Part shown: piece after piece, positions 1 to 64,000 of the stretch
Position numbering within the stretch: the stretch's first letter is position 1
Layout: each line of letters begins with the position of its first letter
Assembly (NCBI RefSeq): GCF_000565195.1
Contig: NZ_CP006720.1
Span: 1-64,000 of the forward strand
Length of the DNA: 64,000 nt
Origin: Spiroplasma mirum ATCC 29335
GTDB lineage: Bacteria; Bacillota_I; Bacilli_A; Mycoplasmatales; Mycoplasmataceae
Reading direction: 5' to 3'
The notes under the pieces: model-generated
Told to the model about the DNA's origin: nothing
What the model saw: only the letters and a program-made list of their open reading frames with translations
Databases searched by the model: none
Translations under genes and position numbers: made by a program

Positions 1-277
1 TTATTTCAATTAACAATATTAATCATTTGTTGAACTGTATGATGACTTAGATAGGGGATTTTGTATAAAGATCAAAAAATGTTTCTTCTAATTCATCTTT
101 ACCACTCCATTTAACTTTGGGGGAATAACATCGCTATCTTTGACTAAATTTAATTGTTGCTGAATTTTGTTGAATTACCACTGGTAAAGCACTTCAATTT
201 ACAAGATTATAGTTATATTGTAAAAATTCATTTTGCATATTAACATCATTAATTGAAAAACCTTTTTTAATTTTCAT
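1..277 (-). pseudogene. Broken gene of unknown function, running off the left edge
   Basis: On the minus strand an ATG at 277 begins MKIKKGFSINDVNMQNEF. After about 47 codons it meets an in-frame TAG (near 148-150). The same frame reopens (KVKWSGKDELEETFF, near 65-130) and then needs a frame change to continue as SHHTVQQMINIVNW at the edge. The conserved-looking segments on both sides of the lesions suggest one decayed gene rather than several small ones. It diverges from dnaA across the origin. I do not recognise the family. The 3' end lies outside the window. Confidence 0.55.
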
Positions 278-639
278 TTTAATTCTTTTTACCAAGTAAA
301 AACTAAATTTAACAAAAAAATCTTCTATTTTTAGACATTTTTATATATCAAAATTATTAATGTCATCTTTTATCCACCACATTTTTTAAAATTAATTACA
401 TCAACAATATCAAAAAATAATTAGTTTTCCACAATTGTTATAAACATATACTAAATATGTTAATATTGTTAATAAGAATATAAATAGCCAATAATTATTG
501 AAATTATCATATTTTTAAATTATTAACTACCTGTGGAAAACTTTGAAATTAAAGAGATGATTAAAAAAAAGACTATGACTTTTCCACATATTTATTTATA
601 ATAACTATTGGAATAAATAATTGGAGTGAATTAGAAACA
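278..639. other. oriC: Replication origin region (oriC), left part, with DnaA boxes
   Basis: About 360 bases of very AT-rich non-coding DNA lie directly upstream of dnaA. DnaA-box-like 9-mers, each one mismatch from TTATCCACA, are at 370-378 (TTATCCACC), 425-433 (TTTTCCACA), 532-540 (reverse strand, TGTGGAAAA) and 580-588 (TTTTCCACA). The runs of A/T between them could serve as unwinding element. Two more boxes lie between dnaA and dnaN. The dnaA-flanking layout is the usual oriC arrangement in Firmicutes and Mollicutes; origin function is inferred from context. Confidence 0.8.
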
Positions 640-1992
640 ATGAATACAAAAGAGTTATGAAACAATGTCAAAGAGATTTTATCACGTGATGAATCAATTC
701 CCCCTGAAATATATAACTACTATATTAGTGATACCCAAATTTATACTGTTTCGGATAATAATTGTTTAATTACAACAAAATCAGAAATTGCAATTGGTGT
801 TTTTGAAGCAGGTCTTAATGAAAAAATCAAACAAATTCTAAAAAAATTAACCGGGATTGAATATAACATTTCTTTTGAACTAGAAAAAAATATTAATAAG
901 ATCCCAACGACTAATAACAATATTGATACTTTAATTGGTTCTGATGATAATTCTTATTATGATTATTATACTTTTGAAAACTTTGTGAAAGGTGATTCTA
1001 ACCGTGAAGCCTTGCAAGCCGCGTTAGCTGTTGCGGTTGACCTGGGAAAAAAATGAAATCCTTTATTTATCTATGGTGATTCCGGTTTAGGAAAAACCCA
1101 TTTATTACATGCAATTAAAAATAAAGTTGATGAAATTTATCCCGGAACACAAAAAGTAAAATATTTAAAAGCGGATGAATTTGGAAAAATGGCAATGGAT
1201 ATTTTAAACCAGGGTCATGAAGTTATTGAAGCTTTTAAAACTTCTTATGATAAATTTGATTGTTTATTAATTGATGATATTCAATTACTAGCCAAACGAA
1301 ATAAAACTAATGAGTTATTCTTCTATATTTTTAACTCTTTTATTGAAAAAAACAAACAAATTGTTATTACTTCTGATAAATATCCCGATGATCTTGGTGG
1401 TTTTGAAGCACGGATTATCTCTCGTTTTTCTTATGGGTTAAGTATTGGTTTGGATTTTCCCGACTTTGAAACAGCTATTAAAATTCTTGAACAAAAATTA
1501 AAACAACAAAATAACTTAGCTTTATTTTCAGAAGAATCACTAGAATTTATTGCTTTAAACTTTAATAGTGATGTTCGAAAATTAGAAGGAGCAATTAAAC
1601 GGTTATTGTTTTTAGCTATCATGAACAAAAAACCAGAAGAAATTATTACCTTAAAAGATGTTGAAAAAGCATTCAAAAATGCCCCACTCCAAAATAATGA
1701 AAAAATAACTCCAAAAAAAATTAAACAAATTGTTGCTGATCATTATAATATAACAGTTAAAGCAATGATGAGTAAATCACGAATTAGTAATGTTATGCAA
1801 GCACGCCAATTAGCGATGTATTTTTGTCGGACAATTCTGGATGAACCCTATACCAGAATTGGGATCGAATTTGGTGGGAAAGATCATACTACGGTTATGA
1901 ACAGTGTTAAAAAAGTTGAAAAACAAATTGCAACAAATAAAGAATTCAAACAACTTGTAAATTCTATTCGTAAGAAGATTGAAAGTAAATAA
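640..1992 (+). CDS. dnaA: Chromosomal replication initiator protein DnaA
   Basis: A 450-residue initiator ATPase that binds DnaA boxes and opens oriC. The start at 640 (MNTKELWNNVKEIL) includes the N-terminal domain; the TGA codons are Trp. Visible motifs are Walker A GDSGLGKTH near residues 146-154, Walker B LLIDDIQ near 209-215, and the C-terminal DNA-binding signature GGKDHTTV near 412-419. Length is normal for the family. GGAG at 623-626 is a poor, distant ribosome site. Box-like 9-mers at 532-540 and 580-588 lie just upstream, which would allow autoregulation (inferred). Confidence 0.97.
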
Positions 1993-2150
1993 CATTGTTT
2001 TCCACTCAATAATTTAATATTTAATAAGACAAAAATTAAAAGATATTATCATTTTTCCACAATATCAACACTATAATAATAATAAATTAAAGAATAATTT
2101 ATAACAAAAGTGTATAATATTCTTATAAGATATAAATATGAAATTATGAG
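1993..2150. other. oriC right part: dnaA-dnaN spacer with DnaA boxes and the dnaN promoter region
   Basis: The spacer holds DnaA-box-like 9-mers at 1998-2006 (TTTTCCACT) and 2053-2061 (TTTTCCACA), so boxes bracket dnaA as in a bipartite origin. A TATAAT at 2113-2118 is a good -10 candidate for dnaN; no clear -35 is seen. Confidence 0.65.
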
Positions 2151-2159
2151 GTGCAATAT

Positions 2160-3278
2160 ATGATTATAAATATCAAAAGAGAAAAAATATTAGAAGAATT
2201 ACTAAAAGTAAGTAGAATTATTTCACAAAGGACTTTAATCCCATCATTACTAGGAATCTTAATTGAAGTAAAAAAAGATAAAATTACTTTTATTACATCA
2301 GATGGTGATACTTCCATTAAATCAGAAATCCCAGTGGGCAAGGATTTAGTAATTAAATCAATAGGTGGCATTTTAATTAAAAATAAATTTATCATCGAAG
2401 TTATCCGCAAAATTGAAGATGAATTTATTACCTTAGAAGCAATTGAAGGTAGTTTAGTTAAAATTAAAGCTAATAATTTTGATTCAATATTAAATACCCT
2501 AAATGCTTCAGATTACCCTCATATATCATTTGAAACAGAAGGAAAAGAAATTACCTTTAATAATAACCTTTTAAAAGAAATTATTTCACAAACTTCTTTT
2601 GCCATTGGGGAAAGAGAAAAACGAATTGTGTTCAATGGTTTAAACATTCGAACTGATAAAGCAAATAATTTATTAGTAATTACGGCAACTGATTCGTTTC
2701 GTTTAGCATGCAAAAAAATTAATTATATTAGTGAAAATGATTTTGATGTTATTATTCCAGGAAAATTTATTAATGAGATTGGTAAACTTTTAACTGAAAA
2801 TGATGATATTAAAATGAAGATTAGTGATAAATCTGTATGTATTATTTTAAATAATACAATAATACAATCAAAAATCATTGAGGGAAAATATCCTGACACA
2901 ACCAAAGTAATTCCTGAGAATTTTGTTAGTTTATTGACATTAAATAATCGTGATTTAATTAAAATAATTGAAAGAGCTAGTGTATTATCAAATGAGTCCA
3001 TGACCACAATTGTGACCTTAAAAATCAAAGACAATAAGGTATTTATTACTTCTTTTACCCAAGAAATTGGTAATTCCGAAGAAGAAATTAAAGATTTTCA
3101 TTTAAGTGGAACTAACCAAACCATTACTTTTAATTCAAAATACATCTTAGATGCTTTAAAATCATTTAAAACAAAAGAAGTAACAATTAAAATGATTGAT
3201 GAAACAAAGCCTTTAATTATTGTCGCAGATGAAGAACCAAGTTTACAACAATTAGTATTACCAATTCGTTCATATTAA
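2160..3278 (+). CDS. dnaN: DNA polymerase III beta subunit (sliding clamp)
   Basis: A 372-residue sliding clamp that tethers DNA polymerase III to the template. ATG at 2160 is preferred over the in-frame GTG at 2151 because that GTG lies inside the Shine-Dalgarno sequence GAGGTG (2148-2153). Clamp features include the internal [10 protein letters not shown] and [13 protein letters not shown] segments and the C-terminal VLPIRSY. Three-domain length is normal. It follows dnaA directly and shares the origin region. Confidence 0.95.
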
Positions 3279-3376
3279 TAATTTATAAATTGTTTATAAG
3301 TTATTTTTTTATTTTTTACGATTTTTTTTGTATAATTTAGATACTAATTTTTGATAATAAAAAAAAATAATATTGC

Positions 3377-5387
<2,011 letters not shown>

Positions 5388-5405
5388 TTAAGAGGAGATT
5401 AATAA

Positions 5406-7847
5406 ATGAGTGCAGAAGATAATAAAAATTATGATGGTGAGATTAAAGTAATTGATATTGCTGATGAAATGAAAACTAGTTTTTTAGATTATGCAATGTC
5501 TGTCATTGTTTCACGTGCAATTCCTGATGTTCGTGATGGATTAAAACCAGTTCATCGTCGCATTCTTTATGCCATGTGGGATTTAAATATGACCCACGAT
5601 AAACAACATAAAAAATCAGCGCGAATTGTAGGGGAAGTTATTGGTAAATACCACCCCCATGGTGATACTTCTGTTTATGAAGCAATGGTTAGAATGGCCC
5701 AGGACTTTTCTTATCGTTACCCTTTAATTGATGGACATGGTAATTTTGGATCATTAGATGGTGATGAACCAGCGGCGATGCGTTATACAGAAGCACGGAT
5801 GAGTAAAATTGCCGGGGAGTTAATTAAAGATATTGAAAAAGAAACTGTTGATTTCAATGATAACTATGATGGTAGTGAAAGAGAACCTTCTTATTTAACA
5901 GGATATTTTCCTAATCTTTTAATAAATGGTGCAAGTGGAATTGCGGTTGGAATGGCTACTAATATTCCACCTCATAACTTAAATGAAATTATTAATGGTG
6001 TTATTGCTATTACAAGAAATAAAGATATTACAACCGCTCAATTAATTAAAATTATAAAAGGACCTGATTTTCCAACAGGAGCTTTAATAACAGCGGGTAA
6101 TAGTTTATTAAAAGCTTATGAAACTGGGAATGGTTCAATTATTATTAGAGCTAAAATAAATATTGAAGAAAAAAATAATCTAAAAAATATAATAATATCA
6201 GAAATTCCTTACCAAGTTAACAAAGCACGATTAGTAGAAAAAATTGCTGAATTAATTAGGGAAAAAATAATTAATGGAATTGCTGATTTAAGAGATGAAT
6301 CAAACCGGGATGGGGTGCGCATTGTTATTGAACTAAAACGAGATGCGCAAGAAACTTTAATTTTAAATAAGTTATATAAGATGACCCCGTTGCAAACTAA
6401 TTTCTCATTAAATATTTTAGCTTTACATAAGAATCAACCAAAAATTATGGGTTTAAAACAGATTCTGAATTATTTTATTGAACACCAAGTTGAGATAATA
6501 ATTAAACGAAGTATTTATGAATTAAATAAAATTACTAGTCGGTTATCAATTTTAAAAGGTTTAAAAATCGCGTTAGATAATATTGATGAAGTTGTGGAGA
6601 TAATTAAAAAGTCCGATAGTTCACAAACAGCAATTTCTGCGTTAATGAAACGTTTTGAATTAGTTGTTGAACAAGCAAAAGCAATTTTAGAAATGCGTTT
6701 GCAAAGATTATTAGAATTAGAGGTTCAAAAAATTAATGATGAAATAATTGAAATTGAAAAAAGAATTATTGAACTTAATAGTTTTATTAATAGTCGTGAA
6801 AAACAATTAGAGTTAATGATTACAGAATTAGAAGTTATTAAAACAAAATATGGCGATGAACGCCGTAGTATGATTATTAAGGAAGAATTAACTAAAATTG
6901 ATCCTGAAGAATTAATTAAGCGAGAAGAAATTTTAATTATGTTAACAAAAGATGGTTATGTAAAAAGAGTCTCAAATGATACTTTTAAACCACAGAATCG
7001 AGGCGGTAAAGGAGTAATCGGATTATCTAATTCAGAAGATGTCTTAAGTAAAATTATAAGTGCTAATAGTATTGACTCCTTATTAATTTTTACTGATACA
7101 GGAAGAGTTTATAAATTGCGAGCATACCAAATTGAATCTTATTCTCGACAAGCGAGAGGAATTCCAATTATCAATTTAATTTTAATTGATAAGAAAGAAA
7201 ATATTAAGTCTATTTTAGCTATTAATGAATTAGATGAAAGTACTGATAATTTATTCTTTGTAACTAAAAGAGGAATTATTAAAAAAACTAAGTTATTAGA
7301 ATTTAACCAAATTCGAAATACTGGGAAAGTTGCAATTGAATTAAAAGCAAATGATGAAGTAGTTGATGTTATCTTAACAAAGGGAAATGATGATATTATT
7401 ATTGCAAATAGTGAAGGAAAAGTAATACGTTTTAATGAAACTGAAATTCGTGCTATGAACCGCCAATCAGTTGGGGTAAAAGGAATATCAAATGGCCCTA
7501 ATAGTGAAGTTATAGGAATTTGTTCTGGCCGTGATGCAAAGTATATTTTATCAATTACTACCAATGGTTTTGCGAAAAAAACATTATTAGAAGAATATCA
7601 CATTACTGGACGTGGTACTAAAGGGGTCAAATCAATGGCTTTAACCGAGAAAAAAGGAGATTTAAAATTTGTTAAATCAGTTGTTGGTGATGAAGATATT
7701 TTATTAGCAACAAAACATGGTAATATAATTAGAATTGCACTAGATCAGATTCCAGTTTCTGGACGAACTACAACTGGAATTAAAATTATTAAATTAGAAA
7801 ATGATGATGTTTTAGAAGCTAGTGAGTTAATTAGAAAAAATGATTAA
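5406..7847 (+). CDS. gyrA: DNA gyrase subunit A
   Basis: A 813-residue DNA-cleaving subunit, with a strong AAGAGGAG site at 5390-5397. The catalytic tyrosine is Tyr127 in [11 protein letters not shown]. The quinolone-determining stretch is [12 protein letters not shown]: Thr88 stands at the E. coli Ser83 position and Glu92 at Asp87. The C-terminal half has the six-bladed pinwheel, with repeated [11 protein letters not shown]-like strands and a GyrA-box-like QNRGGKG near residue 530. Cotranscribed with gyrB. Confidence 0.97.
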
Positions 7848-7873
7848 GAAAATGAGGAAGGAGATAATTAAAA

Positions 7874-9140
<1,267 letters not shown>

Positions 9141-9142
<2 letters not shown>

Positions 9143-9170
9143 AATGTTTCACGTGAAACATTTTATTTTT
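9141..9170 (+). promoter_or_regulatory. parS: parS-like partition site, possibly doubling as the serS terminator
   Basis: Positions 9145-9160 read TGTTTCACGTGAAACA, an exact match to the Bacillus-type parS consensus. The palindrome is perfect over 24 bases (9141-9164) and starts within the serS stop. A run of Ts follows (9161-9170), so the RNA could also fold and terminate transcription. It lies about 9 kb from oriC, where ParB/Spo0J loading sites usually sit. No other copy was seen in the window, and no parB is present in it. Confidence 0.7.
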
Positions 9171-9182
9171 TAAAAATTAACC

Positions 9183-9210
9183 TTGCAAGTAAAACAATAT
9201 AATATATAAT
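9183..9210 (+). promoter_or_regulatory. Promoter of the SRP RNA gene
   Basis: TTGCAA (9183-9188) and TATAAT (9205-9210) are separated by 16 bases and lie a few bases upstream of the RNA stem. Confidence 0.75.
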
Positions 9211-9212
9211 AG

Positions 9213-9300
9213 TAATGTCATTACAATAGTTACATTCAAAACTGGTCAGGTCCGGAAGGAAGCAGCCATAAGACTAAGAACTATGTGTAATGGCATTTTT
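9213..9300 (+). ncRNA. ffs: Signal recognition particle RNA (4.5S type)
   Basis: The conserved apical domain GTCAGGTCCGGAAGGAAGCA starts at 9245. The ends pair: 9214-9225 with 9286-9297, one G-U allowed. The length of about 86 bases is the short form lacking an Alu domain, as usual in Mollicutes. The RNA binds Ffh and targets membrane proteins for export. It sits just upstream of tadA and dnaX, as in Firmicutes. A T run at 9296-9301 may end it, although the tadA message could run through. Confidence 0.93.
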
Positions 9301-9327
9301 TATGGTATAAAGGTTATGGTGATATTA

Positions 9328-9771
9328 ATGAAACATGAAAATGAGATATTTGAGAAGTTATTAAAATTTTCGCAGAAAGCAGTAAAGAAAAATCAGGTTC
9401 CAATTGCTGCGGCAGTAGTTGATAAAAACCGCCAAATTATTGGTCTAGGTAGTAATAAAACAAACAAAAAAATTATTACTTCGCATGCTGAAATTTTAGC
9501 GTTGAACGCAGCTTGTAAAAAGTTAAAAACTAATAAGTTAAATAATTGCTCAATTTGAATAACTGTTGAACCATGTATGATGTGTTTAGGAGCAATTTTT
9601 AATGCTGGAATTAGGCATATTTGCTATTTTTTAGAAAACGAAAAATCAGGTTTCATTAAATCTAACCATACCTTTGACTTATCAAAAATGTCTATTCACA
9701 AAGTTAAAGATCCTGAAAAAAATAATCAAGTAAAAAAAATTATGAAAGACTTTTTTAAAAAACTAAGATAG
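9328..9771 (+). CDS. tadA: tRNA-specific adenosine deaminase
   Basis: A 147-residue zinc deaminase that converts A34 to inosine in tRNA-Arg(ACG). Zinc and catalytic motifs: HAE at residues 53-55 and PCMMC at 82-86. The start at 9328 (MKHENEIFEKLL) has GGTGAT just upstream; ATG at 9316 is in frame but offers no better site. One TGA is Trp. Upstream in-frame codons overlap the SRP RNA and are not coding. Confidence 0.93.
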
Positions 9772-9827
9772 ATAATTTTAGAATTAAATAGTAAAATTAT
9801 CTTAGAGTAACTTTTAGGAGGAATAAA

Positions 9828-11975
9828 ATGAATTATATATCATTGTATCGGAAATACCGACCAAATAACTTTGATAAAATAATAGGCCAAAAAGAAATTA
9901 AAACAGTATTAAAAAATGCTATAAAAAATAATACATTTTCACATGCTTATTTATTTTCCGGGCCTCGGGGAACCGGAAAAACTTCAATTGCTAAAATTTT
10001 TGCTAAAGCAATTAATTGTTTAAATTTAGTGGAATGTAATCCTTGCAATACATGTGAACATTGTGTAGAAATTAATCGCGGATCATCTGTTGATATTTTT
10101 GAAATTGATGCTGCTTCCAATAATGGGGTTGATGAAATTCGTGAAATTAAAAATAATGTTCAACTTTTACCTACTAAAATGAAGTATAAAGTTTATATCA
10201 TTGATGAAGTTCATATGCTAACAAACTCAGCTTTTAATGCATTGTTAAAAACATTAGAAGAACCACCACATCATGTTATTTTTATCATAGCTACTACTGA
10301 AAGTCATAAAGTTCCTGCGACAATTATTTCACGTTGTCAAAAATATAATTTTAAAAAAATATCAAAAATTGAACTTGAAAGTAATATTAAAAAAATCTTG
10401 GAAAATGAAAATGTAAAATTTGAAATTCCGGCAATTCAACAAATTGTTTTATTGTCAGATGGTAGTGCTCGTGATTCATTAAGTATTCTTGAACAAGTTA
10501 TTATGTTTTCTGATGGGGCAATAACTCTTGAAAATGTAAATACAATCTTTGCAACAATTTCAAAACAGAAAAAATTAAGTTTACTAAAAGAAATTTTTGA
10601 ATATCAAACTAATAACGTTTTGCTTCAAGCCAAAGAAATTTATTTATCTGGAGCTGATTTTGAACTATTAACGATTAATATGCTAGATATTTTAAAAGAA
10701 ATTTTTGAATATCAACAAACTAAGAATTCAGTTTTTTTAAGTGTGCTATCAGAAGAAGAAACACAAATTTTTGCAAGTAAACTAGTTGCGAAAGAATTAT
10801 TAGAGTTAATTGATCTTTTCACAGAAATGTTAGTAAAAATGAAAATGAATAAAGCACAAGACATGTATTTTGAATTAATTCTTTTAAAAGCATTAGCTAT
10901 CTTTGAAAATAATAAAAAAGATTTTGCTGATTTAGATTTGACATTAATTAGTGATAATAAGCTTACAGGTAATCATACTGATTATATTGAAAATAAATTT
11001 AAAAATATCAATATAAATGGAATAAATTTTGATAATCAAAATCACGAAAAGCCTTTAGTAAATGCAGAAAATTCAATAGATAATGGCCAACATTTTAATA
11101 GCGACAAAGAAGATATAAAAATTAAAGAAGAACCTAAAATACACCATGATTTTGTGCAACCAAATATTTTTTCCTTTGGTGATGAAGAAGATTCTGAAGT
11201 AGAAAATAATAATATTGAAATTAAAATAGAAGGAACCATTGAAAATCCAGTTTCAACAATTGAAACTGCCGAACTACCAGAACAAAAAATTAATGAGTCT
11301 AATGAACCTATTAATGAACCTATTATAGTTAAAGAAGAACAACAAGTAACTCAAATCGAAGCATTAAAAAAAGATCACGAAGAAAACAATGTTGAGGAGC
11401 CTAAACAACCAGAAAATATTTATAATTTAAATAAATTTAAAGATAATGTTAAAACAAATATTGACATCTATAAATTCTCAAATATTAATTATTCAATGCA
11501 ACAAATTTTAAATATTTTAGTAAGCGCCGAAAAAAAACAACGTGAACGTTACGAAATTTTATTTGAAACTTTAATTAAAGAAAAAAGCAAAGATATTCCA
11601 CTGGAAAAAATTATTAGTTTTTATAATGTTAAGTTTGTGGCTGCTTCTGATCAAGGAGTAATCATTGTAACAAATACAAAACCAGAAGCTAACTGAATTA
11701 GTCATGAGATGTGTGATTGAGAATTCAGAAATAAAATTTTTCAGAAACTAGATTTTGATTTTGTTATTATTGCACTAAGTGAAACAGAATGAAGTGATGT
11801 TAAAAATGATTATGTAAAATTGCGACAAGCTAAAAAATTACCAATGAGTTCAATTATTGATGTTGAAGAATTTTATCAAGATTTATTAGTAAAACAAATT
11901 GATAATTATGAAGAGCATAAAGAAGCTATTGAAAATGGTAAAGAAATTTTTGACAACATTAAAATTATTGAATAA
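9828..11975 (+). CDS. dnaX: DNA polymerase III gamma/tau subunit
   Basis: A 715-residue clamp-loader ATPase with a strong AGGAGG site. Walker A GPRGTGKTS is near residue 44, the zinc cluster CNPCNTCEHC near 65-75, and Walker B DEVHML near 126. Residues about 370-540 are acidic and low in complexity, typical of tau; the final domain should contact the polymerase. The frame crosses TGA codons after 11694, giving the Trp-containing C-terminus. An in-frame A8 run lies at 11530-11537. Followed by the broken recR. Confidence 0.95.
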
Positions 11976-11999
11976 GTTATTTTAGTAGGGGGATAAAAA

Positions 12000-12584
12000 T
12001 GAATAATTATGATGAAATAATTGAAGAGTTAAAAACTATTTTAGGGATTGGTAAAAAAAGTAGCCGAAAGAATTTTCAATAAATTAGTAATCAATCCAGA
12101 TGTTAATATCAATCTCAGTGAATTATTATCCCAAATAAAAGAGCAATTTAGTCAGTGTCCAACTTCTTTTTATTAAATGAAAGATAATCAATGTTTATTT
12201 TGTTATAATAATTTAATAGACAATACAAAATTATGTATTGTTACCAATGTTTTTGATGTTTTTACTTTTGAAAAAGCTAAAATCTTTAATGGTTTATATC
12301 ATGTTTTAAACCAGGAAATAAATGTTAAAAATGGTATTACACCAGACAAAATTACAGTTAAAGAATTAGAAAGCAGATTAAATGATAAAATAATAAATGA
12401 AGTTATTATTGCAGTAAGTTCAACTTTTGAAGGTGAGGTAAGTGCTCAGTATTTAAAAAATATTATATAAAAATACCATATTAAAGTTTCAAGGCTTGCA
12501 AGAGGAATCCCTATTGGGGGAACGCTTGATTATATTGATGAATCAACTTTAAAGCAAGCTTTAGAAGGTCGAAAATATATATAA
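12000..12584 (+). pseudogene. recR: Recombination protein RecR, inactivated
   Basis: The remains of RecR (RecFOR pathway, single-strand gap repair) lie in the canonical slot between dnaX and tmk, with an intact ribosome site. Three independent lesions are visible. An A7 run at 12053-12059 shifts the frame where GKKVAERIFNKL would need A6. TTA has become TAA just before 12177, in the zinc finger, next to a Cys to Ser change (CPTS for CPTC). A third in-frame TAA at 12468 precedes [13 protein letters not shown]. The rest of the reading frame is well preserved, so the loss is fairly recent. Confidence 0.92.
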
Positions 12585-12597
12585 AGGGGTGAAGGTA

Positions 12598-13245
12598 ATG
12601 TTATTTATATCATTCGAAGGGATTGATGGCTCTGGAAAAACAACCATTGCTAAATTATTAAAAGAAAAGTTAAAAAGCCAAGGTTATGAAGTTGTGTTAA
12701 CAAGAGAACCGGGGGGCAATGAGATTGCTGAGCAAATTCGTGATATTATTTTAAGTAAAAAAAATTCACAAATAAATCCATGAACTGAAGCATTATTATA
12801 TATTGCCGCACGGAAACAACATGTGAGTGAAGATATTTTACCGGCTTTAAAAAGAGGAGCCGTTGTTCTTTGTGATCGCTTCATGGATTCAACTTCTGCT
12901 TACCAAGGTTATGCCCGGGGACTTGGAATTAGAACGTTAGATGAAGTTCAATCAATTGTTTTAGGAACAACAAAACCAGATTTAACATTATTTTTTGATA
13001 TTGAACCAACAGCTGCTCGTGGAAGAATGAAAGCACGGTTTGAAGATGAAATGGATCGTTTAGATTTAGAAAAACAATCTTTTCATGAGAAAGTTTATGA
13101 AGGTTACCAAGTCTTAATTAGTGAACATTCCGACCGAATTAAAGTAGTTGATGCGCGTAAATCAATTAATGAAGTTTTAGAACAAGTGTCATATTATATT
13201 GATGAAGTTTTAACAAAATTACAAGGAAATAAAAATGATGATTAA
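12598..13245 (+). CDS. tmk: Thymidylate kinase
   Basis: A 215-residue kinase that phosphorylates dTMP to dTDP. The P-loop [10 protein letters not shown] begins near residue 6, TREPGG follows near 38, and the DRF motif is in [16 protein letters not shown] at 12598 is chosen over the in-frame GTG at 12589, which lies in the AAGGGG ribosome site. One TGA is read as Trp. The 3' end overlaps holB by 11 bases. Confidence 0.95.
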
Positions 13246-14080
13246 TAATTTTGCACCAGCAGATTTAAAAAAACTTAATATCTTAAAAGAAAAAATTAAT
13301 AATAATCTTTTACCTAATCAATTAATAATTTCATCAAATAATATAACAAAATTAAATGAATTTGCTAAACTTCTTAGTATGTTTTTAGTTTGTGAAAAAG
13401 AGCGGACTTTTGATTGTGACTGTGCAAATTGTGTTAGAATTCAAAACAATACTTATTATGATTTAAAAGCATATGGTGATTTTAATACTAGTATTAAAAA
13501 AGAAGAAATTCAAAATATTATTGAAGTTTTTAATTACTCTGCTTTAGAAAACAAAGGAGTAAAGATCTATATTATTAAAGGAGGAGACTTACTAACTTTA
13601 GAAGCGGCTAATGCTTTGTTAAAGTTTTTAGAAGAACCAACCGATAATACATATGCCATTATTTTATCTAATCAACGCAACAGAATTATTGAAACAATTA
13701 AATCACGATGCTTAAATATTATTTTAACAAATGATTTTAATGCGGTTAAAGATGAGAGTGATGATGCCAAACAAAAGTTTGTGCAAGCTTTTTTTAAAAA
13801 TCTTGTTCACCAAAAAAATAACAATTATATTTTAATTCGCCAATTATTTGATTATACACCAATTAACTGTTATGAATATTTATCTGAAATTGCTAATGTC
13901 ATCAAGAATAATAAGTGAGAACAATATAACCTAGATGAAAAAGAAATACTCTCGTTATTAAAACCAATTAAACATCATATTATTGAAGAATGTTCTTCAG
14001 CATGTAATCTTTTAGGGGGAAGTTTTAACAAGGAATTAATTTTAGAACAAGCAATAATTAAAATTAACCAGGTGGTATAA
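13235..14080 (+). CDS. holB: DNA polymerase III delta' subunit
   Basis: A 281-residue clamp-loader subunit homologous to the DnaX ATPase core but without a functional P-loop. The zinc-cluster cysteines (CDCANC) are near residue 65, and the helix LEAANALLKFLEEP with the SRC motif (KSRCL) marks the family. It overlaps tmk by 11 bases, implying translational coupling, with AAGGAA at 13223. One TGA Trp codon lies at 13916, so the protein extends to 14080. Confidence 0.9.
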
Positions 14081-14081
14081 A

Positions 14082-14804
14082 ATGAAGGTATTAAATGATT
14101 TATTAGATTTTGAAGGTTTACAATTATATCAAAGAACTGATATGTTTAATTTTTCTCTTGATTCAGTGTTACTAGCCAGATTTGCACGGTTAAACAGCCG
14201 CACTAAAAAAATTATTGATATTGGAACCAATAATGCGGTGATCCCATTAATTTTGAGTTGCTATACAAATGCTCAAATCACGGGGGTTGAAATACAAGGG
14301 GCAGCAGCCCAATTAGCGCAGGATAATGTGCACTTAAACAAAAAATCTTCGCAAATAACAATTATTCATGATGATATTAAACATTATGCCCAAGTTAATG
14401 CCCGCAATAAATTTGATTTAGTAATTTGTAATCCGCCATTTTTTAAAGTGGGAGAATCAAAACTGAATGAAAAAAGTGAACTGTTAATTCCGGCTCGCCA
14501 TGAAGTTCACTTAACTTTGCCAGAAATAATTAGTGCAGCGCAGAAAATAACCGAGAACCGTGGTTATTTAGTACTAGTTCATCGAGCAACCAGATTAGAT
14601 GAAGTTTTAAACTTATTAACAACCAATGATTTTGCTGTTAAAAGGATTAAATTTATTCACCCCTTTCGCGATAGTGAAGCAAATAATTTTTTAATTGAAG
14701 CACGTTTTAAGGGGGCACCAGGGGTTATTATTGAACCACCATTTATTGTACATAATGAAGATGGTAGTTATACCGAAGAAATTAAAGCGATGTTTAGAAA
14801 ATAA
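14082..14804 (+). CDS. trmN6: tRNA1(Val) adenine-N6 methyltransferase-like protein
   Basis: A 240-residue SAM-dependent methyltransferase. The SAM-binding loop is IDIGTNNAVIPL near residue 46, and the catalytic NPPF of amino-methyltransferases is at 117-120. Its position after holB matches Bacillus yabB and E. coli yfiC relatives, which methylate A37 of tRNA. Coupled to holB with a one-base gap. The exact substrate is inferred. Confidence 0.85.
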   Translation: MKVLNDLLDFEGLQLYQRTDMFNFSLDSVLLARFARLNSRTKKIIDIGTNNAVIPLILSCYTNAQITGVEIQGAAAQLAQDNVHLNKKSSQITIIHDDIKHYAQVNARNKFDLVICNPPFFKVGESKLNEKSELLIPARHEVHLTLPEIISAAQKITENRGYLVLVHRATRLDEVLNLLTTNDFAVKRIKFIHPFRDSEANNFLIEARFKGAPGVIIEPPFIVHNEDGSYTEEIKAMFRK

Positions 14805-14815
14805 GGGGGAAGATG

Positions 14816-16153
14816 ATGAATTTTGATATGTTAGATAAGAATCAAAAATATATTATTGCTGTCTCGGGCGGACCCGATAGTATGTTTTTACTGGACAATA
14901 TTTATCAAAACAAAGAATTTGATATTAATAATTTCATTGTCGGGGCTGTTAATTATAAAAAAAGATCAGATAGTGATATCGACCATCAGATTGTTATTGA
15001 TTATTGTACCCGTCATAAAATTGCTTATTATGTCAAAGAAGTTAGCAGTGATGATTATCTAAAATATCAACAAGTTTCTCATAATTTTCAAACAATTGCC
15101 CGGGATATTCGTTATGATTTCTTTATTGAACTTGCCCAGCAGCATGCTTGTAGTGCTGTTTTAGTAGCTCACAATTTAATGGATAATATTGAAACCTATA
15201 TTTTACAAAAGCAACGCAATAATATTGTTGAACATTATGGGTTAAGTCCAGATAGTATTTATTATTCAAAGTTTAGTCCAAACACGATAGCTATTAAAAG
15301 AATTATGTTAGATACTTGCCGGGAGTTTATTATTGAGTATTTAAATAATAATAAAATTAATTATGCGCTAGATTATACTAATATTTTAGGAATTTATAAC
15401 CGAAATGTTATTCGGAGCGAACTTCAGAATTTCAATTTTGCAGATTTACTAACCGAAATGAAAAATCAAAATCATGCTAATGAAAAATTGAAACAAGCTG
15501 TCAAGGACTATTTAATTGATAATTTTGGTCAAATTAATGTTCCTAGTTTTAGCAGCATAACTGATTTAAAATTACAAAAGATGATTGTTTTTAATTATTT
15601 TAAAATGGCTAAGTTAATTAGTTTAATTATTAATAAAAAACGGAAATTTTTAGATGAAGTTGTGAAAGAAATAGCATCACCAAAACCAAACATTATGATT
15701 AAAATCAATGAGGAATACTTTTTAGTAAAAAGTTATGAAAATGTTGAAATCAAAACTAAGTTCCAATTAGCTTTGACAACTGTTATTATTGAGGATGGTC
15801 AACAAACATACCATTGAAAAAATCACATAATTACCGAATCAACAAAAAATAATTTTACTTTTTTTGTAAAAGCTGAACAGTTACCATTAAAGATAACCAA
15901 TGACCCTGCAATTTTAAAAAATGTCTTGTTAAATGGTAAACAGTTAACAAAGATCTTTATCAAAGAAAAAATTAATCTGTTAATTCGTTTAAATTATGTT
16001 ATTATAGATAAAAACAATGAAATTGTTGCAATTAATGATTTATTAAGAGCAAAATTGCACAAACCCTCATATATAAGTGAAAAATGTATGTTAAACAAGA
16101 AATATAATTTTAATGAAAAAGAAAAATTTATTATCTATTTTATGATAAAATAG
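14816..16153 (+). CDS. tilS: tRNA(Ile)-lysidine synthase
   Basis: A PP-loop ATPase of about 445 residues that makes lysidine at C34 of tRNA-Ile(CAU). The PP-loop SGGPDSM is near residue 16. ATG at 14816 or 14813 are both possible after GGGGGAAG. The frame crosses a TGA at 15815 and ends at 16153. The C-terminal region is diverged but present. In many relatives hpt lies between tilS and ftsH; it is absent here. Confidence 0.9.
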
Positions 16154-16234
16154 TTTAGAATTACTGTTATTAAATTATTTTATGTTTGGTTATTAAGAAA
16201 ATCATAGGTTCTACCATTAGGAAGGAAAAAAAAT

Positions 16235-18307
16235 ATGAACAAAAAGAGATTATGACTAGGGATTATATTAAGCTTAATTTTTATTGCTTTAATTATCTTA
16301 ATGATTTTTATTTGGATGAGATCAGATGTCACAAAAATTAATCAAGGAAAAATGCAAGAAATAGTTAAGACGGGTAATTATGATGGCAAAAAAATGGATG
16401 AAATTTCAGTGAATGCCGCTGTTGGTCGTAATACTGTTGTTGTTCAAGGTGAAATTAAATATAAAGATGGTGGTAAAACTGTTGTTGTTAAATATTCATC
16501 AGAATGAGACCGTGGAAGTTTTGATGCTTTCAGTTATTACACGACAACTGATCCATCAGACCCTAGTAAAGTAACCTATCATAATCGTTGAATAGAAAGT
16601 TTCACTGCAAAAAGTGTTACTTTAAATGGTGGTTTTAATACCTATGATCGTGAATTTGTTCCATATTGAGAACAAGCGTTAGTGCAAATTGTCCCATGAG
16701 TATTATTAATTGGGGTTTCAATTTGGTTAATGGTTAGATTAACAAAAGCTTCTGGTGGAATGGGTGGTGCTAATCCATTCTCAATGGGAAAAAATAAAGC
16801 TCGTCAAATTCAATCAAATGTTCGCTTTTCTGATGTGGCGGGAATTAACGAAGAAAAAACTGAATTAGTTGAATTAGTTGATTATTTAAAAAATCCACAA
16901 AAATATTCAACAATGGGAGCGCGTGCTCCAAAGGGAGTGTTAATGGAAGGGCCACCGGGAACCGGGAAAACTTTATTAGCAAAAGCTGTTGCGGGAGAAG
17001 CTGGTGTGCCATTCTTCTCAATTTCTGGTTCTGAATTTGAAGAAATGTTTGTTGGGGTTGGTGCCTCAAGAATTCGGGAAATGTTTGGTGCCGCTAAGAA
17101 AGCGGCTCCATGTATCATTTTTATTGATGAAATTGATGCTGTTGGTCGTAAACGGACAATTTCAATTGGTAGTGGGGCCAATGAGCAAACCCTAAACCAG
17201 TTACTAGTTGAAATGGACGGATTTGGTACTAACACCGGAGTTATTGTGATGGCTGCTACCAACCGAGTTGATGTTTTAGACCCTGCGTTATTACGCCCAG
17301 GTCGTTTTGACCGCCAAATTCAAATTTCATTACCTGATATTAATGAACGGGAAGCTATTTTATGTTTACATGCTCGGAATAAATCAATTTCAACTGAAGT
17401 TGATTTCCGTCGAATTGCGGAAAGAACACCAGGGTTCTCTGGAGCACAGTTAGAAAACGTTTTAAATGAAGCAGCAATTTTATGTGTCCGCAAAAATATT
17501 AAAGTAATTACTGTTGATATTATTGATGAAGCGATTGACCGGGTAATTGGGGGACCAGCGAAAGAATCACGTAAGTACTCTGTTTTAGACAAACAAATTG
17601 TTTCTTACCATGAAGGTGGGCATGCTTTAATTGGATTAAAATTAGAAGCGGCAAGTAAAGTCCAAAAAGTAACAATTATTCCCCGGGGACAAGCTGGTGG
17701 TTATACAATTATGACCCCAAAAGAAGAAACAATGTTCCATAGTAAAGAAAACTTATATGCTACAATTACTGGATACTTAGGCGGAAGAGCGGCCGAAGAA
17801 ATTATGTTTGGAAAAACTAAAATTACTACTGGGGCGCATGATGACCTTGAAAAAGCAACTAATATTGCTCGTCATATGGTTACTGAATATGGAATGAGTT
17901 CTTTAGGACTAGTTCAATTTGAATCACCAAAAGATGAATACACCGGTGGGGTGAAACGTTATTCAGAAGATGTTGCTGCTAAAATTGATACCGAAGTTCG
18001 TAAAATCTTGGATGATTGTTATGTAACTGCTAAAGCAATTATTTCAGAAAATATGGAAACGCTTCATTTATTAGCTGAAAGTTTACGTGTCTTAGAAACC
18101 TTAACTGCTGAACAAATTGAATTTATTAATAAAAATAACCGTTTACCAGATGAAGTTCTTCGTGAAAAAGAACGTTCAGCTAAACATAAAGAAAAAGAAG
18201 AAAAAGGTGAAATTTTAGAAGTTAAACCACGTGAACGTAAAAAAGAACCACCAAAAGATGACGACGATCACGATAAAAAAGATGATAAATCAAATAATAA
18301 AAGCTAA
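16235..18307 (+). CDS. ftsH: ATP-dependent zinc metalloprotease FtsH
   Basis: A 690-residue membrane AAA+ protease. One TM helix lies near residues 5-28 and a second near 152-170, enclosing the extracytoplasmic domain. Walker A GPPGTGKT is at 239-246, Walker [12 protein letters not shown] near 297, and the zinc site is HEGGH at 459-463 (HEAGH in most family members; the HExxH pattern is kept). The tail is highly charged ([10 protein letters not shown]). The start at 16235 follows AGGAAGG. N-terminal TGA codons are Trp. Confidence 0.97.
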
Positions 18308-18311
18308 GAAC

Positions 18312-18340
18312 ACTGTCACTTGACAGTTTTTTCTTTTTAA
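18312..18340 (+). terminator. Rho-independent terminator after ftsH
   Basis: ACTGTC (18312-18317) pairs with GACAGT (18322-18327), followed by a T-rich run. Confidence 0.85.
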
Positions 18341-18422
18341 ATTAAGAAATCAAGGGGACAATGAAATTATCTTGTTTTTTTATTATTTAAGGTATAGTTA
18401 AATTTAAGAGGGGTATATTTAT

Positions 18423-18874
18423 ATGGGTCGTGGTAAAGATTTTGTATTAACAATTTCATATTTTGTTAACGAAATAAAGAACATTTTTTATTAGAACAAG
18501 ATGAAGTAGCTGTCACTTCATTTGCGAATATTGCAACTAAAAATGATGTGTTTATTACAATCTCATTGGCGGGAACCGACACTTTTTTTTAGAAAGCGCG
18601 GGCCAATGTGCAAAGTCGAACGAAGCACATTGGATTGCAATTACTAGTTGTTTCGGGTTCAGTTTTTTAAAATGCGGACCAATTAATTGTGTTAGAAAGT
18701 AAAGAATGAAATATTTGGAACTTGTATAGTTTACGAGGACAAATGCTATTTGAATTTTGAAATGTTGTTTATTTAGCAACCATTCATAAATTAATGGAAT
18801 CCGGAAATTACAAAAAGACCTTTGATTTATATCAGGAAACAGATGACTTAAGTAATGTAAAGATTAAGATGTAA
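18423..18874 (+). pseudogene. Decayed SIS-domain protein, perhaps an RpiR-type regulator
   Basis: After a ribosome site and ATG (MGRGKDFVLTISYFVNEI) the frame stops within 25 codons. Fragments in shifted frames, NDVFITISLAGTDTFF, HWIAITS and LRGQMLFEFWNVVYLATIH, together resemble the SIS domain of RpiR/MurR-like sugar-phosphate regulators. Several frameshifts are needed and part of the N-terminal HTH seems missing. The assignment rests on pattern resemblance only. Confidence 0.45.
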
Positions 18875-19124
18875 CATATTGTTAATTTAAAAAAATATTG
18901 GTTTAATCCAATATTTTTATTTATTTAATTTAATAATTATGGTTAAATTATAATATGATTAAATACTAATTTATCAAAGACATTTTTTGAATGGGATTAA
19001 AAATAATCTTTTTTATTTTATTTTTGGAATTTTTTTACTATTTTTAATAAAATTTAAAAAATAAAATAGTAATTAATATTTAATTATACTAAAAAACTAT
19101 TTAATAGTTGATAAGCAAGGGGGA

Positions 19125-20094
19125 TTAGATAAAATAAGGCTTTATTGCCCACTTGGCGCATGACTTATGAAGGGGTTAGCACAGTTGTTGATTGTTTAAT
19201 AAAAATGTCACTGCGGGTGATATTTTAGAAACAATTATTAAAATAGTTGAAGATTACCTTACTATAAATCAGTTGGTTATGGAGAATTACCAAATGAAAA
19301 TGGAGAAGTTAAATTAGACGCTGCTTTTATGAATGGTAATAATTTGACAATTGGTACAGTCGCGGGAATTAAAGATTTTAAAAATCCAATTAGTATGGCC
19401 AAACATCTTGCGGAACATGAACGCCATAATATATTGTTAGTTATTAGTGGTGCTGAAGCATAGGCGCATAAAAATGGGTTTGAAAGAAAAAATATGTTAA
19501 CAGACCGTGCTAAATTAATGTATAACAACAAAGTTGCTGAACAAAGTGCTGCAAAGTTAAAAGTCTATGACGGTCATGACACTGTAGGAACGATTATTTT
19601 ATATAACCAAGGATCAATGGGCAGCGGGGACGTCTACTAGTGGATTATTTATGAAAAAGCCGGGAAGAGTAGGTGACTCGCCGCTATCGGGATCCGGGTT
19701 TTATGTTGATAGTACAGTTGCTGGTGTTAGTGCGACTGGTTTAGGAGAAGACATTATGAAAGGATGTCTATCCTATGAAGTAGTTCGCCAAATGGCAATG
19801 CTACCTAACAAATCTGTTCAAGAAATTATTGATAAAGTTCTTTTTAATTTTCATCAAAAATTAAAAACAAGGTTTGGCGAAGTCGGAGGGATTTTCTTAA
19901 TTGCAATGCGAAACAATGGGGAATGGGGAGTAGCTAGCAATGTTAAATTTTCATTTGTGGTGGCCACCACACATAAGTAACCACAAATCTATGTTGCTAA
20001 TCCAAATTCCGACTTTACGAAAACTAATTATGATTTAGCAATCAAAAAATGACTAGATAACTATGAGAAAAGAATTAAGAGCCCACTTAAATAA
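19125..20094 (+). pseudogene. Glycosylasparaginase / isoaspartyl peptidase (Ntn hydrolase) remnant
   Basis: Joined fragments give the family hallmarks: MTYEGVSTVVD, SVGYGELPNENG, the autocleavage nucleophile context GHDTVGTI, TSGLFMKKPGRVGDSP and GSGFYVDSTVAGVSATGLGE. Lesions are a frameshift near 19150, frame changes near 19200-19260, a TAG at 19460 and a shift near 19636. An in-frame TAA at 19978 then cuts off a tail that stays open to 20094. The catalytic Thr survives, but the gene cannot give one polypeptide. Confidence 0.85.
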
Positions 20095-20122
20095 CTAAGT
20101 TTATTGAAAGAGAGGTTATGTT

Positions 20123-21222
20123 ATGGAAGATATTGAAATGATTGCTTTTAAAATTATTTTAAATGCTGGAGATGTATTTTCCCATATGTATGAAGGTTGA
20201 TGATAAAGGGCTATTGTTTGCTAATCTATATGCAATTAAAATTTTAAAAGATTTAAGTTATTATCCCAAAACTAAAATTCGGATTATTTTTGGGACCGAT
20301 GAAGAATCACGAGGGTTAGGAATTAATTATTATATTAGTAAAGAAAAACCACCAATAATGGGTTATACCTCCGACAGTGTGTTTCCTGTTGTGTTTGCTG
20401 AAAAAGGAATTTTTACTTATTGATTAAATAAAAAAAATAATAATTTTGCTAATCAAATTTTTAATTTAAAAGGAGGAGATCGTTCAAATGTTGTTCCTGA
20501 TTATTGTGAAGTAACTTTAAAAAACTTAGACTTTGATTTACCTGTACAACTTAATGATTTTTTAAAACAATATAATACAAATGATCAATATAAATTTGAA
20601 ATAAAAAATAATAATGATTCTTGAATTATACACTCCTACGGGGTAACTGCCCATGCTAGTACTCCGGAAGAAGGGTTTAATGCTATTCATAATTTAATTA
20701 AGTTAATTATATGAATTACCATTAGTGCACGATGATAACTATAATTTTACTTTTGATGGGGCAAAAATGAATTGTCAAGTTAAAAATGATGAAATGGGAA
20801 ATTTAACTATGAGTTTAGGATTGGTTGAACAAAATAACAAGGTGATTAAATTCAAATTTAATGTTCGCTATCCACAAAATACTAATATGACTGATTTAAT
20901 TACTTGTTTAACAAAAATTATTGAACCATTAGATATTTATATTAGTGAAGAAAACGATACACCCACGCTATATTTTTCAAAATCAGCTCCTATGATTTAA
21001 ATTTTGCATAATATATATCAAAAGGTAACTGGTTATCAAGATGAAATTGTAGCTTCCAAAGGATCAACTTATTCAAAACTAATGTCTAATATTGTGGCCT
21101 TTGTGGTAACTTTCTCGGGTGAGGAAACAACAGAGCACCAACCAAATAAATTTATTGATTTGCAAAAATTATTTAAAGCAATGGATATTTATGCCAATGC
21201 GATAATTGCGTTAAGTGAATAA
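20123..21222 (+). pseudogene. pepV: PepV-like M20 dipeptidase remnant
   Basis: Fragments KVDDKGLLFANLYAIKIL, RIIFGTDEESRGLGI, SVFPVVFAEKGIFTY, SYGVTAHASTPEEGFNA and the C-terminal HNIYQKVTGYQDEIV match zinc dipeptidase PepV in order. The N-terminal zinc-binding region is mostly missing (internal deletion after MEDIEMIAFK). Frameshifts near 20195 and 20720 and a TAA at 20998 break the rest. Together with the neighbouring asparaginase it shows loss of peptide and amino-acid salvage. Confidence 0.85.
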
Positions 21223-21323
21223 GAAGGCACGATTTAAAATTGTTTTTGCATTTATTTTACTTTCTCGCCAATATATACTACAATAACAAAGAAAGAATTA
21301 TATATAAAGAGGAGAACAATTAA

Positions 21324-22181
21324 ATGGATAAAATTATAAAAGTTATTAGTGAAAATCATCATACCAAAATTACAGTTGTTGATGCCACAGAAAGTCTAAA
21401 TGAAATTATTAGATTACAGGAAACTAACCCCTTAGCAACAATTGCGTTAGCACGAGTTGCCATTGGTACAATTTTAATTGGTAGTGACATGAAAGGACCA
21501 GACAATAAAATTACAACCATCATTAATGGGAGTGGTCCGATTGGTACAATTATGGCTGAATATACTGATCATCATATTCGTGCATTTTGTGCTAATCCCC
21601 AGTTTGATGAAACAAAAATTAAAAAGGAAAAAAATGTGATTTCACAAGTAGTAGGGACTGATGGATATTTACAAGTAATTAAAGATTTGGGGATGAAAGA
21701 ACCCTTTACGGGACAAATTGATTTAGTATCAGGAGAAATTAACCTTGACATTACTTATTATTTAGTGAAAAGTGAACAAATAAAATCAGTAATTGCTTGT
21801 TCAGTGAAATTAAATGATGATGGAACTATTAATAAAGCAGCAGGTTTATTTGCCCAATTATTACCTAATCATGAAGAAGAAGACATTGATTACTTAGAAA
21901 CAAAGGTTGAAAATCTTGGCAGCATAACGGAAAAATTAATTAAAGAAAATGATCTTAATAATATTTATAAATTAATTGATGATGAATCAAAATTTTTATC
22001 AGAAGAAACCTTTATTTTTAAATGTTCTTGCTCTCGTGAAAACGCATTAATGTCAATTAAATTATTAGGTGAAGAACAATTACATGATATTGTGGAAAAA
22101 AATAATGATGTTGAAATTGTTTGTGATTTTTGCTGCACAAAATATGTTATTAAACCAGAAGAAGTTGCAAAAAACTTTTAA
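21324..22181 (+). CDS. hslO: 33 kDa redox-regulated chaperone Hsp33
   Basis: A 285-residue chaperone switched on by oxidation. The C-terminal zinc/redox cysteines are CSC at residues 234-236 and CDFC at 267-270. The N-terminal domain has the family's IALARVAIGTILIGSDMKG region. A strong AGAGGAG site precedes the start. ftsH-hslO is the conserved Firmicute order, here separated by three dead genes. It is intact while its neighbours have decayed. Confidence 0.95.
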   Translation: MDKIIKVISENHHTKITVVDATESLNEIIRLQETNPLATIALARVAIGTILIGSDMKGPDNKITTIINGSGPIGTIMAEYTDHHIRAFCANPQFDETKIKKEKNVISQVVGTDGYLQVIKDLGMKEPFTGQIDLVSGEINLDITYYLVKSEQIKSVIACSVKLNDDGTINKAAGLFAQLLPNHEEEDIDYLETKVENLGSITEKLIKENDLNNIYKLIDDESKFLSEETFIFKCSCSRENALMSIKLLGEEQLHDIVEKNNDVEIVCDFCCTKYVIKPEEVAKNF

Positions 22182-22289
22182 CATAATACAAACATTTTTT
22201 TTGTTTGAAATTTCATAATAATGAAAAAACTTAGTATAGTAAAATTATTATGTATGATATTTATGTATGAAAATAACAAGGAGGTCAAA

Positions 22290-22709
22290 ATGAATTCAAA
22301 TTATTCATCACAAAGATATCGACCACAATGTGGAAATATGGAAGTTAAAAAACCAGATGGTTTATGTGTGGCGGGGTGTATTGTTTCGCTTGTTTGCTCA
22401 GGGCTAGCACTTTTGGTATCATTTATTAGTGCAATTGTCTTTTTTACCGGAGCAGCATTTGCTGAAAAAGTTGTTTTAGGACCACAACCATACGTTGACC
22501 CGGGTATAATTAGATCAACCGGAATTGGAGTGGGAATTTTCTTAATTATTTTCTGCTGTGTTCAAATTGCTCCCGTAATTTTATGTTCACTTGTATTAAG
22601 AGGGCGAGCAAAAAGTAATATTGCTGCTGGTGTAGTATCATTAATCTTTTCAGGATTAATTGGCGGAATTTTAATTTTAGTTGGGAAATATGGTCCCGTT
22701 CAACCTTAA
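22290..22709 (+). CDS. Small membrane protein with four-helix look, C-terminally shortened
   Basis: A 139-residue protein from ATG 22290 with a strong AAGGAGG site. Hydrophobic helices lie near residues 25-60, 72-105 and 112-135 (VAGCIVSLVCSGLALLVSFI, FLIIFCCVQIAPVILC and others). The protein ends QP-stop at 22707, but the frame continues as two stop codons, then WEQQPQPTKVE to a TAA at 22752. This suggests a Q/P-rich tail lost by CAA to TAA changes. Related small membrane proteins often carry Pro/Gln tails. Function unknown. Confidence 0.75.
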   Translation: MNSNYSSQRYRPQCGNMEVKKPDGLCVAGCIVSLVCSGLALLVSFISAIVFFTGAAFAEKVVLGPQPYVDPGIIRSTGIGVGIFLIIFCCVQIAPVILCSLVLRGRAKSNIAAGVVSLIFSGLIGGILILVGKYGPVQP

Positions 22710-22753
22710 CCTAACTAATGAGAACAACAACCACAACCAACAAAAGTGGAATA

Positions 22754-22780
22754 AAATATCATTTATATGATATTTTTTTA
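22754..22780 (+). terminator. Rho-independent terminator
   Basis: AAATATCAT (22754-22762) pairs with ATGATATTT (22767-22775), four-base loop, T run after it. Confidence 0.85.
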
Positions 22781-22838
22781 TTTTATAAAAATAATTTGGT
22801 GTATACTTATTTAATAAGATAGTAAAGAAGGGGCACAA

Positions 22839-23840
22839 ATGAAAAAACTTTTAAATTTTTTATTATCGTGGGCATTAACAGCAATTAGTACCAGTACAAT
22901 GATGGTCTGTACAACTAATAATCCTCGTAAGAGTAAGTAATAAATTTGAAGATAATATTAATCAAATTTTAAATTTGCAAATATTAAGAAATTATGATCA
23001 GTTAGTCGTTGATAATCACCATAATTTGTATTTTACTATCAAAAAAAACAATGAAGACTTATAGTAATCTTTATTTTTTAGCTAACAAAACCAATACTCC
23101 AATTAAATTGTCGGGATTGCCGACTAATATTATTATTAATGATATTAAAATTAATCACCAAGATAATGTTTATGTTTTAACTAACAATGCGGGGTTGTGA
23201 AAATTACCAGCAACTACCATAACCTTTCAACATGTTGAAAATGTTAATGAACTAAATATTTTATTATTTTGTTTTGATCAGAATGATAATGTTTATTTAG
23301 TACCAATAACCTCTATAATAATATTGGGTCCAAAGCCTTTCTATTAAAATCAGGAACAACAGTTATCCAAGCAATTTATGATATTAAAACAAATGTTAAT
23401 AGTATCGTAATTGCTCCTGATAACAATGTTTATTTTGGCTTAGCAAATAAATTGTATATATCAAAAAACCACGGGATTAGTACCGAAAAACTAAATGAAA
23501 TTGATGGTGATTTGAGAAGAATTTTAGTTACTCCAAATAATAGTTTTTATTATGAAATTTTAAAATATAATTTTACAACCTTTATATAAATTAGACCGGG
23601 AAAAACAAATTTATCATAGTGATGAGTGATGAAGAATTAATGCGTTCTAGTGCCCAGGAAAATAATTTATTTTTTGCTTCCGAAAGTATTTTTTATATGA
23701 TTACTAATGAACAAACTATGCAGGAAACATTTTATCTGCATCTAAAAAATATGGGTTATTATATTAATGATATTATTAATAAAGATGATACTGTTTATTT
23801 TACTAATGCAACTGGAATTTGATATTACCAAAATAACTAA
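22839..23840 (+). pseudogene. Lipoprotein remnant with repeated beta-propeller-like strands
   Basis: ATG 22839 begins a lipoprotein signal peptide (MKKLLNFLLSWALTAI, lipobox MMVC) that stops after 33 codons. Downstream, several frames carry repeated blade-like motifs: HNLYFTI, DNVYVLTNNAGLW, DNVYLVP, NNVYFGLANKLY and DTVYFTNATGIW. These resemble the repeated surface lipoproteins common in Spiroplasma. At least four frameshifts or stops are needed, so it is not expressed as one protein. Confidence 0.8.
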
Positions 23841-24007
23841 AAATTGATAAGTTGCTATTTCTAATAATTTTGGTATGATATTTACGTGTGAGTGGGAGTT
23901 TTTATAAACTACTACAAAATTCATAGAGATATCGAAATTTAATATTTAAAAAGGGCACTTTGGAGAAGTGTTTATTTAAGCAATATTAAATTTAAAGGAG
24001 GATTAAA

Positions 24008-24934
24008 ATGGCTGAGCAAAAAGATAAGGTTACTGAGCCAAAATCAGAAGCGCCCAAAGCTGTTAAACCAGCTAAAGTAAAGAAAGAAAAATATGATAAC
24101 AGTGCGTTAAAAGAATTTAAAGCAAAATTAAAAGAACAACGCAAAAAAACTAAACAATATTCAAAACGAATTTTAAAAGGAGAAATTATTTCAACTACTG
24201 GTGAACAACCAAATACTGATAAATACGTTATTGAATTAGTTGATGTTAAAAAATCATACCTAACAGGTGAATTAGAAACACCAGTTCTAAAAGGAGTTGA
24301 CCTAAAACTAGAAAAAGGGGACTTTATTGTTATCTTAGGTCCTTCTGGTTCAGGGAAAACAACATTATTAAATATTATTTCTGGATTAGATAAAGTAACC
24401 AGTGGTGATGTGTTTGTGATTGGTTATAACTTATCATTATTAAAAGATGTTGATTTAACTAAATTCCGTCGTGACAATGTCGGATTCATTTTCCAACAAT
24501 ATAATTTATTAACTAACTTAACAGCAAAAGAAAATGCTGAAGTAGGGGAAAATTTAAGTAAGGCAAAAAATAAAGATATGACAATTAATGATATCTTTAA
24601 AACAATTGGAATGGAAGAACAAATGAATAAATATCCGCACCAAATGTCAGGGGGACAACAACAACGGGTTTCAATTGCAAGAGCCTTAGCTAAAAATCCT
24701 GACATTCTTTTCGGAGATGAGCCAACTGGGGCGTTAGATGAAGAAATGGGACGAAAAGTGTTAGAAATTCTAGTCGAAGTTAATAAAAAATATAAAACAA
24801 CCGTGATTATTGTTACCCATAACCCAAATATTGCCGATATTGGAAATACTGTTATTCACGTGCGAAATGGTTTAATTGATCAAATTAAACACAATGCTAA
24901 TCCCAAAAAACCAAGTGAAATTGATTGGTCTTAG
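24008..24934 (+). CDS. ABC exporter ATP-binding protein (MacB/LolD type)
   Basis: A 308-residue ATPase with a perfect AAAGGAGG site. Residues 1-70 are a Lys/Ala/Pro-rich extension not found in bacterial LolD. Then Walker A GPSGSGKTT (near 111-119), Q-loop FQQYNLL, signature MSGGQQQR (near 213), Walker B ILFGDEP (near 231) and the H-loop VTHNP. It precedes a membrane protein and a large FtsX-like permease, probably its partners. Substrate unknown. Confidence 0.92.
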   Translation: MAEQKDKVTEPKSEAPKAVKPAKVKKEKYDNSALKEFKAKLKEQRKKTKQYSKRILKGEIISTTGEQPNTDKYVIELVDVKKSYLTGELETPVLKGVDLKLEKGDFIVILGPSGSGKTTLLNIISGLDKVTSGDVFVIGYNLSLLKDVDLTKFRRDNVGFIFQQYNLLTNLTAKENAEVGENLSKAKNKDMTINDIFKTIGMEEQMNKYPHQMSGGQQQRVSIARALAKNPDILFGDEPTGALDEEMGRKVLEILVEVNKKYKTTVIIVTHNPNIADIGNTVIHVRNGLIDQIKHNANPKKPSEIDWS

Positions 24935-24938
24935 TCCA

Positions 24939-24978
24939 AAAAAGATAAATTATTTAAGAATAATTTATCTTTTTTATT
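24939..24978 (+). terminator. Rho-independent terminator
   Basis: AAAAAAGATAAATTATT pairs with AATAATTTATCTTTTTT around a short loop, ending in Ts. Confidence 0.8.
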
Positions 24979-25047
24979 TAAATTGACTTAATTAGTTTAT
25001 TTAAGATATAATAAAGTTTACTAAGGGATAAAGAAAGGAGTATGAAA

Positions 25048-25930
25048 ATGGTGAACAAAACTAATCCTTTTTTTTTTAAAAGCAACTGTTGAAAATAATC
25101 ATCATAATTTTGAATTATTTGCTAGCCTGTTGGCAATTTTTAACTATTCTTTATTTATTGCCCTTTTTTGTTTATTTGCGATTATTACTTTAAGTTTAAA
25201 AACAAGATGGTTAATTTATCGAAAACCGTTTAATTATCATCAGCACTTATTTATTTATCTAAACTTCTTCTTTTTTATTTTAATTTATACTTTAATGAGT
25301 TTTTTTCATTATAAGAATTTTAATGATGTTAAAATAAGTACTTATTATATTTCATATTTGTATATTTTATATTTATTTTTACCAGTTTGAATTTGCTTAA
25401 TGTTAGGAGTTTTTTGCAAAAATAATTTGTTAATCAAAATGGCAAAAACCACAATGATTTTATTTTTAATAAGTGTTTTAACACCAGTAATATTTTTAAT
25501 TCATTATAGTTTAATTTTAAACCAACTAACTACTTTAATTTTATTAAGTGTTCTTTCGAATATTTTAAAAAGTTATTTATATATCTTTTTATTAGTGTTA
25601 AATTATTTAGTATTAAAAGGATTAGTTTTAACCCTTCTTTGTTGTTTATTAAATTTAATTAAATTAAAAAATAATTACAAAGATTGGTTAGAAATCTTTA
25701 TTATTAAATGACAGCAAGAAGCATTAGCATTGTTAAAAACAATTTATACTTTTGAATTGTTGTTTTCATATTTTAAAAATTTAAGATTAATTAAAAATTA
25801 TAAAACAATGACAGAAGATCCAACCCTAGCGGTTGACTATGATAATTATGATGATAAAGCAAAAATGACTTTTTCAATTAAAGCATTAAAAATTTTTATT
25901 AATGGTTGAAAACAGAGTTTAAATAATTAA
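25048..25930 (+). pseudogene. Polytopic membrane protein, frameshifted in a T10 run
   Basis: ATG at 25048 (AAAGGAG seven bases upstream) gives MVNKTNPFFF, then a T10 run (25068-25077). With T9 the frame would join LKATVENNHHNFELFASLLA and stay open, with TGA as Trp, to TAA at 25930, about 293 residues. At least five hydrophobic segments follow (SLFIALFCLFAIITLSL, FFFILIYTLMSFF, TMILFLISVLTPVIF and others) and a soluble tail. Its place between exporter ATPase and permease suggests an accessory role. The single lesion may be phase variation, slippage or a sequencing error. Confidence 0.65.
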
Positions 25931-26007
25931 GTAATAAACTTTCTGAACTTTAAAAAATTATTAAGAACAAAACAAAAATATTTTAATTAAATAAAAGGAG
26001 TTTTAAT

Positions 26008-29000
26008 ATGAGCAAAGTTTTGAAAAGTTATTTGCGGACTTATTTAAAACAATGAATTGAAACAATTGGTTTAATTTTATTTGTCACAATTATTTCAATG
26101 GCTATTATCGGAATGTTAGCCTCGCCCTTACAATTAATGGGAAAAAATAATCAAATAAAAGCGCAATCAAATGAATGAAATTATAGTTTAATAAGTAAGC
26201 CAACGCAATTTGAAAATAATTTTACTTATGAATATTTTGTTGATGATTCAAATGAATATGGGATTAGTCCAATTATTGATAAGGGATCTGATCCAAATAA
26301 TTATGGAATTTTAAGTCAAACCGGTTATGATACTTTATTAAGTAAAGATGGTGATCCGCGGGCAAATTCTGATGCCCAGTTAGCATGAGGACAAGATTTA
26401 AAATTATTATTAAATACTTATTTTAATTACACTGAAAGTCCGACAAGCTTTACAGATGCTGCTGGTCAACCAATCTTAGCTAGTAAATTTTTTAATCCAA
26501 CTTTTAAAGATAAACTTAAAAATTATTATAATGATGTTAGTTATTATGTTAATAGTAAAGTAATGTTAAAACATCAAGATAAATTTGCTTTTTCCTATGA
26601 TTTAACATTTTACTACGAGGTTTTTAAAAATAGTACTAATGTTGTTCCGGACTATTACCTATATATTACCAACGGAACGGAAAATATTAATCCCATCACG
26701 AAAACTTGAATTGATAATTTAATTATTACGCAAGGAGTAAACGATTTAAAAAATAATAAAATTGTTATTACTGATAAATTTGCTAAAGATAACAATTATC
26801 AAATTGGTTCTTCGTTAGACTTTGCGATTTTAGGAACAATTATTCCGGAATTAAACCAACCAACTATTAGTGGGTTCGGAACTAAAATTGATACTTTATC
26901 CCAAGTCAGTGATTTTTCAATGACTGGAGATGCCAAGAAATATGCAGCAGTTTTTGTTAACGAAAATATTCTACAAGAACTATATAGCAAAGCATGACAA
27001 CAACCAAATAAAACAAATAGTTTTAAGTTTCATATTGACCAGAGAATAAATTTTATTAATGGTAGTGATTATCAAACCTTAAAAAATGTGTTTAGTGCTA
27101 CTAATGATCAAGATAAAACAATTTATGATATGGGAACTGCAGTTTTGACTAGTTTTGGAAATCTAAAACCAGTTAGTTCAATTAACTCGATGAATATGAT
27201 GGTTACTATCTATACAATTTTAGGGGTGGTAATGATTATCTTAGCTTTTGTTTTCATTAGTTTTGTGATGAAAAAAGAAATCAATAAAACAAGAAAACAA
27301 TTAGGTATCTTTAAATCCATGGGTTATCTAACAAGTGAATTATCATGAATATTTACTGTCAAAACTTTAATTACTATTTTATTAGGAGTTATTTGTGGTT
27401 ATTTAATTTCAATCCCATTACAAATTTATATGTATGGTCAATTTGAAAAAATTGTAACCTTTGCTTATAACCAGGTTTACTATGCAGCCGGGTTTATGGT
27501 TATCCTCTTTATTGTAATTCCGTTAATTTTTACAGTTGCCTCTTATATTTTAACTTTCTTATATATTAAAGAACCAGTTTTATCATTAGTTAATAATGGG
27601 GCAAAAGCAACCAAAAAAGTTCGCACTGGTTTAGTCTACCGTTCACTTGCTAAACGTGGTAAAGCTTTTACTTGAAGATTACAGATGGCATTCACGGCTC
27701 GGAATAAAGGGAAGTTTGCTCTAGTAATTATCTTATTCTTCTATTCATCATTTATTTTAATCCTGATGTTAGGAGCGGTCGGTGTTGGTAAATCAATTGT
27801 TAGCGGAATGTTTAATAATTTAAATCCTAACCTTGATCATCAAGAAACCTTTCGGAATTTTCCGAAAACTAATAGTAACGATAAAGGAAAACTAACAGTT
27901 GCCGATGATTTTTATCAAAAGTTAGATTTTAAATATCAAACTTATCAAAATGTTGAAGATATTAATTTTAATAATAATAGTGCTGATTTATTCCATCAGG
28001 ATGTTATTAAGATTGATCCAACTGCTCCAGATGCGAAAGATCAATATTTTGATTTATTTAATAAATACCAAGTTGTTAACGGTAGTGTTAACCAACATTT
28101 ATATTTACGTGATTTACAAACAATCTTTTTAGCAACCCAAAATAGTAGATCTGGTAAAACCGGTACTGTTGATCCAAGTCAATATAGTGCGTTCTCATCA
28201 TTAATGTTAAACTCACTAATGATGGGAGCAAATGCCAATACGATTGTTACATTTAATGAATTATGATATAACCCTACAAATGAAACTACAGTTTATGGAT
28301 TATCCGTTGTTCCGGATGGCAATTTAGATGAAAATAATATGCAAATTATTGGATTATCAAATAATCAAAAAATAGGAGGGTTATATACTTCTGCTTTTAG
28401 TTGAAAAGGAATTAACAACGAACAAATAACAAAAATATTTGCTGACTATAATAGTAATGATAATACTATTCCCGGGATAATTTCAATTAAATTAGCGAAA
28501 GATGGTAAATACAAAATTGGTGACACCATTAAAGTTAAATCAGCAACTCCGAATAAGATAGAGGTAAATGTTAAAGTTGAAGGAATTATTAAAAACGATA
28601 TAATTGGTGCAAACATTTATACTGGTTATCATAATTTAATTAATAATCTGTTTGCCCCTAATACAATTGACCCCAATGATCCAAGTAAAAATATTTATAG
28701 TGGTCTCTATTCTCAACAACAATTATATGAAGGAAAAATTGATTTAAATGACATGGAAAATTCAATTTCTAAATTGAAATTTATTGGTAATAATTTATCA
28801 ATTGATGCCAGTCCTGGTCAAAATCTCCTAGAGGCATTAACTAATTTACAAACCCAAGCTGTGAGTGCAACCTTAGTTAGTGCGACTTCTAATTTCTCAA
28901 TGTTACCATTAAATATTTTAAAATCTTCAATTGATGATATGCTTGATAAACAGAATAATTTAATGATCTTGTTTGAAGTTTTAACAGCCTTAATTGTTCT

Positions 29001-29346
29001 AATTTTATTAGCTGTCGTAGTAATGGTTATTATTGATGAAGTGATGCCAATTATTTTAACAATGAAAGCAATTGGATATAAGAATAATCAAATTAATTTT
29101 GCAATTATAGGCAGTTATGTCATTTCAATAGTTATTACCTTTATTGTGTCATGGTTAGCGTCAATGTTAGCGTGGCAAGGAATGGGATTATTATTGTATT
29201 GATTATTTAAAATAGTAATTGACATTCCAATTGACTACCAAGGTCCATTAATTGCCTTAGCAGTTATTACATTAATTTTAGGAACTTCTTGGTTAGTAGC
29301 AATGAATACTATCAAAAGATGAAAAGTAACCCAGATTACTGAATAA
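26008..29346 (+). CDS. Large FtsX/MacB-type ABC transporter permease
   Basis: An intact 1112-residue membrane protein (TGA as Trp), with AAAAGGAG upstream. One TM helix lies near residues 17-38, then about 350 residues predicted outside. A TM cluster follows near 395-535 (YTILGVVMIILAFVFISFVM and others), a helix near 567-590, a second external domain, and a C-terminal cluster near 985-1108. This is the two-half FtsX arrangement with very large extracellular domains, as seen in mollicute exporters. It probably pairs with the ATPase at 24008. Substrate unknown; lipoprotein or peptide export is a guess. Confidence 0.85.
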
Positions 29347-29425
29347 TTTTAAAAACATCAAAAATAAATTTATGAATCGTAAGAAGGTTAAATTTATTGG
29401 CAATGTTTTTATGGAAAAGTTAAAA

Positions 29426-29902
29426 TTAAGTTAATGATTTACTTGGGTGCGAATTTATTATTTTTGCTTTAAACAACCTACCACATAAATTACCAAATGT
29501 ATAAATAAATATTATTGAAGCAATTAAAAGTTCAATGATTGCTCAACAATGAAACGAAATAATCAAAATTTCTTGCCAATCAGGATTGTTAATGATATTT
29601 GCCAGATATTCACCATACATATTTTTTCCTACCGCCGAAATTGCTAACGGAAATATATAAGATACCAAAATAATATTAAACTTTTTTTCTAATAATGTTT
29701 TTAAGATTAAGACATAAAATAAGAAACTAGCAACTAAGGGAATGTTTCCAATTATTAAAATTATAATATTGGAGTCCTGATTTTTTTCAATTGATGCAAA
29801 ATTATAATTATAAGTTAGCAGTAAAATTACATTTAATGTAATCAAGAAAATTAAAAATGAAGCTAGAAATTCTTTGTGGCGATTAAAAAATAAATATCCT
29901 AA
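29426..29902 (-). pseudogene. 5'-truncated integral membrane protein, minus strand
   Basis: The minus frame from about 29902 down to a TAA at 29426 is open with one TGA as Trp. It contains FLASFLIFLITLNVILLL, IIILIIGNIPLVASFLFYVL, IILVSYIFPLAISAVG and an IIFIYTFGNLCGRLF segment. No ATG lies at the front; TTG at 29845 is the only near-start and has no ribosome site. A stop and frameshift near 29900 separate it from more hydrophobic codons reaching toward 29975. It abuts the dusB remnant head to head. Confidence 0.6.
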
Positions 29903-29958
29903 TTAAATAAACAAAACTAAAAAATGAATAAAATTAAAACAATATACCACAAAATTTG

Positions 29959-30539
29959 AACAAAATTCGGTTAGGATGAAATGAAGAAAATATTAACTGT
30001 GTGGAAGTTGCCAAGTTAATTGAAAAAGCAGGGGCCAAGCATTTGCGTTACATGGTTGCACGCATAATCAATTTTATAGTGGGAAAGTTGATTAAAGTTG
30101 AATCAATAAAGTCAAGGGAGAAGGGAGTCGTTAAAATTCTGGTGATTGGAAATGGTGATATTTTTACAGTGGAAGTTGCCAAACGGATGTTAGATGAAAC
30201 TGGGTGTGATGCGGTCATGATTGCATGGGGGCGCAAGGGAGCCCATGGTTTTTTCAAGAAATTAACCACTATTTAGCACCCGGTAAAAAATTGGCACCAC
30301 CAAGTATTGAAGAATGAAAACGAGTGATTTTCCACCATGATGATTTATTAATTGCTTTAAAAGGTGAACGAATTGCAATTAGTAAAATGCGTAAAAACTT
30401 AGCTTTTTATTTTAAAGGAAAACCAAATGCAACAGATTATAAAGCACGAGCAACGCGGATTGAATCAAGAATTGATTTAGATAATGTTGTAAATGACTAT
30501 ATTGAGTATTATAATAATTCTTATAATATGAGTAAATAA
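29959..30539 (+). pseudogene. dusB: tRNA-dihydrouridine synthase remnant
   Basis: Begins in mid-protein with NKIRLGWNEENINCVEVAKL and keeps VIGNGDIFTVEVAKRMLDET and CDAVMIA, then shifts frame to EINHYLAPGKKLAPPS and the C-terminal helical domain (GERIAISKMRKNLAFYFKG). These match DusB, whose usual place is just upstream of lysS. The 5' half, including the FMN-binding start, is deleted. The active-site Cys region is lost and the middle is garbled (KHLRYMVARI for KAITVHGRTR). Confidence 0.88.
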
Positions 30540-30562
30540 TTATTAAGAAATGGAGAAAAAAG

Positions 30563-32065
<1,503 letters not shown>

Positions 32066-32073
32066 GTGATTTT

Positions 32074-33078
32074 ATGGCACACGGAATCCACATTGGATAT
32101 TCTTCAATTTTAACTTTACAAGAAACAATTGCGGCAATTGCCTTAATTAAATTTGAACTTTTAAAACGTTTTACTAAGGAGTTTAACTTGTTAGAAGTTG
32201 ATTTTCCGTTAATTTGTAGTGAAGAAACTGGTTTTAATGATGATTTTCGAATTACCGAACGACCAGTTGATTTTGATATTCAACCAAGTGGAATTGTGGG
32301 AGAAGTTTTACAATCACCCAATAAATGAAGAAGATATGTTGTTAAAAAATATGGCATTCAAGAAAACGAGGGGTTGTTAACATTCTCCAATGTTTTGCGT
32401 CGTGATATTAAACAATCCGATGTTAATGCTGTTAATTTTACTGAAATTGGTTTTGACAAACTATTAGGGAAAAATGTTTTTAGTTTTGACCTCATTCATG
32501 TCACTGTTGAAAAGGTATGAGAATGTTTGGGCGCAATTGAAAAGATTTTAATTAAGAAATATGATAAATTAACTGAAAAATTTGATAAGCAATTTAATTG
32601 AATTGCCCACAATGAATTAGAAAAATCAATGCGGTTATTAACTTACCAAGAACGGTTAAATAAATATACTCGGGAAAATGGGGCAACTGTGCTTTATGGG
32701 TTAGAAGAAATCATTCAGGATGGTATTTTAGTTCCGAATGAATCACAAGATACTTTTGATTGGAAACTATATGCCAAGATTTTTGTTTATAATTTTTACC
32801 AAGAAAAAGCAATTTGCATTGGTTATTGTGGAATTACTGTTGATAAAGAAGTTTTAAAAAAACAAACAACAATTACCAAAGAAACTAATAAGATTAAAAC
32901 CAAATTTGATGCAATGATTGCAACCAATGAATTACCAGTGACTTTAAGTTTTGGAATCTATAAATCACAATTAGATTTATATTTACTAGAGAAACAACAT
33001 ATTAGTGAAGTAATCTCCTCAGTTTGAGAAGATGACTTCATCGAATATGCAGAAAAAAATGAAATTCAGGTGCTTTAA
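32074..33078 (+). CDS. Diverged AsnA-like (aspartate-ammonia ligase) protein
   Basis: 334 residues, with AGGTGAT upstream, eight bases after lysS. The overall AsnA pattern can be followed: LLEVDFPLICSEETGFNDD, KWRRYVVKKYG, GATVLYGLEEIIQDG, GITVDKEVL and LLEKQHISEVISSVWEDDF. At AsnA active-site stretches the residues differ. The HRHD...DYDDW region is replaced by VPNESQDTFDW, and the GGGIGQSR motif by SFGIYKSQ, losing the arginine. It may be a non-catalytic or re-purposed class II synthetase-like protein. Homology is recognised by eye. Confidence 0.7.
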
Positions 33079-33080
33079 TA

Positions 33081-33759
33081 ATGAATGCTACTTATAGTGT
33101 GATTATTGTTGGAGCTGGTAATTCACAACGCTTTCAAAGTAAAAAAAATAAGTTATTATTTAAATTAACAAATAATTTAACAATAATTGAAACAACTTTA
33201 CAAACCTTTTTAAATGATCAAAAATGTACCCAAATCATTGTGGGAGTTAATGATGAAATTTTTGCTTATTTGCAACCAAAATACCAGCGTAACCAGAAGG
33301 TTATTTTTACAACTGGTGGTAATGAACGGGTTGATACCATTAAAAATTGTTTATTAAACAATAAGATTATTAATGATATTATTCTAATTCATGATGGAGC
33401 TCGTTGTTATTTAACAAATGATTTTATTGATAAGATGTTAGGTGAATTTGTTGTGAATAATTATGAAACCTTAATTCCCCTGTTAAGAATTAATGATGCG
33501 ATTAAAAAAATTAATGATAAAGAAATTGTCGAAACGGTTCATCGGTCAGAGTATGGGTTAGTTCAAACTCCCCAAATGTTTAAAACTAGTGTTTTATTAG
33601 GAGTATATCAAAATTATCAAAAAAAATCCTCATAAACTAAGCCCAATTTATGATGATAGTCAATTAGTAGAATTATACGCCTCCGAAATTACGATTCATT
33701 ATTTTCCAGGAAACAAGGATAATATTAAAGTAACTTATCTGGAAGATATAATTGATTAA
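33081..33759 (+). pseudogene. ispD: IspD (MEP cytidylyltransferase), frameshifted in an A8 run
   Basis: MNATYSVIIVGAGNSQRFQSKKNK is the nucleotide-binding N-terminus; IHDGARCYLT and VHRSEYGLVQTPQMFK are the catalytic CDP-ME synthase motifs. At the A8 run 33619-33626 the frame shifts and stops at 33635. With A7 it would continue NPHKLSPIYDDSQLVELY to TAA at 33757, a normal ~225 residues. The lost C-terminus includes part of the substrate and dimer region. Spiroplasmas are known to carry the MEP isoprenoid pathway. Confidence 0.8.
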
Positions 33760-33791
33760 AAACTTTGGGAAAATATTATATTTTATAATAA

Positions 33792-33804
33792 TATAATGTA
33801 TAAT
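33792..33804 (+). promoter_or_regulatory. Candidate -10 elements of the rpsF operon
   Basis: Two TATAAT boxes overlap this span (33792-33797, 33799-33804), the second preceded by TG. No convincing -35 was found. Confidence 0.4.
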
Positions 33805-33842
33805 TTGTTGTGAGTTAATAATATAAAGTTTGGAATTATTAG

Positions 33843-33878
33843 CTCCTTGTCCGGTAAGGACCAATAGACCATAAGGAG
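33843..33878 (+). promoter_or_regulatory. Structured rpsF leader, probable S6:S18 binding motif
   Basis: CTCCTT (33843-33848) can pair with AAGGAG (33873-33878), which is the rpsF ribosome site. Inside, GTCC (33849-33852) pairs with GGAC (33858-33861) beside a CCG triplet. A CCG-bearing hairpin before rpsF is the known S6:S18 autoregulatory motif. Pairing of the Shine-Dalgarno offers a direct way to shut translation. Confidence 0.5.
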
Positions 33879-33889
33879 GAAATTTTAAA

Positions 33890-34339
33890 GTGCGTAAATA
33901 TGAAATTATGTATATTTTAAACCCAGAAAGTAATGATATTAAAGCATTACAAAACAAATTGCATGCTATTTTAGAAAATAATGGTGCAAAAATTGAAGAA
34001 ATTGGTGACTGGGGAGTAATGGAATTAGCTTATCCAATTAAAAAAAGAAAAAAAGGACATTATACAGTTTTAATTGTTAATACAACTGCTCAAAATGTTG
34101 ATGAATTTGTCCGTATTAGTCATATTGAACCAGATGTGTTAAGAATTTTAGTAATTAACACAGAAAAAGAAAAAGTATATCTCCAATCAACAAAATATGC
34201 AAAAACAGAAGTAAAAAACGATAAAGTCGAAAGAAATGATCGTAAACCTGGTGGCAAAAAATTTGAAAAAAAATGAGACCGACTAGATAACAATCAACAA
34301 CCTGCTGAATCAGAAAACTCAGTTAAAAAAGATCAATAA
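33890..34339 (+). CDS. rpsF: 30S ribosomal protein S6
   Basis: 149 residues starting at GTG 33890 (MRKYEIMYILNPE) ten bases after AAGGAGG. The S6 core is about 95 residues; the remainder is a Lys/Glu/Asn-rich tail reached through a TGA Trp codon at 34274. First gene of the conserved rpsF-ssb-rpsR operon. Confidence 0.95.
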
Positions 34340-34362
34340 ATTATAAAAGGAGTACAAACAAA

Positions 34363-34824
34363 ATGTTAAATAGAGTTACCTTAGTAGGAAGACTAACAAG
34401 AGATTTAGAATTACGAAATTCAGTTAATGGAAAACCATTTGTTGCTTTTACAATGGCGGTTAATAGTTCATTTAATGACCAAGTCGCTTTTGTGCCGTGC
34501 TTTGCTTGAAATAAAGTTGCCGAAAACATGGCCCGTTATTTAAAAAAAGGTTCGCTAATTGCCTTAGATGGTAGAATTCAAACTAGAACTGATAATAATA
34601 ATGGTCAGCAGATGACTGTTGTGCAAGTGGTCGCTGATAGTGTGTCATTCTTAGACTCTCGTAATACTAATTCAACTACTAATGTTGATAGCATTCCAAC
34701 TCCAAATAATGTTGATTTTGATAATATTACGTTTGGTGAAAATCAACAATCATTACCAAATCCCCAAAATGATAATGACGAACCAATTAGTTTTGACGGG
34801 GATGATGCCATATTATGAGATTAA
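34363..34824 (+). CDS. ssb: Single-stranded DNA-binding protein
   Basis: 153 residues. The OB fold is seen in MLNRVTLVGRLTRDLELR, TMAVNSSFND and ARYLKKGSLIALDGRIQTR. A disordered Asn/Gln-rich linker follows. The C-terminal tip is ISFDGDDAILWD; the usual acidic DDDIPF tip that binds partner proteins is altered to DDAILWD. The final Trp is a TGA codon, so a standard-code reading would lose two residues. Confidence 0.95.
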
Positions 34825-34839
34825 GAAAGGAAGTCTATA

Positions 34840-35064
34840 ATGAACCCAAAATTTAAAAGATTTAAAAAACAATGTTATTTTACTAAAAATAAAATGAATT
34901 ATATTGATTATAAAGATGCTGAATTACTAAAAAAATTCACGTCAAATAATGGTCAAATTTTGCCAAAAAGAGTTACAGGAACTTGCGCCAAACACCAACG
35001 CATGTTAGCGACAGCTATTAAAAGAGGTCGCCAAATGGCATTATTACCATTTGTAATTGACTAG
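34840..35064 (+). CDS. rpsR: 30S ribosomal protein S18
   Basis: 74 residues, with AGAAAGGAAG upstream. [23 protein letters not shown] and [20 protein letters not shown] are the S18 signature. Last gene of the operon and S6 partner in the 30S platform. Confidence 0.97.
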
Positions 35065-35088
35065 GATAATGATGAAAAGAAAACTATT

Positions 35089-35125
35089 ACTATTAGAGAA
35101 TTTTATTCTCTAATAGTTTTTTTCT
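35089..35125 (+). terminator. Rho-independent terminator of the rpsF operon
   Basis: Twelve bases (35089-35100) pair perfectly with 35106-35117 around a five-base loop; a run of seven Ts follows. Confidence 0.9.
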
Positions 35126-35195
35126 TGGGAAAAGACTAAAATAAAACTTAAAAATAGTTTATAATTAAACTATTCAAAAACTATGGAGATATTAA

Positions 35196-36839
35196 ATGGA
35201 ATTTTTAGCAAGTGATAATAGTAACGCACTACATGATTTTGTGGCAATTTCTCAATGACAATCTTTAGTTAGTATTGTAATCTTTTTTTTGGGCTGATCG
35301 TGTTATTACTATGAATCTTTATTAAAAAAACTAAAATTCGTTTTATGTACCGGGTAATTATTGGGTTAGTTATTGGGCTAGGGCTTAAAGTTGTTATCCA
35401 AGCAATAAATGGCTTTCCTTAATAATAGTGATCATCCAAGTAGTTCAATGATTAACCCGTGAGTTGATCCTAATGTTCCCAATCCTGTGGCTAATCCAAT
35501 TTACCAAATATGGGGGTGCACGAGTTATCAATTTGGGTTAATTTATTTAAAATGATTTTTATTAATGCCATTTTAATGCTAACAGTTCCATTTGTTTTTA
35601 GCAATTGCAAGAGCAATCGCCAGACCAGGCCATGATAAGAAAACTCGCCAAGAAATTATTATTATGGTAGTAATCTTATTAGTAAATATCGCGGTTGCTT
35701 TTACCATCACTTTCTTTATTGGTTGGGCTTTTAAAATTGGGTATAGCTTTATTATTAATGGCAGTGGTAATTATGATGGTGATGCTTCGAAACCACTACC
35801 CCAAATTATCTGGAAATATGTTCCCTCAAATTTTATTGGGACTTTTATTGGCATTGCAATTATTCCAGTAATGGTTATTGGCGCTTTAATTGGGTTAGCT
35901 GTTAAGAAATCAACTAAAAAACCTCCTGAAGATATGCAAAAAATTCTTGATGGCTTTAAAAGATGATGAACAATTGTGATGTCATGTTTAATGTTTGTGA
36001 TTAAACTAATGCTTTACGCGGTAATGTCAATGATTACTTATTCAATAATTTTACGCCCAATTGGTTATCTGGGCAAAATTGTAATTGTAATTGGAGTTGC
36101 TTATTTATGTTTAGTTATTGCTTTAATTTGACATACAATTACGTTAGTAATATTTGGAATCAATACTATCAAGTGATGAAAACATGCTGTTCGCCCGCTA
36201 ATTCAAGGGTTTTCAACCCAATTTTCGAATGCAACATTAACAATTACAATGGACACACTTTAAAAAATAATATTAAAGTTAAGGAAAGCTTAGTCAGAAT
36301 TTCTGCACCATTATCAACGACAATGGGATTAACGGCCTGTGCAGGAGCCCAGTCGGGGGATCATTGTGTCATTTATTATGAGTGCTGGATTATATGACTT
36401 TACCATCGCCCATTTCTTTATTGCTTTATTGGTGACAGTAATTGCGTCATTAGGAATTGCTTGTGTTCCGGGCATTGCGAGTGTGGTTACCACCGGAGTA
36501 TTAGGCGGACTGTGGTTAAGAGAATTATACATGCCAGTTTATAGTATTATTGGTGCTTTAGATGGTCTCTTTGACATGGGGCGAATAGGAGTTAATGTTA
36601 CCGGGAGAGTTCAAGCAACTACGATTGCCACACGCTTAACTCATGCTTTAGAAAGTGATGAACTTTTATTGTTTAATGTTAATGGTAAGACTTTATTTGG
36701 TAAAATAAGAGCGAAGTTTCATAAAAAGAAAGAAAAAAAAGAAAAATTAAGCAAAATGAATAATTTTAAAAATTACAAAAGAGGGAAACATAGTGAAAGT
36801 TATTATTGCTGCTACTGCGGGAATGACTACCGCAATTAA
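35196..36839 (+). pseudogene. Dicarboxylate/amino-acid:cation symporter (DAACS) remnant
   Basis: Starts MEFLASDNSNALHDFVAI. The first lesion is in a T8 run (35283-35290), where T9 would continue GLIVLLLWIFIKKTK. Family motifs are scattered over frames: RVIIGLVIGLGLKVV, TTMGLTACAGAQSG, SLGIACVPGIASVVTTGVLGG, the LFDMGRIGVNVTGRVQA equivalent of the substrate-site NVTGD, and a Lys-rich tail. Further breaks lie near 35418, 35515, 35600, 36195-36260 and 36350. Its 3' end overlaps the next dead gene. Confidence 0.82.
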
Positions 36840-37497
36840 ACTAAAAAGAAATTTAAAAGACAAGGTTGAAATTGTTGTTTATCAAAATCTGAGTTATCCT
36901 TCCCTAGGAAGATGTGGAATTTCATATTATGATTGCTAGAACGGTTGAAAAATTTACACCGAAGAAGGAATTACTATTCATACCAATTATGAAATTACCA
37001 ATGTTGATTTTCCAAATAAAACAGTGAAGGGAATTAATTTAATAACAAAAGAACCGATTGAAGATTATTATGATAAATTAGTGATTGCTGTCGGAGGGAG
37101 TTTAGATAAGTTAGATTTGCCAGGAAATGATGCTCATAATATCTATGCGCCCGCGTCTTTAGAAGCAGCTGTTAAAATTCGCGAAGAATTAACTGACAAA
37201 ATTAAAACGGTGGTTGTAGTTGGTGATGGGCCAATTGGTTTAGAGTTTTGTGAAAATTTTACCCGAAATGATAAACGCGTAATTTTAATTGAAGAACAAG
37301 ACCAAGTGTTAAAAGATTTATAAAAACAAAATAATTAACCAAATTGAACTAACAACTCGGGAAGTTGTTACATGTTGATTTAGTAATTTGTGCCTTAGGC
37401 TTCACTCCAAATACCCAATCTTAGCTGATAGTGAAATTAGTATGAGTCCTCAAGGCTCACTTGTGGTTAATGACCGGTTAGAAACAAATATGTATTA
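36793..37497 (+). pseudogene. nox: NADH oxidase / CoA-disulfide reductase remnant
   Basis: GTG 36793 begins VKVIIAATAGMTTAIKLKRN, the FAD-binding start with the glycine-rich loop damaged. RCGISYYDC corresponds to the active-site Cys segment, but a TAG follows at once. YDKLVIAVGGS, KTVVVVGDGPIGLEF (NAD loop) and VDLVICALGFTPN follow, with a stop at 37321 and frameshifts. The C-terminal dimerisation domain is missing: the sequence runs straight into a lipoprotein remnant. Confidence 0.8.
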
Positions 37498-38246
37498 GTG
37501 GAAGTTTACCAATCACGCTTGTTATTTGTAATGCCCAACGTTCAGTAATGTCATTAGATGATAATAGTAATGATATTTTGGAAAAAGATCACAGTTTTAG
37601 TTATCATGATATTACTTACTGATCTTCTGATGCAATTAATTCTGACGCATATAAAAATGAGTTTATTAATAATTTAACCAATGCGATTAAAGATGGTGAT
37701 AAACAAGTTGATTATAATGAGTTTGTTAAAAACGATAGTAGTGGGCAAGCTATTGTCTTTAAGTTACTCGCAGCTTACAAGCCAGTTCAAATACCGGTTC
37801 GGAAATTAAAAAATACAGTGATATCAAGGTTTTAGAAAATGATTTTAATACCACCATATATGATCAGGATAATAAAACAACTGTTGAATTTAAAGATGGT
37901 TCGTGAACTAATTCTCCCCAACCATGTTGAAATTAAAGCAGAATATAAAGAGGACACTAAAGTATATGTGGTGACTTTTAGTATTCAAATTGATGTTAGT
38001 ACAAAAGGAAAGACAGATAAATTTGTCGGAACCCGCCGCGATATTATTGGAACTAATAATAAGTATTAAAGTAAATTAACTGATATTACCGGAGCATTTG
38101 CAAGTCATCAAAGTAGTGCTAACTTATTAGTTGATCGCAGTAATAGTTACTTTAACAAAGGAAAAATTTTTAAAAATAATAAATGATATATGACAAATTC
38201 GTATGACTATCGTTATAAAGTTCAATTTTATTTTAGCTTAACATAA
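37498..38246 (+). pseudogene. Lipoprotein or surface-protein remnant fused to the nox remnant
   Basis: SGSLPITLVICNAQRS looks like the end of a lipoprotein signal peptide with lipobox LVIC. Fragments in three frames follow (DKQVDYNEFVKNDSSGQAI, IKAEYKEDTKVYVVTFSIQ, GAFASHQSSANLLVDRSN), last stop at 38244. The 5' end of the gene is gone. It resembles variable Spiroplasma lipoproteins in composition; no exact family is assigned. Confidence 0.6.
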
Positions 38247-38251
38247 TAAAA

Positions 38252-38288
38252 AAATATTTGGTTTAAAATACCAAATATTTTTCATTTT
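38252..38288 (+). terminator. Rho-independent terminator
   Basis: AAATATTTGG (38252-38261) pairs with CCAAATATTT (38271-38280); T-rich sequence follows. Confidence 0.75.
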
Positions 38289-38407
38289 TTTAAAAGTAAA
38301 AATCAATATTTTCAAAGAAAATCCTTGAATTATACTAAAAAAATAAGTTATTAACAACAATTCAAAATTTAAAAAGGAAAAAAATATTTAAAAGCCGATA
38401 TATATTT

Positions 38408-38960
38408 ATGAATTGATGATTATTTGACTTTTATTTTAAAAAAGTTTACCAACATTTACAGTAAATTAAACTTAATGATTAAGCGAAATAATGGTGATTT
38501 AAAACTTAGGTTTCCGTATGTCCATGGTATTTTTTAAAAAAGAAAGGTTTTTCGTTGTCCTTTTTTATTATGGGGATTACACCTTAGCTAATCCCTCCGG
38601 TAACATTATTTTACAATTAGATTTTAATAATATTGTAGTTAACCTAATTTTTCGGTGAACAATTTTAAAGGCGAATAAAATTGCCACAAGTCATTTATTA
38701 AAAATTATTCGTTTTTATGATGTTCGTAATGCAATGGAAGTAATTGAGTGTGCAAAATTATTATCGGAAGAATGGGAAGCAAAATATCTTTATCAGTTTT
38801 CATATTATGTTACGAATGCAACGGAAATGAATTTAATGAATTATCAAAATCCCCTGCCGGTTTTAAGAAAAGATAGTGTTTTAAAGAATTTCTTGAAAAA
38901 TATAAATTAGGAGAAATTGAAATTTGTTATGTGATGTTTTTAGGTGCATTTAATTATTAA
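38408..38960 (+). pseudogene. Decayed gene of unknown function
   Basis: ATG 38408 (MNWWLFDFYFKKVYQHLQ) runs to a stop after 18 codons. Shifted frames continue with NNGDLKLRFPYVHGIF, FSLSFFIMGIT, NIILQLDFNNIVVNLIF and a long open stretch, IRFYDVRNAMEVIECAKLL to FLGAFNY-stop at 38958. At least four lesions. I do not recognise the family. Confidence 0.6.
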
Positions 38961-39003
38961 ATCCGATATAATTTAAAAGCAATAAAGTTAGGAGAAACGT
39001 AAA

Positions 39004-39651
39004 ATGTCAGTAAAAGATGCAATTGAATGACGAAAAACAGTCAAAATATATGATGATAACAGAGCAATTAGTTCTAAAGAATTAGAAACAATTATTGAGG
39101 CTGGGCGTATGGCCCCTAGTTCAATGGGATTAGAAGTTTGTAATATTGTTGTGATTAAAAATAAAGAAATTAAAGCAAAATTTGCGTATGATGTTTTAAA
39201 CGGGTCAAATGTGGAAAAAGGTTTAAAATGTGATACTTTGGTATGTTTAGTTGGTTATAATGCAACTTATTTAGTCTCCGATGAATTTTTAAGAAGTCGT
39301 TTACATCGGAACGAAGCATTAGATGAAAAGAAACTAAGTGAAACCATTGAAAAATATCGCCAATATTTAGAAAACCATAATAATTTAACTAGTTATGTTG
39401 ATAGTCAAGTCTATATCACAACTGCTTTTATGACCCTGCAAGCTGCTGATTTAAAAATTGGAACAACAATAATTGGGGGCTTTAATGCTCATCATAGTAA
39501 TGATTTATTACATGAACTTGGTTATATTGATAAAAATATTAAACATACCGTATTGTTATTAGCACTTGGAAAATATGACGAAAAAACAAATGGCGCAACT
39601 TTTGCTCGGAAAAGAATTAGCACCGAAGAATTTGCAAAAATTGTTAAGTAA
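39004..39651 (+). CDS. Nitroreductase-family NAD(P)H:FMN oxidoreductase
   Basis: 215 residues. The N-terminus is MSVKDAIEWRKTVKIYDDNR, then IIEAGRMAPSSMGLE, the FMN-binding loop of nitroreductases, and ITTAFMTLQAADLKIGTTIIGGF. The start at 39004 has GGAGAAACG upstream and the first TGA is Trp. It probably reduces quinones or nitro compounds, or serves as a general flavin reductase. It stands alone between a decay zone and rpmE. Confidence 0.88.
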
Positions 39652-39810
39652 TAATCTCTTGCAAGCATAAAAATTAAAACAATAAAACAAAAACCAAATA
39701 AAAACAACAAATAAATCTATTGTTTTTAATAAAATATATGTTATTATAATAAATGTCGTAAATTAATATACCAAGAAAGTATATTAATCTTAATAAGAGA
39801 GGTGAGTATT

Positions 39811-40107
39811 GTGGCAAAAAAAGGTATCCATCAAAAATATTTTGATACTAAAATTACATGCACTACTTGTGGAACGGAATTTATGAGTGGATCAACTAGA
39901 GGTGAAGAAATTAAAGTTGATACTTGTTCTTCATGCCATCCATTCTACACTGGTAACCAACAATTTGCGAATGCAGCAGGACGAGTTGAACGTTTCAAAT
40001 CTAAATTTAATAAAAAAGAAGAAATTGCTAAACAAACTGCCAGTTTATCAAAAGCACAAAAAGATTTAAACAAAAAAATGCAAAAGATAAAAAAGAAGCA
40101 CCCGTAA
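39811..40107 (+). CDS. rpmE: 50S ribosomal protein L31, with frameshifted tail
   Basis: GTG at 39811 (MAKKGIHQKYFDTKITCTTC) follows AGAGGTGAG; the in-frame GTG at 39802 lies too close to that site. The zinc-type cysteines are CTTCG and CSSCHPFYTG. The core is complete. The A7 run at 40072-40078 changes the tail: A8 would give NAKDKKEAPVTADKSE ending at 40127, while here it ends KIKKKHP at 40107. The function of the core is probably unaffected. Confidence 0.92.
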   Translation: MAKKGIHQKYFDTKITCTTCGTEFMSGSTRGEEIKVDTCSSCHPFYTGNQQFANAAGRVERFKSKFNKKEEIAKQTASLSKAQKDLNKKMQKIKKKHP

Positions 40108-40137
40108 CTGCCGATAAATCAGAATAAAATAAATAAG

Positions 40138-40163
40138 ACACCATTCATAATGGTGTTTTTTTT
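40138..40163 (+). terminator. Rho-independent terminator after rpmE
   Basis: ACACCATT (40138-40145) pairs with AATGGTGT (40149-40156), then eight Ts. Confidence 0.88.
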
Positions 40164-40218
40164 GCTTATTTCGGTATAATATTATATATTTAGAATAAAT
40201 AGAATTTTGGTGGAAAAA

Positions 40219-42118
40219 ATGGGTTTAGAGTTTAATAATATTGTTTATAAAAGATATAAAAAAATTATTTTTAATGATTTATCTTTTAGAATTAATAATA
40301 AAGAATCATTAGTCGTTTTTTTTGAAAATAAAATTAGCCAACGTTATTTTTTAAAATTTTTATTAGGAAAGAAAAAGGTTAATAAAGGGACAATTTATTT
40401 AAATAAAAAAAATATTACAACATTGTTAACGAAAGAACGTAAAATCGCTTATGTTCCCCCAGCTGCTTTCCGCTTAGGATTTTTACCAACAAAATTACGA
40501 TTAACTTATAATATTCTAAAAACACCAAAGTTTTTACACGAAGCAACAATCAAATATTTAAAAAATAAGTATGCTTATCGCGAATTATTAGCAATGGATA
40601 ATAATAAGTATCGCAAAGATTTAATTAATAAAGTTGATAAAATTCTTGAAGAATATATTTATAATTCAATTAAAATTAAAGAACAATGAATGGAAAACTA
40701 CCGGAATGGGATTAAACTTTTCCATGAAAAAGAAATTAAAAAAGTTTTAAAAGAAGATGTGACGGGAATTTTATTTCAAACTGTTAAGACTTATGTCTTA
40801 AAAAAAGAAGAATTAAGAATTCAAGAAGGTTACTTAGCCTTTTTACAAGCGTTATGAGATAAAATTTATTATATTTCAGAATTAGATTATTCGTGTGATT
40901 GTAAATATATTGCTAAACGACGAAAATTAAAAGTTAAATTATTTGCTTTTAATGAAGCAAAACTAATTTGTGAAAAATATCTTAAAATTTTACGAACAGA
41001 AATTGTTTACCAGCGTTACCATATTTTTAAAGCACGGAAATCTTTAAAAAAAATACCGTTTTAATGTTGTTAATATTTTAATGAAAGATAGCCAAAAAAA
41101 GGAAATTTTAAAAGCAATTTTAAAAACTTGAATCCAACTTTCAGATGATCAGTGGTATGAGTATAATGAGAAACAAGAACAGTTAATTGTCACTTTATTA
41201 CCCGATGAAGCTTCAATTATAAAGGGAAAAGTTATTGAGCATTTTCACAAATATCATTTAGCAATGTTAAATGACACGTTTATTACAAAAAAAGAAGATT
41301 ATAGTGAATTAATTGAGAAGGTTAAAAATAAAATTGTGAGTGTTTCCAATCAAGCTTATGACTATGTTAAAGAACTAATGTTAGATTTAAATATTAAAAT
41401 GAATTGACTAAGATTAACCAAAAATTTAAGTAGTTTTGATCACACCAAAATCCGGTTAATTAATGCATTGTTAGCTAAAAAAGAACTAATTGTTTTACAT
41501 CATACTTTTGATAATTTAACCCAGAGTGAAGCAAATGAGTTATATAATATTATTAATAATATTAAAAATTATAATCCTCAAATTTCTGTTCTTGTGGTTG
41601 TTAAAAATATTGAAAATATCAAAAATTATGTTAATGGATTTTTACTATTTGATAAACAAAACCATTATAAAGTGATTTCCCAAGTGCAGGCCACAACCAC
41701 ACCGATGACATTGGAATTATACAAAACAATATTTGCGACTTCTGAAAATATTTTTCGGGGAATTTATCATTTATCCAACCAAACAATACAATTAGATGAT
41801 ATTATCATTAAAGCGGCTAATTTACCTTTAATAAATAATCAAGAATATATAATTGCGATTAATCCAAAGTATCTTAGTTTTGAAAAGACAAAATTATATA
41901 ATAAAGAAACCACTTTACATTTTAAAGGGTCTGTTAAAACTGTTAAAAAATCAGGAGGAGCCATTGTTTGTTATTTTGAAACCCATCATAATAAGATTTT
42001 TAAATTAATTGTTGATAACCAGCAATTAAATTTACGAAAATTAACAATGATTTATTTTGAAAAAGGAGCAGTTTTGGTATATGATAAAGAAACGCAAAAA
42101 TTATTAGGAATTATCTAA
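40219..42118 (+). pseudogene. ABC-like ATPase without nucleotide-binding motifs; one A8 frameshift
   Basis: GGTGGA precedes ATG 40219. The layout follows mollicute UgpC/MsmK-like sugar ABC ATPases: FNNIVYKRYKKIIFNDLSF, GTIYLNKKNITTLLTKERK, a long Lys-rich insertion of about 280 residues, then a helical domain and a TOBE-like tail (LHFKGSVKTVKK). Every catalytic motif is replaced: Walker A reads VVFFENKISQRYF, the signature LSSFDHTK and Walker B LIVLHHTFDNL. An A8 run (41046-41053) shifts the frame once; with A7 the protein would be about 632 residues. Confidence 0.65.
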
Positions 42119-42139
42119 GATAGAAAAGAGATGTTAAAA

Positions 42140-43106
42140 ATGCGCGAAAAAATGGATTTGATCTTAGCAAAGATTAAAGAATACGACAAAATAATTTGCT
42201 TACGTCATATTTCCCCGGACGAGGATGCTTATGGCTCATCATTTGGGTTGGCTAATTTTATTAAGGAAAACTATCCAACTAAAAAAGTCCTAACTGATGG
42301 GGAAGCAAATGATAATTTATCATTTTTAGGTGTTCCCGAAAAGTTAACGGCTGAAGATTACCAAAATGCGTTAGTAATTGTCACTGATACTGCTAATACT
42401 GAACGCATTGATAGTTTGTATTGGCAAACATCCCAAGAAGTGATTAAAATTGACCACCATCCCGATGATACCCCTTATGGAGATCTTTCCTGAGTTGATG
42501 CGAAACGAATTGCTGCTTCAGAAATGGTGAGTGAGTTAGTTTTCCATAGTAAATTAAAAGTTTCACCAGAAACTGCGCGGTTGTTATACACAGGAATTAT
42601 TACTGATTCAAATCGTTTTTTATTTCGCAACACCACAAATGTGACCTTAATTCTGGCAAGTAAACTTTTAGCAACTGGTTTTGATGTGCAAGAAATTTAT
42701 CAAAATTTATATTTGGAATCATGAGCTAATGTAAAGTTTAAAAACTACTTGCAAAATTTAGTTGAAATTAGTGCGCACGGTGTTGGGTATATTAAAATTA
42801 CCGATGAGATGTTACAGCAGCATCAAATGACATATGATCTTGTTAAAGGGTGAGTTAATATCTTAGCTAATATTAAAGAAATTAAAATTTGGTTATTTTT
42901 TATCGAAAATAAAGCTGAAAATTTTGTTAGTGTTAGTATGAGAAGTCGTCACTATAATGTTAATAAGGTTGCAAAAAAAATACCATGGGGGAGGGCATTT
43001 GTTAGCAAGTGGAATTAAAATGCCAAACTGGAATTGGTGTGCAGCTATTATTAACGACTTAGATAATTTGATTATTAATAATGATGTTGTGGAGGGGGCG
43101 AATTAA
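42140..43106 (+). pseudogene. DHH/DHHA1 phosphoesterase (NrnA-like), frameshifted near its 3' end
   Basis: MREKMDLILAKIKEYDKIICLRHISPDEDAYGSS is the first metal motif (DED in place of the usual DxD), then VIVTDTAN, IDHHPDD (the DHH motif) and GIITDSNRFLF. These proteins degrade nanoRNA and pApA or c-di-AMP products. The A8 run 42973-42980 shifts the frame just before the DHHA1 glycine motif, ending at 43016; A7 would give YHGGGHLLASGIK and end at 43104. ATG 42140 is favoured over 42131 by spacing from AAAGAG. Confidence 0.8.
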
Positions 43107-43107
43107 A

Positions 43108-43692
43108 ATGTATTTTTTAAATAGAAATGCCAAAATTGGGTGAGTTGAAGTTATTACGGGTTGTATGTTTGCAGGAAAAACCGAAGAATTTATTCGCCGG
43201 ATTGTGCGCTTAAGTTATGCTAAATTTAAAATTCAGGTTTTTAAACCAGCAATTGATAATCGTTATAGTAATGATAATGTTGTTAGTCATAGCCAAAAAT
43301 CAATTAAAGCAATTTCAGTTAACAATACCAAAGAATTATTAGCAAAACTAGCACCCTATACGGATGTGGTAGGGATTGATGAAGTTCAATTCTTTGATAA
43401 TGAAATTGTGAAAGTAGCAGATGATTTAGCGAACAAGGGAATTATTGTAATTGTGAATGGTTTGGATAAGGATTTTCGAGCTGAACCATTTCTAAATGTG
43501 GAACAATTAATGAGTAAGGCAGAAGAAGTTAAAAAGTTACATGCTATTTGTGTTAAATGTGGTAATTTAGCTAACCGTACGCAACGATTAATTAACGGGA
43601 AACCCGCTAATTACCATGATCCAATTGTGTTAATTGGTGAAAAAGATAAATATGAAGCGCGTTGTCGCCATTGTCACGAGGTTGTTTACTAA
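43108..43692 (+). CDS. tdk: Thymidine kinase
   Basis: 194 residues. The P-loop GCMFAGKT is at residues 18-25, DEVQFFD is Walker-B-like, and the zinc ribbon is CVKCG with CRHCH. It phosphorylates thymidine, the salvage entry to dTTP in mollicutes, upstream of Tmk at 12598. GGAGG lies in the end of the preceding gene, two bases separating the restored stop from this ATG. Confidence 0.95.
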
Positions 43693-43825
43693 CAACTTCT
43701 TTTTTTGTAATGGGAAATGAAAGAGTAATATAATTTTAGTATGGTTTTGAATCGAAAAAAAGACATATATAAGGATATTATAGTATTGTGGAAAGAGACA
43801 TAGTTGTTTTTTTGACATAAAAATA

Positions 43826-44104
43826 AAGTATTAACACCAATTTGACATCCGTTTATTTTGATTGAAGTCAATTAAAAAGGATTTGAATCATTACAAATAA
43901 CATCAGTTAAATACGATGAACATGATAATCTTAAACAGTTATTATCAAGAGCAATTAGTTCGCAATGATAATTTTGTGCAAGTTGATGAGCGCAATGCGT
44001 TTAAATATCATTCATTAGTTATTTGTGATAAATATTACTTTATTAAATGAGGAAAAGACAAGTATCAATTATCAAAAATAATATTAAACAATGTTGAGAA
44101 CTAA
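43826..44104 (+). pseudogene. Small unknown gene, probably broken
   Basis: A frame beginning near 43826 (KVLTPIWHPFILIEV) is cut by a TAA and shifts. ATG 43922 then opens a 60-residue frame (MIILNSYYQEQLVRNDNFVQ to ILNNVEN) with one TGA as Trp. The 60-codon piece could be expressed, but no ribosome site precedes it. Family unknown. 43693-43825 holds nothing I recognise. Confidence 0.35.
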
Positions 44105-44118
44105 GGAGTATATTACTT

Positions 44119-44425
44119 ATGTCAAATAAATTAGGGTTAAATGCCGAAGCAATTTTCTTTACGGGGGCAAAACCAAAAGTTGTCTATAAAGTACATTTTG
44201 TTGAAAACTTACGAATGAATTCTCGCCTTACTCTTTATTTAAGTAATTAAATTTACAAGAAGGTGACTATGTCGTGGTAGGGGTCAATGTTTTTAAAGTA
44301 AGTTTAAGAATTATTAAAAAACACCCTGTCAAAAAAACTTTTGAAAGTGGAGAATCCGTCTTTCCTGGGTTGATGCTTTAGCTAATTTACTAAAAATTCA
44401 AACAATTGTAAATGAACATAAATAA
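44119..44425 (+). pseudogene. Small unknown gene, frameshifted
   Basis: AAGGAG precedes ATG 44119 (MSNKLGLNAEAIFFTGAKPK); the frame stops at 44250. Other frames continue LNLQEGDYVVVGVNVFKVSL and WVDALANLLKIQTIVNEHK to 44425. Two lesions are needed to join about 100 residues. Family unknown. Confidence 0.5.
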
Positions 44426-44557
44426 GAAATTCTTTACCTGAATTTTTTATTTTAATTTCAACTGATAATTAATAAATTATTTAAATAACTACTATTCTTT
44501 AAAAAGATATATTATATAATTGTTAAGTATTAAATAGTAATTTGAGGTGGGAAGAAA

Positions 44558-45634
44558 ATGAATCAGAAAACAATTGACCGTTTAGAAACAATGTTAAAAC
44601 GAAAACAACAAATTGAAGGAGAGTTAGTAAATCCAGAGATTGTTAATGATGTTAAAAAACTGACAGCACTATCAAAAGAGCAAGCACAAATTGCTGACAT
44701 TGTTGATGTTTATTTGCAATATAAAAATATTTTGCAAAATATTAAAGAAGCAAAACTGATTTTAGAAACGGAAAAAGAAGGAGAGTTAATTGAATTGGCA
44801 AAAGAAGAAATTAAAACTTCGGAAGTAGAGAAAGAAGAACTGGAAGCAGAATTAAAAATAATGTTATTGCCAAAAGATCCCAATGATGAAAAAAATGTTA
44901 TTGTAGAGATTCGCGGAGCTGCTGGTGGTGATGAAGGTAATATTTTTGCTGGTGATTTGTATCGAATGTATTTGAAATATGCGGAGCAACAAGGTTGAAA
45001 AATTGATGTGATTGAAGAAAATGATTCAGAAGCAGGCGGATTTTCCTCAATTTCTTTCATCTTAAAAGGTGACCGGGTTTATTCAAAAATGAAATTTGAA
45101 TCGGGAGCCCACCGTGTGCAAAGAGTTCCGAAAACTGAAAGTAAAGGACGAGTTCATACTTCAACTGCCACAGTAGTAGTTCTTCCTGAGATTGAAGAAG
45201 TTGATTTTGAAATTAAACCAGCAGATTTAAAAATTGATACCTACCGAGCTTCTGGAGCTGGCGGACAGCATGTTAACACTACTGATTCAGCTGTTCGAAT
45301 TACCCATATTCCAACAGGAACCGTAGTAACTTCACAAGATGGCCGTAGTCAACATGATAATAAAGCATTAGCAATGCAACATTTAAGAAGTAAACTATAC
45401 GAAGAACAACAACGTAAAATTAATGAAGAGCGTGGTAATTTACGAAAAGATGCGGTCGGAACTGGTGATCGTAGTGAAAAAATCCGTACTTATAACTATC
45501 CACAAAACCGGGTGACTGATCATCGTATTAACTTAACTTTGCAAAAGTTAGACCAAATTATGGAAGGCAATTTGGATGAAATTATTACAGCATTAATGAA
45601 CGAAGAACAAAGTTTAAAAATGGAAGGTAATTAA
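44558..45634 (+). CDS. prfA: Peptide chain release factor 1
   Basis: 358 residues. GGQ is at 235-237 and the codon-recognition region reads [15 protein letters not shown]. It releases peptides at UAA and UAG. In an organism where UGA means Trp it is the only release factor expected, and prfB should be absent. GAGGTGGG precedes the ATG; a TATAAT at 44515-44520 is a likely -10. Overlaps prmC by one base. Confidence 0.96.
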
Positions 45635-46491
45635 TGACTGTTAATGAATTAATTAAAAAATCAGAAGATTTTTTAGCGGATAGTGATGTTATTAATTATA
45701 GTGCTGATATTAAAACTTTAATTGCATATTATAGTAAAACAACAATTTCAAAATTATATGCTTGTCAGAATGAACCAATTTCTTTTGATTTTGATCAGTA
45801 TTGACAAGATTTAACAGCTTATAAAATTGGCAAACCAATTCAACACATTACAAATGTGCAGTTTTTTTATGGTTATGATTTTTATGTTGATAATAATGTT
45901 TTAATCCCCCGCTATGAAACAGAAGAATTAGTAGATGAAGTTAATAATTTAATTGATCAATATCAATGGGATGATCCCCATAATTTAACTTTAATTGATA
46001 TTGGGACTGGGAGTGGGGCAATTGCTATTAGCTTGGGGCTAGAAAATCCCCAGTTAAAAGTGTATGCAAGTGATATTTCACCCGCCGCCTTGACAGTTGC
46101 GGCAAAAAATATTAACAACTTAAATGCTCACAATGTTAAGTTATTAGAAGGAAATATATTAGCACCGTTTATTAAAAATAATATTAAAGCTGATATTTTA
46201 GTTTGTAATCCGCCCTATATTCCCCAGCATCAAGCAATTAGCAAGCGTGTTAAAAATTATGAACCGCATGTTGCTTTGTTTGGCCAAGAAGATGGGTTAT
46301 TTTTCTATCAAAAAATTTTTGAAAATTGACAAGCAGTTGTGAAAACAAAAGCAATTTTATGTTTTGAATATGGTTATGACCAAAAAAAAGATCTAGAAAA
46401 ATTAGTTAAACAATTCTTTAAACATTCCCAATATAAATTCATGAAAGATATCAATAAAAAATGAAGAATGTTATTTATATTTGTTTTGTAG
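45634..46491 (+). CDS. prmC: Release factor glutamine methyltransferase
   Basis: 285 residues. It methylates the GGQ glutamine of RF1, encoded just upstream with a TAATG stop-start overlap. SAM loop IDIGTGSGAIAISLG is near residue 124 and the catalytic NPPY at 192-195. The N-terminal helical domain (residues 1-70) is also present. TGA codons at 45802 and 46327 are Trp. Confidence 0.94.
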
Positions 46492-46533
46492 TAAAATATA
46501 TACAATCAAAAAGTTAGTAGTGAGGTCAAATCA

Positions 46534-47949
46534 ATGAATGAAACTAAGAACGCAAAAAAATGGAAGATGATAGTTACTGCTTTTGCAGTAGTTTTAGCCA
46601 TTATGGTTCCTTATTTCATTTTTATTTTTGTCTCACATAGTGATAATGTTTTAAAAGAATATTTTCAATTTTTAAAAGAAGTTCCAACAGCTAGTTTACA
46701 AACATTTACAAATCCTCTATTACCTTCAAAACTTTATATTTTAGTTTTTCCCTATATTGCTTTTGGACTATTAGGAGTAGCGATTTTATTTGCCTGCTTT
46801 TATGGTGGTTTTCACCACCGAATTATTTATTTTAGTAAGAAGTTGTTTTTAATTTCAATTATCTTAATTTTAGGGTTATTATTTGCCAGTTGTTTACTAT
46901 TTTCTTTCGCGGAATATCAGTACGGAATTTTTAATGATTGGTGTAAATCAATCAAAGGCGGTTCGGATAAATTTAATGAAATTTTAGCCCATATTAATTC
47001 ATTAGTTCCTACAACATTACCAAACCGTGACCAAGTAATTGACCATTTAATTAACTTAGCAACGGGAACCGGTACTCACAACCCATACCCATTTGTGTGA
47101 ATTGGTATTAACACCATTTGGTGAATTACTGGATTGCAAATTTTCTTTATTATTTTTATTACCTTACGAACAAGTTTTAAAATTGAACAATTATTAAGTA
47201 CAACAATAAAAATTCAAAAAAATGAAGAAATTGCAGTTTTAAAAAATACTTTTAACCAGGGGTTAGCGAAAAAAATTTTGGGATTATTCCTAATTCCAAC
47301 TGAATTTAACATTTCATTATGAACAATTATTTTTTCGGTTGTTATTTTTTCTCCTTACTTAGTTTATACTTTTAGCATTGCAATTACTTCAACACAAGCT
47401 TATCGCTTTTTATTATATTCATTTATATATCCTAAATTAACAAGAAATATTATTATTCCGGGAACAATCGATTTAAATGATTTACCAAATAAAGAATATT
47501 ATGACACAATGGCCAATCATGCTCCGGTTAATTTTTTTCTTATTGTAAATTTACCAATTATTGCAACTGCCCTAATTGCAGCGATGTTATTTGCTTTTAT
47601 CTTTGTGATGTTAAAAAGACCTAATTTATCAAAAGCCGGGTTCATTAGTTTATATAGTGGTTTTTTAGCCATAGTTTGTTTTGGGTTAATTGTTTATTTA
47701 TATTCACAATCTTCACTAGGATGGTTAGTTGAATTTTGAAATAACCAAAGTGGAACTTTTAAACAACAGATTACCACAAAAATTTTTGGAACTCCTAATA
47801 TTAGTTATTTTTGATTTCATGGGAATGAATTAATTGCGAGTGGAATTCTTTCGTTTTTCTTTTTAGGGGTCTTATCAATTATTGCCATTTCTCATATTTT
47901 AAAAATTAAAAAACAAGATCAAACTACCAAAATTGTTCGTCAAGCCTAA
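46534..47949 (+). CDS. Polytopic membrane protein of unknown function
   Basis: An intact 471-residue protein with AGGTC-type weak ribosome site. About eight TM segments are seen (MIVTAFAVVLAIMVPYFIFIF, LYILVFPYIAFGLLGVAILF, LFLISIILILGLLFASCLL, ISLWTIIFSVVIFSPYLVY and others). A soluble loop of about 55 residues lies near 140-185 and the tail is basic. Intact among decayed genes and with its own start, so likely functional. I do not recognise the family; a transport or envelope role is only suggested by topology. Confidence 0.8.
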
Positions 47950-48047
47950 GCCATTATTTAATTAAGTTTTAAAATAATGTTTTTTTCTTCTATAATACTT
48001 CTTAAAATTTAAGATATAATTAAATTAAAAGATAATGAGGGATTTTT

Positions 48048-48587
48048 ATGAAAATTTATCATCTTGCCGACAAGAAAAAAATTATTGCAGCATTTAAAGA
48101 ACACCAAGTATTAATTATTCCAACTGATACAATTTATGGTTTTGCGTGCACCATTGATAATTTAGCAGGTAAAAAAAGAATTTATGAGTTAAAACAACGT
48201 TTAGAAAAAATGTACTTATCATTAGTAGTTGATTCATTATGAACAGCAAAAAAGTTAATTAAAATTAATAAAAATGATTTGAAATATTTTAAATCAAAAA
48301 ATTCAATTACTATAATTGGTGAAATTTATGCGAGAGTTAATGACCAATACCACATTACTTTTAATAATACGATTGCGGTGCGGATTACAAAGTGGAAATG
48401 ATTAAAACAAATCTTAAAAAAAACAGGACCAATTTTTGCTACCAGTGTTAATATTACTGGCCAACGTTATGGGAAAGAACTTAATGATTTTAAAGATTTT
48501 GCGGTGGATGTTATTGTTGATAATGGATATTTAGATAACCAACCATCAAAAATTTATAATGCTTTAACTAGAGAATTTGTTAGATAG
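48048..48587 (+). CDS. Sua5/YrdC/TsaC-family protein
   Basis: 179 residues. The YrdC fold start is VLIIPTDTIYGFACTID, KQR stands at the expected ATP site, and ATSVNITGQ is the conserved SxN. These enzymes make threonylcarbamoyl-AMP for t6A37 of tRNA. The segment after KQR is RLEKMYLSL where most members have a PxxKPL-like motif, so it is somewhat diverged. It lies downstream of prfA-prmC, as in many bacteria. Confidence 0.85.
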
Positions 48588-48602
48588 GAGCCAAATTAAA
48601 AA

Positions 48603-48971
48603 ATGAAAAAGAAAAAAAGACTGTGGTTTAAAATTATCAATTTTAGTGCAATTAGTATTTTGTTTGTGTTAACAATTATTTTTTTAGTACTCTATATTTT
48701 ATATCCAGGCAAATATGACCTGGCATTTTTCATTTTTGTTTTTATTTTTGGATTGTGAATTGTTGTGCTCTTTACCGGAACATTTTTATTTTATAAAAAA
48801 GAAGACATTGCAGAAGGAACAAAAAAACTAGTTGCTGATTATAAGAAAAAACCTAAAAATGATTATGAAGATACAATTAATGAGGAACCAACAGCAGAAA
48901 AAGAAACTAAAGAAGAGGAAATTAAGCGCTTAGAAGAAGAACTTAAAAAATTAAAAGATCCTGAAAAATAA
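48603..48971 (+). CDS. Small two-TM protein with a charged coiled-coil tail
   Basis: 122 residues. Two TM helices lie near residues 12-36 and 41-63 (FSAISILFVLTIIFLVLYIL, FFIFVFIFGLWIVVLFTGTF). A Lys/Glu-rich tail ends EEEIKRLEEELKKLK, a short coiled coil. It follows the Sua5-like gene after 15 bases with AGGAG nearby. Function unknown; it may belong with the membrane gene group downstream. Confidence 0.75.
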
Positions 48972-49054
48972 GGATTTTTATTTTGAAAAAAGCATAATAT
49001 CATACCAAATTGTAAATGGAAATGCAATTTTTTTCAAATTTTTTTTATAAATTA

Positions 49055-49063
49055 TGTTATAAT
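49055..49063 (+). promoter_or_regulatory. Extended -10 promoter before the 49-53 kb group
   Basis: TGTTATAAT (49055-49063) is a perfect extended -10, about 35 bases before the first gene. Confidence 0.55.
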
Positions 49064-49097
49064 TAATATGTAGATAAATGATGCAGGAGGGCTAGAC

Positions 49098-50111
49098 ATG
49101 TACATCAATCCGTATGAGAGAATGAAAAACTTAAAACTTAATACTGACGAGGATGAAAATAAGGAAACAAAAGAATTTGATTATTGAAATCTTGTGAGCG
49201 GAAGAAAAAATAAACCAGAAGCATTTAACGAAGGATTGGATTTAGAAAACCACAATTTACAACAGAGTTTTCATAATAACGATCAAGCGGCAACAAATCA
49301 AAAAATCAATGGTGCTATTTCTTTAAATAGTTATGAAATAGTTCGTGATATTATTAAGATTTTTAAAGAAAAAGATAGTTTAGTGCAATTTTTTTTAACT
49401 CTAAATACTAAAGGCAATAATGATGTTATTACTGAGTTGTCAAATTTATTTTTTTCAGTACCATTAGTTAATTTAGATATGGCAAAAATTGATTTATATG
49501 GTTCACCATTTTTATTTTTGTTAAAAAAAATTATAAAGGGACTGCCACAAGTCGGATTAGAAGATAAAAAAGTCTTATGGGACCGTGTTAAATTATTCGC
49601 CAGAACGTTAAAAAGCAACGAAAAAAGTAACAACACCTCTGATTCAAATACCGCGGTTATTATTAACGAACTAGAATTTGATGATCCGATTGAATATATT
49701 CATAAAGAATTTAGTGAAATAATTCGGGCTTATGAAATTAAAGAAAATATTATTATCCTATTTAATAATGTTGATCTTGTTGGTTATGAAAAATTCCGTG
49801 AATTATTTATCTTAATTCATACTATTTTCAAAGGTCTGACAGCATTTAAAGTAATTACGGGATTTAATCCAATCTTAGTGGAAAGTTATATTAAAAAGAA
49901 TTATGATGAAAGTTTAGTTACCGAATTAATTAACCATGAATTACAAATTTTTGACCGTAAGTATAATTTACTTACAAATGATAATTCTGAACAAGATTAT
50001 GGGCAACAACCAGAAACAATGACAGCGCCAATTGTTAATAACGAAGAACCGTTAGATCAAGAAGAAGATACAATTAGTTTTGATTATTGAGCACTACGTG
50101 GTGGGCGATAA
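49098..50111 (+). CDS. Unknown protein, possibly a KAP-like NTPase lacking the P-loop
   Basis: 337 residues starting MYINPYERMKNLKLNTDEDE after GGAGGGC. The first 75 and last 55 residues are acidic and disordered. The middle contains FFSVPLVNLDMAKIDLYGSP and, near 215-265, IIILFNNVDLVGYEKFRELF then AFKVITGFNP. This pattern recalls the Walker B region of KAP-type NTPases (hydrophobic strand, acidic pair, helix). No GxxxxGK(S/T) is present and the acidic pair reads NNVD, so ATP binding is doubtful. The assignment is tentative. The 951-residue protein follows. Confidence 0.6.
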
Positions 50112-50153
50112 GATTGTAGGAACATAGATAGATTTTTAGGAAGGAAAAAGAAA

Positions 50154-53009
50154 ATGTTTATATTTTTAGTTATATTTGGTTGAATATTATTCATTGTTGG
50201 AGCAATTGTCCAGATTTTTGCCGCTATTATTCAAGCTTTAGTAGTTGCTAAAGTGACGCTTCCCGGTACTATTTTTGATATTAATGATGTTTTCCAAAAA
50301 ACAATTTTTAAACAAGATAAGATTATTGATACTTTAGTTGGAAATGGATGAGCTTATGCAATTATTGCCTTATTATTATTTACAGCATTAGTAACAATTG
50401 CATTAGCATCATTCGAATTAGCAAGAATAATAAAAGGACAACGCATTGCGAAGCCTTATATTAAAATGTTTTTTGTTGCATTAATTATTGCATCATTAGT
50501 ATTTGGTAAAGTATCAGCATTAATCATGCCAACCTTTATCTTTGTTGGACTATTATTTATTGAATCAACCCTATTTGATGTTGAAGCAATCCGCAACTAT
50601 GCTGATGAACGAAATATGATTATTGTTTACCGCGAAGACAAACGTTTTGAAAGAGAGGTAAACAAAGAGGGAAAGTATCTTGGAAGCGTCACTTCGGGAG
50701 TTGGAGCGACTACCGTCGAGACCGCAGACAGCGCAACAAATTTCAAAAACAATGACTTAATAAACGGGGATGATAATAACAATGAAACATCACCAATAAC
50801 TAAGAAAACACTATTTAGAAAAGCTGAATTAGATGATATTTTTAATGTTGCTAACGATAAAGCAAACGAAGCGGAAATTGCTAATTTAATTAATGATATG
50901 AATCGTCCCGCTGAAGCAGTGCAAAAACCACTGCCTGTAAAACCTAGTGATTTAAAAAACCTACCAAATGAACCAGTTGCAAGTCCAGTTGCATCAGAAA
51001 GCAAACCGCAAGAAGCCATCTTGCAAGAAACAGTTTGTTTTTCACCAAATACATATGATTATAAAAATGACCAACCAGTGGCGGCGAATGCGAATGTTGA
51101 AATTTTAACCGACCATGTTGAACCAGTTGCAAATCACAATCCAGAAGAACCAGTAATTGTTGCCCCTAACGAAGCAGAGGTGGTGACATCAAGTATTGAA
51201 GAAAATGATGTTTTAACAAATAACAACGTGGATTCAAATCTTGATGAAGCCCTTAATGATATCATTGAAAGTAATTACCAAGTTAATTATTCTAAAAAAG
51301 AACAAAAGTTATTTGTAAAATGAGAACAATTATATCAACAAGCAAAAAATTTACAAAATGAAGTTGACGAGGAAGCCCAAGCAGTTTCCCAACCAACAAA
51401 AGCAATTAAAAAGAAAGCTAAAATTTATAATAATTTAGCTAAAGAGGCCAATACCTTAGCAAATAAATTAAATCTTAGCCCAGATAAACAATTGAAATTA
51501 ATGCAAGTTACTAAAATTTTTGGCAATGCCTCAATGAGCACCGAAGAATTTATTAACGATAATGTGTTAGATTTTAATTTAGATGATGTATTAAGTGATG
51601 ATCAGCCCAAACAAGAACCAATTGAACAAGAAGGCTATGATTTTCAAGAAGAAGTACCAACAGAAAGTGAAAATTCATTTATGACAAATACATGCTATGA
51701 AACATCACCAACAGTTTCTGAAGATTTAATGGAAACAATTAAAGAGAATATTGCAGAAGATGTTTTTGAATTATTAGATGATAAGCAAAGTTCTGAAGAT
51801 AGTTTAGAAGAACGTAATAATGAAGAAGATGATGCAGAAAGTGCATTCCTAAAACATTTAGAACAACTTGACCATGGGATTACTGAATTTAATAATTTAG
51901 ATAATTTATCAGCCGAATTAGATGATGTTCTAACAAATAATTTTGATAAATCACAATTAGATGTTCCGGTTACCAAACCAGTTAAAGCTACTAGCGAAGA
52001 AGAAAAAAATGATGAAGTTGTGCCATCTGTTGTAACAGCAGAAGCAACCCCAGTTGGTGAATTATTAAATGAAGAAGTGAGCTCGGAAGAATTTGTGGAT
52101 GAACCAACAAACGAAACTGCTTCGAGCCCAGTTCTTGCAGAAACACTGATTAACATTAACATACCTTCTGAACCAAGAACCCAAGATCCAGTTGCTTCTG
52201 AACAAGTTAATGCTCAACTAAATTTTGAAGATGAAGTGTCTTATAGTCTGGATGAATTAGATAACAAAATTATGAATGATGATTTTAGTGATTTAGAAGA
52301 TGAAGATGTTTTAGCAAATCTTAAAAAACAAAGTGATAACGTTCGGGCAGCAAGTTCACAAGAGCAGACCCCTCCGGTTGCTAGTGAGATTCAAAACCCT
52401 GTGTTTAAACAAGAACCAGTTTCTTCACCAGGGTTTCCAACAAATCAAATTAGTGAAGAAATTAGTGATCTAACAACTAATCAAACAGCTTTTGCTAGTC
52501 AATTTAATAACAAAATTGATAAGTTAGAACAGTTAATTATTAATTCAACAAATACTCAACTTGAACAAGGGCAGTCATTAAAAAAAATTCAATCAAATAT
52601 TAAAGACTTAACAATGAAGTTAGAATTATTAGAAAAACAAGCTAATGACTTAGCCAAAAAATTTGATGAAGATGAATTAAGACAAATTGAACTTCGTCGG
52701 GGAGTAACACCAATTGATCAGTTCTATCCAAAGGTGGATGGGATGAGTTTTGCCTCAGCGCGTTATAACTTATATAATCGCACTGGATGTTCAAATACTT
52801 ATGGTGCTTTAGCAACTACTGGGGTGTCTCACCAAAGCGGAGACTTATACCAAAATAAAGATCCAAAACGAAAAGTTCAAGATATTTTAGGAACATGCAT
52901 GAACCGGGTAGATTACAACCATATTAATTTACATAATGTTTCAAAATATACTAAACAAGACATTCCGTATGAAACAGATTGTCAATTATGTCAAAAAGCA
53001 AAAAAATAA
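50154..53009 (+). CDS. Large membrane-anchored acidic protein with C-terminal Cys domain
   Basis: 951 residues, intact with TGA as Trp; AGGAAGG is eight bases upstream. Residues 1-145 carry four TM helices (FLVIFGWILFIVGAIVQIFA, WAYAIIALLLFTALVTIAL, MFFVALIIASLVFGKVSAL, IMPTFIFVGLLFIEST). Residues 160-770 are very acidic and disordered, with repeats of the P-V-A-S/EPVA type. A helical patch lies near 385-445 and a coiled coil near 770-860. The last 90 residues are ordered with spaced Cys (GCSNTYG, GTCMNR, CQLCQ). Function unknown; a cytoskeleton or adhesion scaffold is one possibility. Confidence 0.8.
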
Positions 53010-53032
53010 AAATCCCCTTTAGGGATTTTTTT
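53010..53032. terminator. Terminator between convergent genes
   Basis: AAATCCC (53010-53016) pairs with GGGATTT (53022-53028); T run on the plus strand and A run on the other side, so it may serve both genes. Confidence 0.85.
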
Positions 53033-53041
53033 ATTTTATAC

Positions 53042-53467
53042 TTAATTTTTAATAAAAATACATACAACACCGATAATAATTGCTAAACCAGCAGCAATTG
53101 GGACTAGGAAAACTGAAAAAAAAATAACTCCAACTTTAACTATTTGGTAAAAAGTAATTTCTTTGTTCATTGCATCTAGCATATCCTGTGGAACACCACT
53201 CGTTTCTGCAATGGTTGTTTGATCTTTTAGACTATCAATTAAGTCTTTATAATCTTTGGAAAGAGCATTGTCAACTCCGGATTCAGTTTCTTTTGCTTCA
53301 TTACCAATTGAAATATTTTTAGTAACGGGAGCTAAGCATTTATAGCCGTTTATTGTTCCTCCCATCTCGTTATCAATTTTTACTCCTAAACATCGCAGAC
53401 CAATTACTAGAAAGATAATAGTTAGTATTCAGAAACCAGCCATTATTAAAAGAAGTTTTTTCTTCAT
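53042..53467 (-). CDS. Two-TM membrane protein, minus strand
   Basis: 141 residues from ATG at 53467 (MKKKLLLIMAGFWILTIIFL), with GAGG nine bases upstream; one TGA is Trp. One N-terminal TM, an extracytoplasmic loop of about 75 residues (two Cys), then a TM near 112-137 (IFFSVFLVPIAAGLAIIIGV). The only confidently intact minus-strand gene in the window. Family unknown. Confidence 0.75.
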
Positions 53468-54082
53468 ATTTATTTACCTCATTTCTTTCTATTTTTGATA
53501 CTAATTAAATTTTATTAATAAACCGGGGATAATACATTTATTCGCTACTAAAATATTTTTTTAAATTATGAAAATTAAGTTCTAACTGAGATTTTAATTC
53601 TTTTAAACAACAATGATAAAGATTGGTTTTAAACAGGATTTCATAAAAATGAATAGGAGTTATTTTTTATAAAAATTTTATAAAAAATAAATTTTAATTA
53701 TAAAAATATTATTTTAATATATAATAGTGTTAGAAATTAAACGGTACATTCTTTTCTACGGAGATTTCTTGAAGAATAGGACAGAAATTCAGATTAAAAA
53801 TAAAGGCTAGAGTTTTATTATTTAATTAATGACAATTTTCTTTGTTTTTAAGTGTTTTTTTTTAATTAAGAAGTTAATTTTTAGAAAAGATAATTTGTTT
53901 CTTGACTTACAATCTTATTAATTTAAAATTTAATTAAGCAATAAAGTGAAGAAAAGTTGGTAGTTGTTAGTTCTGATAAGGGCAAAGAAATAATACATTA
54001 AATAATATTGCGATCATTTTTATATGAAAAAAAGTACTTAATTGAAAACAAATTTAAAAATTATATAGGAGGGGTTAATGGA
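53468..54082 (+). promoter_or_regulatory. AT-rich intergenic region with promoter of the nucleoside transporter operon
   Basis: About 600 bases without a convincing gene. TTGACT (53902-53907) and TAAAAT (53924-53929) with 16-base spacing form the best promoter, leaving a leader of about 145 bases. A TATAAT at 53720-53725 is a second candidate. Between them ATTCTT/AAGAAT near 53748-53775 may form a hairpin. No known riboswitch consensus was recognised. Confidence 0.45.
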
Positions 54083-55489
54083 ATGAAAAAACTTCTTGGA
54101 TTATTAATGGCATTGTCACTAGTGGCAACATCAGTAACATCAGTTGTTTCATGTACCAAAAAATACACTTTTGATAGTGATGTTTGAGTTATAACTGATG
54201 GGGGAACAATTAGTGATAATTCATTTAATCAATCTGCATGAGAAGGAGCTAGTGCTTATTTGGTATCTAAGCAAGATCCAACTCATTATGGACCTGGTGA
54301 TAAATGAAAAAGTAGTAAATGACGAGCAAGTTATTTTGAAGCGGCTTCACAAACAACATCTGATTTTAGGGTGGCATATGTAACATCTAAAATTGCGGGA
54401 GCTAAAACAATGATTTTACCAGGGTTTAACCATGGAAATACCATCGGTTGGGCAGCAAATCTTGCTGATAATCTAATTTATATTGATGGTTCTGGTCAAG
54501 GAGTTCATTTGGATATGGATAAAAATAAACCAGTTGCCAAAAATATTATTGGTTTACAATATGAAGCTGAATCATCAGGTTTCTTTGCTGGTTTAGCAGC
54601 AGCTGTATACCTAAATGCGAATATTAAAGAATTCGGAACTAATCTTAAAATAGCAACATACGGGGGGATGGACAATTCCAGGGCTGTATCAAACTATATG
54701 TGAGGATTCTTAGTTGCTTTTGATATTTTTAACAAAATTATCAAAGAAGATCCAAAATATCCTAAACTGGGATCTTTAAAACGAGTAGTATTAAACCTTG
54801 TTAATACCTTGAACCCAGATGTCAAAACATTAAATTCAATTAGTAAAGTAGAAAATGTTTTAAGCCCTGATGAATCATGATTTTCACAATCATTTGAAGC
54901 TGGGCATGGAAAAGATATTTCTGATTCATTAATTAGTAAAGGGGCAAATGTTATTTTCCCAGTGGCGGGACCACAAACCCAAGACACAATTGATCGGATT
55001 AAATATAATAAATCAAATGCCAAAATTGTCGGTGTTGATACTGAACAATCAAAAATTTATGGTGAATATTATATTATTACTAGTGCGTTAAAAGAAATTG
55101 CAACATCGACCCAAGATGCATTAAAAAATATTTATTCTTCAGCTTGTGGGTTTGACCCAAGTTCTAATAGTTGAAATAAACCACAAACAGATACTTGTTG
55201 AATTAATACTGACCAATCTTCACTACGCCACCCAAGTTGAACTGGAATTGAACCAACAAAATCAATTCCTAAAACAGTTACGGAGTTAATTCATAATACT
55301 AGTGATGATAGTGCAAAAGATACGGCGTTTGATAAAATCGTTGCTGTTCTAGAAGCAGTTTATTCAGTTGGAATTAGTGGAAACCAGCCAGTGGCCGCAA
55401 AATTCTTCCCAGGTACTTTGGCAAATACTTACCAAAGTCAAGATGAATTAAAAGATTATATTTGACAAGCTATTGAGGATAAATTGTAG
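54083..55489 (+). CDS. BMP-family substrate-binding lipoprotein (nucleoside ABC importer)
   Basis: 468 residues after GGAGGGG. The lipoprotein signal ends VVSC with Cys24. VWVITDGGTISDNSFNQSAWEG is the BMP/PnrA N-terminal motif, followed by IIGLQYEAESSGFFAGLAA, IATYGGMD and NVIFPVAGPQTQDTI. Many Trp are TGA. Anchored outside the membrane, it should bind purine nucleosides and deliver them to the permeases downstream; the substrate is inferred from the family. Confidence 0.92.
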
Positions 55490-55501
55490 GAGGCAAATTG
55501 T

Positions 55502-57073
55502 ATGAGTAGTCAAAATGAATATGCAATTGAAATGAATAACATTACCAAAATTTTTGGCGAATTAGTGGCAAATGATGATATTACTTTAAAAGTTAAAAAA
55601 GGTGAAATCCATGCGCTAATTGGTGAAAACGGGGCCGGAAAATCAACCTTAATGAGTATTTTATTTGGGTTATACGAACCAACAAAAGGTGAAATCTTTG
55701 TTAATGGAAAGTCCGAATATATTAGTAATCCAATTAAAGCAAATAAATTGGGAATTGGAATGGTTCACCAACACTTTAAACTAGTAGATATTTTTACAGT
55801 GTTAGATAATATTGCGTTAGGTCATGAAAAGATTACCGGAAAAGTGTTTTTAGATAGAACTTCTGAAATTCGTGAAATTTCAAAAATTGCAACAAAATAT
55901 AACTTAGAAATTGATTTTCGGGCAAAAGTTTCTAATATTTCAGTTGGAATGCAACAACGGGTAGAAATATTAAAAATTCTTTATCGCGGAGCAAATATTC
56001 TAGTATTTGATGAACCATCGGCGGTTTTAACACCCCAAGAAATTGAAGGGTTATTAAATATTATGTTAGATTTAAAAAAAGATGGTAAAACAATTATTTT
56101 TATTTCGCATAAATTAGATGAAGTTAAAAAAGTAGCTGATAGTGCAACGGTTATTCGTAAGGGAAAAGTAGTTGATACTTTTAGTGTAAAAGATAAAACC
56201 CAAAAAGAAATTGCCGAAGCAATGGTTGGCCGTCAGTTAATTGAAATTAAGAACACAGGAGTTGAACCACAAGTTCAGGTTCTTTTAAAAGTTGAAAACT
56301 TATCAATTAAGAAAAAAGGAATTACTAAAGTAATGGCGTTGGATAACTTTAATGTTGAAGTGCATGCTGGTGAAATTGTGGCGATTGCCGGAGTTGAAGG
56401 AAATGGACAGTCGGAATTAGTAAATGCAATTACCGGATTAGAACATTTCCACCAAGGAAAAATTCTTTTTAATAACATTGATGTTACAAAAGTATCAATT
56501 CATCAAAAATATGAAAATGGAATGTCACATATTCCTGAGGATCGTCATAAACATGGGTTAGTATTAGACTTCAATGTTATTGACAATGTTGTTTTACAAA
56601 ATGTTGATAAAAAACCATTTTCAAATTATGGATTATTAAATAAATCAGCGATCCAGTTATATGCTCAAGATATCATTACCAAATATGATGTTCGGGGAGC
56701 AAACTCAGGATTCGCAGTAGCACGGGGATTATCAGGGGGTAATCAACAAAAATTAATTATTGGACGAGAATTAAGCCGTAAACATAAAATTTTAGTTATT
56801 GTCCAACCAACACGGGGATTAGATGTTGGGGCGATTGAATATATTCATACTAAAATTTTAGAAGAAAAAGCAAATGGGAATGCAATCTTATTAGTTTCTT
56901 ATGAATTAGAAGAAATTATGGGATTAGCAGACCGGATCATTGTTTTACATGCTGGTAAAATTAGTGGAGAAGTTGCTGGTAATCAAGTAAAACGTGAAGA
57001 AATTGGATTAATGATGGCAGGTACATATCACCAAAGTAGCAAAGGAGAAGGTAAATATGAATCAAGCAATTAA
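55502..57073 (+). CDS. Nucleoside ABC transporter ATP-binding protein (two domains)
   Basis: 523 residues with two ABC cassettes. The first has GENGAGKST near residue 40, signature SVGMQQR and VFDEPSAVLTPQE. The second has a degenerate P-loop (GVEGNGQSE) near 298, signature LSGGNQQK and Walker B VIVQPTRGLDVGA in which the usual Glu is Gln. This asymmetry is normal for the family. It lies 12 bases after the lipoprotein gene and overlaps the next gene by 17 bases. Confidence 0.95.
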   Translation: MSSQNEYAIEMNNITKIFGELVANDDITLKVKKGEIHALIGENGAGKSTLMSILFGLYEPTKGEIFVNGKSEYISNPIKANKLGIGMVHQHFKLVDIFTVLDNIALGHEKITGKVFLDRTSEIREISKIATKYNLEIDFRAKVSNISVGMQQRVEILKILYRGANILVFDEPSAVLTPQEIEGLLNIMLDLKKDGKTIIFISHKLDEVKKVADSATVIRKGKVVDTFSVKDKTQKEIAEAMVGRQLIEIKNTGVEPQVQVLLKVENLSIKKKGITKVMALDNFNVEVHAGEIVAIAGVEGNGQSELVNAITGLEHFHQGKILFNNIDVTKVSIHQKYENGMSHIPEDRHKHGLVLDFNVIDNVVLQNVDKKPFSNYGLLNKSAIQLYAQDIITKYDVRGANSGFAVARGLSGGNQQKLIIGRELSRKHKILVIVQPTRGLDVGAIEYIHTKILEEKANGNAILLVSYELEEIMGLADRIIVLHAGKISGEVAGNQVKREEIGLMMAGTYHQSSKGEGKYESSN

Positions 57074-59225
57074 AAACAATTCTTGGTTGCTAACGCAAAA
57101 GACAAGAATCTTCTTTCGTTCTAATGAGTTTAAAACAAAAATGAACTATGTAAAAGCTTCAATTTGTGCCATTATTGCCGGAGCAATTTTAAGTTTCATT
57201 ATTCTTGGTGCTAATGATGCTAATCCACTATTATTTTTTAAATATGTTTTTTCATTAGCATTCCAACCGCTAATGTTAGATCAAACATTAACATACTGAG
57301 CAATTTATATTGTGGCGGGGTTATCTGTTGCAATTGGGTTTAAAGCCGGATTATTTAACATTGGGGCGCCAGGCCAAATGTTATTAGCAGGAAGTATGAG
57401 TTTAGTGTTGGGATTAAAAAATCCCCATATTTCACAAGGAGGAGGAGTTGTTAGTGCTTTGATAATTTCCATTCTAGTTGGTTCTTGTTTAGCAGCAATT
57501 GCCGGAGCGTTAAAAGCTTACTTTAATATCCACGAAGTTGTGACAACAATTATGTTAAACTGAATTGTTTGATATGTAATGAAATGGATGTTTATGAACC
57601 AATCATTTGGGTTATGAGAAGCAAGTCGGAACTCAACCAAAGATATTACCCAAGTTACTGATAATTTTAACTTGGCACTAAATGGTCAAAACTGAATTAT
57701 TCCATTTATTATTGCAATTATTCTATTAGCCTTAGCAATCTTTGTTATTAACTACACAGTGTTAGGATTTAGAATTAAAGCAGTTGGGAAATCACGTGAT
57801 GCTTCATTATATGCCGGAACAAATGTTAAATTCTATATAATTGTTTCAATGGTAATTTCCGGGGGACTCGCCGGCGTCTTGGGAATGCTTTATTACATGA
57901 CCCAGTCAACGGTGTTGCAGTTCACCACTGATGCCTTGCCAAGTGTCGGGTTTGATGCGATTGCGGTAGCGTTAGTTGCCTTTACGAACGGATTGTCCAT
58001 CTTGCCAATTGCGCTGTTATGGGCGATTATTAAGACTTCAGCGATGGCAACAACCCAACTTCCAGCGCTCCAAATGTCAAAACAAATGGGACAATTAATT
58101 TTCGGAATTATTATTTATATGACAGCTATTTCAGCGTTATTTATATATTTAAAACCGATTTTATGAATTCGCCGTTGATTTAATATTTATAATAATAAAG
58201 ATGTATGGGGTGAATATCAAAAATATCGACTAAAAATTAAAGAATATAAAAAAGAAATTAAAAATATTAATAAAGAATACCATGTTCAACTAAAAGTTTT
58301 AAAAGCAAAAGGTAATAAAGAAGAAGTTTTAAATTATAAAGAAGAAGTTAATAGTCAATTAACTAACTTAGTTGGTCGAATAAATAATTTAAAAACTGAA
58401 ATTAATTTCTTTATTCAAAAATGTTACAAAAATTTATTTATGGAAGGGCGTAAAGCAATTCGAACTAGTTACAACAATGCTATTTTTGGTTCAATTGCCG
58501 CGGCAGTGGATCGTTATGTGCAAGCAAATACAGAGTATACCTTGAAAAAACAACAAGTTGCTTTTGCCAAAAGACAGTATGAACAAACTGTTAAAGAGTT
58601 AGCCGGAAAAGCAAAACATGAATGTTATGAATTATTAAATAATTATAAAAAAGATGCTTATCTACAGTTAACTAATTTACACTCAGCGTATAGTGAATTA
58701 ATTTCGCGTCAAAATGAGGAAATTAAAGTATTAAAAGAAAGTTACTATCCAATTTTTGACCAAATTCATCATCAATATGAAAATGACCATGTGTTATTAA
58801 AACAACATGAAAAAGAAACAATGGCAAAATTGAATAGTGAAGTTAAAGCGTTAAAAATTAAACATAAACAACAATTACATGATTTAAGACAACAACAAAA
58901 AATTGCCAAACAACAGATTAAAGCACAGCTAAAAGAATTAAAACTAGCTTGTGATAATGATTCAGTAATAAAACAACAAGTGGCAACAATTAAAGAAAAT
59001 TTAAACCTTAAATTACAAGAACTTAAAAAAGAACACCTTGCTAATTTAGAAAAATTACGAATTGAGCAACAAAATAAATTGCCGGAATTACGTAATAAAT
59101 ATAATCACGAAGTATCCTTAATTATTCAAGCGTTAAAAGATAATAATAAATTATTACGCCAAGAATTACTTTGTAAAAAAGAAACTTATAAAAAAGCAAA
59201 ATTAGCTCAGAAAAGGGGGGAATAA
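57057..59225 (+). CDS. Nucleoside ABC permease fused to a long coiled-coil tail
   Basis: 722 residues in one frame (TGA as Trp). Residues 1-370 are the permease: GFKAGLFNIGAPGQMLLAG, HEVVTTIMLNWIV and AVGKSRDASLYAG are conserved, with about eight TM helices. From about residue 380 to the end the protein is Lys/Glu/Gln-rich helix (KEYKKEIKNINKEYHVQLKV and onward), predicted cytoplasmic coiled coil of 340 residues. Typical permeases end near 350-370. The stretch 57860-58070 is GC-richer than its surroundings. ATG 57057 overlaps the ATPase gene. Confidence 0.9.
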
Positions 59226-59226
59226 G

Positions 59227-60141
59227 ATGTCAGCTGCAGGTCAATTATTTGCCAATGGTTCCATATTATTTGCTGTTTTATTAATTGCATCAATGGCTGG
59301 ACTTTATTCAGAACGCGCCGGAGTTGTTAACATTGCCATTGACGGGATGATGATTATTGGGGCTTTAGTGTATGCTTTATTAGGAAAAGCCTTTGCCCAA
59401 CAGGGAAATGCAATGCAATTAGTAGCATTAGTAATATCTTCAATGATTGCCGGATTATTTGCCATCCTTCATGCGTTTGCTTCGGTCACCTTGCGCGCCC
59501 AACAAGTCATATCCGGAACCGCTATTAACTTGTTAGCAACTGGATTAGGATTGTTCTTTGTAACAATTCCTTCCTTAGCACCCGGAAACATGATCCAAAC
59601 TGGATTTACAACCATTGGAATTGATAAATATCAAATTGTAACCATCTTTGTTATTATTGCCGTGGTGATTGCCTTATTCACATTCTTCTTCTTTAGATTT
59701 ACTAAAAGAGGAACACGCTATGTGGCAGCCGGGGAAAACCCTAATGCCATTGATGCAGCGGGAATTAGTGTTATTAAAACTAGATATGTAGCGGTAATTA
59801 TCTCAGGATGTTTAGCGGGCTTAGCTGGTGCAATGTTTACCCACTTTGTATCAGGACAATTCCGTGGTGATGTCCAAGGACAAGGTTATATTGCTTTAGC
59901 AATTATGATTTTTGGTCAATGAAGAATTCAATATATTACTCTAGGAAGTATGCTATTTAGTTTCCTAATTGCTCTAGCTAATAGTTTATGAAGATTTACT
60001 GGTTGAAATATTGCTGATCCCTCAAACCAATTATTAAAAATTATTCCATTTGCTCTAGCTTTAGTAACAATGGTCGCCTTTTCAAAATACTCGAAAATGC
60101 CGAAATCTGATGGAATTCCATTTAATAAATCTTTACGGTAA
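59227..60141 (+). CDS. Nucleoside ABC transporter permease 2
   Basis: 304 residues, starting one base after the previous stop with GGGGGAATAAG upstream. Conserved features are SERAGVVNIAIDGMMIIGAL, RAQQVISGTAINLLATGLG and YVAAGENPNAIDAAG; about eight TM helices. It pairs with the 57057 product to form the channel. The frame passes TGA codons at 59920 and beyond. Confidence 0.94.
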
Positions 60142-60171
60142 GAAAACTTTAATATTAATTATCTAAAATAA

Positions 60172-60202
60172 AAATACCTATTATTATAATAGGTATTTTT
60201 AT
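60172..60202. terminator. Rho-independent terminator of the nucleoside transporter operon
   Basis: AAATACCTATT (60172-60182) pairs with AATAGGTATTT (60188-60198), T run after. Confidence 0.88.
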
Positions 60203-60216
60203 TTATAAAAGGACTA

Positions 60217-60437
60217 TTAAATTTGTTGTCCTTCTTTTCAATATTTTTTCACTGCGTCTAATAGTTTTTCATCATATTCTGCTTAAAGATTTTGATTAGG
60301 ATCATTACTTTCTTTTTTTGAATAATTTGTTGTTTCAAGACATTAAGATATTCTTAAATATCTTCCCCTAATGTTAAATAGCGGTTAACAATTTCTAGGG
60401 CCTCTTGATCCATATTTTTAGTTTGGACTATTTTCAT
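60217..60437 (-). pseudogene. Small broken gene of unknown function, minus strand
   Basis: A strong AGGAGG precedes ATG at 60437 (MKIVQTKNMDQEALEIVNRY). A TAA follows GEDI; the frame shifts in a poly-A run and continues KKESNDPNQNL-stop-AEYDEKLLDAVKKYWKEG to TAA at 60217. Three lesions in about 73 codons. 60438-60595 contains nothing I recognise. Confidence 0.6.
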
Positions 60438-60595
60438 AGTTCTTTTCCTCCTATTATTATAAACTTTTCTAATTATAAAAAAAAACAAATTTCCGATAAA
60501 AAATTATCGCAACTAAAATTTTTAGTGATATTGTTTAATAATCCGAGGGGTATATCTCTTTTGAAATTTGCTTTTTAGTTCAGAAAAATTTAAAA

Positions 60596-60609
60596 TATAA
60601 TTATCCACA
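60596..60609 (+). promoter_or_regulatory. -10 element overlapped by a perfect DnaA box
   Basis: TATAAT (60596-60601) is followed without a gap by TTATCCACA (60601-60609), the exact DnaA-box consensus, 17 bases upstream of the next ATG. Such a 9-mer is expected about once by chance in 64 kb. Confidence 0.35.
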
Positions 60610-60625
60610 AATAAGGAGGGATAAG

Positions 60626-60781
60626 ATGGTAGATTTTGATCCAAGATGTTTTAAATGTGTTAATGAACAAGAGAGAGTGGGAAAGGGAGGAGCTGTTGCT
60701 AATGTTTTATTTAATAAAATGAAACAAGGAATGGTTGGCTCAGTAAATGATGAGATTTATGTGTGTGCTCGTCATAAATAA
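60626..60781 (+). CDS. Small Cys-containing protein of 51 residues
   Basis: AAGGAGGG lies seven bases upstream of ATG 60626. The product reads MVDFDPRCFKCVNEQERVGK and ends NDEIYVCARHK; CxxC plus a third Cys and a terminal His could bind a metal ion. A terminator follows (60801-60830). The good start, own promoter and terminator support a real gene. Function unknown. Confidence 0.7.
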   Translation: MVDFDPRCFKCVNEQERVGKGGAVANVLFNKMKQGMVGSVNDEIYVCARHK

Positions 60782-60800
60782 CCCGAGATTTTAAAGAATA

Positions 60801-60834
60801 AATAGTCTTGATTTTTAAATTAAGACTATTTTTA
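60801..60834 (+). terminator. Rho-independent terminator
   Basis: AATAGTCTT (60801-60809) pairs with AAGACTATT (60822-60830), then Ts. Confidence 0.85.
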
Positions 60835-60859
60835 ATTTTAAAATAAAACCAAATATTTA

Positions 60860-60886
60860 TTGACTTTTTTACAAAACCAATATAAA
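60860..60886 (+). promoter_or_regulatory. Promoter of rpoB
   Basis: TTGACT (60860-60865) and TATAAA (60881-60886) are 15 bases apart, about 50 bases before the rpoB start. No rplJ/rplL genes lie upstream, so rpoB is transcribed from here. Confidence 0.55.
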
Positions 60887-60936
60887 ATTTATAAGCATAT
60901 ATTGTGAAAATTTTGAAAAGTGAGGTTTAGAAATTA

Positions 60937-63900
60937 ATGGCATTAAAAGAAAAAGAATTTGGGCATTACGCTAAAAGAATTGATTATACAAAAGTAAGTG
61001 GGAATTTGGACCTGCCGAACTTAATTGAAATTCAAACTGAAACGTATGATTGATTTAAAAAACAAGGAATTAGCCAAGTGTTCGAAGAAGTATTCCCAAT
61101 TGTTGGGCATGAAGAGAATGTTATTTTAGAAATGTTAGATTGAGAATTTAGAGAACCACGACGAACAATTCCCCAATCTAAAGAAGAATCTAAGATTTAT
61201 GAAGCACCAATTTATTCAAATTTAAAACTAACAATTAATTCAAAAGATTTAGAAATTGAAAAAGGACTCATTAAAGGTGACGCTGAATTAATTAAGTCAT
61301 GAATTGAAGAAAAAATCGGTCATAATATTACTATTTTGAAAAAAACAGCTGATGTTGTGTATTTCGACATCCATTCAGGAGATGAAGAAGCAACTTGCAT
61401 TGCAACAATTAAAGAACGAACAGATTTAAAATTAGTCATTGAAATCACAATTGAAAAAATTGGTGAAGTTTTTTTTGGTGATTTTCCGTTAATGACTGGA
61501 AAAGGAACCTTCATTGTTAATGGTTCAGAAAAAGTTGTTGTTTCACAATTAGTCCGTTCACCAGGGGCTTATTATAAAAAAGATTTTAACCGTAAAACCG
61601 GAGAAAACATTTATTATGTTGATCTAATTCCGTCTCGGGGAACATGGTTAGAATTTGAATCAGATATGAAAAAAATTAAGACTGGAAAAGAAGAACGTTT
61701 TGACACTGTTTATTATGTCAAAATTGATAAATCAAGAAAAGTTTCGGTGGCTAGTTTATTTACAGCCTTAGGAGTAACCAAAGAAACTGTTTTTGATATT
61801 TTTGGTGATAATAAATATGTTGGAAACACTTATGATTTAGAACAATATAGTGGTGATATTAATTATGATCAGCAAGTAGCGGCCCAAGAAATTTATAAAA
61901 AAATCCGTGCAGGAGAAACTGCCACTCCTGATGGAGCTACTAAATATTTATATGGTTTATTATTTGACAAACGTAAATATGATTTAACGAAAGCCGGAAG
62001 ATTCAAATTAATTCAAAAATTATCAGTTGAAAACCGAATCTATAATAAGGTTTTAGCAGAAGACATTAAAGATGTTAATGGTAAAGTAATTTTTAGTGAG
62101 GGAACTTTATTTGATAAAGAAAGTGTTAATAAATTAAAAGAGGTTTTAAAAGCTGGTGCTTGTTTAGAAGAAGTCTACTTTAATACTGAAATTCCCGGTA
62201 ATAATAAAATCCAAAAAATTAAAGTATACGTTGATAACGAATTAAGAAATCAAGTTGAAAATATTATTGGAATTGATCCGAACGCAACGGATGAATTTGT
62301 TACAGCGCCAGATATTTTAGCAACTTTTTCATATTTATTAAACTTAAAACATGATATTGGAGAAGTTGATGATATTGATCACTTAGGAAACCGTCGTGTT
62401 CGTACAATTGGAGAATTGCTACAAAACCAATTTCGAATTGGACTTTTAAGAATTGAAAAAAATGTTAAAGAAAAAATGTCAACTTCAAATATTTTCAAGA
62501 TGAAGCCATCAAATATTATTAATAATAAACCTTTATCAGCGATTATTGGTGAGTTCTTTAACTTGTCACAGTTGTCACAGTTTATGGACCAAACTAACCC
62601 CTTAGCAGAGTTAACAAACAAACGTCGGTTAACAGCCTTAGGGCCGGGTGGATTATCACGTGAACGCGCTGGTTTAGAAGTACGGGATGTTCACTACTCA
62701 CACTACGGAAGAATTTGTCCAATTGAAACACCAGAAGGGCCTAACATTGGGTTAATTAATAGCTTAGCAACTTACGCAAAAATTAATTCATTTGGCTTTA
62801 TTGAAACACCATACCGCAAAGTAATTGATAATAAAGTTACTAGTCAAAATGATTATCTAACCGCTGATGAAGAAAAAAATTATGTGGTGGCACATGCTAA
62901 CATTCGTTTAAGCGATAAGGGTAAAATTTTAGACGACCAAGTAATTGCTCGGTTCCAAGGTGAAAACATTATTGCATCACGAACTGAAGTTGATTATGTT
63001 GATGTGTCACCAAAACAAATTGTTTCAATTGCTACAAGTTGTATTCCGTTCTTAGAAAATGATGATGCGAACCGGGCATTGATGGGAGCCAACATGCAAC
63101 GACAAGCCATCCCACTAATTAATCCCCAATCACCATATGTTGGAACAGGAGTTGAATATGCCGCAGCGAAAGACTCGGGATTAGCAATTGTTTCCCAATA
63201 TGATGGAGTAATTGATTTTGTTGATGCTACAAAAATTATTTTAAAAACCAAAGAAGGGTTAAAAACATATAACCTAGATACTTTTGTGCGTAGTAATCAG
63301 GGGACTTCTTTAACGCATGTTCCGTTAGTTAAACAAGGGCAAAAAGTTGTGAAAGGTCAAATTCTAGCTGATGGTCCTTCAATTGATAAAGGGGAATTAG
63401 CCTTAGGACAAAATGTAGTGGTTGCCTTTACAACTTGAAATGGTTATAACTATGAAGATGCCATTATTGTTTCTGAACGTTTAGTTGCGGATGATGTTTT
63501 TACTTCGATTCATATTGAAGAATATACAATTGAAAGACGCCAAACAAAACAAGGAGCAGAAGAAATTACGAGAGAAATTCCTAATATTTCTGAAAACGCG
63601 CGGAAATTCTTAGATGATGACGGGTTAGTTATTATTGGAACCGAAGTTAAACCAGGTGATATTTTAGTGGGGAAAGTTACCCCAAAAGGGCAAACCCAAC
63701 TTTCACCAGAAGATAAACTATTACAAGCAATTTTTGGTGAAAAATCAAAAAATGTTAAAGATAATTCTTTACGAGTACCAAATGGGGGGGAAGGAATTGT
63801 GCAAGCAATTAAACGATTCCCTCGTGAAAAATATGAATTAGCAGCTGATGTGTTAGAAGTTGTTAAAGTTTATATTGTCCAAAAACGTAAGATCCAAGAA

Positions 63901-64000
63901 GGAGATAAAATGGCTGGTCGTCATGGTAACAAAGGGGTTATTTCAAAAATCTTACCAATTGAAGATATGCCACACTTAGAAGATGGAACCCCAGTTGATA
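60937..64000 (+). CDS. rpoB: RNA polymerase beta subunit, 5' part
   Basis: Over 1,020 codons are visible; the 3' end lies outside. ATG 60937 ([19 protein letters not shown]) follows GAGGTTT. Seen: [11 protein letters not shown], the rifampicin pocket [35 protein letters not shown] and [14 protein letters not shown]. At E. coli position His526 the residue is Asn (codon 62617-62619, residue 561), and Ser531 is Thr. The Asn is the known basis of natural rifampicin resistance in spiroplasmas. TGA codons are Trp. Confidence 0.97.

Follow-up and report, generated by a model that had tools for sequence, protein, structure and literature searches.

Roughly one gene in three of the synthetic minimal cell had no known function. 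One gene of JCVI-syn3.0 (Mycoplasma mycoides), MMSYN1_0138, has already been remarked upon for the loss of its ATP site in the single paper found to name it, and the gene that follows it, MMSYN1_0139, is predicted in another paper to encode the nanoRNase NrnA (PMC4993169). The passages that deal with MMSYN1_0138 are silent on an inserted domain, on CxC and YH motifs, on orthologues in spiroplasmas and on a paralogue among the sugar ATPases. The minimal genome of 473 genes is composed of essential genes together with growth-related, quasi-essential genes (PMC6629657), and the retention of MMSYN1_0138 in this genome therefore suggests that it is essential or quasi-essential. A literature search for ABC pseudoenzymes in Mollicutes returned nothing relevant.

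The gene that we describe lies in a window of 64,000 nucleotides (the whole stretch of DNA that was analyzed), which is part of the 1.13-Mb genome of a spiroplasma (G000:C1). It presents homology to ABC proteins, has no ATP site and is followed by an NrnA gene. Because this gene order equals that of MMSYN1_0138-0139, the spiroplasma gene appears to be the orthologue of MMSYN1_0138, to which it is likened by gene order and by the published description. It thus appears to be one of the unexplained genes of the minimal cell, and our analysis provides an ancestry, five likely key residues and a candidate partner, which makes its function directly testable.

The degenerate ABC gene consists of ~630 codons across positions 40219-42118 of the window (translation table 4) with a single interruption. 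The two ORFs (40219-41064 and 41081-42118, code 4) are in neighboring frames, and the second frame is open from ~41048:

40219..41064, + strand: N-terminal ORF, which covers degenerate ABC lobe I (residues 1-100) plus the initial two thirds of the helical insertion (profile match E 1.3e-88, model 1-298)
41060..42118, + strand: C-terminal frame (ORF from the ATG at 41081), with the end of the insertion, degenerate lobe II and an OB/TOBE-like domain (profile match E 2.9e-80, model 239-620)
41043..41053, + strand: A-run, site of the frame break in this assembly (intact orthologues are known)

The closest relative, G003, is 94% identical at the DNA level over ~9.5 kb and possesses one uninterrupted frame of 640 aa where the window is split. 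Within this gene, two differences separate the genomes: a single base in the A-run at ~41046 and a 24-base gap that keeps the frame. Single-base differences in A-runs, each shifting the frame, were found relative to G003 in bL31 (~40072), in the degenerate ABC gene (~41046) and in NrnA (~42973). Because both flanking genes, bL31 and NrnA, show equivalent A-run differences, so that three adjacent genes of housekeeping type are affected, the break in the window is probably a homopolymer sequencing error. The earlier note on this DNA, made from the sequence alone, had seen only one homopolymer change in the frame: the single A-run break is indeed present, but it belongs to this assembly or strain and not to the gene, since 12 of 13 further genomes from the genus carry an unbroken frame. 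An independent break at a different place was observed in genome G010 (L095, G010:C1:925-927 kb), where a frame of 467 aa is followed by one of 197 aa.

We analyzed the origin of the gene using a profile built from 23 orthologues. The best match of this profile in the PDB was ModC (3d31; E 4.5e-20), with ABC lobes I and II recovered in order as two collinear blocks flanking the insertion (profile positions 3-96 and 394-574). ATPases of the PotA, CysA and MsmX types ranked behind ModC. The collinear match extends into the C-terminal OB/TOBE domain of 3d31, 8y5g (PotA) and 1oxx, a region where our structural model is weak; a Foldseek search with this weak model returned MsmX (6yir) as first match. 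These OB/TOBE-bearing ATPases (ModC, CysA, PotA and MsmX) differ from the degenerate protein in having no large insertion and in carrying the full set of catalytic motifs. Profiles were needed to reveal a clear relation: searches with single sequences gave only weak ABC matches, and a Pfam search with the two halves found in the window gave no ABC match.

Several genomes also encode catalytic ATPases of ~600-730 aa that retain their motifs, carry the same large insertion and are adjoined by permease-like ORFs. Profile-profile alignment of the degenerate and catalytic families (hhalign) gave an E of 7.9e-29 over 598 columns, and the large insertions that both families carry between Q-loop and signature are homologous in sequence (E 9.5e-7 over 254 columns, after realignment). 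The degenerate family therefore shares with the mollicute sugar-ABC ATPases (MsmK/UgpC/MalK) the two lobes, the site and size of the insertion, the homologous first part of this insertion and the OB/TOBE end. Unlike the degenerate family, however, the sugar ATPases keep all ATP motifs, adjoin permease-like genes and possess a poorly conserved insertion that lacks the D214, CxC and YH residues described below. In the catalytic sugar-ABC ATPases at loci L103-L112, the insertion measures ~250-400 residues and is poorly conserved relative to the highly conserved lobes; we found no described function for it. Two sets of candidates for catalytic relatives were rejected: L096-L102, our first candidates for the paralogue, are other ABC proteins, and the PF00005 matches at 943 kb of this genome, initially taken for an insertion-bearing sugar ATPase, correspond to UvrA.

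The catalytic, insertion-bearing paralogue was detected above threshold in 22 of 60 genomes of family f1 and in zero genomes of family f5; at the same threshold it was detected neither in this genome nor in 13/14 of its genus. The degenerate copy is present where the paralogue is missing and is therefore no obligate partner of it.

We then located the former ATP motifs with a joint alignment of the 23 degenerate orthologues and eight catalytic paralogues:

40315..40353, + strand: Walker A position, now VFFENKISQRYFL
40450..40482, + strand: Q-loop position, now YVPPAAFRLGF
41420..41455, + strand: position of the ABC signature LSGGQ, now KNLSSFDHTKIR
41486..41524, + strand: Walker B and D-loop position, now LIVLHHTFDNLTQ

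Walker A (GxxGxGK[ST]), the Gln of the Q-loop, the signature, the D-E pair of Walker B with the D-loop, and the T-H-D of the H-loop were absent from all 23 orthologues (23/23). The catalytic paralogues of the same alignment retain all of these motifs, with the exception of small substitutions in L112. Judging from the sequences, the degenerate protein presumably does not bind ATP. An altered site may still bind nucleotide to some degree; it is highly improbable that this protein performs the usual ATP chemistry.

Degenerate nucleotide-binding domains (NBDs) serve as dimer partners in heterodimeric ABC transporters. Considering this precedent and the clear descent from sugar ATPases, OB/TOBE domain included, the protein could be imagined as a regulatory pseudo-NBD that tunes sugar transport, either in partnership with the catalytic paralogue or through docking on its permeases. 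This scenario appears improbable: the D-loop and the signature, which form the dimer, are lost, the paralogue has the restricted distribution given above whereas the degenerate copy is found in all of the genomes concerned, and no permease gene adjoins the degenerate gene at any locus seen.

The phylogenetic distribution of the degenerate protein was established with profiles. Full-length orthologues were found in 60/60 genomes of f1, 5/5 of f9 and 9/9 of f5, hence in all 74 genomes searched of these three families, spanning spiroplasmas, mycoplasmas and allied groups, and they are intact in all of them except the window genome and G010. A search of the family with a single sequence matched 48 of 60 genomes, and a search of the genus with the C-terminal half yielded one copy per genome in 14 genomes. 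Named relatives of the gene, at 57% identity, are those of Spiroplasma poulsonii and S. phoeniceum. The profile search detected none in the other families of the order, a search of 395 genomes of the class gave no match beyond the order, and the viral contigs that we searched contained no relative. The degenerate copies constitute one side of a branch with a support of 100/100; a single inactivation, prior to the divergence of families f1, f5 and f9, is therefore most likely.

We further estimated the selective pressure acting on the gene. The ω ratio between the window copy and G003 was 0.066 and 0.115 for the two halves, and the other sufficiently diverged pairs presented values of 0.065-0.17. 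Very close pairs (dS of 0.05 or less) were set aside, as their ω is unstable (0.26 to 1.1). The frame breaks, one in the window and one in G010, could suggest that the gene is a decaying pseudogene in this strain. This is very unlikely considering the low ω of both halves, the intact frame in nearly all other genomes of the genus, the full length preserved across three families and the single-base A-run differences in the neighbors bL31 and NrnA, which point to sequencing error. We consider it very likely that the gene encodes a pseudoenzyme under selection. The main claims of the earlier note are thus borne out. It had recognized the domain order of a mollicute sugar ABC ATPase with a long insertion and a TOBE-like end, and the profile of the 23 orthologues gives an ABC match far above chance, where the note had proposed a profile search of the joined frame. 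It had described Walker A, signature and Walker B as lost, to which the Q-loop, D-loop and H-loop are now added. Finally, it had argued for a pseudo-ATPase rather than random decay, with dN/dS among spiroplasmas as a check, and purifying selection was indeed found on a gene without ATP motifs.

The inserted domain contains the most conserved features of the protein:

40519..41383, + strand: insertion of ~285 residues between Q-loop and signature, predicted to form long helices (profile, alignment and model)
40858..40860, + strand: Asp214, invariant in 23 orthologues of three families
40894..40902, + strand: invariant CxC (C226 and C228), situated where a turn joins two long insertion helices; not shared by the catalytic paralogues (alignment)
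41252..41257, + strand: invariant Tyr353-His354 (alignment; S. poulsonii protein numbering)

Apart from M1, the only residues invariant across the 23 orthologues are D214, C226, C228, Y353 and H354, all of which are within the insertion and have no counterpart in the catalytic paralogues. The lobes of the catalytic family show a mean pairwise identity of 65% and 71%, against 19% for its insertion; in the degenerate family, the lobes reach 26% and 24% and the insertion 28%. The constraint is inverted, with the insertion as the best-conserved part of the degenerate family. The family offers a clear-cut example of an ABC ATPase lineage in which all catalytic motifs disappeared, apparently in one event, and which is still under selection, with the constraint moved to an inserted domain. 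It is likely that the insertion is the functional part of the protein. Because Asp, two Cys and His are residue types able to bind metal, these residues may constitute a metal site, for instance for zinc, an assignment that we propose only tentatively.

The model of the insertion presents long helices, the second and third of which are linked by the CxC-bearing turn (moderate confidence). AlphaFold models from six sequences had a low pLDDT (49.7 for the full-length protein, 62.7 for the insertion alone) and are too weak to place D214, the CxC and H354 together in space. Fold searches with the insertion returned only unspecific helical bundles, for which a Z below ~13 means little.

The conserved gene order at the locus is rpmE - degenerate ABC - nrnA - tdk - prfA, and the unit is located between bL31 and prfA in most genomes. 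The window contains the following elements:

40135..40159, + strand: terminator-like hairpin and T-run between bL31 and the degenerate ABC gene (terminator scan; also in G003)
40176..40181, + strand: TATAAT, candidate -10 element of the degenerate ABC - NrnA - tdk unit (direct reading; same in G003; missed by a two-hexamer scan)
42131..43018, + strand: NrnA-type DHH/DHHA1 phosphoesterase, directly downstream, with a 3'-end frameshift in the assembly (DHH and DHHA1 domains in the G003 orthologue)
43081..43692, + strand: thymidine kinase (tdk), at the end of the unit

The terminator-like sites at 40135-40159 and 43678-43699 bracket the three genes. In every locus scored (~45 from three families), the distance between the degenerate ABC stop and the NrnA start is within -14 to +33 bases, and the pair is kept where tdk has been lost (L082). 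At L080 (G018, genus g5), the degenerate ABC - NrnA - tdk - prfA order is kept although the genes 5' of bL31 differ from those of other genera.

These results lead us to favor, with a probability of roughly 0.6, a conserved pseudo-ATPase scaffold whose helical insertion acts with NrnA. The protein derives, most likely by a single event, from the duplication of a mollicute sugar-ABC ATPase of the MsmK/MalK type, which had an OB/TOBE domain and whose helical subdomain carried a long insertion; the derived protein would have lost the usual binding and hydrolysis of ATP. The ABC lobes would then be a frame holding the inserted helical domain, which would carry the function through a conserved site formed by D214, the CxC (226 and 228) and the YH (353-354), possibly for a metal such as zinc. 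Produced together with NrnA, a DHH nanoRNase, the protein would most plausibly be an adaptor or scaffold for this enzyme in the final breakdown of short RNA (perhaps DNA) oligonucleotides.

That the protein works with NrnA as a physical partner is plausible but at somewhat less than even odds. The rpmE-X-nrnA-tdk-prfA order, where X is the degenerate ABC gene, could be explained by operon inheritance instead of partnership. NrnA homologues are present in 15 genomes of families without the degenerate protein, and NrnA is therefore not dependent on it everywhere; none of these 15 genomes has tdk within 1.5 kb on either side of NrnA. Tandem NrnA-like DHH genes with overlaps of a few bases are common in these families (L121, L123, L126, L129, L130 and L134). 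We infer a structural role for the degenerate protein, as had initially been suggested, and the data point more precisely to the insertion as the functional part, with the nuclease NrnA as partner.

Alternatively, the protein might be a nucleic-acid-binding or translation-associated factor, similar to ABC-F or Rad50 by convergence and not specifically tied to NrnA. The position of the unit between bL31 and prfA is compatible with this scenario, and the split ABC head, long antiparallel helices, cysteine turn and downstream nuclease gene resemble the outline of Rad50/Mre11. However, ABC-F and Rad50 need ATP motifs and the Rad50 zinc hook is a CxxC, whereas the degenerate family has neither a Walker A/B head nor a CxxC hook; its motif is a CxC, and the fold matches of its insertion are the unspecific bundles mentioned above. 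The likeness to Rad50/SbcC is limited to the outline, as the degenerate protein descends from TOBE-type importer ATPases and is followed by a DHH nuclease rather than Mre11/SbcD. We regard this alternative as unlikely. A bolder version, which we consider quite improbable, is an ATP-independent Rad50-like clamp, in which the degenerate lobes would hold a long helical hairpin with an invariant, metal-binding CxC/Asp/His site; this hairpin would dimerize, or clasp short RNA or DNA, and supply the DHH nanoRNase. If true, oligonucleotide recycling would require this protein throughout this group of Mollicutes, the minimal cell included.

Finally, the window presents at 36900-37430 fragments of a pyridine-nucleotide-disulfide oxidoreductase resembling CoA-disulfide reductase. 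In S. poulsonii, a frame of 463 aa for a similar oxidoreductase is found upstream of the degenerate ABC locus (L073:632-2023).
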